From Verrucomicrobiota bacterium JB022 (GTDB lineage: Bacteria > Verrucomicrobiota > Verrucomicrobiia > Opitutales > Oceanipulchritudinaceae), in contig JAUTCQ010000015.1 in NCBI GenBank assembly GCA_030673845.1, forward strand, positions 248,001 to 312,000: a DNA stretch of 64,000 nt, written 5' to 3'. Position 1 is the stretch's first letter; each line of letters begins with the position of its first letter. The notes under the pieces were generated by a model. That model was not told where the DNA came from and made no database searches. It worked only from the letters and a program-made list of their open reading frames with translations. Shown here in pieces: positions 1 through 64,000 of this stretch. Made by a program: the position numbers and the translations under genes.

Positions 1-75
1 CGACTTTTTCTTGCCAACCCGCCAGAAAAAGTCGATCCTTTACGTTTTGGTGCACACTACGTCCTCGCACCAAAA
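1..75. repeat. Two short inverted repeats upstream of tRNA-Ser
   Basis: Two perfect hairpins stand in a row. The first has 10-bp arms, CGACTTTTTC at 1-10 and GAAAAAGTCG at 25-34. The second has 9-bp arms, TTTTGGTGC at 45-53 and GCACCAAAA at 67-75. Neither is followed by a clean T run in the plus direction, so they may be terminators of genes outside the window or processing structures in the tRNA leader. The first one starts at the window edge and could extend further left. Confidence 0.5.
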
Positions 76-84
76 CCCTGTCAC

Positions 85-174
85 GGAGAGATGCCGGAGT
101 GGACGAACGGGTCTGACTCGAAATCAGAAGTGCCCGCAAGGGTACCGGGGGTTCGAATCCCTCTCTCTCCGCCA
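85..174 (+). tRNA. tRNA-Ser (anticodon CGA)
   Basis: The acceptor stem pairs GGAGAGA at 85-91 with TCTCTCC near the 3' end, followed by the discriminator base and an encoded CCA ending at 174. The anticodon arm has loop CTCGAAA, giving anticodon CGA, which reads UCG serine codons. A long variable arm and the T-loop GTTCGAATC fit a class II tRNA-Ser. The last 31 bases are repeated at 10772-10802, so this gene is the insertion site of the neighbouring element. The gene is complete because the element carries a copy of the tRNA 3' end. Confidence 0.96.
144..174. repeat. attL, 31-bp direct repeat inside tRNA-Ser
   Basis: Bases 144-174 (3' part of the tRNA, from ACCGGGGG through CCGCCA) recur exactly at 10772-10802. 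The bases flanking the two copies differ on both sides, so the repeat is sharply bounded. This is the usual crossover site for tyrosine integrases that use tRNA genes. Confidence 0.93.
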
Positions 175-191
175 GGTTTCTAAATCATTAG

Positions 192-213
192 CCCGCAAGT
201 AATTGCGGGTTTT
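192..213 (+). terminator. Terminator after tRNA-Ser
   Basis: A perfect 7-bp stem CCCGCAA (192-198) and TTGCGGG (203-209) with loop GTAA is followed by TTTTG. It lies 18 bases past the tRNA and within the inserted element, so the element seems to supply a replacement tRNA terminator. Confidence 0.7.
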
Positions 214-234
214 GTTGTTTCTGGGAAGTGCCTA

Positions 235-255
235 TCTAAGAATGAAACTAAGAAT
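235..255. repeat. Left 21-bp end repeat, probable integrase arm site
   Basis: This 21-bp sequence is identical to 10668-10688 in the same orientation. Within it the octamer ctaagaat occurs twice, separated by gaaa. It lies 61 bp inside attL. Paired short direct repeats placed inside att sites are what the arm-binding domain of lambda-type integrases recognises. No other gene function explains it. Confidence 0.7.
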
Positions 256-339
256 ATGGCGTCGAGAGGCGAGGGACGGCGTGAATCACGATTTGCCTAT
301 CCAAAGCCAATTCGTGTCGTGCAGGAGCTAATTCTGCGA

Positions 340-2655
340 CTATGCTTGAGCTCCGGCCTCCCTTACTTTCGTGCTGCTGACGGACGCAACATATTCTTCC
401 CTTTGCTTGTGCAGCTCGCCAAACGTCGGTGGGGGCTCAGATGGGAGATAGTATTTGTCGGCGTAGTTTTTGAAACGAATTAAATCGGCTCTGCCAAATG
501 TGGTATAGAGTAGAAACTCTGGTAAAAATGCGCCGCTTTGGAGTAGCGGTTTTATTTTTTTTATAAATCCAGGCTTTGCGCTCTTGAGAATGTATTCAAA
601 CGTATCTTTGTATGTAATTTCTCGGCGATGAGGAAACATCAATTTTGTTGACCACTCAGTATGGTTTCTCAAGTAAATTTCAGGTATAAGAAAGTTCCCA
701 TTCTTTTTGGCGCAAGCTTGCACTAAGTTTGATAAATATGACGTTCTGTTTACATGGCTAATGAATTCGTTCCATGTTGAATGGGTTGCCTTTTTAGATA
801 GGTAGGTAAGGTTGTTTAAGACCCTGCAATATAACATAGTTCCCAGCGCGATGTCCACGGGCAATAGAGAGCATGTCAATGCGTATGTACCGGTTTCGAA
901 AAACGCGTGGGCTATTGTGTTGGTGCAGCCATAGAGGGGTGCGCCCCAGCATGAGCTAAGGATTACTAGAGGGATCTGTGGGAACTGATCGGCGACTATA
1001 TCTCCCGTTAATCTATCACTGCCAATCTGCAATTCGGTTCCGGTTTCGTTCGAAGTATATCTTCCGTGTGTATCGAGGATTAGAAGTTGAGGTCTGAATG
1101 CATTTATCTCTGTTATTAAGGAATCCAAAGTGTCGCAGTAGCAAAGGCGCCATGGCCCTTTGAGTGATTTGGTCGCCTTTGCGAATACTTGTCCAATCGG
1201 ATCGTCTGGCGATGTGCCACAAACGACAAGAGTTTTAGATGGTAGATCCTCTCCGATTTCAAAGTAGCTATGTAGGTTTCTGTTAAAATGGTTAAGGATG
1301 TTTGTAGGACCGGTTTCGGGAATGCGACATACGTCTTTAAGGAAGGATAAAGGAACGCCGTTGAGTCTAGTCCATTCAATGGGTAAGTCCGAAATAGCGA
1401 CTATAGATGTTGTATTTTTCTGTATTTCAATTGCTGTCTCCGTTGCAATCGCATTGGCTAGCAAACTTCCAGTTCTGGCTATCCTGCGGTGAACAGATTT
1501 GGGGGTCGGATTGGATGGGTATTTGTCTGGATGAAAATAGCTTAGGGCATCGTTTAAGGAAGAACCTTTTAGTGGTAGGCGTAGGTAGGGAGAGCATTCA
1601 AAGCTGCTGTGCAAATAGCCAACAAAATCTATATAGTTAGCGTAGTCTGCTTTGGCTTCCATTGCATATATGGCTATTTCAGGTAAAGGTTCTTCAGTGC
1701 CTATTCGCTCAGTAGTACATAAGTAAGTAGCGTGGTCTTGTTCCAGCAGTCTTAGGTGCTTGAATATTCTGAACTGTTCCTTTAGTTCGGGCGGAAACTC
1801 TCTATGCAAAGATCTTATCCATTCGACGAAGTTGCGGTTGATGGAAGGGGATGCAATGATTGAAGAACAGACCCGTTGTTGAAGTTTTTCATTCTCTCTT
1901 GGGCGAATAATCTGAAAGAGCGCATCTTTGGTTAAGTGATGGGTTTGTGCTAGGTGATATGTTCTGCTGCTTATATCGTTGTTGGGTATATTCCATCGAA
2001 AGCTGAAAGCTCCGAAGAGTTGCATAATTTGGTGAAGGTTGTTTGAGCAAGCGCGAAAGTCTAAGGTTGAATTGTACTGGTGGAAGTCTAGGAAGGCCGA
2101 GAGTTCTTTGTTGTTTGTTGCGTTTGATTCGTCCCAATTAGAGTCTTCTATCGTTGCTGCTTGAGCGCTAATGAATTGTAATATTTCTTGGAGGTTTGAT
2201 GCGCTAGGTATGTTGTGTCGGCGGCAGTGCTCGGTAAGCTGATTGTTCAGGTCCTTTTTCGCGCTTGGTACTATTATAACGGGTGCTCGTGCGGATTTTA
2301 TTGTATCTATATGAGCGAATACGTCGCATGCGCAAAGTATTACGTAAGATCCTATTGGATAGGATAGTGTTTGATGGAGTGCTATGTCTAGATCTTCCTT
2401 GAAAATACAGCCGAAGTTAACGGGATCTGGCCAGCCGTATGATGCGAGCATTCTTTGGTAGCTAATTGGCTGGTTTATTTGAAGAAGATTCTTGGGCAGT
2501 CTAGGTATGTAGCTCAGATGATGATGTCTGAGATCGTCAGGTACTTCTATGGTTATTGTGGGTTTTTCACAGATTAGGTAGTAATGAATAGAGGTGTTGT
2601 TAACGCGACTTATATGAGTGTCGGGGTGTAGCTTCTGCAGATTTAGTTCTGGCAT
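340..2655 (-). CDS. CHAT-domain (caspase-like) protease, candidate defence effector
   Basis: The C-terminal half matches a CHAT domain (HetF-associated caspase-like peptidase, clan CD). The catalytic histidine is His530 in LDTHG and the nucleophile is Cys569 in LSSCWG, each after a hydrophobic strand. They are preceded by the conserved SDLPIEW segment and LVVCGTSPDDP. The first 400 residues match nothing I recognise. No signal peptide or membrane segment is seen. The ATG at 2655 follows GAGAGG and sits 34 bp after res, so I prefer it to an upstream in-frame start that would overlap res; this gives 771 residues. The gene is visibly AT-richer than its neighbours, which suggests separate acquisition. 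CHAT proteases act in bacterial immunity and cell-death pathways; a role with this R-M system is my inference. Confidence 0.82.
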   Translation of the reverse strand: MPELNLQKLHPDTHISRVNNTSIHYYLICEKPTITIEVPDDLRHHHLSYIPRLPKNLLQINQPISYQRMLASYGWPDPVNFGCIFKEDLDIALHQTLSYPIGSYVILCACDVFAHIDTIKSARAPVIIVPSAKKDLNNQLTEHCRRHNIPSASNLQEILQFISAQAATIEDSNWDESNATNNKELSAFLDFHQYNSTLDFRACSNNLHQIMQLFGAFSFRWNIPNNDISSRTYHLAQTHHLTKDALFQIIRPRENEKLQQRVCSSIIASPSINRNFVEWIRSLHREFPPELKEQFRIFKHLRLLEQDHATYLCTTERIGTEEPLPEIAIYAMEAKADYANYIDFVGYLHSSFECSPYLRLPLKGSSLNDALSYFHPDKYPSNPTPKSVHRRIARTGSLLANAIATETAIEIQKNTTSIVAISDLPIEWTRLNGVPLSFLKDVCRIPETGPTNILNHFNRNLHSYFEIGEDLPSKTLVVCGTSPDDPIGQVFAKATKSLKGPWRLCYCDTLDSLITEINAFRPQLLILDTHGRYTSNETGTELQIGSDRLTGDIVADQFPQIPLVILSSCWGAPLYGCTNTIAHAFFETGTYALTCSLLPVDIALGTMLYCRVLNNLTYLSKKATHSTWNEFISHVNRTSYLSNLVQACAKKNGNFLIPEIYLRNHTEWSTKLMFPHRREITYKDTFEYILKSAKPGFIKKIKPLLQSGAFLPEFLLYTTFGRADLIRFKNYADKYYLPSEPPPTFGELHKQREEYVASVSSTKVREAGAQA

Positions 2656-2689
2656 TGGATTTGGCCTCTCGCCGAGTAGTGGAAAGATA

Positions 2690-5287
2690 TTAGATCGTCG
2701 GCAAGAAGCCCCGAGTCGGCATCGCAAACAAGCACTTTCCGCTGCTGCGTTCAGCCCAGAGCTCGCCGACCTTGGCCTTCTCTTGCTGGTCAATGTTAGA
2801 AGCCAAATGCGCGCCTTTGTATTCGACGACCATGATTCGCCCGTCGTGGAGTTGGACGAGGAAGTCGGGGTAAAACTTGTTGCGGGAGGTTGGCAGCCAG
2901 AAGGCGCCGGCTTTGCGCTCTACGTTTCGGATCCACCATTTTACCTTTGGGTGGTTGTCGATCCACTGGGCGCATTCAAATTCCTCTCCGCTGCTTTTGA
3001 GGTTCCCGATTTGACGGAAGAAGTGCTTCTGGAATTTGAAGTAGCCGCTATAGGCGTAATCAAAGGCGTAGCGTCCTTGGCGGAAGGCGAAGGCGGGATC
3101 GTCGTTTTGTTCGACGGTGATCATGCCGGGTAGGGCCGCCCATTCTTCGAAGACCTGCTGGCGAACCTTCTCCAAGCCTGCCTTCAGCTTCTCTTCGATG
3201 GCTTTTCTTAGGCGGAATTTACGAAAAGCGAGCTCTTCAATGCTTAGGCCACGATGTTCGGTCAACTCTTGAAGCACCCTGAGCAGCCAAGCTCTCTTTT
3301 GGTCTTGGGTAACGTAGGAGAATGTAGTATTGCGGTCAATCCAAGAAGTGAGCGCCAAGATATCCCAGCCTTTTTCGGTCAGGAGAGCGCTTAGCTGAGC
3401 TTCCATCCGTTCATATTCAGAGGCCGTGACAGTCTCCTCTTGCGTGATACTCAAGCGTGCCCGTTGTAGGTCCTCCGTCTTGGTCGGAAACTCTGCTTCA
3501 GTCAGGATGGGGTCAAAGGTGGAGATTTCCCAGTCGCCCTGAAGAAGTGAATCCGGCTCAAGCTTACCTGAAAAATCTCCTTGGTGATATATGAGCGTTG
3601 GGAGGCTCCAAGCTTCTCCCGCATCGCTCGGAGTCTTCTTAAATGCTGGGAGAGCAAGAGGGGCTAGAGTGTCGATCTGGTTGGCAAGATTGTCCTGAGA
3701 TTGCTTAGATGGCATCGCTGCGATCAGCTTCTTGCGGAACTGAGCAGTAATAGGCCCGCGCACTACCATCCGTCCTGTTTCGGGCGTTAGCTCGACTCGT
3801 TTTTGCTCGGTGCTGCTAAGGGCGGTGAGATTGGGTAAAATCATGCGCCCGTTTTCCTGCGACAGCTCGAAGGGCGTTTCCTCCGGTTCCTTTGGCGAGC
3901 CAAGCTCGATCTGATACGCCGGGCGAATCAGGTCTTTGGCTTCCATCCGCTCAAAGCCGTTTTGGACGAGGCCGTCTCTCAGGCTTCCCAGGACGGCACT
4001 AAATTGGTTGGAGCAAGCGTAGGCGTAGGCGCGATTCAAGCGCTCCGTTTGCTTCCGCTTGACGTGTGGCATGCGCAGGATTCGGCCCACAAGCTGTTCG
4101 ATGGCCGTAGAGCTGGCACTGTCGCGGAATGTCATCAGCACATAGGCGGTCGGGCAGTCCCAACCTTCCCGGAGCTTGTCGACTGTGATGATGATACGAG
4201 GAAAGTCGAAATCGCCGATCCGCCTCTTTCCGAGCTCATCGGTTTTGCCGGTCACAATCGCGATCTCAGCTTCCGAGACGCCGAAGTTGCTCACCAGCTC
4301 TTGCTTGACTCGTTCGGGAGTCATGGTCTCGCGATTTGAATAAGATTTGTCCGCCTGAATGAGCAGGGTAGGGCGGATATCCTCGCCCGTAAGCTTGGCC
4401 TCGCTCTGGGCATCATGCTCCAGGGCGTTGCGCTGCGCAAGGGCTTCACGCAATACGACTTGCCAGTCTTCTTGAACTGCAACCTCTAAGGGCAGCTTCA
4501 GCATGTCTTCAGCTTGAAGGACGCTTGCCGAGATACTTTGCAGCACATTGCTAGGATTGGTCGCTCTGTCAGGCGTCGCTGTCAGCTCCAATACCGCACA
4601 AGGGCGGAAATGGCTGATCGTATCCAGCGCCAAAGGAGTTCCTTGATTGTGCGCTTCATCTACGACGACAAATGGCCGTCTGAGGCGAAGCATATCCACA
4701 AAAGAATGCTGGCCTTTGGCGGCCGCATCCGGAATGCCGGAGAAGTGCGCCATTAGATCCCCGTTCTCCTTATAGACATTCAAGCTGCCGGTATCGTCTC
4801 GCTTAAAGGCGGCCATCGTGCTCACGACGATCACGTGGCTGCTGTCCAACGTGGCGGGTTGAATACGGACCGCTTCGGAGACTTCCATCACCGTAAATTC
4901 TCCTAGCGAATCGCGGATGCTCCGTCGTATAGGGGAGGCGGGATCTTTGAGGACGGCAAGTGTTTGTTCGCGGATGGGCTCGGTTGGGACAAGCCATAGC
5001 GTCAGGCTATAGTCGCTGGGCAAGTAGTGGCGGCAAACTCGTTCGATGGCGTGCCCCGCGATAAAGGTCTTCCCGCCACCTGTGGGGACGCGCAAGCAAA
5101 CAAAAGGCGTTTCGGATGCTGCGGAATTGCTTTCCCGGTTGGGTAAGGGACGATAAGGGATGCCTACTCCGAAATGTTTCCGTGTTTCGGCCTCAAAGGC
5201 TGCTCCGGGATCTCCAAGGGTGCGGCATGCGTCCAAATAGTTCGCAAAGTCTTCGAGCAGGTTCGATTGGTAGTGCTTTAGTTGCAT
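2690..5287 (-). CDS. res: Type III restriction enzyme, Res subunit
   Basis: This is the ATP-dependent translocase and endonuclease of a type III restriction system, acting with the Mod subunit encoded just before it. The N-terminal part is a superfamily 2 helicase: Walker A PTGGGKT at 68-74, DEAH at 210-213, LTATPD, and the QLVGRILRMP motif VI. The C-terminus has a PD-(D/E)XK nuclease site, with PD at 807-808 and EYK at 822-824. At 865 residues it is a normal length and all catalytic motifs are present, so it looks active. The start follows the mod stop by 5 bases, which implies one transcript and close coupling. Known Res subunits cut between two inversely oriented unmethylated sites; specificity comes from Mod. 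Confidence 0.95.
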   Translation of the reverse strand: MQLKHYQSNLLEDFANYLDACRTLGDPGAAFEAETRKHFGVGIPYRPLPNRESNSAASETPFVCLRVPTGGGKTFIAGHAIERVCRHYLPSDYSLTLWLVPTEPIREQTLAVLKDPASPIRRSIRDSLGEFTVMEVSEAVRIQPATLDSSHVIVVSTMAAFKRDDTGSLNVYKENGDLMAHFSGIPDAAAKGQHSFVDMLRLRRPFVVVDEAHNQGTPLALDTISHFRPCAVLELTATPDRATNPSNVLQSISASVLQAEDMLKLPLEVAVQEDWQVVLREALAQRNALEHDAQSEAKLTGEDIRPTLLIQADKSYSNRETMTPERVKQELVSNFGVSEAEIAIVTGKTDELGKRRIGDFDFPRIIITVDKLREGWDCPTAYVLMTFRDSASSTAIEQLVGRILRMPHVKRKQTERLNRAYAYACSNQFSAVLGSLRDGLVQNGFERMEAKDLIRPAYQIELGSPKEPEETPFELSQENGRMILPNLTALSSTEQKRVELTPETGRMVVRGPITAQFRKKLIAAMPSKQSQDNLANQIDTLAPLALPAFKKTPSDAGEAWSLPTLIYHQGDFSGKLEPDSLLQGDWEISTFDPILTEAEFPTKTEDLQRARLSITQEETVTASEYERMEAQLSALLTEKGWDILALTSWIDRNTTFSYVTQDQKRAWLLRVLQELTEHRGLSIEELAFRKFRLRKAIEEKLKAGLEKVRQQVFEEWAALPGMITVEQNDDPAFAFRQGRYAFDYAYSGYFKFQKHFFRQIGNLKSSGEEFECAQWIDNHPKVKWWIRNVERKAGAFWLPTSRNKFYPDFLVQLHDGRIMVVEYKGAHLASNIDQQEKAKVGELWAERSSGKCLFAMPTRGFLPTI

Positions 5288-5292
5288 GTCCG

Positions 5293-6900
5293 CTAGCGGT
5301 GGAGGTCGTAAGGAGTTTGCTTGAAGATGATGCCAGCTTCTTGCAGGCGGGCGGCTGGGACGCGATTGCCAGCGGCGTAGATCACGCGGGGGCCGTCATG
5401 AGGCGGGAGGGATGCAAGAATCGCTGAAGTCAGGATATTGCCGCCGCTCGGCTTGCGATCTTTGAGAATGCCGTTGAAGAGCAGGTAGATACCTCGCTTG
5501 TCGTGAACTCCCAGTAGAGGGGAGGTGGCTTTTGTGCCCGTATAGCCTACGCCGGTTTCAATAAACCAAACATATTCGGCAAGCTGAGCAAAGGTGACGT
5601 CGTCTCGTATCGCACCGCTTGGCTGGAACAGTGGTTCATTGCTCAAGCGGCAGTATTGGAAGCCGCTGCCAAGCCCTTCTACTCGGTTGCCTTTGCTGTC
5701 GGTGTAGCCCTCTACGACGCGCCGCACGCGCTCAGCCGTAACATCGCGTGCGATATTGGGCTCCATCTCCACCAGGATGAATTTTCGGTCCCCTTGGTCT
5801 TCTGCATTCTGCTTCAAGACGGCGTGCGCAGTCGTTCCACTTCCGGCAAAGCTGTCGAGGATGAGGGAAGGGCCGTCGCTCGCAATTTGTAGAATTCGCT
5901 GAATGAGGCGAGTGGGTTTTGGGGTAATAAATACATCATTCGAGCTTTCAAAAGAAACAAGTTGGAGAAGCTCTTTTTTTGCTTCTTGTGTGTTCCCTAC
6001 ATCCTGATGAAACCACAGTGTTTGGGGTACTACTCCTTGCTTTACCTCTGAAAGAAACCGTTTCAGTCGAGGCATATTGTTACCTGTGGGTCCCCACCAA
6101 ATGCGTTGTTCAGCATCTAGTTGAGCGAATTTCTGCTTGGAAAATCGCCAATACATGCCTTTGCCCGGTCCTTCTATAACGCGACCTGATGGGCAGGTGA
6201 TTGAATATGTGCCCTCTGAGTAGTAGTTCCGGGCTTGTATGTCTCCCGAAGTCCACGGTCCTCTGTGATCGTTGTCAGGGTTTTTATATCTAGATATTGC
6301 TGATTCAGCTCGTTGAATAAGATTCGGTCGCCATTTTTCAGCATTCAGTGAATATAGTACTATATAATCGTGGTCTTCTGAAAGATACTTTGCGCTGTTT
6401 TTGGGTGAAAAGATCTTTTGCCACAGAATAGTCGCGATGAAATTGTCTCGCCCAAAGATTTCATCCATCAAGATGCGAAGTGTGGCGACTTCGTTATCGT
6501 CGATGGATATAAAGATGGCTCCGTCTTCACTCAGAAATTTTCTGAGCAATTGAAGGCGCGGATACATCATGCAGAGCCACTTATCATGGCGGCTCAAGTC
6601 CTCTGCTTCCTTGCCTACCGTTCTACCAAGCCAGCGCTTAATCTCTGGCGCATTGACATTGTCGTTGTAGACCCAGCTTTCATTGCCGGTGTTGTAAGGT
6701 GGGTCGATGTAGATGCACTTCACTTTGCCTGCGTAGCGGGGAAGTAATGCCTGAAGGGCTAAGAGGTTGTCGCCTTCGACAATCAAGTTGCCGTCTTCAT
6801 CTCCGCAACTGAGCTCTTTGGCTGGCTCCAAAAGGTGGGTTGGGACCTCCTTCAGGTGGTTGCGGACTGCTGACTTACCTATCCAGTTTAACTCCGGCAT
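5293..6900 (-). CDS. mod: Type III DNA methyltransferase, Mod subunit
   Basis: A beta-class adenine-N6 DNA methyltransferase that gives the type III system its sequence specificity. The catalytic motif DPPYNTG is at 66-72 and the S-adenosylmethionine motif FAGSGTT at 351-357, the motif order of beta-class enzymes. The target recognition domain should lie between them; bases about 5910-6420, encoding residues 160-330, are clearly AT-richer than the ends of the gene. This suggests that the recognition domain was exchanged. At 535 residues the length is somewhat short but within the family range. An ACCGGAG element just before the ATG is a plausible ribosome site. It is the first gene of the mod-res-CHAT group; the target sequence cannot be read from the protein. 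Confidence 0.94.
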   Translation of the reverse strand: MPELNWIGKSAVRNHLKEVPTHLLEPAKELSCGDEDGNLIVEGDNLLALQALLPRYAGKVKCIYIDPPYNTGNESWVYNDNVNAPEIKRWLGRTVGKEAEDLSRHDKWLCMMYPRLQLLRKFLSEDGAIFISIDDNEVATLRILMDEIFGRDNFIATILWQKIFSPKNSAKYLSEDHDYIVLYSLNAEKWRPNLIQRAESAISRYKNPDNDHRGPWTSGDIQARNYYSEGTYSITCPSGRVIEGPGKGMYWRFSKQKFAQLDAEQRIWWGPTGNNMPRLKRFLSEVKQGVVPQTLWFHQDVGNTQEAKKELLQLVSFESSNDVFITPKPTRLIQRILQIASDGPSLILDSFAGSGTTAHAVLKQNAEDQGDRKFILVEMEPNIARDVTAERVRRVVEGYTDSKGNRVEGLGSGFQYCRLSNEPLFQPSGAIRDDVTFAQLAEYVWFIETGVGYTGTKATSPLLGVHDKRGIYLLFNGILKDRKPSGGNILTSAILASLPPHDGPRVIYAAGNRVPAARLQEAGIIFKQTPYDLHR

Positions 6901-6959
6901 TCTCCGGTTATCACCGCTTCTGGGTGCGATGTGAAGCCCGGAGTAAAACGATTTGTGGG

Positions 6960-8342
6960 TTAATCTTCATCCCGCCGAAACGCATACCGCCAGGCGCGTC
7001 CTTCTCGGAAGCATTTGGCTTTGCCGTGCTGGATCAAGTGGGGGATGAGGGTGCCGTAAAGGTAGGAGGGGCGGATGCCGCCGACGCGGCCCGGGTTCTT
7101 GGCGAAGGCGTTGGTTAATGCTGTCTTGCTGAGAACAACTGCGTCTTTGCCGGTCGCATCAGGAAAGCGGCAGAGGATGTTGGCGTGCATGGTGTCTGCT
7201 TCTTCCGCGATACGGGCTTGTTGGGAGGCCGTATCGAGAAAACGGGAGGCCTCGACGCAGAGGCGCACATGGTCAATCGCGCATTGCAGGCTTTCCAGGC
7301 TGATTTCGTTCCAGAGGAGCACGCGCTTCTTTGCAAACCGGCATAGGTGGAAGATCATGGCCACCTTGACCACATGGGAGGGCATTTCGCTGAGGGCGGC
7401 GGCAAGCGCGAGGTCCTTCTCCGCAAAGCCGAGATTGTCCGCTTCCTGGGCGGCCTTTGCGCGAAACTCTTCCCATAGCGGCAGCGCCTTTTCGCTCAAT
7501 GTCATCGGCCCCTCCAGCTTGCGCAGATCCTCGAATTGCAGCGCCAACCGCGTAAGCGCGCCTTCATCGGGTTGGGGAACGTGAATGATCGTGCGCCCAA
7601 TACGCTGGGATAGGTAATACAGGAAGCGCCGGCTCATCCCGTCGCGCTGGTCCAATTTATTGAACCGGCACACATTGAAGGTCGCGCCAAAGAGGATGCT
7701 GGTGGAGGTAACGGGAATGATGCGCGTAGTCTTTGCACCATCCCCGTTTTTGCGGAACGATTCGCGCAATTCACTGCAATCGTAGAGCTCCAGGTATTTC
7801 TTGGCGACCATCTTGCCGTAACTGCTCTCCGCCCAATTGGCCAAGACGGAATTGGCGTCATCCGCGATCAGGATCTTATCGGGATGGCCGCCACATTCCG
7901 GCTCATACTGGTCGAAGAGCGCTTCCAGGCTGACAATCGCGGAACTGAATTGCGCGGGCTTGAGCAAGCGCTTCCCCAGGCCTTCAACCATCTTGATCGC
8001 AGTTGTTTTCCGGTCGCCCGGCTTGCCTGCGAGCAGCGCGTAGAGGTTGGGATACTTCGGGCGGTCCAGATTGAACCATACCCGCCGACCGAGAAAGGTG
8101 CCGATCACGGGCAGCACGCATCCAATCAGGTAGCAATCTGCGCTTTCGGCATACTTGCGCGCATACTCCATCCAGTCATGAAGAACCGAATCTTCTGGGT
8201 AGATCGCGCGGCTGAGCGAGTGGAGGCCTGTGGGATTTGTGGGAAACTCGTCGCTGGCTTCATGGGCGATGCTTTCGAAGTAGCTGTTTCCCACATTTCC
8301 CACGGGAGCCCCTGCCTCTGGCGATGGGTGGTGGCCGCTCAT
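6960..8342 (-). CDS. DUF3987-type ATPase of mobile elements
   Basis: A P-loop ATPase of the DUF3987 kind, found in phages and integrative elements beside primases. Walker A is GKPGDRKT at 106-113 and a Walker B-like ILIADD at 157-162. The later SRRFLYYLSQR segment resembles an arginine-finger region. No primase or zinc-finger part is fused to it, unlike many longer relatives. Its start codon overlaps the stop of the preceding small gene as ATGA, implying coupled translation. It probably supports replication or maintenance of the excised element; that role is inferred from family context. Confidence 0.75.
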   Translation of the reverse strand: MSGHHPSPEAGAPVGNVGNSYFESIAHEASDEFPTNPTGLHSLSRAIYPEDSVLHDWMEYARKYAESADCYLIGCVLPVIGTFLGRRVWFNLDRPKYPNLYALLAGKPGDRKTTAIKMVEGLGKRLLKPAQFSSAIVSLEALFDQYEPECGGHPDKILIADDANSVLANWAESSYGKMVAKKYLELYDCSELRESFRKNGDGAKTTRIIPVTSTSILFGATFNVCRFNKLDQRDGMSRRFLYYLSQRIGRTIIHVPQPDEGALTRLALQFEDLRKLEGPMTLSEKALPLWEEFRAKAAQEADNLGFAEKDLALAAALSEMPSHVVKVAMIFHLCRFAKKRVLLWNEISLESLQCAIDHVRLCVEASRFLDTASQQARIAEEADTMHANILCRFPDATGKDAVVLSKTALTNAFAKNPGRVGGIRPSYLYGTLIPHLIQHGKAKCFREGRAWRYAFRRDED

Positions 8343-8659
8343 CCTGCCACCTCCTCGTCGCCGGGCAGCTCGTTCAGGTAAGAGATCAAGCTGTCGAAGT
8401 TGATCAGGCGGATGCCGCGCGTCGCACCGCGCTTGCGCAGCACCTTGCTGTCAACCGGCGGGTTGTAATCGTTGGTGTCGCTGGCGATGGTCAGCTCGTT
8501 GAGGGTGGATCGCGAAAGCCCCGTGTAGGGGCAGCGCTTTCCAGGTAAAGGAAGGCGGATAAACTCCGGCTTCGAATGCGTTGCGCTCTGAGTGAGGGCA
8601 GCGGCTTTCAGGTTGGTAGCTTTATCAAACATGACGCCATTAAGTCGATTCGACGCCAT
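8339..8659 (-). CDS. Small DNA-binding protein, excisionase-like
   Basis: A 106-residue basic protein. Its middle reads CPYTGLSRSTLNEL, which looks like the helix-turn-helix start of AlpA or MerR-type excisionases, and is followed by LRKRGATRGIRLINFDSLISYL, typical of small island proteins that may direct excision. I chose ATG at 8659 because a longer in-frame reading would overlap the upstream gene and run through a 30-bp palindrome; Met at 8632 is possible. No clear ribosome site is seen at either. The position between integrase and the ATPase, right after a palindromic operator-like site, fits a recombination directionality factor or element regulator. Function is inferred. Confidence 0.62.
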   Translation of the reverse strand: MASNRLNGVMFDKATNLKAAALTQSATHSKPEFIRLPLPGKRCPYTGLSRSTLNELTIASDTNDYNPPVDSKVLRKRGATRGIRLINFDSLISYLNELPGDEEVAG

Positions 8660-8667
8660 GTCAGATA

Positions 8668-8697
8668 GTGACACATTTAGATATCTAAATATGTCAC
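8668..8697. promoter_or_regulatory. 30-bp near-perfect palindrome, probable operator
   Basis: The sequence is symmetrical about 8682/8683. The outer arms are GTGACA (8668-8673) and TGTCAC (8692-8697) and the centre is ATTTAGATATCTAAAT; only one base pair breaks symmetry. It covers the stop codon of the upstream gene and ends 9 bases before the ATG of the excisionase-like gene, without a T run, so an operator is more likely than a terminator. Confidence 0.7.
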
Positions 8698-9521
8698 CCC
8701 TGCGGAGACTCCAGCCAGCGGAAGCTCTTTTCGGCGGTGGCTGCCTGGCGTTTGAGCTTCCGAAGTAGGTCACTTTCCGGGAAATTGTCTTTCGCTGCCT
8801 CCGGCTGGTAGAGGTCGATGTAATCGCTCCAAGAGTTGACCGCCTGCTTTCGCCGCCAGACGCCCAAGCATTCCAACGCTGTTTCCGCCTTGATTGGCAG
8901 CTTCTCGCTTTCCATGGCGCGCGTCGTCACATTGCGCAGGCCTTTAAACTCTTCCGGGCGGTTGCGCTTCAGGAACTTCTCAAACTCCGCCTTCAGCTCC
9001 TTGTCGGTCGCGCCCCAGTTGAGACCGAGGAACACGAGCGTTTGCAGTCCGTGACGATCTGTATTCAGGAAAGGCGCAGTGTAGCAATCGGGGGTTGCGG
9101 GCTTGAGTGCGCGCATGGCCAGTCCACGCGAAACGTCCTCTTCACGATAGGCCACTAGCGGTTCGCCCACCGCGAGAGGACCGAAGACTGCCAGATGGAT
9201 GTGCCCTTCTTGCGTGTACGCGAATGGCTTTTCCGGGAACTCCATCCAGTTGCATATTAGCTCCAAGTAAGATGCGCAGCGCATGGGCTTTGCGGGTTCC
9301 GTCTCCAATGCGGGAGCGGATTGCGGAAAGGGTTCCATCCGAGGCGCGGCGTCCGCCATCGCCGCCCGCATCCGCGCAACGGCAGCTTTGATCCGCTCCG
9401 AAGATCGGCAATATTCGTAGTAGAAGACCTGGATCAGCTGGTCGGGGTGCCGGTAAGCGCTGAAATCCCATTCCACTTCGGGCAGCGGCTCCGGTTCGTG
9501 ACGGCGTCTCTTTTGGCTCAT
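8694..9521 (-). CDS. Unknown island protein
   Basis: A 275-residue protein that I do not recognise. It is soluble, with charged N- and C-termini and no signal peptide or membrane helix. The N-terminal 60 residues are rich in acidic and arginine residues; a middle hydrophobic block around GHIHLAVFGPLAVGEPLVAY is followed by a helical, lysine-rich half (DKELKAEFEKFLKRNRPEEFKG). Its start overlaps the integrase stop as ATGA, so it is probably translated together with the integrase. A role in integration, excision or element control is suggested only by position. Confidence 0.75.
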   Translation of the reverse strand: MSQKRRRHEPEPLPEVEWDFSAYRHPDQLIQVFYYEYCRSSERIKAAVARMRAAMADAAPRMEPFPQSAPALETEPAKPMRCASYLELICNWMEFPEKPFAYTQEGHIHLAVFGPLAVGEPLVAYREEDVSRGLAMRALKPATPDCYTAPFLNTDRHGLQTLVFLGLNWGATDKELKAEFEKFLKRNRPEEFKGLRNVTTRAMESEKLPIKAETALECLGVWRRKQAVNSWSDYIDLYQPEAAKDNFPESDLLRKLKRQAATAEKSFRWLESPQG

Positions 9522-10666
9522 GAGAAGTGAGGCAGGCTATCGAGAGCGCGCTTCTTGGCGTCAAACTCAATGTGCGTGTAGGTTCGGCTGATCGCCTTCG
9601 AATCGTGCCCAATAATGTCCATTGCCACCGCCTCCGAAACGCCCGCGTTCTTGAGCAAGCTGGTAGCCGTGTGCCGCAAGCAGTGGAAGGAAAGCTCGTT
9701 GGTGCGGCGACCTTCGGTTGCCTCCGCATCCTTGCGCTTGCTGTGGCTGCGGGGTGGGGCAAGGTTCGCTGCAACCATGATCTCGTAAAACTGGTTGGAA
9801 AGCTGCCCGGTCTTACCGGTCTTCTCCACGATTGCGGAAGCCGACGGAAAAACGGGGGCGTCCGGCCTGTCTGGGGCAGAAAGCTGAAGCAGGTAGTCGT
9901 GCAGCGGCTGTGCAAGGGGGACGTTTACCGGCCGATCGGTCTTGCTGGTGACGAAGAAGATTTGCTGCTGGGCCAAGTCGATATTGGTCCAGGTAAGGCG
10001 CGCGATATCGCCGAGGCGCTGGCCCGTGTAGAGGCCGCAGAGGATCATGCCCTTCCAGTCGTCGGTTGAGGCTGCGAGCAGGCGTTTCAGCTCGTTGAGG
10101 TTAAAGGCACGGCGTTCTTTGCCTGCGCCAGCCACTCGTTTTGCAGTCGGGACCTTTGCCTCTGGATTCTCCAGCATCAGATTGTCCCGCCAAGCGTCGT
10201 TGAACGCCACACGAAGCACCTTCAGGTAGAGGTTTGCCGAAGCTGGCGACAGACGCTCAATAGTGGCTTCGCGAAAGCCGATAAAGTTGCGTGGGGTCAG
10301 GAAATTCAGGTCGTTGTGCTGGGTATCTCCGAGGTAGGCGAGGAAGTTTTTGATCACCACTTGATACTTCTGCCATGCGCTCGGGCTGATCTCGTTCTTC
10401 TTGCGCGCAATCCAGCCGTTCAGAAAATCCTCAATGGTTGTCGAAGCAAGATCGTCGTTGTGGATCTCCTGATAGGCGTCGGTAAAAAGCTTGCGGATCT
10501 GGGTTTCAGAGAGCCGCTTTCGATAGGCATCCTCCAATGCGTGGGCCAGCTTCTCGGCCTGCTTGCGGTTGGTCATCTTGGTGCTGCGCTTACGCTGCTT
10601 GCCGTGACTGTCGGTAAAGCAGGCGACCCAATACTTGCTTTGCGGATGCTTCCAAAGTGAGGCCAT
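9518..10666 (-). CDS. int: Tyrosine-type site-specific integrase
   Basis: A 382-residue phage-type integrase that would recombine the tRNA-Ser att sites. The N-terminus (residues 5-55) resembles an arm-binding domain and a SAM-like core-binding domain follows at about 75-165. All catalytic residues are visible: Arg217 in TGQRLGD, Lys242 in TSKTDR, His328 and Arg331 in HCLRH, His354 in GHDS and the nucleophile Tyr363. The gene starts 1 base from a 21-bp repeat (10668-10688) and 106 bp from attR, as expected for an integrase encoded at one end of its element. Binding at that repeat could repress its own promoter. It appears intact. Confidence 0.97.
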   Translation of the reverse strand: MASLWKHPQSKYWVACFTDSHGKQRKRSTKMTNRKQAEKLAHALEDAYRKRLSETQIRKLFTDAYQEIHNDDLASTTIEDFLNGWIARKKNEISPSAWQKYQVVIKNFLAYLGDTQHNDLNFLTPRNFIGFREATIERLSPASANLYLKVLRVAFNDAWRDNLMLENPEAKVPTAKRVAGAGKERRAFNLNELKRLLAASTDDWKGMILCGLYTGQRLGDIARLTWTNIDLAQQQIFFVTSKTDRPVNVPLAQPLHDYLLQLSAPDRPDAPVFPSASAIVEKTGKTGQLSNQFYEIMVAANLAPPRSHSKRKDAEATEGRRTNELSFHCLRHTATSLLKNAGVSEAVAMDIIGHDSKAISRTYTHIEFDAKKRALDSLPHFS

Positions 10667-10667
10667 T

Positions 10668-10688
10668 TCTAAGAATGAAACTAAGAAT
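10668..10688. repeat. Right 21-bp end repeat, probable integrase arm site and int control region
   Basis: This is identical to 235-255 and in the same orientation: ctaagaat, gaaa, ctaagaat preceded by t. It directly abuts the integrase start codon and lies 83 bp inside attR, so integrase bound here could both build the recombination complex and block its own translation or transcription. Confidence 0.7.
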
Positions 10689-10771
10689 GACGCAGACTGT
10701 CAATCATGTCATGGAAGCGCAAGATGCTGTATTTTAGCGGCCTGTGAAGGTGTGGTCTGGCCTTCTGTGTC

Positions 10772-10802
10772 ACCGGGGGTTCGAATCCCTCTCTCTCCGC
10801 CA
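10772..10802. repeat. attR, 31-bp copy of the tRNA-Ser 3' end
   Basis: An exact copy of 144-174, without the rest of the tRNA upstream of it. It marks the chromosomal 3' end of the original tRNA gene, displaced by insertion. Chromosomal DNA resumes at 10803, seven bases before the end of the DUF4336 gene. Confidence 0.93.
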
Positions 10803-10808
10803 TTTTCC

Positions 10809-11504
10809 CTACACCTTGAATTCGCGCTTGAAGCGCTCTTTGGCGCCGGTTTCGACCATGGAGCCGTGGGTGGGGATGAGGCGGTCGAAGTCGAGCTGGA
10901 GCAGCTCGTCGATGCTAGCAAGGAAGGCGGCGCGGTCGGTAATCGTCTGGCGGAAGATGCGGGTGGGGCGCAGCTGGCCGTTGACGCCGTTGAGACGGAA
11001 GAAGAGCCGCGTGAACAGAGGGGCCTCGCGACCAAAGTTCATCACCAGATCGCTGACGAGCAGGGAGCGGGTGGGGGCGTGGTAAAAGGCTGTCTCCTGC
11101 GTGGTGGTGCCGCGCAGCTGGATGGGGCGCAGAACGGGCAGCCAGCTCTCGGGCCATTCAGCAAAGGTGCGCCGCGCATTGGTGAGGTCTGGACTCACCT
11201 TCAAGTCGGGCGAAGCGTAGAGCTTGCACTCGCTGAAGAGGCGCAGCACGTCCTCCAGGTAAGTGTCGTGAAACAGGGTGGGGGTGACGATGGAGCCGAT
11301 GCGGCCGCGTGGCTGGAGATCGCTCAGTAGCTCGGGTGAGATCGGGTTGGGGTTGTGGAGCTGGATCGAGCCATTGGGCAGGCGGACGACCACCATGCGC
11401 CGCCTCAGCTGCACTCCGAAGAGTGAAAAAGGTATTTCATGGACCCAGAGTGACGGCGCGATGCGAAGTAACCCGGGAGTGACATGAGGTGAAAGCACTC
11501 CCAA
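10809..11504 (-). CDS. DUF4336 protein, metallo-beta-lactamase-like
   Basis: About 231 residues with the pattern of the DUF4336 family: LWVHEIPFSLFGVQLRRRMVV at the start, a VVRLPNGSIQLHNPNPISPEL segment, and a DFDRLIPTHG segment near the end, like the fold of metallo-beta-lactamases. The classical HxHxDH metal motif is not visible, so enzymatic activity is doubtful. The first codon here is TTG at 11504; GTG at 11498 is an equal choice and neither has a clear ribosome site. It lies next to the cbb3 oxidase operon on the same strand, 53 bp after ccoG, but no link with respiration is evident. Confidence 0.72.
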   Translation of the reverse strand: MGVLSPHVTPGLLRIAPSLWVHEIPFSLFGVQLRRRMVVVRLPNGSIQLHNPNPISPELLSDLQPRGRIGSIVTPTLFHDTYLEDVLRLFSECKLYASPDLKVSPDLTNARRTFAEWPESWLPVLRPIQLRGTTTQETAFYHAPTRSLLVSDLVMNFGREAPLFTRLFFRLNGVNGQLRPTRIFRQTITDRAAFLASIDELLQLDFDRLIPTHGSMVETGAKERFKREFKV

Positions 11505-11557
11505 ATCTGCTTCAGGAATCTTGGCTGGACAAGTGAAACTTTACGTTTGCTTAACTT

Positions 11558-12961
11558 TTAACGCGGTTCGAGCAAGGCCGGATCTGGACCTACGAATTCG
11601 ATTTCACGACTTACAGTTGCCCCCTCATCCGTATACAGTTCGAGGCGGAAGCGGAAATTGCCGGAGTAGGTGTCGCGGGGCACCAGAACGACGGCGGTTG
11701 CGGTGGCTTCCTGCATGGGCTGCAGGCGGATGCGCTCGGTAAGGCCGCGCAGCTCCAGCGCTTGATCGCCTGCACTGGCCACGGCCCATACTTCCATCGG
11801 GCGCTCGCTCTTGTTGACGAGGCGCACCTGGTATTGGTTGCGCACGCCTGCGCCGTCGACGTAAAAGGGCGAGCCTCTCATGCGGACGACGTTGGCGCTG
11901 AGCGGCTCATAGCTGTTGAAGGAGAAGGCGGCTACGCAGAGGCCGATAAGGCCAAACACCATGTAGAGCAGAGTGCGTGCGCGGACCAGCTTGCTCTTGC
12001 GGCCCTCCAGCTGCTCGTCGGTGGCGTAGCGGATGAGGCCGCGCGGGCGGTTGAGCTTGTCCATCACCGTGTCGCAGGCGTCGATGCAGCCCGCGCAGCC
12101 GATGCACTCGAGCTGCAGCCCTTGGCGGATGTCGATGCCGGTGGGGCAGACCTGGACGCAGCGGCGGCAGTCGATGCAGTCGCCCGCGTTGGGGTCGCGC
12201 GGTTTGCCCGGCGGATTGCCGCGGTTGTAGTCGTAGGCGACGTTGTAGGTGTGGTTGTCGATCAGCGCGCTCTGGAAGCGGCCGTAGGGGCAGATAATGA
12301 TGCAGAGCTGCTCGCGGAACCACGCAAAGTTGCCGTAAATGAGCGCGGTGGAGGCGGCGACGAAGAGGAAGGCCGACCAGTGCTGCAGCGGGCTGTCGAT
12401 CAGCATGCCCCAGAGGCCGGGGATCGAGACGAAGTAGCTGAGGAAGATGTGGGCGATGACGGCCGCGAGCAGGACGAAGATCGTGTGCTTGGCGACGCGC
12501 TTGATGGCCTTGTCGGGCGTCCAGCTGGCGCGGTCGAGCTTCTTGCGCGTGGCGGCGTCGCCTTCGATCCAGCGCTCGATGCGGCGGAAGACGTGTTCGA
12601 GGAAGACCGTTTGCGGGCAAGCCCAGCCGCACCAGACGCGCCCGAAGAGCGCCGTGACGAAAAAGAGCAGGAAGGCGAGCCCGGTGATGCCGAAGAAGAG
12701 CATCCACATGTCCTGCGCGGCAAACGTGAGCCCGAAGAGGTGGAAGCGCTGGCGCGCCACGTCGAGAAAGACCGCCGGGTGTCCATTGATCGGGATCCAC
12801 GGCAGGGCGATGTAGACGACGATGAGCAGCACGGCCACGATGCGCCGCCATGCGGTAAACCGGCCTTTGACATCCGAGGGGTGGATGATGAAGCGCGAAC
12901 CGTCACGGTTGATCGTGGTGACGGTGTTGAGGTTCGGTGCCTTGGGGGATGTGCTGCTCAT
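11558..12961 (-). CDS. ccoG: cbb3 oxidase accessory iron-sulfur protein CcoG
   Basis: A membrane iron-sulfur protein (FixG/RdxA family) required for copper delivery in maturation of cbb3-type cytochrome oxidase. Several transmembrane helices occupy residues 38-220. A WCGWACP motif (Cys111, Cys115) follows the second or third helix. Two 4Fe-4S ferredoxin clusters are seen at Cys262/265/268/272 and Cys286/289/292/296. The C-terminal 130 residues after another helix (about 330-350) form the usual immunoglobulin-like periplasmic domain. At 467 residues it is full length. It is last in the cco operon, after ccoP, with an 86-bp gap that contains a hairpin. Confidence 0.96.
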   Translation of the reverse strand: MSSTSPKAPNLNTVTTINRDGSRFIIHPSDVKGRFTAWRRIVAVLLIVVYIALPWIPINGHPAVFLDVARQRFHLFGLTFAAQDMWMLFFGITGLAFLLFFVTALFGRVWCGWACPQTVFLEHVFRRIERWIEGDAATRKKLDRASWTPDKAIKRVAKHTIFVLLAAVIAHIFLSYFVSIPGLWGMLIDSPLQHWSAFLFVAASTALIYGNFAWFREQLCIIICPYGRFQSALIDNHTYNVAYDYNRGNPPGKPRDPNAGDCIDCRRCVQVCPTGIDIRQGLQLECIGCAGCIDACDTVMDKLNRPRGLIRYATDEQLEGRKSKLVRARTLLYMVFGLIGLCVAAFSFNSYEPLSANVVRMRGSPFYVDGAGVRNQYQVRLVNKSERPMEVWAVASAGDQALELRGLTERIRLQPMQEATATAVVLVPRDTYSGNFRFRLELYTDEGATVSREIEFVGPDPALLEPR

Positions 12962-13002
12962 GGTGTGGACAGACCGTTCGGTTCAGCTGATGAAGGCCAA
13001 CA

Positions 13003-13034
13003 CCGCAAGCGCCGGGCGAACCGGGCGTTTGCGG
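13003..13034. repeat. Hairpin between ccoP and ccoG
   Basis: The arms CCGCAAGCGCC (13003-13013) and GGCGTTTGCGG (13024-13034) pair in 10 of 11 positions with a 10-base loop. It lacks a T tract on the transcribed strand. It may attenuate transcription or protect ccoP mRNA. Confidence 0.45.
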
Positions 13035-13047
13035 CGATTGAAAGGCT

Positions 13048-13635
13048 TTACTGGGCAACGGGAGGATTCAGCGTCGCGGCGCTGGCCATCTCCTCCGGCG
13101 TGTGGTGGCTGAGCACAAAGGCGACCACTTGGCTGATGCCTTGCGGGCCCAGCTGATTCTTCCAGCTTTGCATGCCCGGGTTGGGCACCTGCGGGGAGCC
13201 TTCGCTCACGACCTGGAAGACGCTCATCGGGGTGTTGCCCCACTTCCACTCGTGGTCGACGAGGTTGAGGCCGATGTCGCCCGTAAGGTCGGCCTTGTGG
13301 CAGCTGGCGCAGTTTTGCATGAAGATCTCTTCGCCCTTGGCCACAAAACCAGTGTTCTGGCTCATCTGCCAGAGCGTCTCGCTGTTGATCTCGCTCATGG
13401 CGGCGAGTTGGGCCTCCTGGATCTTGGCGATCTCGGCGTCGATCCGCGCGGCGTCGGTCGCTCCGGTGCGGGTGTTGTACCAGGTGAACCAGTAGAGCGT
13501 GGCGAAGATGATCGCCAGGTAGAAGGTCCACAACCACCAGTTGGGCAGGCGGTTGTCGTACTCCTCGATGCCGTCGTAGACGTGCGGGCGCTTCGGCGGC
13601 TCGTTGGGATCTTGGATGGGTTGGGCGGAACTCAT
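13048..13635 (-). CDS. ccoP: cbb3 oxidase diheme-type subunit CcoP, here mono-heme
   Basis: Membrane-anchored cytochrome c subunit of cbb3 oxidase that passes electrons to CcoO and CcoN. The N-terminus has the CcoP signature (YDGIEEYDNRLPNWW) and a transmembrane helix at about 33-53. A single heme site CASCH is at 109-113, with a Met ligand candidate in NPGMQSW. Typical CcoP proteins have two heme c domains and about 300 residues; this one has 195 residues and one heme. The reading frame ends cleanly, so the short form seems natural and not a truncation. It is downstream of ccoQ by 24 bp. Confidence 0.93.
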   Translation of the reverse strand: MSSAQPIQDPNEPPKRPHVYDGIEEYDNRLPNWWLWTFYLAIIFATLYWFTWYNTRTGATDAARIDAEIAKIQEAQLAAMSEINSETLWQMSQNTGFVAKGEEIFMQNCASCHKADLTGDIGLNLVDHEWKWGNTPMSVFQVVSEGSPQVPNPGMQSWKNQLGPQGISQVVAFVLSHHTPEEMASAATLNPPVAQ

Positions 13636-13659
13636 GGGTGGGCGAAGCAGGTAGTCAGC

Positions 13660-13842
13660 TCAGGAACGGTCGACCCTTTCGCCGTCCTGGTCCTCTAGGG
13701 GCAGGTTCGCGGTGTGGTCGAGGTCGCGCTTCTTCATCAGCAAAGCGCGCACGGTAAAAAAGATAAACGTGGCAAACGTCAGGACAAACGCGATCAGAGT
13801 GATGATCGTCTGCCAGTCTTCGAAGGTGACGCGTTTGAACAT
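13660..13842 (-). CDS. ccoQ: Small cbb3 oxidase subunit CcoQ-like
   Basis: A 60-residue protein with one hydrophobic helix (about residues 12-32, ITLIAFVLTFATFIFFTVRAL) followed by a basic patch MKKRD and an acidic tail. Size, topology and place between ccoNO and ccoP match CcoQ/FixQ, which stabilises the cbb3 complex. Sequence similarity in such small proteins is weak, so the call depends largely on the context. Confidence 0.8.
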   Translation of the reverse strand: MFKRVTFEDWQTIITLIAFVLTFATFIFFTVRALLMKKRDLDHTANLPLEDQDGERVDRS

Positions 13843-13865
13843 GGAAGAGGGATGGGCAGAGATTT

Positions 13866-13976
13866 GAACAGGAGTTAAAAGGAGTTAAAAAGAGCAGGAA
13901 GATGGGCTTTCTGCATCCTGGGCTGATAATTCAGGTCTGGTTGGGAACTCCTTTTCACTCTTTTTAACTCCTGTTC
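13866..13976. repeat. Large inverted repeat between ccoNO and ccoQ
   Basis: Two 29-base arms, 13866-13894 and 13948-13976, match in 26 of 29 positions; the outer 15 bases are perfect (GAACAGGAGTTAAAA). The loop is 53 bases. The left arm contains ggagttaaaa twice in tandem. In the minus-strand mRNA it begins 28 bases after the ccoNO stop and ends 23 bases before the ccoQ start. It would form a long stem, likely an mRNA-stability or attenuation element. Confidence 0.8.
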
Positions 13977-14004
13977 ATTTCCTCAGGTTAAAATTGCTTT
14001 TTTA

Positions 14005-16371
14005 TTACTCCTGGGCCGTCCCGGCGGCGTCGATGCGGGCCTGGGCGGCGTGGATGTCTTCGTAGGTGCCGAGCTTTTGCAGGTAGGCGATCAGCGCGAC
14101 GATCTTCTTGTCCTTGTCCGTCGAGCGGTATTCGGCTTGCAGGCCTTCGACGATGCCTTGGGCTTGTTCGTCAATTGCGGCCTGGACGGCTTCGTCGCTC
14201 ATTTCCGGGTAAGGGACGCCGAGCACGCGCAGGGCACGCAGCTTGGCGGGGATGGCAGCGTAGTCGGCGTTTTGCTCCAGCAGCCACGGGTAGGGCGGCA
14301 TGATCGAGCCGGCGCTGATGTCTTCGGGGTTGCGCATGTGGTCGTAGTGCCACACGTCGCCACGCACGCCGCCTTCGCGGGCGAGATCCGGGCCGGTGCG
14401 CTTCGAGCCCCATTGGAAGGGGTGGTCGTAGATCGACTCGCCCAGGCGGCTGTAGTCGCCATAGCGGCGGACGTCCGGCACGATGGTGCGGATCATCTGG
14501 CTGTGGCAGTTGTAGCAGCCTTCGGAGACGTAAATGTCGCGGCCGGCCAACTCAAGCGGCGTGTAGGGCACCTGCACGCGGTCTTCGAGGTTCTTCACGC
14601 GCTGGACGGCCAGCGTCGGGATAATCTGGATGGCGCCGCCGATGAACACGGCGAGGAACGTCAGCACGGTGAAGGGGATCCAGTTGCCGATCAGCTTCTC
14701 GTACCATTCGCCCCAGCGGCGGCCGGTGGCCTGGAAGTGTACGATACAGGTCAGCGAAGTGGCGGCGAGAATGCCGATGCCGAGCATCTGGATGATGTCG
14801 CCCGCGTCGCCGAGGCCTTGACCCACGATCCAGGACATCAGGCCCAGGATGAAGAACACGCTGTAGATAAAGGGCCAGTTGAAGATGGTGCCCAGCCAGC
14901 CCATGCTGCCTTCGAGCTTGCGCGTCTCTTCGACGTCGTGGGCGGGCACATCGACCGTGCCGTTGACCGGCTCCGCGCCGCGGATGGTCATGAAGATGTT
15001 GACCATCAGCAGCACCCAGCCGAGCAGGTAGAAGGTGCCCCCAATGGCGCGGAAGAGCATCAGCGGGCGGATCGTCTGTACGGTTTCGAGGAACTGATAC
15101 TTCAGCGAAAGACCGTCGTCGGAAACCGCGTTGAGGTGCAGGCCCTGGGTGATCCCGCTGGTCCACATCGCGCCGACGTAGAGCAGGATGCCGATGAAGG
15201 CCAACCAGAAGTGGGTGTTGGCGAGGCTGGGGCTCCAGAGCTTGGCCTTCCAGAGGCGCGGGGCCAGGAAGTAGAACATGCCGGCTGCCATCAGGCCGTT
15301 CCAGCCCAAGGTGCCGCCGTGCACGTGGCCGATCGTCCAGTCGGTATAGTGGCTGAGGTAGTTGACCGCGCGGACGGACATCAGCGGGCCCTCAAAGGTG
15401 GCCATACCGTAGAAAGTGACGCCTGCGGCGAAGAACTTCAGCACCGGGTCGCGGCGCAGCTGGTTCCACGCACCGCGCAGGGTGAGGAGGCCGTTGAGCA
15501 TGCCGCCCCAGGAGGGCGCCCACAGCATGAGGGAAAAGATCATGCCCAGCGCCTGCAGCCAGTGGGGCAGGGCGGTGTTGAGCAAGTGGTGGGGGCCCGC
15601 CCAGATGTAGATAAATACGAGCGCCCAGAAGTGCACGATCGACAGCCGGTAGCTGTAGACGGGGCGATTCGCGGCCTTGGGCAGGTAGTAATACATGATG
15701 CCCAGGATCGGCGTCGTCAGGAAGAAGGCCACGGCGTTGTGGCCATACCACCACTGCACCAGGGCGTCTTTTACGCCCCCGTAGATCGTGTAGCTATGGG
15801 TGAGGCTGGTCGGCAGCTGCAGGTTGTTCACCACGTAGAGCAGCGCCACGGTGATGATCGTCGCGATGTAGAACCAGATCGCCACGTAGAGCGTCGGCTC
15901 GTTGCGCTTGGCCAGCGTCCAGAAAAAATTGATGGCGAAGGCCACCCAGGTGAGCGTCACCAGGATGTCGATGGGCCAGATCAGCTCCGCGTATTCCTTG
16001 CCCTGCGTAAAGCCGGCCAGCAGCGTCACGGCTGCCGCGAGGATCACCGCCTGCCAGCCCCAGAAGTGGAACCAGGTGAGCGCGCGACTCGCGAGGCGTG
16101 CCTTACAGAGGCGCTGGGTGCTGTGGTAAATGCCGGCAAACATCATGTTGCCCACAAAAGCGAAAATCGCGCCGTTGGTATGCAGCGGGCGCAGGCGGCC
16201 GAAGCTGATCCACGACAGCCCGAAGTTGAGCTGTGGGAAGTTGAGCTGGAAGGCCGCAAAGAGGCCCGCGCTCATGCCGACAAGACCCCAGATAACGCCC
16301 GCCAGCATGAAATAGCGGACCGCGCGGTCGTTGTATTCGATCGTCGTTGTAGGTGAGTTGCCGTGATTCAT
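14005..16371 (-). CDS. ccoNO: Fused cbb3 oxidase subunits I and II (CcoN-CcoO)
   Basis: The catalytic core of the high-affinity terminal oxidase. Residues up to about 470 are CcoN: a 12-helix heme-copper subunit with the heme ligand region RPLHTNGAIFAF, the copper ligand segment WYGHNAVAF, GPHHLLN, and HVHGGTLGWNG. After a helix at about 510-550 comes CcoO, a monoheme cytochrome c with CYNCH at 619-623 and the typical SQMIRT and RTGPDLAREGG segments. In most bacteria these are two genes; here they form one 788-residue chain with no stop between. The gene is first but one in the operon, after ccoS. The enzyme reduces oxygen and pumps protons at low oxygen. Confidence 0.96.
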   Translation of the reverse strand: MNHGNSPTTTIEYNDRAVRYFMLAGVIWGLVGMSAGLFAAFQLNFPQLNFGLSWISFGRLRPLHTNGAIFAFVGNMMFAGIYHSTQRLCKARLASRALTWFHFWGWQAVILAAAVTLLAGFTQGKEYAELIWPIDILVTLTWVAFAINFFWTLAKRNEPTLYVAIWFYIATIITVALLYVVNNLQLPTSLTHSYTIYGGVKDALVQWWYGHNAVAFFLTTPILGIMYYYLPKAANRPVYSYRLSIVHFWALVFIYIWAGPHHLLNTALPHWLQALGMIFSLMLWAPSWGGMLNGLLTLRGAWNQLRRDPVLKFFAAGVTFYGMATFEGPLMSVRAVNYLSHYTDWTIGHVHGGTLGWNGLMAAGMFYFLAPRLWKAKLWSPSLANTHFWLAFIGILLYVGAMWTSGITQGLHLNAVSDDGLSLKYQFLETVQTIRPLMLFRAIGGTFYLLGWVLLMVNIFMTIRGAEPVNGTVDVPAHDVEETRKLEGSMGWLGTIFNWPFIYSVFFILGLMSWIVGQGLGDAGDIIQMLGIGILAATSLTCIVHFQATGRRWGEWYEKLIGNWIPFTVLTFLAVFIGGAIQIIPTLAVQRVKNLEDRVQVPYTPLELAGRDIYVSEGCYNCHSQMIRTIVPDVRRYGDYSRLGESIYDHPFQWGSKRTGPDLAREGGVRGDVWHYDHMRNPEDISAGSIMPPYPWLLEQNADYAAIPAKLRALRVLGVPYPEMSDEAVQAAIDEQAQGIVEGLQAEYRSTDKDKKIVALIAYLQKLGTYEDIHAAQARIDAAGTAQE

Positions 16372-16424
16372 GGCGCTCGAAGCAGTCAGGTAGTCAGGTT
16401 GGGAACTAAAAACGGAAAAAAGAC

Positions 16425-16607
16425 CTAGGAGCGGGGCTGCCGCGCAGAACGCTGGCCGCTATCCTCCTCCAGCGGGCGCAACGACTCGCGCTCGGCACTG
16501 CCGAAACCGCGATGCTTGCGCTCATGCCAGAACAGGAACCCGAAGAGGACGGCCAGCAGCACACTGCAAAGGACTGTCAGGGATATGACCTCCATCTTGA
16601 TCGTCAT
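16425..16607 (-). CDS. ccoS: CcoS-like assembly protein
   Basis: A 60-residue membrane protein with one N-terminal helix (VISLTVLCSVLLAVLFGFLFW) and a polar C-terminal tail. The pattern and its place directly before ccoNO fit CcoS, needed to insert heme and copper into cbb3 oxidase. The first ATG is at 16607; the internal Met5 (16595) would give a start closer to other CcoS proteins. Neither has a clear ribosome site. The call rests largely on context. Confidence 0.7.
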   Translation of the reverse strand: MTIKMEVISLTVLCSVLLAVLFGFLFWHERKHRGFGSAERESLRPLEEDSGQRSARQPRS

Positions 16608-17105
16608 AAGAATCGTTAATGTTTAGCCGGTCAAATTAAAAAACTGCGGTAAAATGACTTATGAACCGGATTAGCGCATGTGTAGGGCTAACTGTGAACC
16701 GCGAAAACCTTTTCGCATATTAGATAAATTAATAGGCTTAAAAGGCGGGGGAATATGGCCATGCCCTCTTCGTAACCTTAATGTGTTGGTCCTGAATCTC
16801 TGCGTGCCATCCGCGTCACCCCGTTCGGGGCACGATCTTCGCGCGTTTGCCCTTCTTCTGATTCGTCACCCTTGGCATCCTCCAAAGTAAAAACCGCAAT
16901 TTTTACATTTCATACCCTCCAAACGTCTTCAGAAAATATGCGGGCGGCTTACGCCGCGGGCACTTCCGCCGCACCGGCACTCATCCTACAAGTGCGGGGC
17001 TGCTGCCCCGATCTGGATGATGGGTAGCGGTTGGACGGGCGATTGCTGGACGGTTCACTGCCCCGGTGCTTGCCATGGGGCGCGGAGGTTCGCATCGTGG
17101 AGGGC
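16608..17105. other. Intergenic region between divergent ccoS and FMN reductase
   Basis: No convincing gene is seen. It must hold the promoters of the cco operon (leftward) and of the reductase gene (rightward). The part near ccoS (16620-16745) is AT-rich, as expected for a promoter. A FNR-type TTGAT-N4-ATCAA box is not evident. Two small GC hairpins occur: CCCCG/CGGGG at about 16818-16830 and GGGGC/GCCCC at about 16996-17010. Confidence 0.5.
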
Positions 17106-17660
17106 ATGATTTCGATTGTTGCAGGCACCAACCGGGCCGGGAGCACTACCTTGAAGCTGGCGACGTTTCTCGCCGGGCTCTACCGTGCGTTGGGGCAGGA
17201 AGTCGTGCTGCTCGACCTGGCCGAACTGCCGCTGGAGCTGCTTTCGCCCGACTCCTACCGCCAGAAGCCGGCCAGCTTTGTCGAACGGTTCAGCGAGCCG
17301 TTGCTGGAGTCGAAGGGGACGCACTGGGTCGTGCCGGAATACAACGGCAGCTTTCCGGGCGCGCTGAAGCTGCTGATCGACCACTTGCCTTATCCCGACT
17401 TTTACGAAAATCGCCCGGCGGCCTTTGTGGGGCTCTCCGCCGGCGCCTCGGGTGCCACCCGGCCCATCGAGCACCTGCAGCAGGTAATGGCCTACCGTAA
17501 CGGTTATGCCTACAACCGCCGCGTCTTCATCCCGGCCGCTTATCAGGCTCTGGAAGACGGGGTGCCGGTAGAGGAAGACCTGCGCGCGCGCCTGCAACGG
17601 CAGGTGGAGGGCTTCATCGGCTTCGCCCAGCGCGTGCACGCCGTGACGGACGCCTCTTAA
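17106..17660 (+). CDS. NADPH-dependent FMN reductase family protein
   Basis: A 184-residue flavodoxin-like protein (ISIVAGTNRAGSTTLKLA binds the FMN phosphate; PEYNGSFPGALKLLIDHL is the second family hallmark). Such enzymes use NAD(P)H to reduce flavins, quinones or azo compounds in the cytoplasm. The start at 17106 follows GGAGG and gives a protein beginning exactly at the first beta strand; an in-frame earlier start would add 25 unrelated residues. It stands alone, divergent from the cco operon. The substrate is not predictable. Confidence 0.9.
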   Translation: MISIVAGTNRAGSTTLKLATFLAGLYRALGQEVVLLDLAELPLELLSPDSYRQKPASFVERFSEPLLESKGTHWVVPEYNGSFPGALKLLIDHLPYPDFYENRPAAFVGLSAGASGATRPIEHLQQVMAYRNGYAYNRRVFIPAAYQALEDGVPVEEDLRARLQRQVEGFIGFAQRVHAVTDAS

Positions 17661-17818
17661 AAGCCTGCCCTGAAGGCCGTTTATCCCTCCTGAAACCCTT
17701 TGCCCAGTGCGGGGTTGAATTGGAGGTGTAGGTTGCGTTCATTGAGGGAGGACATTAGCTTATTTACCAATCAACCGTCCTCCTTCGCTCGCACCACCCC
17801 TTGATCGGAGAACAGACC

Positions 17819-18409
17819 ATGAAGATCACTCTTTGCACTCGCAGGATCCTGCCGCTCGCCTTGATCGCCCTCCTCCTCGGAGGCTGCTCCAGCGCCAACA
17901 ACAACCCCAACACCACACGCGGGGCGGGGATTGGTGCGGCCAGCGGTGCTCTGATCGGCGGCATCATCGGCAACAACTCCGGCTCGGGCAACAGTGCCTC
18001 CGGGGCGGCCATCGGTGCCGGTATCGGTGCCCTGTTCGGTGGCGCCGTCGGCCAGTCGCAAGACGCCAAGAACAAGGCGCAGGCCGAAGAAATGGCCCGC
18101 CAGCGCGAATTTAACATCGAGATGGCTCGCCTGCAGAAGGAAAAGGAAGCCCAACAGCGCGAATACGAGCGCCAGATGACCATCGTCCAAGGCCAGAAGG
18201 TGACCGATCGTGAGGTGTTCGAGGCCGAGCAGGCTGCCCGCGAGGCCGAAGCCCGCGTGAAGCAGCTCGAAGCCGAGCGCGCCGCCGCCATCGCGCGCCA
18301 GCGCAGCCTGGAAGAAGCCCGCAAACGCCAGGAGGAAGCCCAGCGCAAGGCGGCCGAAATCGAAGCCGAGCTCAATGGCCGGTCGACCACGTCGACCACC
18401 GGTAGTTGA
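17819..18409 (+). CDS. Lipoprotein with glycine-zipper and coiled coil
   Basis: A 196-residue envelope lipoprotein. Residues 1-22 form a signal peptide ending in the lipobox LLGGC. Residues 35-80 are a glycine-zipper segment (GAGIGAASGALIGGIIGNN repeated in variant form), as in SmpA/OmlA- and Rick17kDa-like proteins that insert in membranes. The rest, about 85-190, is a long charged coiled coil with EAEARVKQLEAERAAAIARQR type heptads. The glycine repeat and coiled coil suggest an envelope anchor or spacer. No specific function can be named. The next gene also encodes a lipoprotein. Confidence 0.8.
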   Translation: MKITLCTRRILPLALIALLLGGCSSANNNPNTTRGAGIGAASGALIGGIIGNNSGSGNSASGAAIGAGIGALFGGAVGQSQDAKNKAQAEEMARQREFNIEMARLQKEKEAQQREYERQMTIVQGQKVTDREVFEAEQAAREAEARVKQLEAERAAAIARQRSLEEARKRQEEAQRKAAEIEAELNGRSTTSTTGS

Positions 18410-18475
18410 GCCGTTTTCCAACTTCACCACTTTTAACCAGCAGGGGGCCACACGGTCCCCTTACTTTTCTACCCT

Positions 18476-19189
18476 ATGAGCTTGTTTACCCGCATCGGAG
18501 TCATCCTGGTCGGCCTGCTCGGTTTGGCCCTCACCGGTTGCACGACCGCTTATTACGTTTCCGTCGACTCCATGTCTCGCCCCGATGCGCTGCAGCCAAG
18601 CGCCGAGGCGGGCAATCTCCAGTATTACACCCTCGAAAGCAGTGACCCGAAGGTCCAGCCCGGCGATCTCCGCTTTACCGAGACGGCGCAATACCTTGAG
18701 GCCGCGCTGGCCGGAGCCGGCTACATCTACACCACCAGCCCCTCCGAAGCCGACGTTATCGTCACCTTCGATACGGAGCTGAAGGGGCCGATCCGCTCGT
18801 CCGAAACCTCCTACGAGCCCGTTTACTACAGCCGCCCCAGCTACACCCGCGTCGCCATCGTCAACAAGAAGGGCAACGTAGTGGGCTACAGCTGGGCACC
18901 CGGCCCGTATTACACCGATGTGGTCCACCAGCGTTACGACCGCACCGTCAGCCTCTACCAGAAGTCCCTCACCCTCAGTGCCCGTGCGCGCAACGCCGAT
19001 GGCAAGCCGGGCGAAGAACTCTGGAACGTGACGGCGCGCTCAACCGACCAGAGCGGAGACCTGCGGGCCTATACGCCCGTGCTCGCCGCTGCGGCGATGA
19101 ACTACATCGGCCAGGAGACCAACGGCGAGCAGCGCCTCGTGCTGAAGGAAGACAGCGAAATGCTCCGCTACGTGCGCCAGGGCCTTTAA
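18476..19189 (+). CDS. Lipoprotein, DUF4136-like
   Basis: A 237-residue protein with signal peptide and lipobox LALTGCTT (Cys22). The body has the features of the DUF4136 group: repeated beta strands, a segment for residues built as Y-T-L-E...DLRFTETAQYLEAALAGAGY, then SEADVIVTF and a later YSRPSYTRV. These proteins are exported and anchored in the outer membrane; their role is unknown. It lies 66 bp after another lipoprotein gene, on the same strand, so both may be co-transcribed. Confidence 0.72.
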   Translation: MSLFTRIGVILVGLLGLALTGCTTAYYVSVDSMSRPDALQPSAEAGNLQYYTLESSDPKVQPGDLRFTETAQYLEAALAGAGYIYTTSPSEADVIVTFDTELKGPIRSSETSYEPVYYSRPSYTRVAIVNKKGNVVGYSWAPGPYYTDVVHQRYDRTVSLYQKSLTLSARARNADGKPGEELWNVTARSTDQSGDLRAYTPVLAAAAMNYIGQETNGEQRLVLKEDSEMLRYVRQGL

Positions 19190-19230
19190 CAGCCTTGCTG
19201 CCCGGTCGCCCGCCGCTCAAGTTGGCAGGC

Positions 19231-19749
19231 ATGGCCGAGGAGATCTTCGACGTTGTCGACGAACAGGACGAAGTGATTTATCAGGCCCCGCGCAAGGACG
19301 TCCATGCGCGGGGTCTTTTGCATCGCGCGGTGCACGTGCTCGTGTTCAACGCACAAGGGCAGATCTTTCTCCAGCAGCGCGCGCGCACCAAAGATACCTT
19401 CCCCTCTCGCTGGGACAGCTCGGCGGCCGGCCACGTCGCCTCTGGGGACGGTTACGACCTCACGGCCCAACGCGAGCTGGAGGAAGAGCTGGGCGTAACG
19501 GCCCCGCCGGAGGCCTTCGAGCCCCTCTTCTACATTCGGGCCTGCCGGGAGACCGGCAACGAATTCGTGTGGGTCTACCGTACCCGGCACGAAGGGCCCT
19601 TCCACCTGCAGGCGAGCGAGATCGAAGGCGGCGGCTGGTTTGCCCCGGAGCATGTAGACGGGTGGATCGCCGAGCGCCCAGACGACCACGCCCCGTCGTT
19701 CGTCCTCATCTGGCAGCAATGGCGACAGGCCGCGACTCCGGGCGTATGA
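19231..19749 (+). CDS. Nudix hydrolase, YfcD-like
   Basis: A 172-residue Nudix protein resembling the YfcD/isopentenyl-diphosphate isomerase branch: DVVDEQDEVIYQAPRKDVHARGLLHRAVHVLVFN, then the Nudix box GHVASGDGYDLTAQRELEEELG, in which Asp replaces the usual first Glu. The catalytic REL-EE-G core is intact. Hydrolysis of a nucleoside diphosphate derivative is likely; its substrate is unknown. ATG at 19231 begins at the conserved sequence; an upstream start would add a non-conserved extension. The stop overlaps the next start as ATGA. Confidence 0.88.
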   Translation: MAEEIFDVVDEQDEVIYQAPRKDVHARGLLHRAVHVLVFNAQGQIFLQQRARTKDTFPSRWDSSAAGHVASGDGYDLTAQRELEEELGVTAPPEAFEPLFYIRACRETGNEFVWVYRTRHEGPFHLQASEIEGGGWFAPEHVDGWIAERPDDHAPSFVLIWQQWRQAATPGV

Positions 19750-20759
19750 ACGTCGCCCTTCGTCCGCTGCTGACGGCGCATCTGGCGGAGGCGCAGCGTC
19801 TGGAGCCCTTGCTGCGGCGGGGGCAAGGCGGGCTGTACCGCTATGTCGACCGCCTGGAGGAGGCGGACCTCATCATCTGGACCGACTGGCCGGACTATGC
19901 GCAGCCGCTCGACGCCTTGCAGCGGGAGGACTTTCGCGCGCATCTGGATCGTTCCTTTGCCTTTTCGCAGCAAGACCGTCCGCTTGCGTTTCTGCCCGGC
20001 CTTTACACCGGCCTCAGTGGACGGGCCGACGACACGCGACGCGGTGGTTGGTATCTGGAGGCCAGCGCACCGGATGATGCCCTCGATGCCGTGGCGGTCG
20101 ATCCCCGCGAGCGCGACTTGTGGTTTACCTTCGCGGGCGGCTCGACTTCGTGGATCCGCAAGCGCCTCTTGCGGCACAATTTCCGCCGGTCCGACGTGCG
20201 GATCGTCAACACCTCCGCCTTTCACTTTTGGGACCCCGCGCAAAGCGGCCATGGCGACCGCCGGGCGTGGTATCTCGACCAGTTGGCCCGTTCCCGCTTC
20301 GTGCTCTGCCCGCGTGGAGCCTGCCCCAGCTCGATCCGCCTTTTTGAAACCATGCGAGCCGGGCGCGTGCCGGTGATCCTGAGTGATGCCTGGGTGCCGC
20401 CGCCCTTCGTTGAATGGAGGCGCTTCGCCGTCCGTGTGCCCGAGCGCCACTTCGCGCACCTGCCGGAGATATTGGCCGACTACGACCCGCAGGCACCCGA
20501 GATGGGCCGCATCGCCCGCACGCAGTGGGAACGCTGGCTTTCACTGGACCGTGCGGGCGAGACTCTCGTTGCCGCCTTGCTCGAGATCGGCCTCGATGCC
20601 GCTCGGCAGACCCCTCTTACGGCTTGGACCTGGCCAGCGCGACACCGCCTGCAGGCCCTGCGCTGGCAGGCGCGCGCTCAAGCTCGAGACGTCGCCCTGA
20701 AGGCTTGGCGCCGGAGCGGTCTGCCGATGCCTTATGCCCTCAACCGTCCGAACGACTGA
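19746..20759 (+). CDS. Exostosin-like glycosyltransferase (GT47)
   Basis: A 337-residue cytoplasmic protein. The diagnostic part is FVLCPRGACPSSIRLFETMRAG followed by RVPVILSDAWVPPF, the exostosin/GT47 signature that binds the nucleotide sugar. No signal peptide. ATG at 19746 overlaps the Nudix stop; a longer upstream reading in the same frame lies within the Nudix gene and is rejected. It is separate from the large polysaccharide locus at 27-60 kb. Acceptor and donor are unknown. Confidence 0.85.
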   Translation: MNVALRPLLTAHLAEAQRLEPLLRRGQGGLYRYVDRLEEADLIIWTDWPDYAQPLDALQREDFRAHLDRSFAFSQQDRPLAFLPGLYTGLSGRADDTRRGGWYLEASAPDDALDAVAVDPRERDLWFTFAGGSTSWIRKRLLRHNFRRSDVRIVNTSAFHFWDPAQSGHGDRRAWYLDQLARSRFVLCPRGACPSSIRLFETMRAGRVPVILSDAWVPPPFVEWRRFAVRVPERHFAHLPEILADYDPQAPEMGRIARTQWERWLSLDRAGETLVAALLEIGLDAARQTPLTAWTWPARHRLQALRWQARAQARDVALKAWRRSGLPMPYALNRPND

Positions 20760-20771
20760 GGGCACCTTTTC

Positions 20772-23252
20772 CTAGACAAAGAGCGTGGCGCTGCTGTCTT
20801 CAGTTGCCGCGAGGAAGTCCGCCACGCCGCCGATTTCGACTCCGTCGATCAGCTCCTCCTCGCGGATGCCCATGGCTTCCATCGACATGGAGCAAGCGAC
20901 GAGGCGCGCACCGGCCAGCTTGGCCGAGCCGAGCAGCCCCGGCAGGTTGGGCAGGTTTTTCGCCGCCATACGGTGCTTCATCAGCGCGGTGCCGAGGCCG
21001 CCCATATGCATATTGGAGAGCGGTAGGCGGTTGACCCCGCGCGGCATCATCCAGCCAAACATCTTGTCCATGAAGCTCTTGCCTGTGATGGCCGGCATCT
21101 GCTCCTTGCGCAGCACGTTGAGCCCCCAGAAGGTGAAGAACAGCGTCACCTCCTTGCCCATCGCGAGCGCGCCGTTGGCGATCACGAGCGAGGCCAGCGC
21201 CTTGTCGAGGTCTTGCGAAAAGACGACCAGCGTCGTGCCATTGCGCTTGGCTGGGCTCCCGGCAACTGGAGCCGATGGCCCCGCCTTGCGCAAGCGGCCT
21301 ACCACCTGGCGGTCACGCTTTTCCACAAAAAGCAGCTCATGCCCTTGGCTGCGGCAGAACGCCGGGAAGTCCTGCAGGAAGCCGTTGTCCGTCACCGTCA
21401 CCTCCAGCACCTGGCCGGGTTGCAGGCCGTCGACCGCCTCCTTCACCCGCATGATCGGGCCCGGGCAGGCCAGACCGCTGGCGTCGAGGCGCTGGGTCGG
21501 CTCGTCGTCGCGGCTGGCAGCGTGAGCCGCCGGATTCGCTTTGACGGGCGTGGCTGGTTGGGGCTTGGCGGCATCCTTGGGCAGGTGGACTTTGGCCCCG
21601 CCGACCACACTGTAGGCATCGAAGCCATTTTCGGCCAGGATGCGGGAGGCAAAATAGCTCGTCTTGCCCAGGTTGCAGATCGTGGCCACCGGGTGGCTGC
21701 GGTCCAATTCACCCAGCCGCGAGCGGAGCTGCCCGATGGGGATGTTGACCGCATTGGGGATGGGGCTCAGCTCGGCCAAGGTTGCCGGGCGCACGTCGAC
21801 CAGTTGTGCGCCATCGAGGTGCTGGAGGTCGATGGGCTTGCTCAGGCCGTCGCGGAGGTTGGTGGCGGCAAAGCCCGCAATGTTGAGCACGTCCTTGGCC
21901 GAGCCGAAGGGCGGCGCGTAGGACAGCTCGAGGTGGCAAAGGTCGTCTATGGTGAGGCGTGCGCGGATGGCGGTGGCGAGCACGTCGAGACGCTTGTCCA
22001 CCCCCTCCGCGCCGACGGCCTGCCCGCCGAGCAGCCGTCCACTCTTCGGCTCCCAAACGATCTTAAGCGTCAGGTGTTGCGCGCCGGGGTAATAGCTGGC
22101 GTGGGCGTAGTCCGTGACCGTCACCGTGCGGTAGTCGACCTTCTGCTGCTTCAGGCGTGCTTCCGTATAGCCAGTGACACCCGCGGCGAGGTCGAACACG
22201 CGCACGATGGCCGTGCCGATCGAGCCGGGGTAGGGCTGTGCCTGCGCCGGGCGCAAGATATGGTCGGCTGCCGTGCGGCCCTGCCGATTAGCCGGACCGC
22301 CGAGCGGAATGGCCGTGCGCTGGCCGAGGATCGGTTCCAGCGTCTCGACCACATCGCCCACCGCGTAGATGTCGGGGTCGGAGGTCTGTTGAAATTCATT
22401 CACCACGATGTGACCGCGCGGCCCCAGCTCCAGCCCCGCCGCCTTGGCCAACTGGCTCTCCGGGCGCACCCCGATGGAGAGCAGGACGAGGTCGCTCTCG
22501 ATTTCGCGGCCCGAGTTGAGCTGCGCCTTCACGCGGTCGCCCGCCTCGGCAAAGCCCTTGATCCCGTCGCCCAGTACCAGCTCGACGCCGTTTTGGGTCA
22601 GCTCGCTTTCCAGCGGGCGCACCATCTCGCGGTCTATCTGGGCGAGCACCTGCGGCTGCAGTTCCACAATGTAGACTTTCTTGCCGAGGTGCACGAGCTG
22701 CTCGGCCACTTCCAGCCCGATGAAGCCCGCGCCGATCACCGTCACCGCCTCTGCCCGCTCGGCCGCCGTCTTGATCCGGTCCATGTCGACGAGGTTGCGC
22801 AGTGTATAGATCCGCGGATGGTCGATGCCCGGCAGCGGCGGTCGGATCGGGCTCGCGCCGGGGGAGAGCAGCAGCTTGTCGTAGGGCAGCTCGCGCTCAG
22901 TGCCGCTTTCGAGGCTGCGCACCCGCACCGTTTTCGCGCTGCGGTCGATCGACACCGCCTCCGTGCGCGTCTGCACGTCCACGTTCAGCAACTCGTTCAG
23001 CGATTGCGGGGTCTGGACGGCCAGACGGCTGCGGTCCTGAATCTCGCCGCCGATGTAGTAGGGCAGGCCGCAGTTGGCAAACGAGACATCCGGCCCCCGC
23101 TCAATCAGGGTGATCTCCGCCCGTTCCGACAAGCGGCGGGCGCGCGCGGCGGCACTGGCCCCGCCCGCCACCGCTCCAATGATGATAATGCAGGTAGAAC
23201 GGTCTGTCTTAGTGTTTCCAAGGTTAGCGTGATGTTGGGTTAGGTCGCTCAT
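20772..23252 (-). CDS. Five-part sulfur-transfer fusion: CoA-disulfide-reductase-like, rhodanese, TusA, DsrE-like
   Basis: An 826-residue protein joining a full sulfur relay. Residues 20-460 are an FAD/NAD(P)H disulfide reductase of the CoA-disulfide reductase/NADH oxidase family: GAVAGGASAAAR, active Cys61 in SFANCGLPYY, VIGAGFIGLE, DIYAVGDVV, and the dimerisation domain. A rhodanese domain follows with Cys526 in ICNLGK, then TusA with CPGP (Cys596), then a DsrE/DsrF-type domain with Cys787. All four cysteines are present. Known family members reduce polysulfides or CoA persulfides and pass sulfur on. It is downstream of an ArsR regulator by 40 bp on the same strand. The fusion suggests sulfane-sulfur detoxification or use; substrate is inferred. 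Confidence 0.94.
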   Translation of the reverse strand: MSDLTQHHANLGNTKTDRSTCIIIIGAVAGGASAAARARRLSERAEITLIERGPDVSFANCGLPYYIGGEIQDRSRLAVQTPQSLNELLNVDVQTRTEAVSIDRSAKTVRVRSLESGTERELPYDKLLLSPGASPIRPPLPGIDHPRIYTLRNLVDMDRIKTAAERAEAVTVIGAGFIGLEVAEQLVHLGKKVYIVELQPQVLAQIDREMVRPLESELTQNGVELVLGDGIKGFAEAGDRVKAQLNSGREIESDLVLLSIGVRPESQLAKAAGLELGPRGHIVVNEFQQTSDPDIYAVGDVVETLEPILGQRTAIPLGGPANRQGRTAADHILRPAQAQPYPGSIGTAIVRVFDLAAGVTGYTEARLKQQKVDYRTVTVTDYAHASYYPGAQHLTLKIVWEPKSGRLLGGQAVGAEGVDKRLDVLATAIRARLTIDDLCHLELSYAPPFGSAKDVLNIAGFAATNLRDGLSKPIDLQHLDGAQLVDVRPATLAELSPIPNAVNIPIGQLRSRLGELDRSHPVATICNLGKTSYFASRILAENGFDAYSVVGGAKVHLPKDAAKPQPATPVKANPAAHAASRDDEPTQRLDASGLACPGPIMRVKEAVDGLQPGQVLEVTVTDNGFLQDFPAFCRSQGHELLFVEKRDRQVVGRLRKAGPSAPVAGSPAKRNGTTLVVFSQDLDKALASLVIANGALAMGKEVTLFFTFWGLNVLRKEQMPAITGKSFMDKMFGWMMPRGVNRLPLSNMHMGGLGTALMKHRMAAKNLPNLPGLLGSAKLAGARLVACSMSMEAMGIREEELIDGVEIGGVADFLAATEDSSATLFV

Positions 23253-23292
23253 GGTCGGTAGTCGCTCAGGTGTTGGATAGGATACAGAAAGA

Positions 23293-23637
23293 TTAAACGT
23301 GGCAGGCCAGCATGGCCTCCGTCGGGACGCCTGCCGTGCCCAGCGCCTGTTGAAAGGCGTGGCAAAAGTGTCGGATGCGCGCCCCTTGCAGGCGATAGGT
23401 GACGCGCGGCCCCTCTTCGGTCGCTGTGACCAGCTCTGCCTCGCGCAAGGCCTTGAGGTGCTGCGACACGGTAGCCTGGGCCAACGGCAGCGCCTCCACG
23501 AGCTGCCCCGCCGTCTGCGGGCCCAGCTCCATCAAGCGCCGGAGAATGGCAATCCGCGCCGGGTGACTCATCGCCCGCGCAAAATCCGCCATCGCCGTCG
23601 TCTCGGCATCGAACAGGTTGGCCTTGGTTCGCGTCAT
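23293..23637 (-). CDS. ArsR-family transcriptional regulator
   Basis: A 114-residue winged-helix repressor: SHPARIAILRRLMELGPQTAGQLVEALPLAQATVSQHLKALREAELV is the ArsR core. Two cysteines (92 and 112) next to histidines (90, 93, 113) sit in the C-terminal helix region, and could bind metal or sense sulfur; their spacing does not match the characterised SqrR/BigR sensor pair. A perfect palindrome starts 9 bases upstream of its start, and the sulfur-transfer gene is 40 bp downstream, so it most likely controls itself and that gene. The signal is unknown. Confidence 0.92.
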   Translation of the reverse strand: MTRTKANLFDAETTAMADFARAMSHPARIAILRRLMELGPQTAGQLVEALPLAQATVSQHLKALREAELVTATEEGPRVTYRLQGARIRHFCHAFQQALGTAGVPTEAMLACHV

Positions 23638-23646
23638 CTATCGTGC

Positions 23647-23662
23647 ATCGTAGATATACGAT
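23647..23662. promoter_or_regulatory. Perfect palindrome, probable ArsR operator
   Basis: ATCGTA (23647-23652), spacer gata, TACGAT (23657-23662) is a perfect 6-bp inverted repeat in an AT-rich segment. It lies 10 bases upstream of the ArsR start, the expected place for an autorepressor site. Confidence 0.6.
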
Positions 23663-23773
23663 TTAGTATGTCAAGACCTAGTTGTCTGGTCGGGTGATTT
23701 CTGAAAGGCGTAACGGCTAAGGGCTTGACCATTCCCGCTCCACCTGCGCGTTATTCCGTAAAGTAACACCCTC

Positions 23774-25474
23774 ATGCGTAGACCTGCCCTGATTCGCCTA
23801 CTTTCCTGCCTCTTCACGCTCCTGCTGGTGCCCGCCTCGCTGCGCGCCCAGGAAGTCACCTTCGCCGACCCCGATCTGGCCGCGCTTGTGCGCGAGCGCC
23901 TTGGGCTGGCGGCGGGGGAGGCGATTACGCAGGAGCAGATGGAGGAATTTATCGGGATCACCATCAGCGACCCGGCGATTGAGAGCCTGGAAGGGCTGCA
24001 GGCAGCGGTGAATATGGAGTCCGTCACGCTGAATGGGTGTCAAGTGACGGATTTGTCCCCGCTAGCTGCCTTGCCTAAACTGTACGCAATAGGGCTCCAG
24101 AATGTTCCAGTAACAGATATTTCCCCGCTGCGCGGTCTATCATCCCTGCGCAAATTGCGGTTTAATGGAATGACGCTTCCGGATTTTGGTCCACTTGAAG
24201 GCCATACTTTGATCGAAATACTCGATCTTCAGTATGTGCGGGGCTTGAATCTTGGCTCATTGGCTTCGATAGACACGCTCACGACACTGAACATTTTTGC
24301 GGCCTCGATCGGAGATATTTCTGCGCTGAAGTCACTGCCTATGTTGGAATCCCTCTCGCTCGACTTATCGAATCCTGCAAATCTTTCGCCGCTGAAGGAT
24401 ATCTCTACCCTTCGCTATGTCGGACTTTTTGGGCGTGCAACTAGCGACCTGAGCGTGCTCGCATCATTCTCTCAAGTTACTGGATTGTTGCTTGACCTCG
24501 ATTATTTCCAAGATCTGGGATTTCTCGCTCAAATGCCGCAGCTTGAAGTTTTGAAGATTCAGCTTCAGACTCTGTCTAGTCTTGAGTTTGTTAAGGACCT
24601 CCCTCGTTTGGTTGAATTGCGTGTGGCGGTCGGCTCCGCTGTCGATTTGACCCCTTTAGGCGAGTTGGAATATTTGGAAAGATTGTTTATCCGGGGGCCC
24701 GGTGGTCTCTCGACCTCTCTCGATCCTTTACCCCTTCGAAACTTGGGATCTTTGAAAATGCTGCGCTTGGCCAATGCCGGGGTATCTGAAATCTCATTTC
24801 TCTCCAGCCTCTCGCAACTGGAGTCTCTGGATTTGTCCGACAATCGGGTTTCAGATCTCAAGCCGTTGGATTCGCTTCCCCTGTTTGAGCAACTCAGGTT
24901 GAACAGAAACCGTATCGACAGCATCTTGCCGCTCGCGAACTTGCTGCAGCTCAAGTCGGTAAATCTGCGCGAGAATCGCCTGCTTTTGTATGAGGGAAGT
25001 AGCGCCGATAGTGCTGTCAAGGCGCTTGAAGAACGGGGTGTCGAGACCTATATAGAAGATCAGAAGCCGCTCTACAGCCGCCTGGATATCGATCAGGATG
25101 GCATCGCCGACGATTGGGAGCTGGTCAATTGGAATAGCCTTGATGTTGCAGATGCCGCCTCGGATTTCGACGGCGATGGGCAGAGCGATCTCTACGAGTT
25201 TTTGGCCTTGCGTGATCCCAAAGATCCCGACTCCAGGCTCATCATTGAACTTGTGAGCCCGAATTATGATGCATCAATAAGGCTGGAAAACCTCGCCGTC
25301 GGGCGGACTTACAGCTTGTGGAAGTGGAGCAGCTCCGCAGGCTGGTTCCTTTTGAGTGAAGTCACGACGACGGAAACGGACGATCTATCCACGGTCTTGT
25401 GGGATGCCGCTATTAGTGATTGGCCACGAGACGACGCTCACTTCTTCACCGTCCAGATCCGGCTGGCGGAGTAA
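23774..25474 (+). CDS. Secreted leucine-rich-repeat protein
   Basis: A 566-residue exported protein. Residues 1-25 are a signal peptide ending ASLRAQE. Residues about 75-430 consist of degenerate leucine-rich repeats of about 21-23 residues (SLSQLESLDLSDNRVSDLKPL type), like internalins. A segment after it, DIDQDGIADDWELVNW and DFDGDGQSDLYEF, is a calcium-binding thrombospondin-type-3-like pair. No sorting signal is seen at the end. The DNA in bases about 24040-25020 is clearly AT-richer than in the first 270 and last 400 bases, so the repeats may have a separate origin. Such proteins often bind surfaces or proteins; the target is unknown. Confidence 0.85.
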   Translation: MRRPALIRLLSCLFTLLLVPASLRAQEVTFADPDLAALVRERLGLAAGEAITQEQMEEFIGITISDPAIESLEGLQAAVNMESVTLNGCQVTDLSPLAALPKLYAIGLQNVPVTDISPLRGLSSLRKLRFNGMTLPDFGPLEGHTLIEILDLQYVRGLNLGSLASIDTLTTLNIFAASIGDISALKSLPMLESLSLDLSNPANLSPLKDISTLRYVGLFGRATSDLSVLASFSQVTGLLLDLDYFQDLGFLAQMPQLEVLKIQLQTLSSLEFVKDLPRLVELRVAVGSAVDLTPLGELEYLERLFIRGPGGLSTSLDPLPLRNLGSLKMLRLANAGVSEISFLSSLSQLESLDLSDNRVSDLKPLDSLPLFEQLRLNRNRIDSILPLANLLQLKSVNLRENRLLLYEGSSADSAVKALEERGVETYIEDQKPLYSRLDIDQDGIADDWELVNWNSLDVADAASDFDGDGQSDLYEFLALRDPKDPDSRLIIELVSPNYDASIRLENLAVGRTYSLWKWSSSAGWFLLSEVTTTETDDLSTVLWDAAISDWPRDDAHFFTVQIRLAE

Positions 25475-25516
25475 AGCGCGCTTTCCTTCGGGGGCGAAGC
25501 GTGTAAAGTGCGGGGC

Positions 25517-27280
25517 ATGGATGCACGTGGGATCGCCGAAGTGCTGGAGGAGATCGGCCAGCTGCTGGAGTTGAAGGGGGAGAACCCGTTCAAGGTCCGC
25601 GCTTACCAAAACGGGGCGCGGGCGCTCGAAAGCCTGGAGCAAGACCTCTGTAAGCTGATCGACGAGGGCAAGCTGGGGGAGGTCAAGGGTATCGGCAAGG
25701 CGTTGGTCGACAAGATCACCGCGCTCTACCGCACGGGGCAGCTTGATCTCTACGACCGCTTGCGCGCGGAGACGCCCAACGGCCTGCTTCTGATGCTGGA
25801 GATCCCCGGATTTGGGCCCAAGAAGGCACGCAAGGTCCACGAGGTGCTCGGCATCGCCAGCATCGAAGAGCTGACCGTGGCCTGCGAAGACGGGCGGCTG
25901 GCGGCCTTGCCCGGCATGGGCGACAAGACTGCGCAAAAGCTGCTCAAGGCCATCGAGATGCGCGAAAAATACAACCAGCGTCACCTCTGGGAGGCGGCAG
26001 CGGCGATTGCGCTGCCCTTGTTGGAGCAACTGCGCGCGCGGCCGGAGGTGGAGCGTGCGGAGGTGGCGGGCAGCTTCCGTCGGCGCATGGAAACGGTGGG
26101 CGACCTCGACTTCATCGCGGCGAGCGACACGCCGGGGCCGATCATGCAATGGCTGGCAGGGCACCCTGATGTGGCGGAGGTGACCGCGCAGGGCGAGACC
26201 AAGACCAGCGTGCGCTTCGCGACCGGCCTGCAGGCCGACTTGCGCGTGGTGCCCCCGCATCAGTTCCCCTTTGCGCTGCACCACTTTACCGGCTCCAAAG
26301 ACCACAACGTGGCCATGCGCCAGCGCGCGCTTGCTCGTGGGCTGACTTTGGGCGAATGGGGCTTGTTCCCGGTCGACGAGGTCGAGCAGGCGCAGCAACT
26401 GGCCCCGCGCGACCGCAAATCGGGCGTCAAAGCCACGACGGAGGCGGAGTTGTTTGCCGCGCTCGACCTGGCCTTCATCCCGCCGGAGCTGCGCGAGGGC
26501 AGGGGAGAGATCGAGGCGGCCGAGCGGGGTGACCTGCCCCGGCTGATCGAGCCGCAAGACCTCAAAGGCGCGTTTCACAACCACACCACCGCCTCCGATG
26601 GTCGCGCGACGCTGGAGGAAATGACGGCGGCGGCGGAAGAGCTGGGGTGGGATTTCCTCGGCATTGCCGATCACTCCAAAAGCAGCTGGCAGGCGCGCGG
26701 GCTGGAGGCCGACCGCCTGCTCGCACAGGTCGAGGCCATCCGCGAGCTGAACGCCTCCGGGCGCTTTCGCACCCGCGTGCTGGCCGGGTCGGAGGTCGAT
26801 ATCCTGACCGATGGCTCGCTCGACTTCCCGGATGAGGTGCTCAACCAGCTCGACTACATCGTCATGTCGGTCCACCAGTCGATGAATCAGGAGGAGTCGA
26901 TCTACACCGCGCGCGTGCTCAAGGCTATTCGCCACCCGCTGAAGGTTCGCAAGATCCTCGGCCACATGACGGGCCGCTTGTTGCTGCGCCGCGAACCCTC
27001 GCAGGTCGATCACCTGAAGATCATCGAAGCAGCGGCGGCCGAAGGCGTCGCGATCGAGCTGAACGCTAACCCCTGGCGGCTGGATATGGACTGGCGCTGG
27101 TGGCGGCTGGCTCAGGAAAAGGGCGTGCGCTGCACGATCAACCCCGATGCCCACAGCACCGATGGCCTCGCTCACGTGGTGGACGGTGTGCGTGTGGGCC
27201 GCAAGGGCTGGTTGCGCCCTGAAACGGTGGTCAACACCTGGGAGCTGCCCGAAATCCTTGCCTGGCTGGAGCGAAAATAG
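25517..27280 (+). CDS. polX: Family X DNA polymerase with PHP domain (PolX)
   Basis: A 587-residue bacterial family X polymerase with a PHP nuclease domain, used in DNA repair gap filling. Residues 1-80 are the 8-kDa helix-hairpin-helix domain, with a second HhH at about 90-140 (PGFGPKKARKVHEVLG, PGMGDKTAQKLL). The catalytic GSFRRRMETVGDLDF and DLRVV segments hold the acidic triad. The PHP domain at about 350-580 has FHNHTTASDG, ADHSKS, NANPWRLD and NPDAHS, with its metal ligands. ATG at 25517 lies 9 bases after an alternative GTG and starts at the conserved sequence. It looks complete and active. Confidence 0.95.
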   Translation: MDARGIAEVLEEIGQLLELKGENPFKVRAYQNGARALESLEQDLCKLIDEGKLGEVKGIGKALVDKITALYRTGQLDLYDRLRAETPNGLLLMLEIPGFGPKKARKVHEVLGIASIEELTVACEDGRLAALPGMGDKTAQKLLKAIEMREKYNQRHLWEAAAAIALPLLEQLRARPEVERAEVAGSFRRRMETVGDLDFIAASDTPGPIMQWLAGHPDVAEVTAQGETKTSVRFATGLQADLRVVPPHQFPFALHHFTGSKDHNVAMRQRALARGLTLGEWGLFPVDEVEQAQQLAPRDRKSGVKATTEAELFAALDLAFIPPELREGRGEIEAAERGDLPRLIEPQDLKGAFHNHTTASDGRATLEEMTAAAEELGWDFLGIADHSKSSWQARGLEADRLLAQVEAIRELNASGRFRTRVLAGSEVDILTDGSLDFPDEVLNQLDYIVMSVHQSMNQEESIYTARVLKAIRHPLKVRKILGHMTGRLLLRREPSQVDHLKIIEAAAAEGVAIELNANPWRLDMDWRWWRLAQEKGVRCTINPDAHSTDGLAHVVDGVRVGRKGWLRPETVVNTWELPEILAWLERK

Positions 27281-27440
27281 CGGCTGGCTGAGCGATTTCT
27301 CACTTGGGTTGGAAATTTGTCGTAAAAGTGCGTTAATAGCTGCTTCGGCTGCCGGGGGCGCGGGCAGTTTTGCCTTGCCAGCGCCTCGCTGTTGGCCGAC
27401 GTCTTTGCATACTCTCTCTTAAAAATTCTCGTTATACCAA

Positions 27441-28847
27441 ATGGCTGTTAAGAAAATTTGTTGCATCGGGGCCGGCTATGTCGGCGGCCCGACCATGGCT
27501 AAGATCGCGCAAAAGCGTCCTGACATCGAAGTGACCGTCGTGGACCTCAATGCCGCCCGCATTGCGGCTTGGCAGACGGACGACCTGCCGGTTTTCGAGC
27601 CGGGCCTGCTCGAAGTGGTGAAGGAAGCGCGGGGCCGCAATCTGTTTTTCTCCACCGAGGTGGATGAGAAGATTGCCGCGGCCGACATGATTTTCATCTC
27701 CGTCAACACTCCGACGAAGACCTACGGGATCGGCGCCGGACGTGCCGCCGATCTGCGCTACATTGAAGGTTGCGCCCGTCAGATTGCCCGCGTCTCCAAG
27801 TCCGACAAGATCATCGTCGAGAAGTCGACCATCCCGGTGCGCACGGCCGAATCGATCAAGAAGATCCTTTCCAACGCCGATACGGAAGCAAAGTTCCAGG
27901 TGCTTTCCAACCCCGAGTTTTTGGCCGAAGGCACCGCCATGGCCGATCTGGAAAACCCGGACCGCGTGCTGGTGGGCGGCGAGCGCACCGAAGGCGGCGA
28001 AGCGGCGATCCAGGAGCTGGTGAGCATCTACGCCTCATGGGTGCCTCGCGACCGGGTCCTCACGACCAACCTCTGGAGTTCCGAGCTTTCCAAGCTGACC
28101 GCCAACGCCTTCCTGGCCCAGCGCATCAGCTCGATCAATTCCATTTCCGCGCTTTGCGAAGCCACCGGCGCCGACGTCGACGAAGTGGCGTATGCCATCG
28201 GGCGCGACAGCCGGATCGGCCCGAAGTTCCTCAAGGCCTCCGTCGGCTTTGGCGGTTCGTGCTTCCAGAAAGACATCCTCAACCTTGTTTACCTCTGTGA
28301 GTTCTTTGGCCTGCCCGAGGTGGCCAGCTATTGGCAGCAAGTTGTGGCGATGAACGACTGGCAGCGCCGCCGGTTCAGCTCGCGCATTGTGCAGACGCTC
28401 TTCAACACGGTCTCCGGCAAGAAGATCGCGATCCTTGGCTTTGCCTTCAAGAAGGACACCAACGATACCCGCGAATCCTCCTCGATCAGCATTTGCCAGC
28501 AGCTGCTGGAAGAGCGGGCTTCGCTTGCCATCTATGACCCCAAGGTCGGCCCAGACCAAGTGTTCTACGACTTGGGCCAAGAGCCGACGGAGAAGGGTGG
28601 CCGCAGCAATTCCAGCATCGAGGTTTATGAAGATGTGTATGCTGCCTGCAAGGGGGCTCACGCCATTGCCATTATGACAGAGTGGGATGCCTTCAAGGCG
28701 GATCAGCTTGATTACGAGCGTATCTACCGCGATATGGAAAAGCCTGCCTTCCTGTTCGATGGTCGTAACATCGTCGACCCGAAGCTCCTGCGCGAGATCG
28801 GTTTCGAAGCCTACTCGATTGGCAAGCCCTTGCCAACGAGCCTCTGA
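27441..28847 (+). CDS. ugd: UDP-glucose 6-dehydrogenase
   Basis: Converts UDP-glucose to UDP-glucuronate with two NAD molecules, the entry to acidic sugars in the locus. It is of the longer eukaryote-like type: NAD site [13 protein letters not shown], the NTPTKTYG segment, [10 protein letters not shown], catalytic Cys274 in [10 protein letters not shown], and [14 protein letters not shown]. It is full-length at 468 residues. It is the first gene of the polysaccharide locus; the 160 bp before it must hold a promoter, although no sigma-70 boxes are clear. Its product is the substrate of the UXS and epimerase encoded at 34-36 kb. Confidence 0.96.
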
Positions 28848-28868
28848 GGCGGGTAGGTTGGCCCTCGC

Positions 28869-30542
28869 ATGAAAAGCAGGGGAGATGCAGCACTGGCGGC
28901 GTTCCGTCGTCAGGAAAAAGTCGAGGTGCGGGGCTCCAGTTGGTCCCGCGAACCTTACACCCTTCGTGAGAAGGTGGTGACGGCGGCTGCGCTGTTTGCC
29001 TGCTTCTTCATGCTGTGGATGGCCAGCGGCCTGACGTGGAAGTGGCAGTCGATCGGCACACTCGTCGCTCTGTTCAGCTTCACCTCGCTTTTTTGGCCCC
29101 TGCCTGGGGAGAGCAGCCGCGATGTGGGTTCGCCACGCTACAATGCGCGTGCCCTGCTCAAGCTGCCCGTGTTCTGGCTCGGGGCGGTGTTGCTCGCATA
29201 CGTCATCATCTCCAACTACAATATCCACACGACGCTGAAGACGCTGCCGACGGGGCGCATCCGGCTCGTCCGGCACGAGACGATTGCCTGGCTGCCGTCG
29301 GCGATGGCCTTGCCCATCGAGAAAGACAACCCCTTCATCTACTTCCTGCTCTACGCCCAGCCGTGGCTGCTTGTCTGCACCCTTGGGGTGGGGCTGCGCA
29401 ACCGCCGGGCGTGGCGCATGTGCCTGCTTTGGCTCGGGGTTGGCCTGCTCGCTTGGCTCGGGGTCGCTTTTTACATGGACTTCATGGAGTTCGAGCGGAT
29501 CCTTGGAGTCTGGAAGAGCACACGTTTTCAGTATCCGTTATTTTTCGGTACCATTGTGGCAAAGGCGCACGTCGGCTACTTCCTCGGCATGGGCGTGGTG
29601 GTCTGCCTGTCGCTCTTCTTTCTGTATTGGCGGCAGGCGCGCCAGCGCAAGCGTCTGGTTGGGCCGCATTGGATCTTCCTGTTGTGCTCCTTTCTCTTTA
29701 CGGCGGCCGAGCTGCGCATCTTCGACCGGGGGCCCTTGGGGTATTTGGTTGGGCTATGGGCATTTGCGATCCTGCTCTTCATCATTACGGCGATTCGTGA
29801 ACGCTATTGGATCAGCCTGATTGCGGTGACCTTTTTGATGTGTGGAGGGCTGTTCGGCTCGTACGCCTACGTCAAGCAGACGGCTTATGGCGCGCAGTAC
29901 GAAGTATTCAATCGTGAAATAAGGCAGACGCGAGAAGCGTTGGCCGACTGGCGGATGATCGATCGGGTGCGCTCCTCCCAGCTTGCGCTCGAGATGTGGG
30001 AAGAGCGTCAACTCTTTGGCTGGGGAGCCGGCTCCTTTCGCTACTACTACCTCACTCGGACCAAGGATTACCCGGACTTGGTCGGCTTCCGCTACAAGGG
30101 TACTTTTGACCGCAAGACAGGCAAATGGAAGACGCTGGAGTTTGAGAGGGATCCCAAAACAGGTCGGAGAATAGGTAAAAAGTTCACCGTCGGCCTCAAC
30201 GCGGTCCACAACGATTGGGCGCAGGCACTGATGGAATTGGGAATCGTGGGCTTTGGCCTGCTCTTCTGTTCGATCGGCTACTGGTTTGCGAAGGCCTTGT
30301 GGCATATCCGCCATTGGGATGCGACGGCGTGGATGCTCTTTGTGGGGATGATCGGCTTGTGTCTGACCGCGCTGGTGGATTTTCACATGACGACCCCGTC
30401 GATTATGGGAATCGCGGCAGTGATGACCGTCGCCATGTCGCGCTGGAGCGAAGCGCGGGCCGAGAAAACGGGTGAGCGGCGCTTGCGCCGCGTGCGCACG
30501 AGCCCGGTTGCAGCCTCGGTAACTCCTGACACGCAGGCCTAG
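28869..30542 (+). CDS. O-antigen ligase/polymerase-like membrane protein
   Basis: A 557-residue integral membrane protein with an N-terminal cytoplasmic segment of about 40 residues and about 11 hydrophobic helices, matching the WaaL/Wzy family pattern. A long periplasmic loop at about residues 335-450 includes WGAGSFRYYY and AVHNDWAQALMELGIVG; the conserved loop histidine segment VHNDWAQ is typical for O-antigen ligases. It is preceded by ugd by 21 bp, so probably co-transcribed. It should polymerise or ligate the glycan made by this locus. A second such protein is encoded at 55687-57213. Confidence 0.85.
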   Translation: MKSRGDAALAAFRRQEKVEVRGSSWSREPYTLREKVVTAAALFACFFMLWMASGLTWKWQSIGTLVALFSFTSLFWPLPGESSRDVGSPRYNARALLKLPVFWLGAVLLAYVIISNYNIHTTLKTLPTGRIRLVRHETIAWLPSAMALPIEKDNPFIYFLLYAQPWLLVCTLGVGLRNRRAWRMCLLWLGVGLLAWLGVAFYMDFMEFERILGVWKSTRFQYPLFFGTIVAKAHVGYFLGMGVVVCLSLFFLYWRQARQRKRLVGPHWIFLLCSFLFTAAELRIFDRGPLGYLVGLWAFAILLFIITAIRERYWISLIAVTFLMCGGLFGSYAYVKQTAYGAQYEVFNREIRQTREALADWRMIDRVRSSQLALEMWEERQLFGWGAGSFRYYYLTRTKDYPDLVGFRYKGTFDRKTGKWKTLEFERDPKTGRRIGKKFTVGLNAVHNDWAQALMELGIVGFGLLFCSIGYWFAKALWHIRHWDATAWMLFVGMIGLCLTALVDFHMTTPSIMGIAAVMTVAMSRWSEARAEKTGERRLRRVRTSPVAASVTPDTQA

Positions 30543-30565
30543 GCATTGGGTTGTCAATAAAAGGT

Positions 30566-30595
30566 CAATTTGTTCAAAAAGGATTGAACAAATTG
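30566..30595. promoter_or_regulatory. Perfect 12-bp-arm inverted repeat, probable operator
   Basis: CAATTTGTTCAA (30566-30577), spacer AAAGGA, TTGAACAAATTG (30584-30595) form a perfect inverted repeat of 30 bp in an otherwise GC-rich stretch. It stands 28 bp upstream of the GbsR-like regulator's ATG. Without a T run it is better explained as an autoregulatory operator than as a terminator of the upstream gene. Confidence 0.7.
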
Positions 30596-30623
30596 AGGTG
30601 GGCGATTGGATGGCTTCCCATTC

Positions 30624-31121
30624 ATGTCGAGCACGCCTGCAGAATCTGAGATGTCGCTGAGTGCCGCCCAGCAGGAGATGGTGGAGTTGTTCATGCATCT
30701 GGGGCACAACCTGGGCCTGCCCAAATCGGTAGGGGCCATCTACGGGCTGCTTTTTGCCTCCAAAGATCCGCTTTCGCTCGATGCGATTGTCTCGATTTTG
30801 CAGATCAGCAAAGGATCTGCCAGCCAGGGACTGCGCTTTTTGCAAAACCTCAACGCGGTGCAGGTCGTCTACCTCGCCGGGCAGCGTCGCGACCATTTTG
30901 TGGCGGAGCGCCGTCTGCGCCGCCTCGCCAACGGCTTCCTGCGCGAGCGGGTGGAGCCGCACCTCGAATTTGGCGCCGAGCGCATCGATCGGATCGCGGA
31001 GGCGATCAAGGCTGAAGACGAACTCGATCAGGAGCACCTGGAGCGCAGTCTTGAGCGCCTGCGCAGCTGGTACCGCAAGACGCGGCAGATCCTGCCGCTG
31101 GTGCGCAATGTAATTGGTTGA
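30624..31121 (+). CDS. GbsR/MarR-like transcriptional regulator
   Basis: A 165-residue protein of the GbsR type: MVELFMHLGHNLGLPKSVGAIYGLLFAS, DAIVSILQISKGSASQGLRFLQNLNAV is the winged helix-turn-helix, and the C-terminus is helical. Such regulators are commonly found beside extracellular polysaccharide genes in Verrucomicrobiota. ATG at 30624 was chosen over an upstream TTG. A perfect palindrome is 28 bp upstream, and the sulfate-activation genes begin 135 bp downstream; control of the polysaccharide locus is the likely role, inferred from context. Confidence 0.83.
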   Translation: MSSTPAESEMSLSAAQQEMVELFMHLGHNLGLPKSVGAIYGLLFASKDPLSLDAIVSILQISKGSASQGLRFLQNLNAVQVVYLAGQRRDHFVAERRLRRLANGFLRERVEPHLEFGAERIDRIAEAIKAEDELDQEHLERSLERLRSWYRKTRQILPLVRNVIG

Positions 31122-31256
31122 TCGCCCGATGCGGGCATCCCCGTGGCCGCCTATGGCAGCCGCTATCCACAGTCCATTTCGAGCCCCGATTGGTTTTTTC
31201 CATAATTTTGGGAATGCGACCAAGGGCGGCAGCGTGTAAGAGTGAGACCTTTTCCG

Positions 31257-31859
31257 ATGGCTGAGCACATCTATCCCGAATTCGAGCGCATGTTGCGCCG
31301 TGAAGATAAAGAGCGCCTGCTGGGGCAGCGCGGCGTCGTGGTATGGCTCTACGGCCTCAGCGGCTCCGGCAAGAGCACGGTGGCGAATGCCTTCGAGCGT
31401 GCGCTGCACAGCCGTGGCAAGCTCACCCAGATCCTCGATGGTGACAATATCCGCAGCGGGCTGAACCAGAACCTCGGCTTTTCCGACGAAGACCGGCAGG
31501 AGAACATCCGCCGTATCGCCGAGGTCTCGAAGCTCTACCTCAATACCGGCATCGTCACGCTCTGCTCGTTCATCACCCCCCGTCGCGAGCTGCGCCAGCT
31601 GGCCAAGGAAACGGTGGGGCAGGGCGACTTCGTGGAAGTCTACGTGCGCGCCAGCTTCGAGACCTGCGCCGAGCGCGACCCGAAGGGCCTCTACGCCAAA
31701 GTCTTGCGGGGAGAAGTCGCCCACTTTACCGGTAAGGATTCGCTCTTTGAGGAACCTGCCGAGGGCGATGCCGACCTCGTGCTCGATACCGAAGCCCACT
31801 CACTTGAAGCCTGTGTCACGCAACTTGATACCTTTTTGCAGGCGCGCGGCCTAATCTAA
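31257..31859 (+). CDS. cysC: Adenylylsulfate kinase
   Basis: Phosphorylates adenosine 5'-phosphosulfate to 3'-phosphoadenosine 5'-phosphosulfate (PAPS), the donor for sulfotransferases. The P-loop GLSGSGKST is at 33-41; DGDNIR, NQNLGFSDEDR, FITPRRELR and AKVLRGEVAHFTGKDS are the family blocks. It is a full-length standalone kinase of 200 residues. ATG at 31257 is preferred to an upstream GTG. Together with cysD and cysN it yields PAPS; the placement inside a polysaccharide locus hints at sulfated glycan. Confidence 0.96.
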   Translation: MAEHIYPEFERMLRREDKERLLGQRGVVVWLYGLSGSGKSTVANAFERALHSRGKLTQILDGDNIRSGLNQNLGFSDEDRQENIRRIAEVSKLYLNTGIVTLCSFITPRRELRQLAKETVGQGDFVEVYVRASFETCAERDPKGLYAKVLRGEVAHFTGKDSLFEEPAEGDADLVLDTEAHSLEACVTQLDTFLQARGLI

Positions 31860-31872
31860 GGTTGACAACCTT
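31858..31872. promoter_or_regulatory. Small palindrome with a -35-like box before cysD
   Basis: AAGGTTG-A-CAACCTT overlaps the cysC stop and contains TTGACA, a consensus -35 box, but no good -10 box follows at 16-18 bp. It may be an internal promoter or a small operator. Weakly supported. Confidence 0.3.
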
Positions 31873-31899
31873 ATAAACCCTACTTTAACCCTCTGTCTT

Positions 31900-32811
31900 A
31901 TGTCGCTCCCTAATTACCGTGTTAACCACCTGGACCATCTGGAGTCCGAGGCTATCTTCGTATTGCGCGAGGTCGCGGCGCAGTTCCAGAAGCCGACGCT
32001 GCTCTTCAGCGGTGGCAAAGACTCGATCTGCGTGGCGCATCTCGCCCGCAAGGCTTTCTGGCCGGCCAAGATCCCGTTCACGTTTATGCACGTGGACACC
32101 GGGCACAACTTCCCGGAGACAATCGAGTATCGCGACTTTTTCTGCAAGGAGCTGGGCGCCACCCTGCTGGTGGCCAGCGTGGAGGAATCCATCGCCAAGG
32201 GCCGCGTGCAGGAAGAAAAGGGCCCCAATGCCAGCCGGAATGCGCTGCAGACGGTGACCCTCCTCGATGCGATCGAAGAAAACCGCTTCGACTGCGCCAT
32301 CGGCGGCGCCCGCCGCGACGAGGAAAAGGCGCGCGCCAAGGAGCGCTTCTTCAGCCACCGCGACGATTTTGGCCAGTGGGATCCGAAGAACCAGCGCCCC
32401 GAGCTCTGGAACCTCTTCAACGGTAAGTATAACCCCGGCGAGCACTTCCGCGTCTTCCCCCTCTCTAACTGGACGGAGATGGACGTGTGGCAATACATCA
32501 AGCGCGAGAAAATCCCGCTGCCCCACCTCTACTTCTCCCACGAGCGCGAAGTCGTGATCCGCAACGGCGTGATCCTCGCCGTCTCCGAGTTTGTGCAGCC
32601 GCGCGAAGACGAGAAGGTCGAAAAGCGCGTCGTGCGCTTCCGCACCATGGGTGATGCCACCATCACCGGTGCCGTGTTGAGCGAGGCCCACGACCTCGAC
32701 GAAGTCATCGCCGAAGTGGCCGCCGCCCGTGTGACCGAGCGGGGCAACCGCGCCGACGACAAGCGCTCCGAAACCTCGATGGAAGACCGCAAGCGTCAAG
32801 GCTACTTCTAA
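31900..32811 (+). CDS. cysD: Sulfate adenylyltransferase subunit 2
   Basis: The catalytic subunit that makes adenosine 5'-phosphosulfate from ATP and sulfate, with CysN. It has the PP-loop SGGKDS at 37-42, GGARRDEEKARAKERFFS, and the conserved FPLSNWTEMDVWQYI segment. It is 303 residues long, normal for CysD. It lies 40 bp after cysC and 43 bp before cysN, so it is part of one operon. Confidence 0.97.
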   Translation: MSLPNYRVNHLDHLESEAIFVLREVAAQFQKPTLLFSGGKDSICVAHLARKAFWPAKIPFTFMHVDTGHNFPETIEYRDFFCKELGATLLVASVEESIAKGRVQEEKGPNASRNALQTVTLLDAIEENRFDCAIGGARRDEEKARAKERFFSHRDDFGQWDPKNQRPELWNLFNGKYNPGEHFRVFPLSNWTEMDVWQYIKREKIPLPHLYFSHEREVVIRNGVILAVSEFVQPREDEKVEKRVVRFRTMGDATITGAVLSEAHDLDEVIAEVAAARVTERGNRADDKRSETSMEDRKRQGYF

Positions 32812-32854
32812 GCCGTCCCTCGTCCGCTACCGCACACCCAAACATTTTCCGCAC

Positions 32855-34120
32855 ATGAGCGATAATTATTTCGATATGGAGCTGCTCCGCTTTACCACGG
32901 CGGGCAGTGTGGACGACGGCAAAAGCACGCTGATCGGCCGACTGATGTTCGACACCAAGACGATCTTCGAAGACCAGCTCGAAGCCGTCGAACGCACCTC
33001 CAAGCAACGCGGCACCGAGTATACGGATCTCGCCCTCTTGACCGACGGCCTCCGCGCCGAACGCGAGCAGGGCATCACGATCGACGTCGCCTACCGCTAT
33101 TTCGCGACCCCGCGCCGCAAGTTCATCATCGCGGACACCCCGGGGCACATCCAGTACACCCGTAACATGGTGACGGGGGCCTCGACCGCCAACCTCGCGA
33201 TCATCCTCATCGATGCGCGCAAGGGCGTCGTCGAGCAGACCTGCCGCCACGCCTTCATCGCCAGCCTGCTGCGCATCCAGCACGTCGTGCTCTGCGTCAA
33301 CAAGATGGACTTGGTGGACTGGAAGCAGGAAGCCTTCGACAAGATCGTCAAGGATTTCAAGGACTTTGCCTCGCGCCTCGACATCCCCGAAATCTCCTTC
33401 ATCCCGATCAGCGCGCTGATGGGTGACAACGTGGTGGAGAAAAGCGCCAAGATGCCCTGGTATCAAGGCTCCACGCTGCTCTACCACCTGGAGACGGTCT
33501 ACGTCGGCACCGATGCCAACCACGTCGACCCGCGTTTCCCTGTGCAGTATGTCATCCGCCCGTTTTCCAACGAGTGGCACGACTTCCGCGGCTACGCCGG
33601 CCGCGTCGCCGGTGGTGTCTTCCGCAAGGGCGACGATGTGGTGGTGCTCCCCAGTGGTTTCAAGTCCAAGATCAAGGGCATCCACACCTACGACGGCGAG
33701 CTGGAAGAGACGTTTAACCCGCACTCCGTCGCGATCACCCTCGAAGACGAGATCGACATCTCCCGCGGCGACATGCTGGTAAAGGAGAACAACCAGCCCA
33801 CCGTATCGCAAGACATCGACGTGATGCTCTGCTGGTTCTCCGAAAAGCAAAAGCTGAGCCCGCGCGGCAAGTATCTCCTCCGCCACACCGGCAAGGAAGT
33901 GAAGGCCGTCGTGCAGGAGATCAAGTACAAGGTGGATGTGAACACCCTGCACAAGATCGAACAAGACACCGACCTCTCGCTCAACGAGATCGGCCGCGTC
34001 TCCCTGCGCACCTCCGCCCCGCTCTTCTTCGACAGCTACCGTCGTAACCGCTTGACCGGCAGCATCATCCTCGTCGACCCGTTCACCAACGAAACGGTCG
34101 CCGCAGGCATGATCCGCTAG
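32855..34120 (+). CDS. cysN: Sulfate adenylyltransferase subunit 1 (GTPase)
   Basis: The GTPase that drives CysD. G-domain motifs are intact: GSVDDGKS at 17-24, DTPGH at 94-98, NKMD at 149-152. It has 421 residues and is not fused to CysC, in line with the separate cysC gene upstream. It also follows the elongation-factor-like domain order. With CysC and CysD it supplies APS and PAPS, either for assimilation or for sulfation of glycan. No sulfite or PAPS reductase is in the window. Confidence 0.97.
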   Translation: MSDNYFDMELLRFTTAGSVDDGKSTLIGRLMFDTKTIFEDQLEAVERTSKQRGTEYTDLALLTDGLRAEREQGITIDVAYRYFATPRRKFIIADTPGHIQYTRNMVTGASTANLAIILIDARKGVVEQTCRHAFIASLLRIQHVVLCVNKMDLVDWKQEAFDKIVKDFKDFASRLDIPEISFIPISALMGDNVVEKSAKMPWYQGSTLLYHLETVYVGTDANHVDPRFPVQYVIRPFSNEWHDFRGYAGRVAGGVFRKGDDVVVLPSGFKSKIKGIHTYDGELEETFNPHSVAITLEDEIDISRGDMLVKENNQPTVSQDIDVMLCWFSEKQKLSPRGKYLLRHTGKEVKAVVQEIKYKVDVNTLHKIEQDTDLSLNEIGRVSLRTSAPLFFDSYRRNRLTGSIILVDPFTNETVAAGMIR

Positions 34121-34173
34121 CCTTGTTTTTACCGCCTTGCCTTGGGCTGAACGCCGGGGCAAGGTGACTCTTT

Positions 34174-35148
34174 ATGAGTCGATACCTCGTTACGGGCTGT
34201 GCAGGCTTCATCGGTTGGAAAACCGCCGAGCTGCTGCTGGCCGATGGTCATGAAGTTGTGGGCGTCGATGACTTCAACGCCTACTACGACCAGCGCCTCA
34301 AGACCTGGCGGCTGCAGCAGTTGCAGCGCTTTCCCGGGTTTACTTGCCACGAGGGCGACATTTGCGACGAGGGCCTGATCGCCAAAGCCTTTGCGCAAGG
34401 GCCGTTCGAGGCCGTCTTCCACCTCGCGGCGCGGGCGGGCGTGCGCTACAGCATGGAAGCGCCCAAGCTCTACTTCGAAGTCAACACGCTCGGCCTGCTG
34501 ACGGTGCTCGATGCGATGCGCCAGAGCTCGGGCCCGCGCAAGATCGTGATTGCCTCGACTTCTTCGCTCTATGCCGGGCTGCCCATGCCCTTCACCGAAG
34601 ACCTGCCCGTCAACACCCCCATCTCGCCCTACGCGGCGTCGAAGAAAGCCGCCGAAGCCCTCGCTTACAGCTACCACCACCTTTACGGCTTCGACATCAG
34701 CGTCACCCGCTTCTTCACGGTTTATGGCCCGGCTGGTCGGCCCGACATGAGCCCTCTGCGCTTCTGCCACTGGATTTACCACGGCACCCCGCTCACCATT
34801 TACGGTGACGGGCTGCAGACGCGCGATTTCACCTATGTGGACGATATCGCGCGAGGTACTGTCGCGGCCTCTCGCCCCTTGGGCTACGAAGTGATCAACC
34901 TCGGCGGCGGTAACGAACCCGTCTCGCTGATGGACATGATCCGCGTCTTCGAAGACGTGCTCGGCCGCAAGGCCACGCTCAAGCATGAGCCTGTGAACGC
35001 CTCCGACATGCGTCACACCCATGCGGATATTTCGAAAGCCCGCCGCCTGCTCGATTGGGAACCGGTCGTGGCGCCGGAAGAAGGCTTCCGCCTTACCGCC
35101 CAATGGTATCTGGACAACCTGACCTGGCTTTCCGATCTCAAACTCTAG
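34174..35148 (+). CDS. NAD-dependent epimerase, UDP-glucuronate 4-epimerase-like
   Basis: An extended short-chain dehydrogenase with Rossmann motif GCAGFIG (8-14), ARAGVRYSMEAP, STSSLY and the active YAASK motif. FTVYGPAGRPDM and the C-terminal pattern fit UDP-glucuronate or UDP-galacturonate epimerases. It would convert UDP-GlcA made by Ugd to UDP-GalA. The start follows AAGG at 10 bases; that sequence lies in one arm of a 7-bp hairpin (34135-34141 with 34158-34164) that could hide the ribosome site. Confidence 0.9.
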   Translation: MSRYLVTGCAGFIGWKTAELLLADGHEVVGVDDFNAYYDQRLKTWRLQQLQRFPGFTCHEGDICDEGLIAKAFAQGPFEAVFHLAARAGVRYSMEAPKLYFEVNTLGLLTVLDAMRQSSGPRKIVIASTSSLYAGLPMPFTEDLPVNTPISPYAASKKAAEALAYSYHHLYGFDISVTRFFTVYGPAGRPDMSPLRFCHWIYHGTPLTIYGDGLQTRDFTYVDDIARGTVAASRPLGYEVINLGGGNEPVSLMDMIRVFEDVLGRKATLKHEPVNASDMRHTHADISKARRLLDWEPVVAPEEGFRLTAQWYLDNLTWLSDLKL

Positions 35149-35169
35149 CTTATCTCATCTAATCATTCC

Positions 35170-36108
35170 ATGAGTCTCCGTATTCTCGTTACCGGCGGTG
35201 CCGGCTTCCTGGGTAGCCACCTTTGCGATCGCCTCTTGCGCGAAGGCAACGAAGTCATCTGCCTCGACAACTTCTTTACGGGCCGCAAGGTCAACGTGCA
35301 GCAGCACCTGGGCAATCCGAAGTTCGAGCTGATCCGCCACGACGTGGTGGACCCCTTCAAGTTTGAGGTCGATCAGATCTACAACCTGGCCTGCCCGGCC
35401 TCGCCCGTGCACTATCAGTACAATCCGGTCAAGACGATCAAGACCTCGATCCTCGGCGCCCACAACTGCCTGGGCCTCGCCAAGCGCGTGAAGGCCCGCG
35501 TCTTCCAAGCCTCCACCTCCGAAGTCTACGGCGACCCGACGATCCACCCGCAGCCCGAGAGTTACCGCGGCAACGTCAACCCCATCGGTATCCGCGCCTG
35601 CTACGACGAAGGCAAGCGCGCGGCGGAGACGATGTTCTTCGACTACCACCGCCAAAGCGGTGTCGACATCCGCGTGGTGCGCATTTTCAACACCTACGGC
35701 CCCCGCATGCTGGCCGACGACGGTCGCGTGGTCTCCAACTTCATCGTGCAGGCCCTGCGCGGCGAAGACATCACCGTCTACGGCGAAGGTAGCCAGACCC
35801 GCTCGTTCTGCTATGTCGACGACCTGATCGACGGCTTCGTGCGCCTGATGAACTGCGAGAATTTCACCGGCCCCGTCAACGTCGGCAACCCCGGCGAATT
35901 CACGATCCTGCAGCTCGCCGAAAACGTGATCCGCCTCACCGGCAGCAAGAGCAAGATCGTCTACCGCCCCCTGCCGCAAGACGACCCGCTCCAGCGCCAG
36001 CCCGACATCACCCTCGCCCGGGAAAAGCTCGGCTGGGAGCCCACCATCCCGCTCGAAGAAGGCCTCAAGCACACCATCGCCTACTTCAAGCAAAACCTCG
36101 GCCTGTAA
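35170..36108 (+). CDS. uxs: UDP-glucuronate decarboxylase (UDP-xylose synthase)
   Basis: Turns UDP-glucuronate into UDP-xylose. The sequence is very close to the UXS family: [57 protein letters not shown], and the catalytic ACYDEGKR for Tyr and Lys. It is 312 residues long, a bacterial soluble form without a membrane anchor. It follows the epimerase by 21 bp. It gives the cluster a route to xylose. Confidence 0.95.
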
Positions 36109-36118
36109 AGCCCAGCCT

Positions 36119-37015
36119 GTGCGCCCCGCGCCCTGCCAGCTCCGCGAAAACGTGCCCCTTGCGCCTCTCACCACGTGGCGTATCGGGGGGCCTGCGCGCT
36201 GGCTGGCTGAGCCCAGCGCAGCCGAAGTGCCCGCCCTGCTCGAATGGGCGCGCGCGGAAAAGCTGCGCGTGTGGTGGCTCGGGCGCGGCTCAAACGTGCT
36301 GGTCGACGACGCGGGGCTCGACGGCCTCGTCGTCCTCACCCGCGAGGCTATGAAGCAGATCGGGCGCAAAGGCGACTGCATCGAGGCCGAAGCGGGCGTG
36401 AGCCTGCCACGCCTGGCCAAGTTTGCCGCGCAGGAAGGTTACGCAGGCTACGAGTTTCTGATCGGGATCCCCGGCACGGTCGGGGCGGCCGTGGCGATCA
36501 ACGCCGGCTTCAAGCAAGGCGACCCCCGCCACATGCTGGCCCTCGTCCACGAGGCCGACCTCATCGCGCTCGACGGCAGCACCCGCACCGTCACCATGCA
36601 GGAAGTCAACGCGCGCTACCGCTATACCGACATTCTGGAGACGGAAGAGCTGGTGCTGCGCGCGCGCCTGAAGCTCGAACGCCCCGGCGACCCGGAGGAA
36701 ATTCGCGCCGAGACGCGCGAGCACCTGCTGCAGCGCAAACGCACCCAACCCCTCACGCGCCCCACCGCCGGCAGCGTCTTCAAGGCGATCCACGACGGCA
36801 CGCCCGCTGCCGTCTTTATCGACCGGGCGGGCCTCAAGGGCCTGCAGGAGGGTGGGGCGATCGTCAGCCCCAAGCACGCCAACTGGATCGAAAACGCCGG
36901 AGGGGCCAGTGCGCGCGATGTGCTGCGCCTCGTCGAGCAGGTCCAGCGCCGGGTGGGCACAGAATTTGGTCTCGATCTCGAACCTGAGATCCGCTACCTC
37001 CATTCCAACGCATGA
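36119..37015 (+). CDS. murB: UDP-N-acetylenolpyruvoylglucosamine reductase MurB
   Basis: Reduces enolpyruvyl-UDP-GlcNAc to UDP-MurNAc with NADPH and FAD, in peptidoglycan synthesis. It has [41 protein letters not shown], and PTAGSVFKA. The GTG at 36119 fits, 10 bp after the uxs stop; the first ~20 residues match MurB. Its length of 298 residues is that of the shorter MurB type. It has no obvious link to the polysaccharide genes, but its stop overlaps the kdsA start as ATGA. Confidence 0.95.
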
Positions 37016-37830
37016 GCCTGTTCGACCCCCAACGCCTGCTGCTGATTGCCGGCCCTTGCTCGCTCGAGAGCTTCGACACCAGCCTTCAGGTTGCCCGCGA
37101 ACTCAAGCGCCTCGCCGCCGCCCACCAAGACCTCAACATCGTCTTCAAGGGCTCGTTCGACAAGGCCAACCGCACCTCGCTGGACAGCCCGCGCGGCCCC
37201 GGCATGAAGGAAGGGCTCGAAATCCTCCAGGCCGTGAAGGATGAGACGGGCTTCCCCGTGCTCACCGACATCCATTACCCCGACCAGGCGGCCACCGTCG
37301 GCCAAGTCTGCGACGTGCTCCAGATCCCGGCCTTCCTCTGCCGCCAGACGGATCTGCTCATCGCCGCCGCCCAGACCTCCCGCGTGGTCAACGTCAAGAA
37401 AGGCCAGTTCCTCTCGCCCGCCGAGATGCGCTTCGTCATCGACAAGCTCGAAGGCGCCGACGCGGAAGAGATCTGGCAGACCGAGCGCGGCACCACTTTC
37501 GGCTACCAGAACCTGGTCGTCGATATGCGCAATTTCGACCTCATGGGCGGCTACAACCACCCGACGATCATCGACGCCACCCACTCCGTGCAGTTGCCCG
37601 GCGCCGGCGGCGGCAAGACCACCGGCCAGCGCCAGTTTGTGCCCCTGCTGATGCGGGCGGCCCTCGCGGCGGGTGCCAACGGCGTGTTCGTCGAATCCCA
37701 CCCGGAGCCGGAGCAAGCCATTTCCGACGGGCCCAATCAGGTCCCGCTCGCCTCGCTGCCCACCTTGGTGGAGCAGGCTCTTGGCATCTGGCGCGCCGCC
37801 CGCAACCTTCCGACCCTCACCCTCAGCTGA
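37012..37830 (+). CDS. kdsA: 3-deoxy-8-phosphooctulonate synthase KdsA
   Basis: Condenses phosphoenolpyruvate with arabinose 5-phosphate to form Kdo-8-phosphate. [38 protein letters not shown], and [10 protein letters not shown] are family hallmarks. 272 residues is normal. The start overlaps the murB stop. It forms the Kdo pathway with the KdsB-KdsD fusion 0.7 kb downstream and a KdsC-like HAD domain at 48-49 kb. Confidence 0.97.
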
Positions 37831-37840
37831 CATCGCCCTC

Positions 37841-38542
37841 ATGAACAAGCTCACGAAATCCGTCCTCGCGCTGCTCGCTCTCGCCTTGTTGCTGACTGCC
37901 GGCTGGTATGCCTGGGCTGAGACGCGCCCCGCGCCTGAGCGCACCTTCGATGGCGATCTGGCCGAAGTGCTCCCGCGTGCGCGTGGCGGCTGGACGATGG
38001 AAGAGGTGCCGCTGGGGCCCAATGAAGCGGTGGAAGAAGCTTCGCTGGAGATCCTCCAGTTCGACGACTACGTGTTTCGCCACTACCAGGGCTCCGGCAA
38101 GGACTTCTTTGTCTACGTGGCATACTGGGAGCCCGGCAAGATGCCGAAGCGCCAGATCAACACCCACATCCCGGATGTCTGCTGGGTCAACAACGGCTGG
38201 ACGATCCAGCGCCGCGACAACGCCTACGCGCTCGACCTCGGCAGCACAAAGACGCGCGACGGCCAGTGGCGCGAGATGGACTACCGGGGCCAACACGTGG
38301 ATGTCGTCTTCTGGCACATCGCAGCCGGTAAGGCCGTTACTTACCAAAGCATGGGTTTTGCCGACAAGGTGGTCTCGATCTTCACCGAGCCATTTTCCTC
38401 CGGCTTCGACCTGCGCAAGGAGCAGTTTTTCGTGCGCGTGCACACCTCAGGTAACTTCGATCAGCTGAAGCAAGACCCGTTTTTCCGTGAGGTCATGGCT
38501 TCGCTCGGCGTGACTTCCATCGTCCCGACGCCCGCTTCCTAG
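37841..38542 (+). CDS. EpsI-type exosortase-associated protein
   Basis: A 233-residue exported protein of the EpsI/DUF3485 group, usually coupled to exosortases. One N-terminal transmembrane or signal segment (residues 7-26) is followed by INTHIPDVCWVNNGW, the typical motif. No exosortase gene is in the window. I chose the ATG at 37841 because the longer reading overlaps kdsA. Known partners process PEP-CTERM proteins or accompany polysaccharide export. It lies between two Kdo genes and is probably cotranscribed. Confidence 0.85.
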   Translation: MNKLTKSVLALLALALLLTAGWYAWAETRPAPERTFDGDLAEVLPRARGGWTMEEVPLGPNEAVEEASLEILQFDDYVFRHYQGSGKDFFVYVAYWEPGKMPKRQINTHIPDVCWVNNGWTIQRRDNAYALDLGSTKTRDGQWREMDYRGQHVDVVFWHIAAGKAVTYQSMGFADKVVSIFTEPFSSGFDLRKEQFFVRVHTSGNFDQLKQDPFFREVMASLGVTSIVPTPAS

Positions 38543-38554
38543 AGCACACTTTCC

Positions 38555-40270
38555 GTGTCCGCCTCATCCGTCATCGTCATCCCGGCGCGGCTGGCCTCGA
38601 CCCGCTTGCCCCGCAAGCTGCTGCTGCCCCTCGCCGGCCAACCCGTGCTTTGGCACACCTGGCAGCGTGCCCAGCAAGTGGCGCCCGAGGTGCCTGTCAT
38701 CATCGCGACCGACAGCGAAGAAGTCGCCAACCTCGTGCGCAGTTGGGGCGGCGACGTCCGCATGACGCCCGCCAGTTGCCAATCGGGCACCGAGCGCATC
38801 TGCGCCCTGCTCGACGAACTGGAGGCCGATTTCTTCCTCAACGTGCAGGGCGACGAGCCGTTTATCGACCCCGACCTGCTGCGCAGCCTCCTCCAGCGCG
38901 CCCGCGACACCGGTTGCGACCTCGTGACCGCCGTGACGCCGATCCGCAGCCGGGCCGACCTCTTCAACCCCAGCGTGGTCAAAGCTGTGCGCGCCTCCGA
39001 CGGTCGGGCCGTCTACTTTACCCGCGCGACCGCACCTTACCTGCGCGACGTGAGCTGGGCCGACTGGATCGACCAGCGCACCCACTTCCGCCACCTCGGC
39101 GTCTACGGCTACACGCGCGCGGCCCTCCAGTGGTATGCCCAGCAGGCCCCCTGTGCGCTGGAGCAGCAGGAAAAGCTGGAGCAGCTCCGCTTTGTCGACC
39201 ACCAGTGGAATTTCCAGACCGTGGTGACGGACTACGCGGGCGTCGGCATCGACACCCCGGAAGACCTCCGCCACGCCTCGCGCCTGATGGAGCAGGGCCT
39301 GAGCCCCGAGCAACTGATGCAGCCGCCGAGCGTGCACGAGCAGGTGGCCCAGACCACGCTGCTGCACGAGATCGAAGCCCTGCAAAGCCTCCTGCCGCGC
39401 AACCGCCAGGAGATCACGCGTGCGGTCGAGCTGATCCTCACCGCCAAGGGCAAGGTCGTCGTGACCGGGCTTGGCAAATCGGGCCTCGTGGGCCACAAGA
39501 TTGCCGCGACGCTCGCCAGCACCGGCACCCCCGCCGTTTTCCTCAATGCCGCCGAGGCGCTGCATGGCGACTTGGGGCTCGTCAACCCGGGCGACGTCGT
39601 CCTGATGCTCAGCAACAGCGCCGCCACGGTCGAGCTGATCAAGATGCTGCCCAGCCTGAAGAAGATCGGGGTCGACCTCATCGGCATCTTCGGCCAGTTG
39701 CAGACCCAGCTCGCGCAGGAGATGCGCGTAGTGATCGACATCAGCGCGGTACGCGAAGCCTGCCCGCTCGGCGTCGCCCCAATGAGCACCACCACCAACA
39801 CCCTCGCGGTGGGCGATGCCCTCGCGGCGGCCCTGATGAAGGCCAAGGGCTTTACGGATGAAGACTTTGCCGTCTACCACCCAGGTGGCTCGCTGGGGCG
39901 CAAGCTGCTGCTGCATGTGCGCGACGTGATGCACCCGGCGGAGGCGCTCCCGCAACTCACCCCCGAGGCCACCCTCGACGAGGTGCTGGTGGCGATGACG
40001 CAAAAGAACCTCGGGGCGGTCTGCCTGACCGAAGAGGGCCGCCTCGCCGGTATTATTACGGAAGGGGACATCCGCCGCGCCCTCGTGCGCTACCGCGACT
40101 TGAACCTCAAGGCCAGCCAGGTGATGACGCCCCGGCCCATCGCCATCGGCCCCGACGAACGTCTCGGCACTGCGCTCGAGCGCATGGAGGCCAAGCAGAT
40201 TTACGTGTTGCCCGTCGTCGATGCCAGCCAGCGCTACCTCGGCCTGCTGCGCATGCACGACACTCTTTAG
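38555..40270 (+). CDS. kdsB-kdsD: Fusion of KdsB (CMP-Kdo synthetase) and KdsD (arabinose-5-phosphate isomerase)
   Basis: One 571-residue chain combines two Kdo steps. Residues 1-245 are KdsB (IPARLASTRLPRKLLLPL; NVQGDEPFIDPDLL; VDTPEDL-like IDTPEDL). Residues 270-400 are a sugar-isomerase SIS domain: GLGKSGLVGHKIAATLASTGTPA and LMLSNSAATVELI. Two CBS domains end it (VRDVMHP and ASQVMTPRPIAI). KdsD makes arabinose-5-phosphate from ribulose-5-phosphate, while KdsB activates Kdo with CMP; the intermediate steps need KdsA and KdsC. GTG at 38555 is the only start that keeps the KdsB N-terminus. Such a fusion is uncommon. Confidence 0.95.
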   Translation: MSASSVIVIPARLASTRLPRKLLLPLAGQPVLWHTWQRAQQVAPEVPVIIATDSEEVANLVRSWGGDVRMTPASCQSGTERICALLDELEADFFLNVQGDEPFIDPDLLRSLLQRARDTGCDLVTAVTPIRSRADLFNPSVVKAVRASDGRAVYFTRATAPYLRDVSWADWIDQRTHFRHLGVYGYTRAALQWYAQQAPCALEQQEKLEQLRFVDHQWNFQTVVTDYAGVGIDTPEDLRHASRLMEQGLSPEQLMQPPSVHEQVAQTTLLHEIEALQSLLPRNRQEITRAVELILTAKGKVVVTGLGKSGLVGHKIAATLASTGTPAVFLNAAEALHGDLGLVNPGDVVLMLSNSAATVELIKMLPSLKKIGVDLIGIFGQLQTQLAQEMRVVIDISAVREACPLGVAPMSTTTNTLAVGDALAAALMKAKGFTDEDFAVYHPGGSLGRKLLLHVRDVMHPAEALPQLTPEATLDEVLVAMTQKNLGAVCLTEEGRLAGIITEGDIRRALVRYRDLNLKASQVMTPRPIAIGPDERLGTALERMEAKQIYVLPVVDASQRYLGLLRMHDTL

Positions 40271-40300
40271 GCTCCGCCACGGCGCACCTGCCGTTACGCC

Positions 40301-41170
40301 ATGTCCACCGCCTCTGCCGAACCGCCCTTGCCGGCGCGCGTCTACGCGCCCGATTCGCCCCTGCGGAGCCTGCGGACGTTCCTGGCTGAAGCTTGGGCCG
40401 ATCTCGCCAAATGTCGCGAGCTAGCCTGGCTGCTGACCTTGCGCGACATCAAGGCGCAGTTTCGCCAAAGTATGCTGGGATACGTGTGGGCCTTTTTGCC
40501 ACCCGTCATCACCTCGCTCACCTTCATTTTTCTCAGCGAGACGGGCACGATTCAAGTCGGGGAAACGGCGATCCCGTATCCCGCTTTCGTCCTCATCGGC
40601 TCCCTTATCTGGCAGATGTTCGCCGACGCCGTGCAAAGCCCCTTGCGGGCGGTTACGGCGGGGCAAAACATGCTGATCAAGATCAACTTCCCGCGTGAGT
40701 CGCTGATCCTGTCCGGCGTGGGCATGGCGCTCTTCAACAGCCTTGTGCGGCTCGTTATCCTCGTGCCGGTGCTGGTGTACTACCAGGTCTCGCCCTCGCT
40801 CTCGTGGCTCTGGGCGGGCGTGGGCTGCATGGGGCTGATTGCGATGGGCACCTGCATCAGCACGCTCCTGACCCCGCTCGGCGTGCTCTTCAGCGACGTG
40901 GCGCGCGGCATCATGCTCATCATGACGTTCTGGATGTTCCTCTCTGCCGCCATCTTTCCGCTGCCGACGGAGGGCCTCAAGGCCCAGTTGATGCATCTAA
41001 ACCCTATCATGCCGCTGGTGGTGACTACCCGTAGTGCGTTGCTGGGTATGGATTTACCGCTGCTGCCCTATATGTTGGTGGTCATCGCCGTCAGTGTCGC
41101 CCTCCTTTTGGTCGGTTGGCTGCTCTACCGCGTGGCGCTGCCCCACATGATCGCCCGACTGGGCATGTAG
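40301..41170 (+). CDS. wzm: ABC-2 transporter permease for polysaccharide (Wzm-like)
   Basis: A 289-residue inner-membrane permease with about six transmembrane helices and an N-terminal cytoplasmic segment. It has LAWLLTLRDIKAQFRQSMLGYVWAFLPP, the signature of the polysaccharide ABC-2 family, and later KINFPRESLI. It pairs with the ATPase encoded 18 bp downstream to export an undecaprenol-linked glycan. Confidence 0.93.
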   Translation: MSTASAEPPLPARVYAPDSPLRSLRTFLAEAWADLAKCRELAWLLTLRDIKAQFRQSMLGYVWAFLPPVITSLTFIFLSETGTIQVGETAIPYPAFVLIGSLIWQMFADAVQSPLRAVTAGQNMLIKINFPRESLILSGVGMALFNSLVRLVILVPVLVYYQVSPSLSWLWAGVGCMGLIAMGTCISTLLTPLGVLFSDVARGIMLIMTFWMFLSAAIFPLPTEGLKAQLMHLNPIMPLVVTTRSALLGMDLPLLPYMLVVIAVSVALLLVGWLLYRVALPHMIARLGM

Positions 41171-41188
41171 CGTCCTCTTTTTTCCGCC

Positions 41189-42367
41189 ATGGCTGGAGAA
41201 GTCCTCGTTCGCGCAGAAGACGTCGGTAAAAAGTTTTGCCGCGACCTCAAGCGATCGCTCGTCTACGGCGTGCAGGACACGTTGAGCGACCTCTGCCTGC
41301 ACGGGGGGCCACGCACCCGACTGCGGCGCGACGAGTTTTGGGCTAACCAGGGCGTCAGCTTCGAGCTGCGGCGGGGCGAATGCCTAGGGCTGATCGGCCG
41401 CAACGGTGCGGGCAAGACAACCCTGCTCAAGATGCTCAACGGGCTGCTTAAGCCCGACACTGGCCGGATCGAGCTGCGCGGGAGGGTAGGGGCGCTGATC
41501 GCGCTCAACGCCGGTTTCAACCCAATCCTGACCGGGCGCGAAAATATCTACGTCAACGGTTCGATTCTCGGCCTCTCGCGGCAGGAGATCAAAGCCCGCT
41601 TCGACGAGATTGTGGAATTTGCTGAGTTGGCCGCCTTTATTGATACGCCCGTGCGGTCTTACAGCTCCGGTATGCAGGTGCGCCTCGGTTTCGCGATCGC
41701 CAGCACGCTCCAGCCCGATGTGCTGCTGCTCGACGAGGTGTTGGCAGTGGGCGATGTGGCCTTCCGCAACAAGTGCTATACCCGTGTGGCGGGGCTGCTG
41801 AAAGAGGCGGCGGTAATCTTTGTCAGCCACAACATGGAGCAGGTGGCGCAGATCTGCACGCACGGCCTGTTCCTCAAACAAGGCCGGGTGGAGGATGCGG
41901 GCAGCCTCGATCACGTTGTGCGGCGCTACTTCAGCGACAACATCAACCAGGGCGAGTCGGAGATCTTCGAGCGGGTCAACGCCCCTCTGACGAAGGTAGA
42001 GGTGCAGCTATCGGAGCACGTGCCGTATGGCAGCCGGATGCAAGTCGATTTGACGGTGGAGGCTGCTGAAGACTTGAACGATGTCAGCGCCAATTTCTTC
42101 GTGCTGACTTCCGAGGTGCAGCGGGTATTTGGAGCCCTTGGCCGGGAGCAGGCCCTCGCTTTCGATCTGAAAAAGGGTACGAACCGCCTCCAGTTCGAGA
42201 TTGACGCGCTGTATCTGCGGCGTGGCAAGTACTACCTGACGGTCGACTTGGTCGATGCTCGCACGGCGAACCGTCACTATACGGCTTACCTGAAATACAG
42301 CTTCGAAGTCCACGGGCCCACCTTCGCCCGCGACATTCAAGTCCCATCGGTCAAGTTGAACGGATAA
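41189..42367 (+). CDS. wzt: ABC transporter ATPase with carbohydrate-binding tail (Wzt-like)
   Basis: The energy subunit of glycan export. Walker A GRNGAGKT is at 70-77, the signature SYSSGMQVRLGFA and Walker B DVLLLDEVLAVGD follow. A C-terminal region of about 145 residues (from about 245) has the beta-rich form of Wzt carbohydrate-binding domains, which recognise the capped end of the glycan. It is 392 residues long. With Wzm it shows that the polymer is made in the cytoplasm and exported, at least in part. Confidence 0.93.
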   Translation: MAGEVLVRAEDVGKKFCRDLKRSLVYGVQDTLSDLCLHGGPRTRLRRDEFWANQGVSFELRRGECLGLIGRNGAGKTTLLKMLNGLLKPDTGRIELRGRVGALIALNAGFNPILTGRENIYVNGSILGLSRQEIKARFDEIVEFAELAAFIDTPVRSYSSGMQVRLGFAIASTLQPDVLLLDEVLAVGDVAFRNKCYTRVAGLLKEAAVIFVSHNMEQVAQICTHGLFLKQGRVEDAGSLDHVVRRYFSDNINQGESEIFERVNAPLTKVEVQLSEHVPYGSRMQVDLTVEAAEDLNDVSANFFVLTSEVQRVFGALGREQALAFDLKKGTNRLQFEIDALYLRRGKYYLTVDLVDARTANRHYTAYLKYSFEVHGPTFARDIQVPSVKLNG

Positions 42368-42389
42368 CGCCTCCTGCTTGCGCCGGATC

Positions 42390-43598
42390 ATGGCCTCCAA
42401 CGCCCTCCATATCCTCCCGTTTTTCACCAGCTTTCGGCTGAGTCGAAACACCGGCGGCAAAGACAAGGCCGGGGCTGCGATTGTGCGCGCCTCTTACCTG
42501 GAAGGCATGTCTCCCTTTGTGCTCCCCTTGCCCTGGGGCGGTGTCGATCAGGTGCAGGAGCGGTTTGAGGGGCGCCACGAAATTTATTTCGACGAGCAGA
42601 ATACGCCGGTGACGCTGTTGCCCACCTATTGCCACCCCAATGGGTGCGACGTGCTGAAGCGGGGCTGGCGTCGGCTCCGCGAAAGTCCGCCGCGCGGGGC
42701 GCCGCTCAGTTGGCTCGGCCAGACCTTCCGCGAGGCGAGTTTCGCCCTCGAAACGGTCGTAGAGGCAACATTGGGGCAGGATCGCTTCGCCATTGCGCAC
42801 AACCACCAGTCGGGCTCGGCCTTCCCGGAGATCGTCCGTCAGCTTGGGAATGCGACCCTGCCTCTTGTGCTTACCAATCACTCCAACGCAATTACTCCAT
42901 ACCTGGACGCTTACGATCATGTGGTCTTCGTAAGCGAAAGCCAGCGCGAGCAGACGCTGAAGGAACGCCCGGAACTCGAACCCAAGACTTCGCTTATCCA
43001 CTACTACGGCTCGAATGAGTTTCTGACGCATCCCGTGGCAGAGCTGGGGGAAGGGTTTGTGTTTGCGGGCCTGATGCACAACCACCGCAAGGGTTTCGAC
43101 CTGCTGCTGGAGGCCTACCAGGTGGATCACACGCTGCACGGCACGCCGCTGCGGCTGGCCGGGGATGGCAAACTGTTCGCGGATAACAAGGGGGCGGCGG
43201 AGCAGCATGCGCTGCCCTTTCGCTTTTACGGTCACCAGAAAGCGGCGGAGCTGGCGGCGTTGGTGGCGGGCGCGAAGGCGTTTGTCATGCCCAGCCGCGC
43301 CGAAGGGCTCGCGCTGGCTTACATCGAAGCCCTTTGCGTGGGGGCGCCGATCATCGGCTATCCGCCCAACGTGTACGAGCTGGAGAACGTGTTGCAAATG
43401 CCCGTGGGCCTGGCCTTCGACGCCAACGCGCACGACGGCAAGGCGCTGGCCGACACGCTGCATACTTTCCTCCAACACCCGGAGTTCTCAACCCCCGGCT
43501 ACCGCCAGGAGCTGGCTCGCCGGGCCCGCGCCAGATTTTCGCCCGAACGATTCATCAGCCAGTATCGAGAGCTGTATCGGCGACTGCTTTACACTTGA
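42390..43598 (+). CDS. Glycosyltransferase, GT4-like
   Basis: A 402-residue GT-B enzyme: the C-terminal domain has FAGLMHNHRKGFDLLLEAY, RLAGDGKLF, HQKAAELAALVAGAKAFVMPSRAEGLALAYIEAL, the donor-binding EX7E motif region of family 4. No signal peptide. It starts 22 bp after wzt; the preferred ATG is 42390 over an earlier TTG. Donor and linkage are unknown. Confidence 0.88.
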   Translation: MASNALHILPFFTSFRLSRNTGGKDKAGAAIVRASYLEGMSPFVLPLPWGGVDQVQERFEGRHEIYFDEQNTPVTLLPTYCHPNGCDVLKRGWRRLRESPPRGAPLSWLGQTFREASFALETVVEATLGQDRFAIAHNHQSGSAFPEIVRQLGNATLPLVLTNHSNAITPYLDAYDHVVFVSESQREQTLKERPELEPKTSLIHYYGSNEFLTHPVAELGEGFVFAGLMHNHRKGFDLLLEAYQVDHTLHGTPLRLAGDGKLFADNKGAAEQHALPFRFYGHQKAAELAALVAGAKAFVMPSRAEGLALAYIEALCVGAPIIGYPPNVYELENVLQMPVGLAFDANAHDGKALADTLHTFLQHPEFSTPGYRQELARRARARFSPERFISQYRELYRRLLYT

Positions 43599-43605
43599 AA
43601 GGCTC

Positions 43606-44337
43606 ATGAAAAACGCGGTCATCCTCACGGCCAAAGGCGGCAACACTACCGTCCAGAACAAGAACGTGATCCCCATCCTCGGGGTCCCCGTCATGCTCTA
43701 CCCCCTGCGCGCGGCCAAGCTCTCCGTCGAGACCGACGCGATTTTCGTCTCTACCGAAGACGAGCTGATCGGCAACCTTGCGCAAAAGGAAGGCGCGAAG
43801 ATCCTCGTACGCCCGCCCGAACTCTCCACCCCCGAGAGCCAGCACCGCGATGTAATCCAGTATGCCGTGCAACAGGTAGAGGCTTTGCACCCTGAGCTGG
43901 AGAACGTCATCGTACTGCTGGGCAATACGGTGCAGGTGACGCCGGGCGTGATCGACAAGGCCTTCCGCATGCTGGAAGAAGACGATTGCGACTCGGTGGC
44001 GACCGTCTGGAAGGCGCAGGACGACCACCCCTTCCGTGCGATGACGCAGGACGAGCAGGGCTACATGAAGGCCTTTCACGATCTTGACGTCAGCTCCAAC
44101 CGCCAGAGCTACCCGCCGGTATATTTTTACGATCAGGGTGTCTGGGCCTTCCGCAAGCACTGCGCCTACGAGCAAAAGGGCCCCAGCCCGTGGGTGTGGC
44201 TCGGGCAAAAGTGCAAGATGATCGAGCGCCCTTGGGTGACTGGCCGCGACATCCATACCTGGATCGATATTTCCGCCAGCGTCTGGTATCTGAACTCCAT
44301 CCAGGTCAACGACTTCATGGACTACAAGGATTTGTAG
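43606..44337 (+). CDS. Cytidylyltransferase, CMP-nonulosonate synthetase-like
   Basis: A 243-residue NeuA-like nucleotidyltransferase. It starts VILTAKGGNTTVQNKNVIPILGVPV, a variant of the NeuA/KdsB N-terminal motif in which the usual ARxGSKxxxxKN has become AKGGNTTVQNKN. The rest includes FVSTEDELIGNLAQKEGA and RPPELSTPESQHRDVIQYAV, as in NeuA. The variant motif may mean another acid sugar. It is separate from the NeuA fusion at 48120. The start overlaps nothing; a longer reading in the frame runs within the preceding GT gene and is rejected. Confidence 0.8.
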   Translation: MKNAVILTAKGGNTTVQNKNVIPILGVPVMLYPLRAAKLSVETDAIFVSTEDELIGNLAQKEGAKILVRPPELSTPESQHRDVIQYAVQQVEALHPELENVIVLLGNTVQVTPGVIDKAFRMLEEDDCDSVATVWKAQDDHPFRAMTQDEQGYMKAFHDLDVSSNRQSYPPVYFYDQGVWAFRKHCAYEQKGPSPWVWLGQKCKMIERPWVTGRDIHTWIDISASVWYLNSIQVNDFMDYKDL

Positions 44338-44416
44338 CCTCGCCCTCGCCGGCTTACCTGCCATATGCAGTTCGTCTTGATCGTGTCTCTGCTTTCCCTG
44401 TAACTCGCGTCAGGTA

Positions 44417-45682
44417 ATGAAGATCCTGTTTCTCACCAATGTCATGCCCGTATTCCCTGTGCACCACTCGGGTGGCGCCCAGCGGACGAGCCTGATCCTG
44501 AAAGCTCTGGAATCGTTCGGGCAGGTCGATTTCGTTTTTGTATGCCCGCAAGGGGTTCCGAGCCGCCAGCGCTGGGAAGGGATGCAGGAGGCGCGCCCCG
44601 AGGTCATCCGCGTGCAGTGGCAAGAGCCGAAACCCTTTCGGGGCGCCCATCGTCTCGGTAGCCTTTTGAGTGCTCCAAGCCGCGAATCCTTCCTGGAGAG
44701 TGTGGTGGAGATGCGGCGTTTCGAGGTGCAGCCGACCGTGCGAGACCAAGTGCGAATGCGCGTAGTGGAGGGGAAATACGATCTGGTGGTGGCACGTTAC
44801 ATCCGCCCTGCCGCTGTGGCCGGTTTGTTTGATCGCGATTTCCCTGTCCCGGTGCTGGTTGATATTGATGATCTGGATAGCGAGGTCTTGCGCCTGAAGC
44901 TGGAGCAGAAGACGGACTTTTTCTCCCGTTGGACGCGCAACTCCAGGGTGGCCCGTCTGGAGCGCCTGATCCGCGAATACGTAAAGCGGACGAAAGGCGT
45001 CTTTATCGCGAATCCATCCGATGCCCAGCGAGTTCAGGATACGCGCGGGTGGTTCTTGCCCAACATTCCCTTCCACTTCATCAACGGAGTAAACGAGCCA
45101 TTGCCGGATGTTTCCGGCAGTCAGGATATTCTCTTTGTCGGCAACCTCGGCTACGGGCCAAACAAGGATGGCCTCAACTACTTTTTGCAAGCGGTGTGGC
45201 CGCAGGTGCTGGGGGAAGAGCCATGTGCTCGGTTGCGGGTGGTAGGTTCGTTCCTTAAACCAGAAGACGGCAGTCGCTGGGCGGAGATCGAGAATGTGGA
45301 TGTGATTGGATTTGCAGAAGACCTCGAAGCGGAGTACGCGCGCTGCGCCTTTTCTATCTGCCCCGTATACTGGGGTGGGGGCTCAAAAATCAAGATCCTC
45401 GAATCGCTTGCTTATCAGCGTACTTGTGTCATTTCACCGCATGCGCACGAAGCCTACGCGACCTCCCTGCGTCACCGTGAGCACCTTTGGGTAGGGCACG
45501 ATGACGCGGAATTTGCTGCCGGCTGCGTGACCTTGCTTCAGGACGGTGCCCTGCGCCAACGCTGTGCACAGGTGGGGCGTGAAACCGTGTGTAAGGAATT
45601 CACCTATGAGTCTACCCGGCGGGTAGTCAGTTCTGCGCTCGCCGCATCTGGCTTCACGGCGGTTGCCAACGCGAATGTCTAG
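44417..45682 (+). CDS. Glycosyltransferase GT4, tandem copy 1
   Basis: A 421-residue GT-B protein with N-terminal MKILFLTNVMPVFPVHHSGGAQRTSLIL and C-terminal FVGNLGYGPNKDGLNYFLQAVWP, VYWGGGSKIKILESLAYQRT. This is the sub-family in which PVYWGGGSKIKILE replaces the more common donor motif. It is paralogous along the whole length to the next gene, with a common N-terminal motif GGAQRTSL and PKPFRGAHR. Both probably act in chain synthesis; the donor is unknown. Confidence 0.9.
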   Translation: MKILFLTNVMPVFPVHHSGGAQRTSLILKALESFGQVDFVFVCPQGVPSRQRWEGMQEARPEVIRVQWQEPKPFRGAHRLGSLLSAPSRESFLESVVEMRRFEVQPTVRDQVRMRVVEGKYDLVVARYIRPAAVAGLFDRDFPVPVLVDIDDLDSEVLRLKLEQKTDFFSRWTRNSRVARLERLIREYVKRTKGVFIANPSDAQRVQDTRGWFLPNIPFHFINGVNEPLPDVSGSQDILFVGNLGYGPNKDGLNYFLQAVWPQVLGEEPCARLRVVGSFLKPEDGSRWAEIENVDVIGFAEDLEAEYARCAFSICPVYWGGGSKIKILESLAYQRTCVISPHAHEAYATSLRHREHLWVGHDDAEFAAGCVTLLQDGALRQRCAQVGRETVCKEFTYESTRRVVSSALAASGFTAVANANV

Positions 45683-45685
45683 GCG

Positions 45686-46945
45686 ATGAAGATCCTCCTT
45701 CTCACCAATATTCCGCCTGTGGTTCCCAGTAGCCGGGCTGGGGGCGCTCAGCGAACAAGCTTGTTACTGCGGGCGCTGGAAGCGGTCGGGCAGGTCGACC
45801 TTGGACTGGTATGCGCACCCCACTACCCGCCGCGCGAGCGCTGGGAAGAGTTGGTCGCACTTCGTCCTGAGGTTAGGCGCTGGCATTGGCAGGAGCCCAA
45901 GCCTTTTCGTGGCGCCCATCGTATTTTCCGGCGATTGCCTCAGCCTTTACACAAGACGATCTGGGAACCTTTGGTGGAGCGCAAACGCTATACCGCCCAG
46001 CCGGCGGTTGCCCGTCAAGTCAGGCAATATGTCTTCGACCAAGGGTACGATCTCGTGGTGGCCCGCTATTTGAGGCCAGCAGCCGTAGCAGGTCTCCATG
46101 CTAATGATTTTCCGGTGCCCGTCCTCGTCGACGTAGACGATCTCGACAGCGAGGTTTTACGGCTTCGCTTGGAACAGGAGGCGCAGATTAGCAGATTCAT
46201 CTGGGCAAGCCATAAATATCGGGTGGGCAAGATGAGGCAGCTAATGCTTGAGGTCCTGCACCACTCGGTCGGTGCTTTTCTTGTCAATCCAGCCGATCAG
46301 AAGCTGATTGAGCCCACTCCCAGTTGGCTACTGCCAAACATACCGTATCACTTTTTGCAGGGAGTAATACCCCCTCTCGCGCCGCCTGTAGTTGAGTCCA
46401 AAGATCTGCTCTTTGTAGGCCAACTCGGCTATGAACCCAATCGTCAAGGGCTTAATCGTTTTCTCCTCAACGTATGGCCTACCGTCATGGCGGCAGTCCC
46501 GGGAGTTCGGCTCAGAATTGTGGGAGCCTTCATCCGCCCGGAAGACCAGGAGGCTTGGGGGCGAATCGAAGGGGTGGATGTGGTGGGCTTTGTCGATGAC
46601 CTGAGAACTGAATATGCCCGCTGTGCCTTCACAGTCTGCCCAGTCTATTGGGGTGGAGGTTCCAAGATCAAGATTCTGGAGTCGCTCGCCTACGGGCGCA
46701 CTTGTGTCTTGACTCATCACGCCCATGAGGGCCTTTCGCAAGATCTATATCATCGTAACCATGTTTGGGTAGGAGATAAGGATGATGCCTTCGCACAGGG
46801 ATGTATTGAGCTGCTGAGTGATTTCCAGGGCCGCCAAGCGTTGGCTGAAAGCGGGCGAGAAGTCGTCGATCAAAAATTTACGTTCAGCGCTTTTTGTGAG
46901 GTTGTAGAGAACGCCGTGCGGAAGGCGGTTGCAAAACAAGCATGA
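45686..46945 (+). CDS. Glycosyltransferase GT4, tandem copy 2
   Basis: A 419-residue paralogue of the gene just before it, starting 3 bases after its stop. It has the same motifs: SSRAGGAQRTSLLLRALEAVGQVDL, QEPKPFRGAHR, DLVVARYLRPAAVAGL, VPVLVDVDDLDSEVLRLRLEQ, VYWGGGSKIKILESLAYGRT. The duplication looks old because the DNA sequences differ at most third positions. The duplicated pair may add two similar sugars in series. Its stop overlaps the next start as ATGA. Confidence 0.9.
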   Translation: MKILLLTNIPPVVPSSRAGGAQRTSLLLRALEAVGQVDLGLVCAPHYPPRERWEELVALRPEVRRWHWQEPKPFRGAHRIFRRLPQPLHKTIWEPLVERKRYTAQPAVARQVRQYVFDQGYDLVVARYLRPAAVAGLHANDFPVPVLVDVDDLDSEVLRLRLEQEAQISRFIWASHKYRVGKMRQLMLEVLHHSVGAFLVNPADQKLIEPTPSWLLPNIPYHFLQGVIPPLAPPVVESKDLLFVGQLGYEPNRQGLNRFLLNVWPTVMAAVPGVRLRIVGAFIRPEDQEAWGRIEGVDVVGFVDDLRTEYARCAFTVCPVYWGGGSKIKILESLAYGRTCVLTHHAHEGLSQDLYHRNHVWVGDKDDAFAQGCIELLSDFQGRQALAESGREVVDQKFTFSAFCEVVENAVRKAVAKQA

Positions 46946-48123
46946 AACCTCGCGCGCTCATCCTCTACCCTCAGGTTGCTTGGCCGGCCGAGACAGGCTC
47001 CCTGCAGCGGGTCGAAGCGGTCAGAAAATGGCTTGCTCAGCAAATGAGTGTCTCATTGGTAACGCCTTCATTTGCAATCCACCCCGACAGAGTTGGTCAA
47101 CCTCCTTATGAACATGTTTTTGCGCATATAGGCTCTATACGCCAGACGAAGACTCCTGCGCTTGTCCGAAAGTTCAAAGGCAGGATGGGCTATTACTGGG
47201 CTCGCAATGCAGGGTTGAACGAGAAGTGTTCGAGGGATACTCGCATCGACGAGGTCTTTCGTTATCGTCGCGTCTTACGCCAGTTACGCCCGTCGTTAGT
47301 TTTTTGTGAATACGTATCGCAGCTCCCTAATCTGTATGTGGCTCGGGGCAAGCTGCCAATTTCGATTGTACTGGATACCCACGACATCATTTGGCGCCGC
47401 CAACAACATGAAGTGGAGCTTGGTTTGATTGCAAAGGCAGGCATTACACAGGCCGAAGAAGCCTATCTCTGGAGCCTGGCCGATCTTGTAGTGGGCATTC
47501 AGCCGGAAGAGGCTGCCGAGATCGCGTCGCTCCTGCCCGGTAAGCCCGTTATCTCGGTCCCACAGGCCTACGAGCCTCGCTTTGTCAATCCAGCGCGGAA
47601 GGAGGCGCATCGCTTATTGTTTGTGGGCTCCAAGGCAAGGCCCAACGTCAATGCGTTGGAGGCTTTTTTGCAGACGACTTGGCCTGCGTTGAAGGCGCGG
47701 CACCCGCATCTGCAACTGGATGTCTGCGGGACCGTCTGCGGCACTTTGGAAGCTGGGCTGCTCGCCTCCGAGGGCGTGGCGTTTCACGGTCGAGTGGAGG
47801 ATCTTGAGCCTTTCTATGCGCGCGCGGCCTTGGTCATCAACCCGATGCTGTATGGCAGCGGTCTCAAGATTAAGAACGTGGAGGCCCTCAGCTATGGCAA
47901 GGCCTTGCTTACCTCTCCGGTTGGCGCGCAAGGGATGGACCTGCCATCCGGCATTGCGGCAGTGGAGCCGAAGCATTTTGGCGGCAAGATTAGTGAGATT
48001 ATGTTGTCTCCGGAGACGCTGGCGCGCTGGGAAAAGGACTGCCGCAATTTCTTCCTTGCCACCTACACCCCTGAAGCCTGCTTTGCGCCACTAGCACAGT
48101 GGCTGCAGCAGCAATCTCTATGA
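46942..48123 (+). CDS. Glycosyltransferase, GT4-like
   Basis: A 393-residue GT-B enzyme of the same broad subgroup as its two neighbours: MKPRALILYPQVAWPAETGSLQRVEAVRKWL, VGSKARPNVNALEAFLQTTWPALKARHPHLQLDVCG, ALVINPMLYGSGLKIKNVEALSYGKALLTSPVGAQG. The first 700 bases are visibly more AT-rich than the rest. It overlaps both neighbours by ATGA, so it is translationally coupled. Confidence 0.88.
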   Translation: MKPRALILYPQVAWPAETGSLQRVEAVRKWLAQQMSVSLVTPSFAIHPDRVGQPPYEHVFAHIGSIRQTKTPALVRKFKGRMGYYWARNAGLNEKCSRDTRIDEVFRYRRVLRQLRPSLVFCEYVSQLPNLYVARGKLPISIVLDTHDIIWRRQQHEVELGLIAKAGITQAEEAYLWSLADLVVGIQPEEAAEIASLLPGKPVISVPQAYEPRFVNPARKEAHRLLFVGSKARPNVNALEAFLQTTWPALKARHPHLQLDVCGTVCGTLEAGLLASEGVAFHGRVEDLEPFYARAALVINPMLYGSGLKIKNVEALSYGKALLTSPVGAQGMDLPSGIAAVEPKHFGGKISEIMLSPETLARWEKDCRNFFLATYTPEACFAPLAQWLQQQSL

Positions 48124-49298
48124 ACTCTCGCACCGTCGCCGTCATTCCTGCACGGGGTGGATCCAAGGGGATCCGCCACAAGAACCTGCGCCCTGTCGCG
48201 GGGCGCCCCATCTTGCAACGCAACATCGAGGCGGCTCGCCTTTCCCAGCACATCGATGCCGTTTACGTCTCGACCGACGACCCCGACTACGCTCGCCACG
48301 CCCGCGAGTGGGGGGCCGAAGTCGTGATGCGCCCGGCCGACCTCGCCAGCGACACCGCCAGCAGCGAGTCCGCTCTCCTGCACGCGCTCGACGAGATCGA
48401 GCGCCGCGAAGGCCAGGCCCCGGAGGTGCTCGTCTTTCTCCAATGCACCTCGCCGCTCACGACGGCGGCCGATATCGACGCCTGCCTGGAGCTGCGCGCG
48501 CAGCAAAATGCCGACGTCTCCTTTAGCGCCACGCCCAGCCACAGCTTTCTGTGGAAGAGCGATGAAAACGGCAACGCAGTGGGCGTGAACCACGACCGCA
48601 GCTTCCGCCCGCGCCGGCAGGATCGCCAGCCCGAGTATCGCGAGACGGGTGCCATTTACGCCATGAGCGTAGCCGGCTTTCGCAAATACCGGCACCGTTT
48701 CTTCGGTCACGTGGCCATCTACCCCGTGCCGGGCGAGCGTGCCTGGGAGATCGACGACCCGGCCGACTTCGCCGTCTGCGAGGCGCTGGCCCACTTTGCC
48801 AAGGAAGACGCGAGCAGCCTCCCCTTCCCGAAAGACCTGAAGGCGGTGCTGTTCGACTTCGACGGCGTCTTTACCGACAACCGCGTATGGGTCAACCAGG
48901 ACGGCATCGAATCCGTCGCCTGCAACCGCTCCGACGGCCTGCGCCTGTCCAACCTCAAGGAGACCGGCCTTGCGCTGATGATCGTCTCCAAGGAGCAAAA
49001 CCCGGTCGTCACCACCCGCGCCCAAAAGCTGAAGTTGCCCGTGATGCAAGGGATCGACGACAAGCCGGCGGCCATCAATGCCTGGCTGCAGGAGCGCGGC
49101 TGGGGCTGGGAACAAGTCATTTACGTGGGCAACGACCTCAACGACGCGGACTGCCTCAAACGGGCGGGCTGCGGCGTGGCGGTGGCCGACGCCTATCCGG
49201 AGGCCAAACAGGCCGCCGATTTCATCCTTTCGCGCGCAGGCGGCCACGGTGCGATCCGTGAGCTGTGCGACCTGTTGCTGCAACACCTGAACGCCTAA
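48120..49298 (+). CDS. neuA: Bifunctional CMP-acylneuraminate synthetase and HAD phosphatase
   Basis: A 392-residue fusion. Residues 1-225 are NeuA-like: VAVIPARGGSKGIRHKNLRPVAGRPIL, then QCTSPLTTAADID, YRETGAIYAM. Residues 240-392 are a KdsC-type HAD phosphatase: FDFDGVFTDNRVWVNQDG, NRSDGLRLSNLKETG, QGIDDKPAAINAWL, VGNDLNDADC. It may remove a phosphate from a nonulosonate 9-phosphate or from Kdo-8-phosphate, and then activate the sugar. Fusions of this kind are known from nonulosonate pathways. The start overlaps the previous stop. Since no separate kdsC is in the locus, the HAD domain could serve the Kdo pathway. Confidence 0.92.
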   Translation: MNSRTVAVIPARGGSKGIRHKNLRPVAGRPILQRNIEAARLSQHIDAVYVSTDDPDYARHAREWGAEVVMRPADLASDTASSESALLHALDEIERREGQAPEVLVFLQCTSPLTTAADIDACLELRAQQNADVSFSATPSHSFLWKSDENGNAVGVNHDRSFRPRRQDRQPEYRETGAIYAMSVAGFRKYRHRFFGHVAIYPVPGERAWEIDDPADFAVCEALAHFAKEDASSLPFPKDLKAVLFDFDGVFTDNRVWVNQDGIESVACNRSDGLRLSNLKETGLALMIVSKEQNPVVTTRAQKLKLPVMQGIDDKPAAINAWLQERGWGWEQVIYVGNDLNDADCLKRAGCGVAVADAYPEAKQAADFILSRAGGHGAIRELCDLLLQHLNA

Positions 49299-49319
49299 CC
49301 TTATCTCTCTGGAATCGTC

Positions 49320-50204
49320 ATGAGCTTACCGATTGAATACCGCACCCCCCGGGTGATCGCCGAAGTGGGCTGCAACCACAAGGGCGATATGAACATTGCG
49401 CGCGAACTCATCGCGACCGCGGCCATCTTCTGCAAGGCCGACGTCGTGAAGTTCCAAAAGCGCAACCCGCGCGAGCTGCTCACGCCTGAGCAGTATGCCG
49501 CCCCGCACCCCAATCCCATCCACGCCTATGGCAAGACGTATGGTGAGCACCGCGAATTTCTCGAGCTCGATGCCGATCAGCACCGCCAGCTCAAGGACTG
49601 GTGCGAGGAATTCGGCCTCGTTTACAGCACCTCGGTCTGGGACACCACTTCGGCCCGCGAGATCGTGCCGCTGAACCCCCAGCTGATCAAGATCCCCTCT
49701 GCCTGCAACATGCACTGGGAGATGCTCGGCTACCTCTGCGAGCATTACGAAGGCGAAGTCCACCTCTCCTTTGGCATGACGACGCATGAGGAAGAAGAGA
49801 AGGTCGTCCGCTTCTTCGAAGAGCGTGGCCGTGCCAAGAGCCTCGTGCTCTACGCCTGCACCTCCGGCTATCCCGTGCCGTTCGAAGACATCTGCCTGCT
49901 GGAAATCACCCGCCTGCGCCAGACTTTCGCCGAGCGCGTGAAGAGCATCGGCTTCTCCGGTCACCACCTCGGCATTTCCGTGGACATCGCTGGGTACACC
50001 CTGGGCGCCGAATGGATCGAGCGCCACTACACGCTCGACCGCACCTGGAAGGGTACCGACCACGCGGCCTCGCTTGAGCCCGACGGTATTCGCCGCCTCT
50101 GCCGCGACCTCCGCGCCACCCACCAGGCCCTTACCTACAAGAAGCAGGAAGTGCTGCCGATCGAAGAAGTGCAGCGCAAGAAGTTGAAGTGGCAGCCCCG
50201 CTAA
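49320..50204 (+). CDS. neuB: Nonulosonic acid synthase, NeuB-like, without SAF domain
   Basis: A TIM-barrel condensing enzyme that joins phosphoenolpyruvate to a six-carbon sugar to form sialic or related acids. It has RVIAEVGCNHKGDMNIA, VKFQKRNPRELL, IKIPSACN, SFGMTTHEEEEK, GFSGHHLGISVDI, ERHYTLDRTWKGTDHAASLEPD. NeuB proteins normally end in a SAF (antifreeze-like) domain and have about 340-350 residues; this one has 294 and ends after the barrel. The following gene starts two bases after its stop, so the truncation is not a break. Substrate is unclear. Confidence 0.9.
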   Translation: MSLPIEYRTPRVIAEVGCNHKGDMNIARELIATAAIFCKADVVKFQKRNPRELLTPEQYAAPHPNPIHAYGKTYGEHREFLELDADQHRQLKDWCEEFGLVYSTSVWDTTSAREIVPLNPQLIKIPSACNMHWEMLGYLCEHYEGEVHLSFGMTTHEEEEKVVRFFEERGRAKSLVLYACTSGYPVPFEDICLLEITRLRQTFAERVKSIGFSGHHLGISVDIAGYTLGAEWIERHYTLDRTWKGTDHAASLEPDGIRRLCRDLRATHQALTYKKQEVLPIEEVQRKKLKWQPR

Positions 50205-50205
50205 G

Positions 50206-51369
50206 ATGGCTCAGCACAAGCTCAAGATCCTGTGGATCACCGGCACGTGGCATCTCATCCTGGCACGTGCCGTGTTGGCCCAGCAGGGGCAGACGGTGAC
50301 GCCGGAAGAGTGGGTCGTCGCGGTTAGCGGCGGCCGATCTTCTCCGGAGTTCCGGCAGCGCCTGGCGGAGCTGTGCCGCCTGGGGTTTCCGGGCGTCGAA
50401 GTCATCGACGTCCCTTATACTGCCGCCTGGGATCACGAGCTGTTGCAGTTCTTCCTCGCGTTGATGCGACGTCGCGGCGCGAGCGGATACAGTGATTTTT
50501 GGACCTGTTTCCCGACAGAGCCTCCCGTCCGGTGCGTCAATCTGATCAGCCCGGGTTGCCGGTGCTGGGGGATCGAAGATGGGCTGGTGACGTATGCCCC
50601 GACCTTCTCCACCTTGCCCCGCACGGCGGGACGCAGCAGGGTGGGCCAGCTTGCGGCGATCACAGGGCCCGCCCTCACACATTCCGCGCTTACGCCATTG
50701 TTTGGGGTGAATCAAAAGCTGTACCGCAAAGTCCTGCGGCGGCTTCAATTCAAGAATTCCCTGCCGCTCACCCGCTATTACGGCCTCCTCAACGACTTGC
50801 TGCCTGACTTTGCGCGCGGGCATCCGCAAGAGCTTATTCGCCCGGAGATCCTGCAGGCAGAGGTGGAAGCCTTCCGCCAGCTCATTGGCTACCAGCCCCC
50901 GGAATTCGATCAGCCCACCTTGCTCTTCCTGGGCGACAACCTGCATGCGATCATGGGCGATCAGGCTGCAGCGGTAGAAGACCTCACGATCCAGTGGCTT
51001 CGCCATGTGATCGACCTCGGCTACCAGGTTTACTGGAAACCACACCCTCGGGCCGCTGCCTCGCTGACGGAAAAGCTGATCAGCCGGTTTGACGATCAGG
51101 AATTGCGGCGCGCGCCCGATCTGGACATGGCACCGGCCGAAGTGGCTTTCGCGGTGCCGAGCCTGGCCGGCGTCATCTCGATGCTCTCTTCGGCCTGCTT
51201 TTACTTCCCGCGTTATTTCGATATCCCCAGCTATCGTTTTCCCTTCCCTTGGGAGGCGATCGACCTGCCGCTGGAGCTCAAGGAAGTCCTTGCGCTCAGT
51301 GAGGCGGAGGTGATGCCGATTGACCGTTTACCTCCCGCTACACTTGTCCCTCAATCGACCGAGACCTAA
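50206..51369 (+). CDS. Sialyltransferase-like GT-B enzyme, copy 1
   Basis: A 387-residue protein with features of bacterial sialyl- and polysialyltransferases (GT38/GT52-like): the D/E-D/E-G motif at 124-126 in GIEDGLVTY, the HP motif in KPHPR (His280), and the later SS motif in ISMLSSACFYFP. No signal peptide or membrane helix. It is paralogous in its C-terminal half to the gene at 52530. It directly follows the nonulosonic acid synthase gene, so transfer of a CMP-nonulosonic acid or Kdo is a reasonable inference. It could also be a transferase for another nucleotide sugar. Confidence 0.72.
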   Translation: MAQHKLKILWITGTWHLILARAVLAQQGQTVTPEEWVVAVSGGRSSPEFRQRLAELCRLGFPGVEVIDVPYTAAWDHELLQFFLALMRRRGASGYSDFWTCFPTEPPVRCVNLISPGCRCWGIEDGLVTYAPTFSTLPRTAGRSRVGQLAAITGPALTHSALTPLFGVNQKLYRKVLRRLQFKNSLPLTRYYGLLNDLLPDFARGHPQELIRPEILQAEVEAFRQLIGYQPPEFDQPTLLFLGDNLHAIMGDQAAAVEDLTIQWLRHVIDLGYQVYWKPHPRAAASLTEKLISRFDDQELRRAPDLDMAPAEVAFAVPSLAGVISMLSSACFYFPRYFDIPSYRFPFPWEAIDLPLELKEVLALSEAEVMPIDRLPPATLVPQSTET

Positions 51370-51384
51370 AGGCCCCCTTCCTCT

Positions 51385-52506
51385 ATGGCACATATCCTGA
51401 TGCTCAGCACGATGGACGGCACCCCTTGGGGGGGCAGCGAATTGCTGTGGGCCGATGCGGCCAGCCATCTCGTCCGGCAAGGCCACCAAGTCTCTGCCTG
51501 CACGATGCTGCACCCGGGGGTAACGGTGCCGGCCCTCCAGAAGCTGCAAGGCGAGGGCGTACAGCTGCACCACTGGCGCCGCCTGCCGAAAGTCTTCCGG
51601 CTGGTGCGCTCGCCGGAGAGGCTGACTACGCCCAATCCCCAGCATTTTCTGGCCAAGCTCCGGCCAGACCTGTTGCTGATCAACAACGGCTACCAAGTGC
51701 CGCCTGCCGTTTGGACGGAGGCCGCCTACGAGTTGGGCATCCCATACGCGCATCTCTGCCACTCGTTCATCGAGTCGATCTGGCCCGATGAAGCTGTCAT
51801 CTCGCGAGGAGCCAAGGCCTTGGAGCGCGCGGCCGCCGCCTTTTGGGTTAGCGAAAGCAACCAGCGCGGTGCCTACCGGCAGTTTGTCGCAGTTGCGCCC
51901 GTCAGCGAAGTCGTCCGCAACCCCTACCAGGTGTCGCGAGACATTCCCTTTAGCTGGCCTGGGAATGAGGGCCTGCAGCTGGCCTTCGTTGGCCGGCTCG
52001 CAAACGCCCACAAGGGTTGCGACTTGCTGCTCGAAGTGCTGCAGCAGCAAAAGTGGCAAGGGCGAAACCTGCACGTCAGCTTTTTCGGCACCGGGCCTTC
52101 GGAAGCGCGCCTCAAGCTGCTGGCCGAGCGCTGGGGGCTGAACAACGTATCTTTCCGCGGGCACGTCAGCGATGTCGATGGCATCTGGAGAGAGCACCAC
52201 GCGCTGGTGCTCCCTAGCCGTCAGGAAGGCCTGCCTATCGTGATCGTCGAAGCCATGATGCGCGGGCGCCCCTGCATTGTCACGGAAGTGGCTGGCAACG
52301 CCGAGCTGCTCGTGCGGGGTGAGACGGGCTTTGTCGCCGACGGACCCAACGTGCGTGCGCTCGACCGCGCGCTGGAGGAAGCCTGGGCCGCCCGGGAGCA
52401 GTTGCGTGAAATCGGCGAACGCGCCTACCAGCAAATCCGTGCTGCCGTGCCGGCCGAGCCGGGTGCCGTCTTCGCCCAGCGCCTCCTGCAGCTGATTGGC
52501 CAATAG
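51385..52506 (+). CDS. Glycosyltransferase, GT4
   Basis: A 373-residue group 1 GT: HILMLSTMDGTPWGGSELLWADAA at the N-terminus and FVGRLANAHKGCDLLLEVLQQQ, FFGTGPSEARLKLLA, VLPSRQEGLPIVIVEAMMRGRPCIVTEVAGNAELL in the donor-binding domain. It is in the operon 15 bp after the sialyltransferase-like gene. Confidence 0.93.
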   Translation: MAHILMLSTMDGTPWGGSELLWADAASHLVRQGHQVSACTMLHPGVTVPALQKLQGEGVQLHHWRRLPKVFRLVRSPERLTTPNPQHFLAKLRPDLLLINNGYQVPPAVWTEAAYELGIPYAHLCHSFIESIWPDEAVISRGAKALERAAAAFWVSESNQRGAYRQFVAVAPVSEVVRNPYQVSRDIPFSWPGNEGLQLAFVGRLANAHKGCDLLLEVLQQQKWQGRNLHVSFFGTGPSEARLKLLAERWGLNNVSFRGHVSDVDGIWREHHALVLPSRQEGLPIVIVEAMMRGRPCIVTEVAGNAELLVRGETGFVADGPNVRALDRALEEAWAAREQLREIGERAYQQIRAAVPAEPGAVFAQRLLQLIGQ

Positions 52507-52529
52507 AGGCCTCTCCTGGCTCCCTTCCC

Positions 52530-53654
52530 ATGTCTTCCTGCCGCATCATCGCATTCAATGGACCTTGGCAATTTATCGTGGCCCGGGCTGCCATCCGTGC
52601 GCATCATGGAGCCACCGAAGAGGGCAGTTGGAAGTTGGTCCTGACCGGGGCTGCCGCCAACACGCGGCTTCACCAGCTTCTCTTGCGCCTCGCGGCTCAC
52701 TACTTCCCCCAGGCGGAGGTATTTGATCTCACGGGGCTGCCACCTGCTCGCATGATGGAGACGATGGCAGGCGCACTCGCCGGCCGGCGACTGCCCGTGG
52801 AAGAGGTCTGGTGCGGTTCTCCCAAGACGCATCTGGCTTCCACGCTTTATCTGCTCTTCCCGCGTGCTTCCTTTCATATGTTTGAGGAGGGGCTGCACAG
52901 CTACACCGCGTCCTTTTCCTTGAGTTCAGGCCCGGCCATGCCGCAGAAGCTCGGGCGCTGGCTAGGCCCAGGCCTGGGGCGTGGGCGCCACGCCGGGCCA
53001 AACCGCCTCTGCCCGCCGCTCTACGACAAGGCGGTGCAGATGTTGCAGAACCGTGCGTTGCCCCCTGCGGCTGCCTTTCACGGCATTCTCTCCGATCAGC
53101 TTCCCGTCCAAGCCGATTCAGGGGTGCCGCGGCATGTGATACCAGAGGCGGGGGTGCGAGAAGAAATCGCCTTGTATTGCAGCTTTGTCGGCAGCGAACT
53201 CCCTCGTTATGAAGAGCCTTGCATCCTGTTCCTGGGAGAAAACCTGCTTTGGACGCTTCGGCATGATTACGAACGGCTTCTGGATGCTACCGTGGCCGCC
53301 TTTCAAGCCGCCACAGAGGCAGGCTATCGTGTCCTCTGGAAGCCTCACCCGCGCATGCCCCGCTTTTGCAGCGAATACCTGGTGCTAAAAAGCGCTTCCC
53401 CTCGCGTCACCTGGCTGCCAGAAATGGACCTCTTGCCTGCCGAAGTGGCTTTTGGCCAAAGCGGCCTCCGGGCAGTCGCTTCGCTGATGTCGAGCTGCCT
53501 GTTCTACTTTCCCCGCTTTTTTGGGATCCCAAGCTATCACCTGCCTTACCCGGAAAGCCTGCCCGCTCTAGGCGGCGGGTTGGATGAGGTGCTCCAGCTT
53601 TGCCAACGCCACAGTGAGCCGCTCGCGCAGTGGCAACCTACTGAATCCGAATGA
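52530..53654 (+). CDS. Sialyltransferase-like GT-B enzyme, copy 2
   Basis: A 374-residue protein, a remote paralogue of 50206-51369. The D/E-D/E-G motif is EEG at 119-121, the HP motif is in KPHPR (His273), and the SS motif in LMSSCLFYFP, spaced like those of the first copy; the PAEVAF segment and FFGIPSYHLPYP are shared. It begins 23 bp after the GT4 gene and its stop overlaps the next start as ATGA. It may transfer a second CMP-activated sugar or the same one to another acceptor. Confidence 0.72.
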   Translation: MSSCRIIAFNGPWQFIVARAAIRAHHGATEEGSWKLVLTGAAANTRLHQLLLRLAAHYFPQAEVFDLTGLPPARMMETMAGALAGRRLPVEEVWCGSPKTHLASTLYLLFPRASFHMFEEGLHSYTASFSLSSGPAMPQKLGRWLGPGLGRGRHAGPNRLCPPLYDKAVQMLQNRALPPAAAFHGILSDQLPVQADSGVPRHVIPEAGVREEIALYCSFVGSELPRYEEPCILFLGENLLWTLRHDYERLLDATVAAFQAATEAGYRVLWKPHPRMPRFCSEYLVLKSASPRVTWLPEMDLLPAEVAFGQSGLRAVASLMSSCLFYFPRFFGIPSYHLPYPESLPALGGGLDEVLQLCQRHSEPLAQWQPTESE

Positions 53655-54574
53655 AATTCTCTGTCATTATTTGTGCCCACAACCCCCGCCCGGAGTTTCT
53701 CCAGCGCACGATCGACGGCCTGCGGGGGCAAACGCTGCCGCTCGGTGAGTGGGAATTCATCCTGGTCGACAACGCGTCGGACCAGCCACTGGCGGACCGC
53801 TTCGACCTCGCTTGGCATCCCAACGGCAAGGTCGTAGTTGAGCCCAAGCTGGGGCTGACTGCCGCCCGCATCTGCGGCTTCCGCCAAGCTCAGGCACCGC
53901 TCGTGGTGATGGTGGACGACGACAACGTGCTCTCCCCCGACTATCTGGAGCAGGGCTTCAAGCTGCTGGAGCAGTTCCCGCAAATGGGCGCCATCAGCGG
54001 TCGGATCGAGCCGGAGTTCGAAGCCGAACCGGCGGAAGAGGTGCGCCCCTTTGTGCGCCGTCTCGCGATCTGCCTCATCGACAAGCCAGAGTGGGGTAAC
54101 ATTTACGAGCCCGCGCTCTGCCCCTGCGGTGCCGGGATGATTTTGCGGCAAGAAGTGGCCCTGGAATTCATTCGGCAGCTCGAGAACAGCCAGCTCCGCC
54201 AGAGCCTCGACCGAAAAGGCAAAGACCTCGCCTCCTCCGGCGATACCGACATCGCTTTCTGCAGCTGCGACCTCGGCTACGGGATTGGGCGCTTCCCTCA
54301 GCTCCGCGCCATCCATCTCATGCCCGCTGGCCGGGTGCAAAAGGACTACCTCCTCCGCCTGGTGGAGCGCGGTTCGGAGACCGAGGAAATGCTGCTGCTC
54401 GTTCGAGGCATCAAGCAGCCCAGCAAAGGCCGCGAGCTGAACCATTTGTTGGAGGAATTGACGAGCCCGTTCTTGCTCAAGGGCTTTACCGCCAAGGTGC
54501 GCCACGCCAGCGCCAAGGGCAAGCGTCGGGGGCTCCTGCGTTATCGTAAGCTAAAGTCGAGCGGAGCCGCATGA
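53651..54574 (+). CDS. Glycosyltransferase family 2
   Basis: A 307-residue GT-A enzyme: FSVIICAHNPRPEFLQRTIDGLRGQTL at the N-terminus, FILVDNASDQP, VVMVDDDNVLSPDYLEQG with the metal-binding DDDN, and PCGAGMILRQ. No transmembrane segment. It overlaps both neighbours by ATGA. The C-terminal 60 residues are charged and helical, perhaps for membrane contact. Confidence 0.92.
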   Translation: MKFSVIICAHNPRPEFLQRTIDGLRGQTLPLGEWEFILVDNASDQPLADRFDLAWHPNGKVVVEPKLGLTAARICGFRQAQAPLVVMVDDDNVLSPDYLEQGFKLLEQFPQMGAISGRIEPEFEAEPAEEVRPFVRRLAICLIDKPEWGNIYEPALCPCGAGMILRQEVALEFIRQLENSQLRQSLDRKGKDLASSGDTDIAFCSCDLGYGIGRFPQLRAIHLMPAGRVQKDYLLRLVERGSETEEMLLLVRGIKQPSKGRELNHLLEELTSPFLLKGFTAKVRHASAKGKRRGLLRYRKLKSSGAA

Positions 54575-55635
54575 GCCCGGAAACGCCCATCCTGTACGGT
54601 TTCTGCTTCCCGCACCACGGGAAGTATTCGTCTTACGCGCGCCTGCTCGACTACATGCCCGAATGTCGGGTGGTGCGCGTCGAAGAAGCCCTGCCAGCAA
54701 CCGCCTTCCGGGCGGGGTTCAAGAAGGTGCGTTCGTTTTTCTGGCTCCAGGAATGGCGCATCCGCCGCGTCGCGAACCGCTATCCGCAGGCCGTTTTGCA
54801 CCACATTTATTCGGAGGCGACGGTGCAGCAGGGGTGGCTGCCCCAGCGCGGCCGTTACGTCTTGACGGCTCACCAGCCGCCGGAAGGCCTCGAAGCGACC
54901 CGTGAGCAACGTGCGCCTTTTTTCCGTGCAGCGCAGCGGGCAGACGCGATTATCATTCTCGATGCCTCGCAGGCGGAAGACTACGCCCGCGTATTTGGGC
55001 ACGATCGCCTCGTCGCGATCCCCCACGGCATCGATACCGACCGTTTTGCCCCCGCTGCCACCCCATGCCAGCGTGGTAGCGATGCCCCGCTCGAAGTCCT
55101 GACGGTGGGGGCTTGGCTGCGCGATTGGGACCAGTGGCATGCCGTCTTTCGCGAGACTGTCGCCCGCCTGCCCAATGTGCGTTTCACTGTCCTCAGTCGC
55201 CCCGAGATCGTGGCCGAGTTGAAGGAGCGGGTGGGTAATGACCCGCGTTTCAACGGCCTCAGCGGCCTCTCCGATGACGAGCTGCTCGATCTTTATCGGG
55301 CCAGCGATGTGCTTTTCCTGCCGCTTTCCGGGGCCACCGCCAACAATGCCCTGCTCGAAGCGGCCAGTTGCGGACTCGCCGTGGTGTGTACCGACCTCTC
55401 GGCCCTGCGGGGCTATCTTTTTGGCACGACCGGAAACTGTTGGTATCCCGCTAAAGAGCCTGCTACGGCTGCATCCTACCTTCAACAGTTGGCAAACTCG
55501 CCCGCACAATGCAGCTTTGCTGGTCAGCAAAACCGGCAGCGCATGCTCGACGTGTTTGGTTGGCCCGTGATCGCTCATCGCCACCTCGAAGTCTACCGCC
55601 AAGTGGCAGAAGGCACGCCCTTCGGCTCTGCCTGA
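54571..55635 (+). CDS. Glycosyltransferase, GT4-like
   Basis: A 354-residue GT-B protein: FCFPHHGKYSSYARLLDYM, LHHIYSEATVQQGWLP, AIIILDASQAEDYARVFGHDRLVAIPHGIDTDRF, LEVLTVGAWLRDWDQWHAVF, DLYRASDVLFLPLSGATANNALLEAASCGLAVVCTDLSALRG. The last has the EX7E-type donor site. It overlaps the GT2 stop as ATGA. Donor unknown. Confidence 0.9.
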   Translation: MSPETPILYGFCFPHHGKYSSYARLLDYMPECRVVRVEEALPATAFRAGFKKVRSFFWLQEWRIRRVANRYPQAVLHHIYSEATVQQGWLPQRGRYVLTAHQPPEGLEATREQRAPFFRAAQRADAIIILDASQAEDYARVFGHDRLVAIPHGIDTDRFAPAATPCQRGSDAPLEVLTVGAWLRDWDQWHAVFRETVARLPNVRFTVLSRPEIVAELKERVGNDPRFNGLSGLSDDELLDLYRASDVLFLPLSGATANNALLEAASCGLAVVCTDLSALRGYLFGTTGNCWYPAKEPATAASYLQQLANSPAQCSFAGQQNRQRMLDVFGWPVIAHRHLEVYRQVAEGTPFGSA

Positions 55636-55686
55636 TTGCCATTGCCTCAGCCGCGATTAAATGCATCCTCACCTTTCTATCGTCCT

Positions 55687-57213
55687 ATGATTCCCGCTCG
55701 CCGACCCGCAGGCCTCATGTCGGCCTATCTGCCTCTCTTTGACTTCCAGCGCTTCCGGCTCCCGGATTGGCTGTTCTGGTTGGGGGTAATACAATTTTTC
55801 CTGTATTTGCCGAGCGGCTTGCTTCACATTACGTTAGGCAAGATGGTCTACGGGCGCGACCTGCTGTTGCTCTTTAGTAATTTTATTTTCATCTGGTTTC
55901 TTTTCTACCGTCAAGGTCGCCACATCCCGCTTGGTTATGTAATTCCATTGGCTCTGTTCCTTGTCGTCATTTTGCCCGGAGCATTTGCGCCGGGCGGCCG
56001 GCGTGGATTTCTTCTTATGGCCAAAATTGTGGCTATGTGGAATTTCTTTATTCTCTTTGGATTCCACGTGTTCATGAATCTCACTAAGCGCCATGCGCAG
56101 CTGCTTTTTGGCTTGCTAATAATATATCTACTTGGTGAGAGCTTTGTTGGGTTTTTGGAGAGTCGCAGAATTTTCTTAATTAATCGAGCCGCATTTCTAG
56201 AAGATTCTACAGCTTTTGGTAAGGATGTCGTGAATCAGAGAAATCTCTATGTTTCTGGATGGCGTCGATTGAATGGGCTGCAGCGAGACTCATATGCTTT
56301 TGGCAGTTTAATGTGCATAGGATGGATCCTTTCTTGGGTAGGGATCGTATTCACCCGATTCAAGTCTTGGTCCGCGATTATGCTTTCTTTTTGCTTCGCT
56401 GGTATTGGACTTTGGTTTGCCTATATTTCGATTATTTCAGGGATGCGGGCAGGCTTGGTAGGCATCGCGGCAATGGCCCCTCTCGTTATTTTCACGTTGT
56501 TTGGGCTTCACCGCAATTCACTGCTCATGAGGGCTTATGCGGTGTTGCTATGGTTTGGGATGACCCTCTTGATTTTCGTGGATTTCCCCATGATTTTCAG
56601 TGTCCTCGCGACGCTTTTTCTGGGTGATTTACCGATGGCTGCGATCGGAAGTACTATGGCCCGGATGATGTGGTGGGGGATTATTTTGGCAGATTTCGAT
56701 AAAGCACCGATGATTTTGCTGTGGGGATTTCAGTGGACGCAAGTCTTCACGGGATTCGTCAGTCGCATTGGTTATTTCGATAACCAGGCACTGTTTCTCC
56801 TCTATTACGGAGGTATTCCTCTGTTTATGGCATTTAACCTCATGTTTATCTCCTCGATCCCGAGGCTCCCCAGAATTGCACAAAATCGCGCCGTTCCTGC
56901 TTTCTACTATACTTATATTCTTTTTGTGGCTTTCCAATATGGGGAAAGTTTCCCGCGGGAGACACTCATGCTTCCGAGTGCGTTTGTACTGCTATTCTCC
57001 ATGGGGATGAACATAGCTTTGCAGGAGCAGCTAAGACAGAATCCGCGCCTGGCCCCCATGTTGCTAGGCTTGATCCCGCAAATGCCACCGCCACCGCCGC
57101 CAGGCCGTCGCGGTTGGCAAGACCCCACGCCGGGCTGGAATCCTCGACCGCCGATGCGCCCAGGCCCTCGCCCGATGCCGCAGCCGGGGATGCGGCGCCC
57201 GATGTCTCGGTAA
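55687..57213 (+). CDS. Second O-antigen-polymerase-like membrane protein with proline-rich tail
   Basis: A 508-residue protein with about 11-12 hydrophobic helices (residues 20-440) and a cytoplasmic C-terminal tail rich in Pro, Gly, Arg and Met (MPPPPPPGRRGWQD and NPRPPMRPGPRPMPQPGM). It resembles Wzy/ligase-type membrane proteins by topology and location; no catalytic signature is certain. The DNA at 55790-57030 is clearly more AT-rich than either side, so it was probably acquired from another source. ATG at 55687 is preferred to an upstream TTG and to Met at 55717. The tail may bind another protein. Confidence 0.75.
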   Translation: MIPARRPAGLMSAYLPLFDFQRFRLPDWLFWLGVIQFFLYLPSGLLHITLGKMVYGRDLLLLFSNFIFIWFLFYRQGRHIPLGYVIPLALFLVVILPGAFAPGGRRGFLLMAKIVAMWNFFILFGFHVFMNLTKRHAQLLFGLLIIYLLGESFVGFLESRRIFLINRAAFLEDSTAFGKDVVNQRNLYVSGWRRLNGLQRDSYAFGSLMCIGWILSWVGIVFTRFKSWSAIMLSFCFAGIGLWFAYISIISGMRAGLVGIAAMAPLVIFTLFGLHRNSLLMRAYAVLLWFGMTLLIFVDFPMIFSVLATLFLGDLPMAAIGSTMARMMWWGIILADFDKAPMILLWGFQWTQVFTGFVSRIGYFDNQALFLLYYGGIPLFMAFNLMFISSIPRLPRIAQNRAVPAFYYTYILFVAFQYGESFPRETLMLPSAFVLLFSMGMNIALQEQLRQNPRLAPMLLGLIPQMPPPPPPGRRGWQDPTPGWNPRPPMRPGPRPMPQPGMRRPMSR

Positions 57214-57228
57214 TCCTTTCCACGTTCT

Positions 57229-59607
57229 ATGGGCCTTCTACGCAATCAAAGCCTCTTTGGGGCTGCTGCCGTCGCTTTTGCGTCGGTTTTGAGTGGCGCC
57301 CCCGCTTCCGTGGAATCGCTGGAGCCGGGGTGGGGGGCTAATTACGTGTGGTTTCACCACCAGAGCTCTGACACGCTGAAGAGCTACCTTCAGCGGACCG
57401 AGGATGCCGACATCACCTATGCTTTCACGACCTTCTGGACGCGGGTGGACGCGCAAGGCTATTACACGCCCGAGTTGCGTCCCCGGCTCAAGCTGTTGCG
57501 CGAGGCGGGGCAAGAGCCGGTTGTCATCATCACCCACCCACCTGCGGGTGGCGGTTCGCGGCTGACTACGCAGGAAAACGCTTTTCTGCAGGATGATTTG
57601 CTGGCCGTCTTTCAGGCGAGCAAACGCCTCGGCTACGACCTGCGCGACTATGCCCGCATCTATTTTGGAGCCAACGAGCCAGACCTGAGCTGGATCAGCG
57701 ACTTGCCGGACCGCGTAACGGCGCACCACAAGGCGCTTTACCTTGGCTTGAAAGCAGGGGCCGCCAGCACCGGCCCATATTTGACGCGTAACCGTGGCTA
57801 CCGGCCCAGCGACCGAGACGCGGCTGCCGTCTTGATGCCCGGCCTCGGCACCGGCGTCGGTCCCTGGCTGGAGGAAGCGGCGGCCAATGGGCTCTTTAGC
57901 TATCAGGATGCGCTCAACCTCCATTATTACGGGTGGGAGCCTTCTTTTGGCGATTTCGTCGACAGCATGCGGGCCGTCTACAGCGCCCACCGGGCAGACG
58001 ATGCCACCCTGCCGGTCGACCCGCCTGTCTGGGTTACGGAAATCAACACCCTGCACCTGCAAGGCGATATCCCGACCGACCCGCTCTTTCGCCGCGAACA
58101 AGCCCGCTACATTGCACTGACCGCGAATACCGCCGTGGACAAAAAAGTAGCGGTCTACATCCCTTACGCGCTCAAGGGCTCCAGCGAGAGTAATTTCGAC
58201 CTGCTCTTTTCCGCCGAAACGCCTTACCCGGCGTGGCAATCCTTCGCCAAGGTTTCGCGCGACCTGAAGCTGAATCCGCCCGATGGACGTGCAATCAAGG
58301 CGCCGCAGCAGGTACACCCGGTCGTGATGCAGTGGTTGCCTGCACCTCGCTCTGTCTGGCCAAGCAAGGCTAATGCCGCCTATCGCTTTGTGCCGGAAGA
58401 CGAAACCAGGCTGCCTGGCGTGGCTTCTCCTGCTACGGCGACCAAGCTCGCAGGTGCTCCGGGAACCCTGACGTGGCAACCCGAATTTGCGCACGAGCGT
58501 GGCTTGATTTATGGAGAGCTGCGCGCCTACAATTTCAGCGAAAAACCCGTGAGTGGCTTCGTCCGCTGGAGCTTTGCGGGTTCCCATGCGGCACTGATGG
58601 GCCAACCGGTGATCGATGACGCCTTTCAGGTGCTCGACCAGCCTTACCCCTTCGATACGACGGGCCAATCGAGTATGGTAGAGATCGGGCCCCTCTCAGT
58701 GGTGCGCCTGCCTCTGGCCTTCCGCCGGGAAGCCGGGCCGTTGCTTGAAGGTGAGTTCAGAGCGGAGTTTATCACCTTGGCTGGCGGGCCGGAGCCGGTG
58801 GTCGAGCGCCAACGCCATCAGGTGATCGCCGCTCCCAATCCCGTGCTCGCCTTTTCGGTCGAGACCCTGCCCGAGGCTGACGAACTGGCGGCTATCCCGG
58901 TGGCTGTGGTGGATGAGCCACTACCTTTGCGCTACACGGGTGAGCCCTCGAACGGCACCATTTGGCCCGTCCCTCGTAACTTTACCGACGACCGCTTTGC
59001 TCAGGCTCGGGATTTGACTGAGCTGCGCGACCACCCTTTGCCCCCTCGTCAGCGAACGGAGACCCTTCGGCTCCGTCCTCATGTCGAAGGGCCCGAAGGG
59101 CAGCTGGATTTCTTCAATACCGCTTTTCCCTTCGGGTATGAAGTCACCTCCCGCTCCGGCATCTGGCATGGGATGAACGGGGTAGATGTCGTGGCGCTCG
59201 AAGACGACGGGCTGGGCGATATTGCGCTCCAGCTGGAGCTGACACGCGGCAAGATCGACGCCTCGCGTTCTCGGGTGGCAGTGGCGATGGTCGACGGCAT
59301 GCCCGGCGAGGGTGCATTTCGCCTCCGCAGCGCTGAAGAGTGGAACAAGCGCTTCGACCTGCGCCTGATCCTGATTGACCGCTTTGGCACGATGTGGACC
59401 TCGATTGATTCGGAGCCTCTGCCGAACGCGCCAAACGAGCGCTGGTATCGGTGGGAAGATTTCCGCCCGATGTATTTTGGCAATCTCCGCCCCGGGGCTA
59501 CTCTGCAGGCCGAAGACGTCGTGTCGCTGCACCTTTCGTTCCGCACGCTCTCGATCGGTCGAGCAGTCAAGGTCGGGATCAGCTTTTTCGAAGACCCCAA
59601 CTACTGA
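57229..59607 (+). CDS. Secreted glycoside-hydrolase-like protein (clan GH-A type)
   Basis: A 792-residue protein with signal-like hydrophobic start (residues 9-30). Residues 35-345 appear to form a TIM barrel: the probable acid/base Glu150 in FGANEPDL and nucleophile Glu271 in PVWVTEINTL lie at ends of strands 4 and 7, as in clan GH-A. The NEP plus TEIN pair recalls GH5/GH39 and alginate-like families. The remaining 450 residues are beta-rich domains that could bind carbohydrate. It is the last gene of the polysaccharide operon, which ends in a strong terminator. It may trim, release or remodel the exported glycan. Substrate is unknown. Confidence 0.75.
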   Translation: MGLLRNQSLFGAAAVAFASVLSGAPASVESLEPGWGANYVWFHHQSSDTLKSYLQRTEDADITYAFTTFWTRVDAQGYYTPELRPRLKLLREAGQEPVVIITHPPAGGGSRLTTQENAFLQDDLLAVFQASKRLGYDLRDYARIYFGANEPDLSWISDLPDRVTAHHKALYLGLKAGAASTGPYLTRNRGYRPSDRDAAAVLMPGLGTGVGPWLEEAAANGLFSYQDALNLHYYGWEPSFGDFVDSMRAVYSAHRADDATLPVDPPVWVTEINTLHLQGDIPTDPLFRREQARYIALTANTAVDKKVAVYIPYALKGSSESNFDLLFSAETPYPAWQSFAKVSRDLKLNPPDGRAIKAPQQVHPVVMQWLPAPRSVWPSKANAAYRFVPEDETRLPGVASPATATKLAGAPGTLTWQPEFAHERGLIYGELRAYNFSEKPVSGFVRWSFAGSHAALMGQPVIDDAFQVLDQPYPFDTTGQSSMVEIGPLSVVRLPLAFRREAGPLLEGEFRAEFITLAGGPEPVVERQRHQVIAAPNPVLAFSVETLPEADELAAIPVAVVDEPLPLRYTGEPSNGTIWPVPRNFTDDRFAQARDLTELRDHPLPPRQRTETLRLRPHVEGPEGQLDFFNTAFPFGYEVTSRSGIWHGMNGVDVVALEDDGLGDIALQLELTRGKIDASRSRVAVAMVDGMPGEGAFRLRSAEEWNKRFDLRLILIDRFGTMWTSIDSEPLPNAPNERWYRWEDFRPMYFGNLRPGATLQAEDVVSLHLSFRTLSIGRAVKVGISFFEDPNY

Positions 59608-59638
59608 CGCGTAACTTGCCAGTTTGATCGTAGCCTCC

Positions 59639-59666
59639 GCCACTTTTACACAAAAAGTGGCTTTTT
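59639..59666 (+). terminator. Rho-independent terminator of the polysaccharide operon
   Basis: GCCACTTTT (59639-59647), loop ACACA and AAAAGTGGC (59653-59661) pair perfectly over 9 bp, followed by TTTTT. It lies 31 bp after the glycosidase-like gene. Confidence 0.9.
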
Positions 59667-59741
59667 CGTGCCTTGCTAAGGCGGTCTGCGCTGGAAATCA
59701 GCTTGCATGCCTCCGGCAGACTAACAAACCTTTCAATTATC

Positions 59742-60245
59742 ATGCGGGCAATAGCACTGATTGTTTGGACATCTTTTGCGATGTGCTTCATCGCGTGCAG
59801 CGAAAAGCCCGCCCGGATGATGAGCGACGATACCATTCGCCTGCGCTTCGAGACGTACCGTCCGCAGTTGGAAGCCCTGGTGCGCATGATGGAGGCAGAT
59901 GAGGAGGTGCTGTTTGTCTGCCGGGAGACGTTTAGGGAGCGAGGCGATTCGCTGGAGCACCAGATGGAGCGCGTAGGTAACCGCCGGGTTGAAAGCTACC
60001 GCGAATTGCTGCGCAAGGCGGAGGTCGATTTCATCACGCGGGAGGCTGATGGTCGGATTTATCTGCGGCTCGACCACCGCGACGATCTATACGGTTATTG
60101 TTCCAAGGGACTGGTTTATACCCGACAGCAGGTGGAGACTACGGATCGGGAGTTGCAGGAAGAGGATTTTGATGAGGCCGCAGTGCAGCAAGGATTGTAT
60201 CGTCCATTGGTCTCGTTTTGGTATCTCTACCTGGCTCAGATCTAA
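59742..60245 (+). CDS. Hypothetical lipoprotein
   Basis: A 167-residue protein with signal peptide and lipobox (MCFIACSEK, Cys19). The mature part is mixed alpha/beta with many charged residues, with FETYRPQLEALVRMMEADEEVLFV and a Tyr-rich C-terminus (PLVSFWYLYLAQI). No domain is recognised. ATG at 59742 begins just before the hydrophobic core; an earlier start in the frame would lie in non-conserved DNA next to the terminator. It is convergent with the M48 gene; they are separated by 2 bases. Confidence 0.72.
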   Translation: MRAIALIVWTSFAMCFIACSEKPARMMSDDTIRLRFETYRPQLEALVRMMEADEEVLFVCRETFRERGDSLEHQMERVGNRRVESYRELLRKAEVDFITREADGRIYLRLDHRDDLYGYCSKGLVYTRQQVETTDRELQEEDFDEAAVQQGLYRPLVSFWYLYLAQI

Positions 60246-60247
60246 CG

Positions 60248-61315
60248 TTAATGGACCCAGCCGGTTGGGAAAAGCGGCTGCCCGGTCTCCTCCTTGGCGC
60301 GGATCTCCTCGATCGCCGCTTCCATCCGCAGGTAGCGTTCCGCCGTATCCGGGTGCGAGGGAAAGAGCGGCACGCCTTCGGCTTCGCGTGGCGGGTGCAG
60401 CAAGCCGATCCGCCGCCAGAAGGGCAGGGCGTCGGCGATTTCCAGCCCGCTCGCGGCTAGCAAATACAGGCTCAGGTAGTCGGTCTCGATCTCGAACTCC
60501 TTTGCATAGCGGGTGGCTCCGGCGAGGCCGAGTGCATTGGGGCTGGGGATGCGGGCGACCATCAGCGCGGCGTCGGCCAAGGTGCCGGTCGCGTAATTCA
60601 GCAAGGTCTTGCGCACATGGTGGAGCATCACATGCGCGAGTTCGTGGGCGATGACGAAACTCAACTCCGCATCCGTCTCGCAAAATCGGATCATGCCCGC
60701 CTGCATCTCGATCTGCGTGAAGCTGGCCCGCGCATTGGCCTCCTGCCGCCAGCTCAGCTGGATGGTAACGTCGGCGATGGGCTGAGGGCGCGCGGTGAAC
60801 GTCAATTCCTCCTCGCCTCGGCGGATGGTGAGCCGCAGATCGTGCTCAGTGGTGAGCTGGGAGAGCAGGAACGGCAAGCCGTCGGGTCCATCAGGTAACG
60901 ATGCGTCATCCACTGCCAGCAACAGGTCGTCGGCGCGCAAGCCGGCGGCTTCGGCTGGGCTGCCGGGTGCCACGGCCCAGATCCGGAGGCCCTGCGGCAT
61001 GGGCCAGAGCGCTTCGGCTGCCGCTCGCAGGTTTTCAGGCGACGCGGAGGGGTGGTAGAGCAGGATGCCGAGGCTGGGGCGGGTAGGCAGTTGCCCAAAT
61101 GCGACCGCTCCGGCGAACAACGGGTAGGAGGCGCGGAACAGCTTCAAGCGTAGGCGCTTGCTCTCGTGGAGAAAAGCCTCCTGCTGGTAGCGCGTCTCGG
61201 TTTCGAGCGCGGCCGCGTCGATGGCGGGGGCCTGCAAGGTGGGGCCGATGCAGCCAGTGGGCAGCGCCGCAATCAGGCAGAGCAGGGCGGAATAGGCACC
61301 CCACCGCGCTTTCAC
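60248..61315 (-). CDS. M48-family metalloprotease lipoprotein with PDZ domain
   Basis: A 355-residue peptidase. An N-terminal lipoprotein signal ends at LPTGC (lipobox). A PDZ segment (GLRIWAVAPGSPAEAAGLRADDLLLAVDDASLPD) lies at about 105-155, and the zinc motif HELAHVMLHH (HExxH) at about 225 with the third ligand later (EIETDYLSLY). GTG at 61315 overlaps the upstream nudix stop as GTGA and begins before the signal, so it is preferred to a longer in-frame start inside that gene. It likely cleaves misfolded outer-membrane or periplasmic proteins; the PDZ domain is unusual for the smaller M48 proteins but known in some. Confidence 0.88.
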   Translation of the reverse strand: MKARWGAYSALLCLIAALPTGCIGPTLQAPAIDAAALETETRYQQEAFLHESKRLRLKLFRASYPLFAGAVAFGQLPTRPSLGILLYHPSASPENLRAAAEALWPMPQGLRIWAVAPGSPAEAAGLRADDLLLAVDDASLPDGPDGLPFLLSQLTTEHDLRLTIRRGEEELTFTARPQPIADVTIQLSWRQEANARASFTQIEMQAGMIRFCETDAELSFVIAHELAHVMLHHVRKTLLNYATGTLADAALMVARIPSPNALGLAGATRYAKEFEIETDYLSLYLLAASGLEIADALPFWRRIGLLHPPREAEGVPLFPSHPDTAERYLRMEAAIEEIRAKEETGQPLFPTGWVH

Positions 61316-61860
61316 GGAGCCTCCGCCGCTGCCAAATGGCGACCGAGCGCGTAACACCAAAGCTTGGCATCGACGACTTCGCCTGCGGCGACTGCGGCCT
61401 GCAGACGTGGAAACAACTCTGCCAGCGGCCAGCGCAAGACCTCGATATTCTCGTCATCTTCGGGGGCTGCCGTTGTTTGGCCGGTGATCTGCACCTCCAC
61501 GACGCAGTTGCCCTCGTTGGTCATGCCGGGGGAACTCATCACGAGCGGGCCGGCAGAGCTGACATGGCCGACGTAGCCGGTTTCCTCCTGCAACTCACGC
61601 AGGGCGGCGACCTCGGGTGCCTCGTCGGCGTCGAGGAGACCGGCCGGGAACTCCAGCACGGTCTTGGCAATGGCGGGGCGAAACTGCCGCACCAGGATAA
61701 CCAGGCGCGGCTCGTCGGTGGTAGTGGCGATGATGCAAACGCCACCCCCCGTATTGGGTCGGGTGACGTAGCTCCAGCTTTTGGGCTCTCCGTGCCGCGT
61801 GTGGAAGGTGCGCTCCCGCAGGCTCAGCCAAGGCGTTTCCGCAAGGACGCGTTCCTCCAT
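61312..61860 (-). CDS. Nudix hydrolase, ADP-ribose pyrophosphatase-like
   Basis: A 182-residue protein of the NudF type: RERTFHTRHGEPKSWSYVTRPNTGGGVCIIATT, VILVRQFRPAIAKTVLEFPAG, and the full Nudix box GLLDADEAPEVAALRELQEETGY with all its conserved acidic residues. ADP-ribose or a related ADP-sugar is the expected substrate. It overlaps the peptidase gene downstream and is 28 bp downstream of the RRM gene. Confidence 0.93.
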   Translation of the reverse strand: MEERVLAETPWLSLRERTFHTRHGEPKSWSYVTRPNTGGGVCIIATTTDEPRLVILVRQFRPAIAKTVLEFPAGLLDADEAPEVAALRELQEETGYVGHVSSAGPLVMSSPGMTNEGNCVVEVQITGQTTAAPEDDENIEVLRWPLAELFPRLQAAVAAGEVVDAKLWCYALGRHLAAAEAP

Positions 61861-61888
61861 ATGGGCGATCGGTCGGCCGTGGCCGAGG

Positions 61889-62254
61889 TTACTCCTCGTC
61901 TTCCTGGCGAGATACCTTGACGATCAGGCGGCGGCCCTGGAATTCACGGCCGTTGAGCGCCTCGATTGCCTGGTCGGCGTTACCGGGAGGGCTGAGGTGG
62001 ACGAAACCGAAACCGCGGAAGCGACCCCGACGCTTGTCCATGACGAAGTGGACTTCGGAGATTTCGCCAAAACCGGCGAACAGCTCCTTCACTTCGCTCT
62101 CTTGGACCCCGTAGGCCAGATTCCCTACATAGAGGGAGACGGACTCGGGAGGCTCGGGGGCAGGCGTTTCGGTTGCAATGGGTTCAGAAGTCCGAAGCTT
62201 CTTGATTTTGGAGCAAACTTCGGAGACTGACGGACGATGCGCGAGAACAGGCAT
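61889..62254 (-). CDS. RNA-recognition-motif protein
   Basis: A 121-residue cytoplasmic protein with one RRM: RNP2 LYVGNL and RNP1 RGFGFVHL, with the usual spacing. The N-terminal 40 residues are a proline- and glutamate-rich linker. It resembles the small RNA-binding proteins of cyanobacteria and Verrucomicrobiota, linked with cold response. ATG at 62254 is chosen over an upstream TTG. Target RNA is unknown. Confidence 0.93.
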   Translation of the reverse strand: MPVLAHRPSVSEVCSKIKKLRTSEPIATETPAPEPPESVSLYVGNLAYGVQESEVKELFAGFGEISEVHFVMDKRRGRFRGFGFVHLSPPGNADQAIEALNGREFQGRRLIVKVSRQEDEE

Positions 62255-62367
62255 AGGCAATAACCGGGTTGAGAAACCGCCGAAACGTTGAGTGTGAAGA
62301 TGATAGCATTACCTCGGAGAAGCAAACAAAAAAGCGATTTATCCCGGTAGATGTCACGTGATCGCCA

Positions 62368-64000
62368 CTACTGCAACGATTTGTCACCTTTGGCATAACG
62401 GGATAAATGGTCACGGAGGAAAGGTGCCGTAGGGGAGCGGTCGACCTCCAGCAGGCCGTGGAGTGGGCCTTGGTAGAGGATTTCGCCGCCCGCTTCGCCC
62501 CCGGTGGGCCCTACTTCCACCACGTAATCGGCCTCGGCGATCAAGTCGAGATGGTGCTCGATTACGACGACCGTGTGGCCTTGGTCCACCAGGCGTTGCA
62601 ACAGCTCGATCAGACGCTCGCAGTCGCGCAGGTGGAGCCCGATGGTCGGCTCTTCGAGGATGTAGAGGTTGCGCGGCATCACGTCGACGCGCGGGCGCTC
62701 GCCGGCATACCGGGCCAGCTCGCTGACCAGCTTCACGCGCTGGGCCTCGCCGCCGCTGAGGGTGTTGCTGCTCTGGCCAAGCGTCAGGTAGCCGAGGCCG
62801 GTATCGACCATCAGCTGCAGCATGGCCTGCAGGCGGCTGCTAAAGCTGAAGAACTCGGCCGCCTCCTCGAAATCCATCGCCAGCACCTCGCGGATGTTTT
62901 TGCCCTTCCAGCGGATCTCCTCCAGCTCGGGGCCGTAGCGGCCGCCGTGGCAGTCGTCGCAATCCACATAGGTGTCGGGCATGAAGTTCATCTCCAGCTT
63001 CACGCGCCCCGCGCCCTTGCACGTTTCGCAGCGCCCGCCCTTGGTGTTGAAGGAGAAGGTGCTGGGACCGTAAGCATGCATCTTGGCTTCCGGCAGTTGG
63101 CCGAAGTGCTCGCGGATCAGGTCGAACGCGCCGATGTAGGTGGCGGGCGTCGAGCGCGGGGTCTTGCCGATCGGGCTCTGGTCGACCTCGATCACCGCGC
63201 GGAACGGCTGGCCGCCACGCAGGCGCTTGAATGGCGGCAGGTTGGGCAGGGCCTCGCGCCCCTCCGCACCGCTGGCCAATTGACCAGGCAGGCGTTCGAG
63301 CTGTTGCTTGATCGCGGCCTCGACGGTCGGCTTCAGCGTGTCGCGGATCAGCGTGCTTTTGCCCGCGCCGGAAATGCCGCAGACCATCACCAGGCGGGCA
63401 GTTGGCAGGTGCAGGTCGTGACCCTTGAGGTTGCGCAGGCGCGGCTCCTCCAGCACGAGCCATTCGGGCTGTTCCTTGCGGCTGCGGGGCTTGAAGGGCT
63501 TCGGCAGCGGGCGATAGTTGCCACGCAGGGGGTGGGGGATGCCGCGCGCGAGGTAGTGGCCGGTCAACGACCGCTCCTGCTCCGAAATCTCGTCCAGCGT
63601 GCCCATGGCGAGCAGTTCACCGCCGTGATGGCCGGCACCCGGCCCAAGGTCGATAATGCAATCGGCGGCGCGCATCGTATCTTCGTCGTGCTCGACGACG
63701 AGCAGCGTGTTGCCCTTCTCCTTCAAGCGGTTGAGGGAGGCGATCAAGCGCTCATTATCGCGCGCGTGCAGGCCGATGGAGGGCTCGTCGAGCACATAGA
63801 GCACGCCGCTGAGATTGCTGCCGAGCTGCGATGCCAGGCGAATGCGCTGGGCCTCGCCGCCGCTCAGGGTGTGCGTCGAGCGGTCGAGCGTCAGGTATTC
63901 GAGGCCGACAGCATCCATGAACTTCAGGCGCTCCTCGATCTCGGGCCGCAGGTCGCGCAAAATGGCCTCCCCGCGCTTGTCCACCTCCAGCTCGCGCATG
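62368..64000 (-). CDS. uvrA: UvrA, excinuclease ABC subunit A (C-terminal part, cut by window end)
   Basis: At least 543 residues of the damage-recognition ATPase of nucleotide excision repair. The visible part includes the first ABC signature ([16 protein letters not shown]), Walker [14 protein letters not shown], then the second ATPase: Walker [11 protein letters not shown], the zinc finger (CETC and CDDC pairs), the second LSGGEAQR and [11 protein letters not shown]. The first start codon lies outside the window; the leftmost Met in frame at 63999 is internal. The stop is 62368, and the frame is open to the right edge. Confidence 0.97.

Follow-up and report, generated by a model that had tools for sequence, protein, structure and literature searches.

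Two divergent members of the polysialyltransferase family PF07388, probable CMP-nonulosonate transferases, in a glycan locus of a verrucomicrobial bacterium

The window, a stretch of 64,000 nucleotides from Verrucomicrobiota bacterium JB022 (genome 4.35 Mb, 97% complete), contains two open reading frames, here called P1 and P2, that lie among glycan genes transcribed in the same direction (Table 1). Both are present where the preliminary description had placed them, on the plus strand, and so are the neighbours that it reported: a NeuB-family gene (PF03102) 5' of P1, separated from it by one base, and a GT4 glycosyltransferase gene (PF00534) between the pair. At least seven glycosyltransferases besides P1 and P2 are encoded in the locus.

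Table 1. Features of the P1/P2 locus, in positions of the window.
Feature	Position	Strand	Length	Basis or remark
KdsA	37012-37830			upstream of locus
KdsB-KpsF fusion	38555-40270			upstream of locus
ABC-2-type polysaccharide export permease and ATPase	40301-41170, 41189-42367	+		named from sequence only
Second CMP-sugar synthetase-like protein, PseF-like	43603-44337	+		TIGR03584 80.4 bits; PF02348 51.7 bits
CMP-nonulosonate synthetase/HAD phosphatase (KdsC/KDN-9-P-type) fusion	48120-49298	+		CTP_transf_3 92 bits
NeuB-family nonulosonate synthase	49320-50204	+	294 aa	PF03102 226 bits
P1	50206-51369	+	387 aa	PF07388 52.5 bits; predicted CMP-nonulosonate transferase (GT38-like)
GT4 glycosyltransferase between P1 and P2	51385-52506	+		PF00534 103.5 bits; PF13692 100.3 bits
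P2	52530-53654	+	374 aa	PF07388 60.0 bits; P1 paralogue
GT2, GT4 and polymerase-like membrane protein 3' of P2	53651-57213	+		membrane protein named from sequence only

The synthetase-HAD fusion is taken to start at an ATG, residue 8 of the open reading frame 48099-49298. The export pair is syntenic in the sister species, at 71% and 57% identity, as are the three genes 3' of P2, among which the polymerase-like membrane protein gave no match in an NCBIfam search. The KdsB-KpsF fusion, 84% identical to its sister-species copy, joins a CMP-Kdo synthetase to a KpsF/KdsD arabinose-5-phosphate isomerase, so that a single polypeptide covers two Kdo-pathway steps. The PseF-like protein lies below the TIGR03584 cut-off of 205.7 bits and carries a variant first motif, AKGGNTTVQNKN; it is still 90% identical in the sister species.

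By their whole-protein matches, P1 and P2 are members of an already known family. Pfam assigns both to PF07388, the alpha-2,8-polysialyltransferases (E 7e-14 for P1 and 3.6e-16 for P2), well above the curated cut-off of 23.3 bits, and their sister-species orthologues also exceed it (57.7 and 44.6 bits). The initial impression that the two were unannotated-looking was therefore wrong, and these scores rule out the proposal of a new family, PF07388 being established and found in other families of the phylum too. NCBIfam gives neither protein a name, so an automatic pipeline might still label them 'hypothetical protein'. At E values up to 1, PF07388 was the sole Pfam family for both; neither PF07922 (GT52) nor the GT80 model gave a match. 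While the short motifs that had drawn attention to the pair could by themselves be due to chance, the family matches over the whole protein and the conservation of those motifs argue that they are not.

Within the phylum PF07388 is sparse, occurring in 9 of 289 sampled genomes. All close relatives of P1 and P2 that the searches found belong to the two species of the genus, and two genomes from a different family gave distant matches; a scan of genome contigs returned only the sister species (Puniceicoccaceae bacterium 5H, WOUP01000026), and a scan of viral contigs returned no relative. Among plasmids, P1 had two weak matches, including a Sinorhizobium 'polysialyltransferase family glycosyltransferase' at 22.8% identity, and P2 had none. 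Sequence searches of the PDB with single-sequence and four-sequence queries found no relative, nor did a search that used one distant PF07388 member as a bridge; a nine-sequence profile recovered, among PDB sequences, only the entries for the Mannheimia haemolytica polysialyltransferase MhPST (SiaD), at E 0.007. Searching the literature for the Pfam accession and for nonulosonates of Verrucomicrobia brought up nothing directly about enzymes of this type. One relative in the phylum (L008:1399-2391, minus strand) matches both PF07922 (49.5 bits) and PF07388 (37.8 bits) and so bridges the two sialyltransferase families.

Structural models of P1 and P2, built with AlphaFold2 on a four-sequence alignment (pTM 0.76 and 0.73; poorly predicted segments 131-169 in P1 and 123-160 in P2), both have a GT-B fold. 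The fold had been named beforehand as one of two points on which the assignment to sialyl- or polysialyltransferase-like enzymes could fail, and that assignment stands, given also the PF07388 membership and the fact that MhPST (GT38; 5wc6 and 5wcn; Foldseek E 2e-9 for P1 and 2.5e-10 for P2) ranks first among the PDB matches of each model. VIA-align superposed P1 on 5wc6 with a Z score of 20.0 (324 residues, 4.9 A) and P2 with 19.9 (321 residues, 5.2 A), while the next-best scores were 14.2 and 14.7, so that MhPST lies 5-6 Z units above unrelated GT-B enzymes. MhPST shares with our pair the GT-B fold and a PF07388-type signature, but only 11-14% sequence identity, and its acceptor side corresponds in P1 and P2 to the low-confidence loop, where the comparison does not extend. 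The Neisseria enzyme NST (GT52; 2yk5-2yk7) has a GT-B fold like that of P1 and takes Foldseek ranks 3-5 for it, yet belongs to PF07922. Pasteurella multocida PmST1 (GT80; 2ex0, 8sv2) likewise has a GT-B fold, with an analogous base and histidine (PMC5517516), but GT80 structures aligned to the P1 model with Z scores of 14.0 or lower, level with unrelated GT-B enzymes.

The active-site residues of MhPST have been given roles by its crystal structure and by mutants: E153 is the base, together with E152, K289 contacts cytosine, E323 contacts ribose, and H291, S339 and T340 bind phosphate (PMC5517516). The nine-sequence profile aligned these positions directly, pairing E152/E153, K289, H291, P292, A322, E323, S339 and T340 of MhPST with E124/D125, K278, H280, P281, A311, E312, S328 and S329 of P1; the counterparts in P2 are E119, E120, G121, K271, H273, P274, A304, E305, S321 and S322. 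The catalytic, cytosine, ribose and phosphate residues are thus identical or similar in both proteins, and the spacing within the C-terminal domain is the same in all three (32 residues from the histidine to the glutamate and 16 from there to the serine). The [D/E][D/E]G, HP and SS motifs noted at the outset do occur in that order, as E124-D125-G126, H280-P281 and S328-S329 in P1 and as E119-E120-G121, H273-P274 and S321-S322 in P2, and the numbering given for the two histidines, His280 and His273, is correct. Motif residues are also conserved among homologues, the other point on which the assignment could have failed: in an alignment of nine divergent members from the phylum the only invariant columns, in P1 numbering, are G126, L195, L242, K278, H280, P281, R282, P310 and E312. 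Given that every known active-site position is kept, P1 and P2 are probably working sialic-acid-type transferases, to judge from their sequences, and we consider it very probable that they belong functionally to the CMP-nonulosonate transferases of the polysialyltransferase family.

If so, both would be inverting GT-B glycosyltransferases acting by direct displacement, as proposed for MhPST. The C-terminal domain would bind the CMP-nonulosonate, with cytosine read by the lysine of the K-x-H-P motif and by the backbone of the alanine in PAE, ribose held by the PAE glutamate, and phosphate held by the histidine and the SS pair. In [D/E][D/E]G the second acidic position (D125 in P1, E120 in P2) would supply the base that deprotonates the acceptor hydroxyl, and the histidine would stabilise the leaving CMP.

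The two genes directly upstream of P1 are predicted to make the donor. The genome has no PF03102 gene other than the NeuB gene adjoining P1, and of the ten genomes examined that carry the family (the nine of the 289-genome sample and one further genome), six have NeuB within 5 kb of PF07388; in two of the remaining four, the PF07388 gene is near a contig end. This recurrence makes a CMP-nonulosonate the most likely donor. In one of the six (G203, L024:12051-14065) the NeuB (72% identity) and a synthetase-HAD fusion (48%) lie about 3 kb from a different PF07388-type gene.

Which nonulosonate is donated is less clear-cut. The NeuB has no SAF domain in Pfam searches, and the better of its two model scores is the one for NeuAc synthase (181.7 bits, against 126.7 bits for PseI), both below cut-off. 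Residues 245-396 of the fusion match PRK09484, TIGR01670 and NF058599; this HAD domain scores 103.8 bits as KdsC and 82 bits with the KDN-9-P phosphatase model NF058599 (cut-off 180), passing neither cut-off. PDB matches of the fusion comprise CMP-NeuAc synthetases, KdsC, 3ewi (the C-domain of an N-acylneuraminate cytidylyltransferase) and 3e81. Its domain order is that of vertebrate CMAS, and the HAD nucleophile motif, DFDGVFTD, is intact. Since no other KdsC-like domain in the genome scores well, it may also serve Kdo synthesis as the Kdo-8-P phosphatase. Profile searches of the genome found no NeuC above cut-off (the best score was 80.9 bits against 235.9, both PF02350 genes being above cut-off as non-hydrolysing WecB), and no NanE or PseB above cut-off either; as the genome is 97% complete, there remains a small chance that it does encode a NeuC. 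Taken together, the lack of NeuC, NanE and PseB above cut-off, the SAF-less NeuB and the fusion of the synthetase to a KdsC/KDN-9-P-type phosphatase make Kdn our best guess, at roughly even chances. The same features weigh against Neu5Ac or another N-acylated acid, a less likely identity that we nonetheless take seriously in view of the NeuAc-leaning score of the NeuB and, more speculatively, of a WecB epimerase that could in principle release some ManNAc.

Kdn pathways that run through phosphorylated intermediates are known from Bacteroides thetaiotaomicron and Prymnesium parvum (PMC6200933). As here, they comprise a synthase, a HAD phosphatase and a CMP-sugar synthetase and proceed through the 9-phosphate; they differ in that our phosphatase and synthetase are fused, polysialyltransferase-family genes are linked to them, and Kdn is the putative product. 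By analogy, the simplest reading would have Kdn made from mannose-6-P by way of phosphorylated intermediates. The nonulosonate made by NeuB, probably Kdn-9-P formed from mannose-6-P, would be dephosphorylated by the HAD domain, and the fused synthetase would then make the CMP sugar.

The preliminary description had left the donor as either a nonulosonic acid or Kdo. A donor of this sort is supported, and the nonulosonate is favoured because NeuB directly adjoins P1. The alternative in which P1, P2 or both use CMP-Kdo instead and place Kdo on the polysaccharide, or on its lipid anchor, is worth weighing, since KdsA and KdsB genes 10-13 kb upstream make CMP-Kdo available too. ABC exporters occur with Kdo-linked capsules, and the locus encodes such an exporter. 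The HP motif, moreover, is common to beta-Kdo transferases (PMC5517516). The 50 matches listed in the fold searches include no beta-Kdo transferase, which weighs neither way. Against this alternative, PF07388 is a polysialyltransferase family, and a polysialyltransferase is also the top structural match. Kdo genes are to be expected in any LPS-making cell, and it is NeuB, not KdsA, that adjoins P1 and again neighbours PF07388 genes in further families of the phylum. We therefore regard Kdo transfer as improbable and a CMP-nonulosonate as the preferred donor.

P1 and P2 are only 29% identical to each other. Their orthologues in the sister species, where the locus is syntenic, are 58-60% (P1) and 50-52% (P2) identical, and the NeuB (88%) and the synthetase-HAD fusion (84%) are more conserved than either. 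A recent duplication is ruled out, as the paralogues (29%) are further apart than the orthologues between species (50-58%), and the pair must predate the species split. Two anciently diverged paralogues in a syntenic locus with many glycosyltransferases and a polymerase-like protein suggest two distinct additions to a heteropolysaccharide, to what would be different acceptors; P1 and P2 would add the residue at two different points during its assembly. MhPST, by comparison, makes polysialic acid from CMP-Neu5Ac. Since characterised family members polymerise alpha-2,8 sialic acid (PMC5517516), and two divergent copies accompany an ABC exporter, one of the pair might be a processive poly-nonulosonate homopolymerase primed by the other, but processivity is not readable from sequence, and the many other glycosyltransferases and the polymerase-like membrane protein point to a heteropolysaccharide, which makes this unlikely.

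The fullest form of the preferred reading is that P1 and P2 are a pair dedicated to Kdn transfer, each with its own acceptor, and form a verrucomicrobial branch of the polysialyltransferases that is specific to Kdn and supplied by a fused CMP-Kdn synthetase/Kdn-9-phosphatase; we advance this tentatively, as somewhat less probable than Kdn as the donated sugar. The finding is an ordinary one, but well supported, and P1 and P2 leave the known mechanism unchanged. Its modest interest rests on the likely Kdn chemistry in the phylum: it extends sialic-acid-type surface chemistry, and polysialyltransferase-family enzymes with it, to an environmental phylum that has been little studied, and it provides two divergent enzymes that can be tested with Kdn or related donors.
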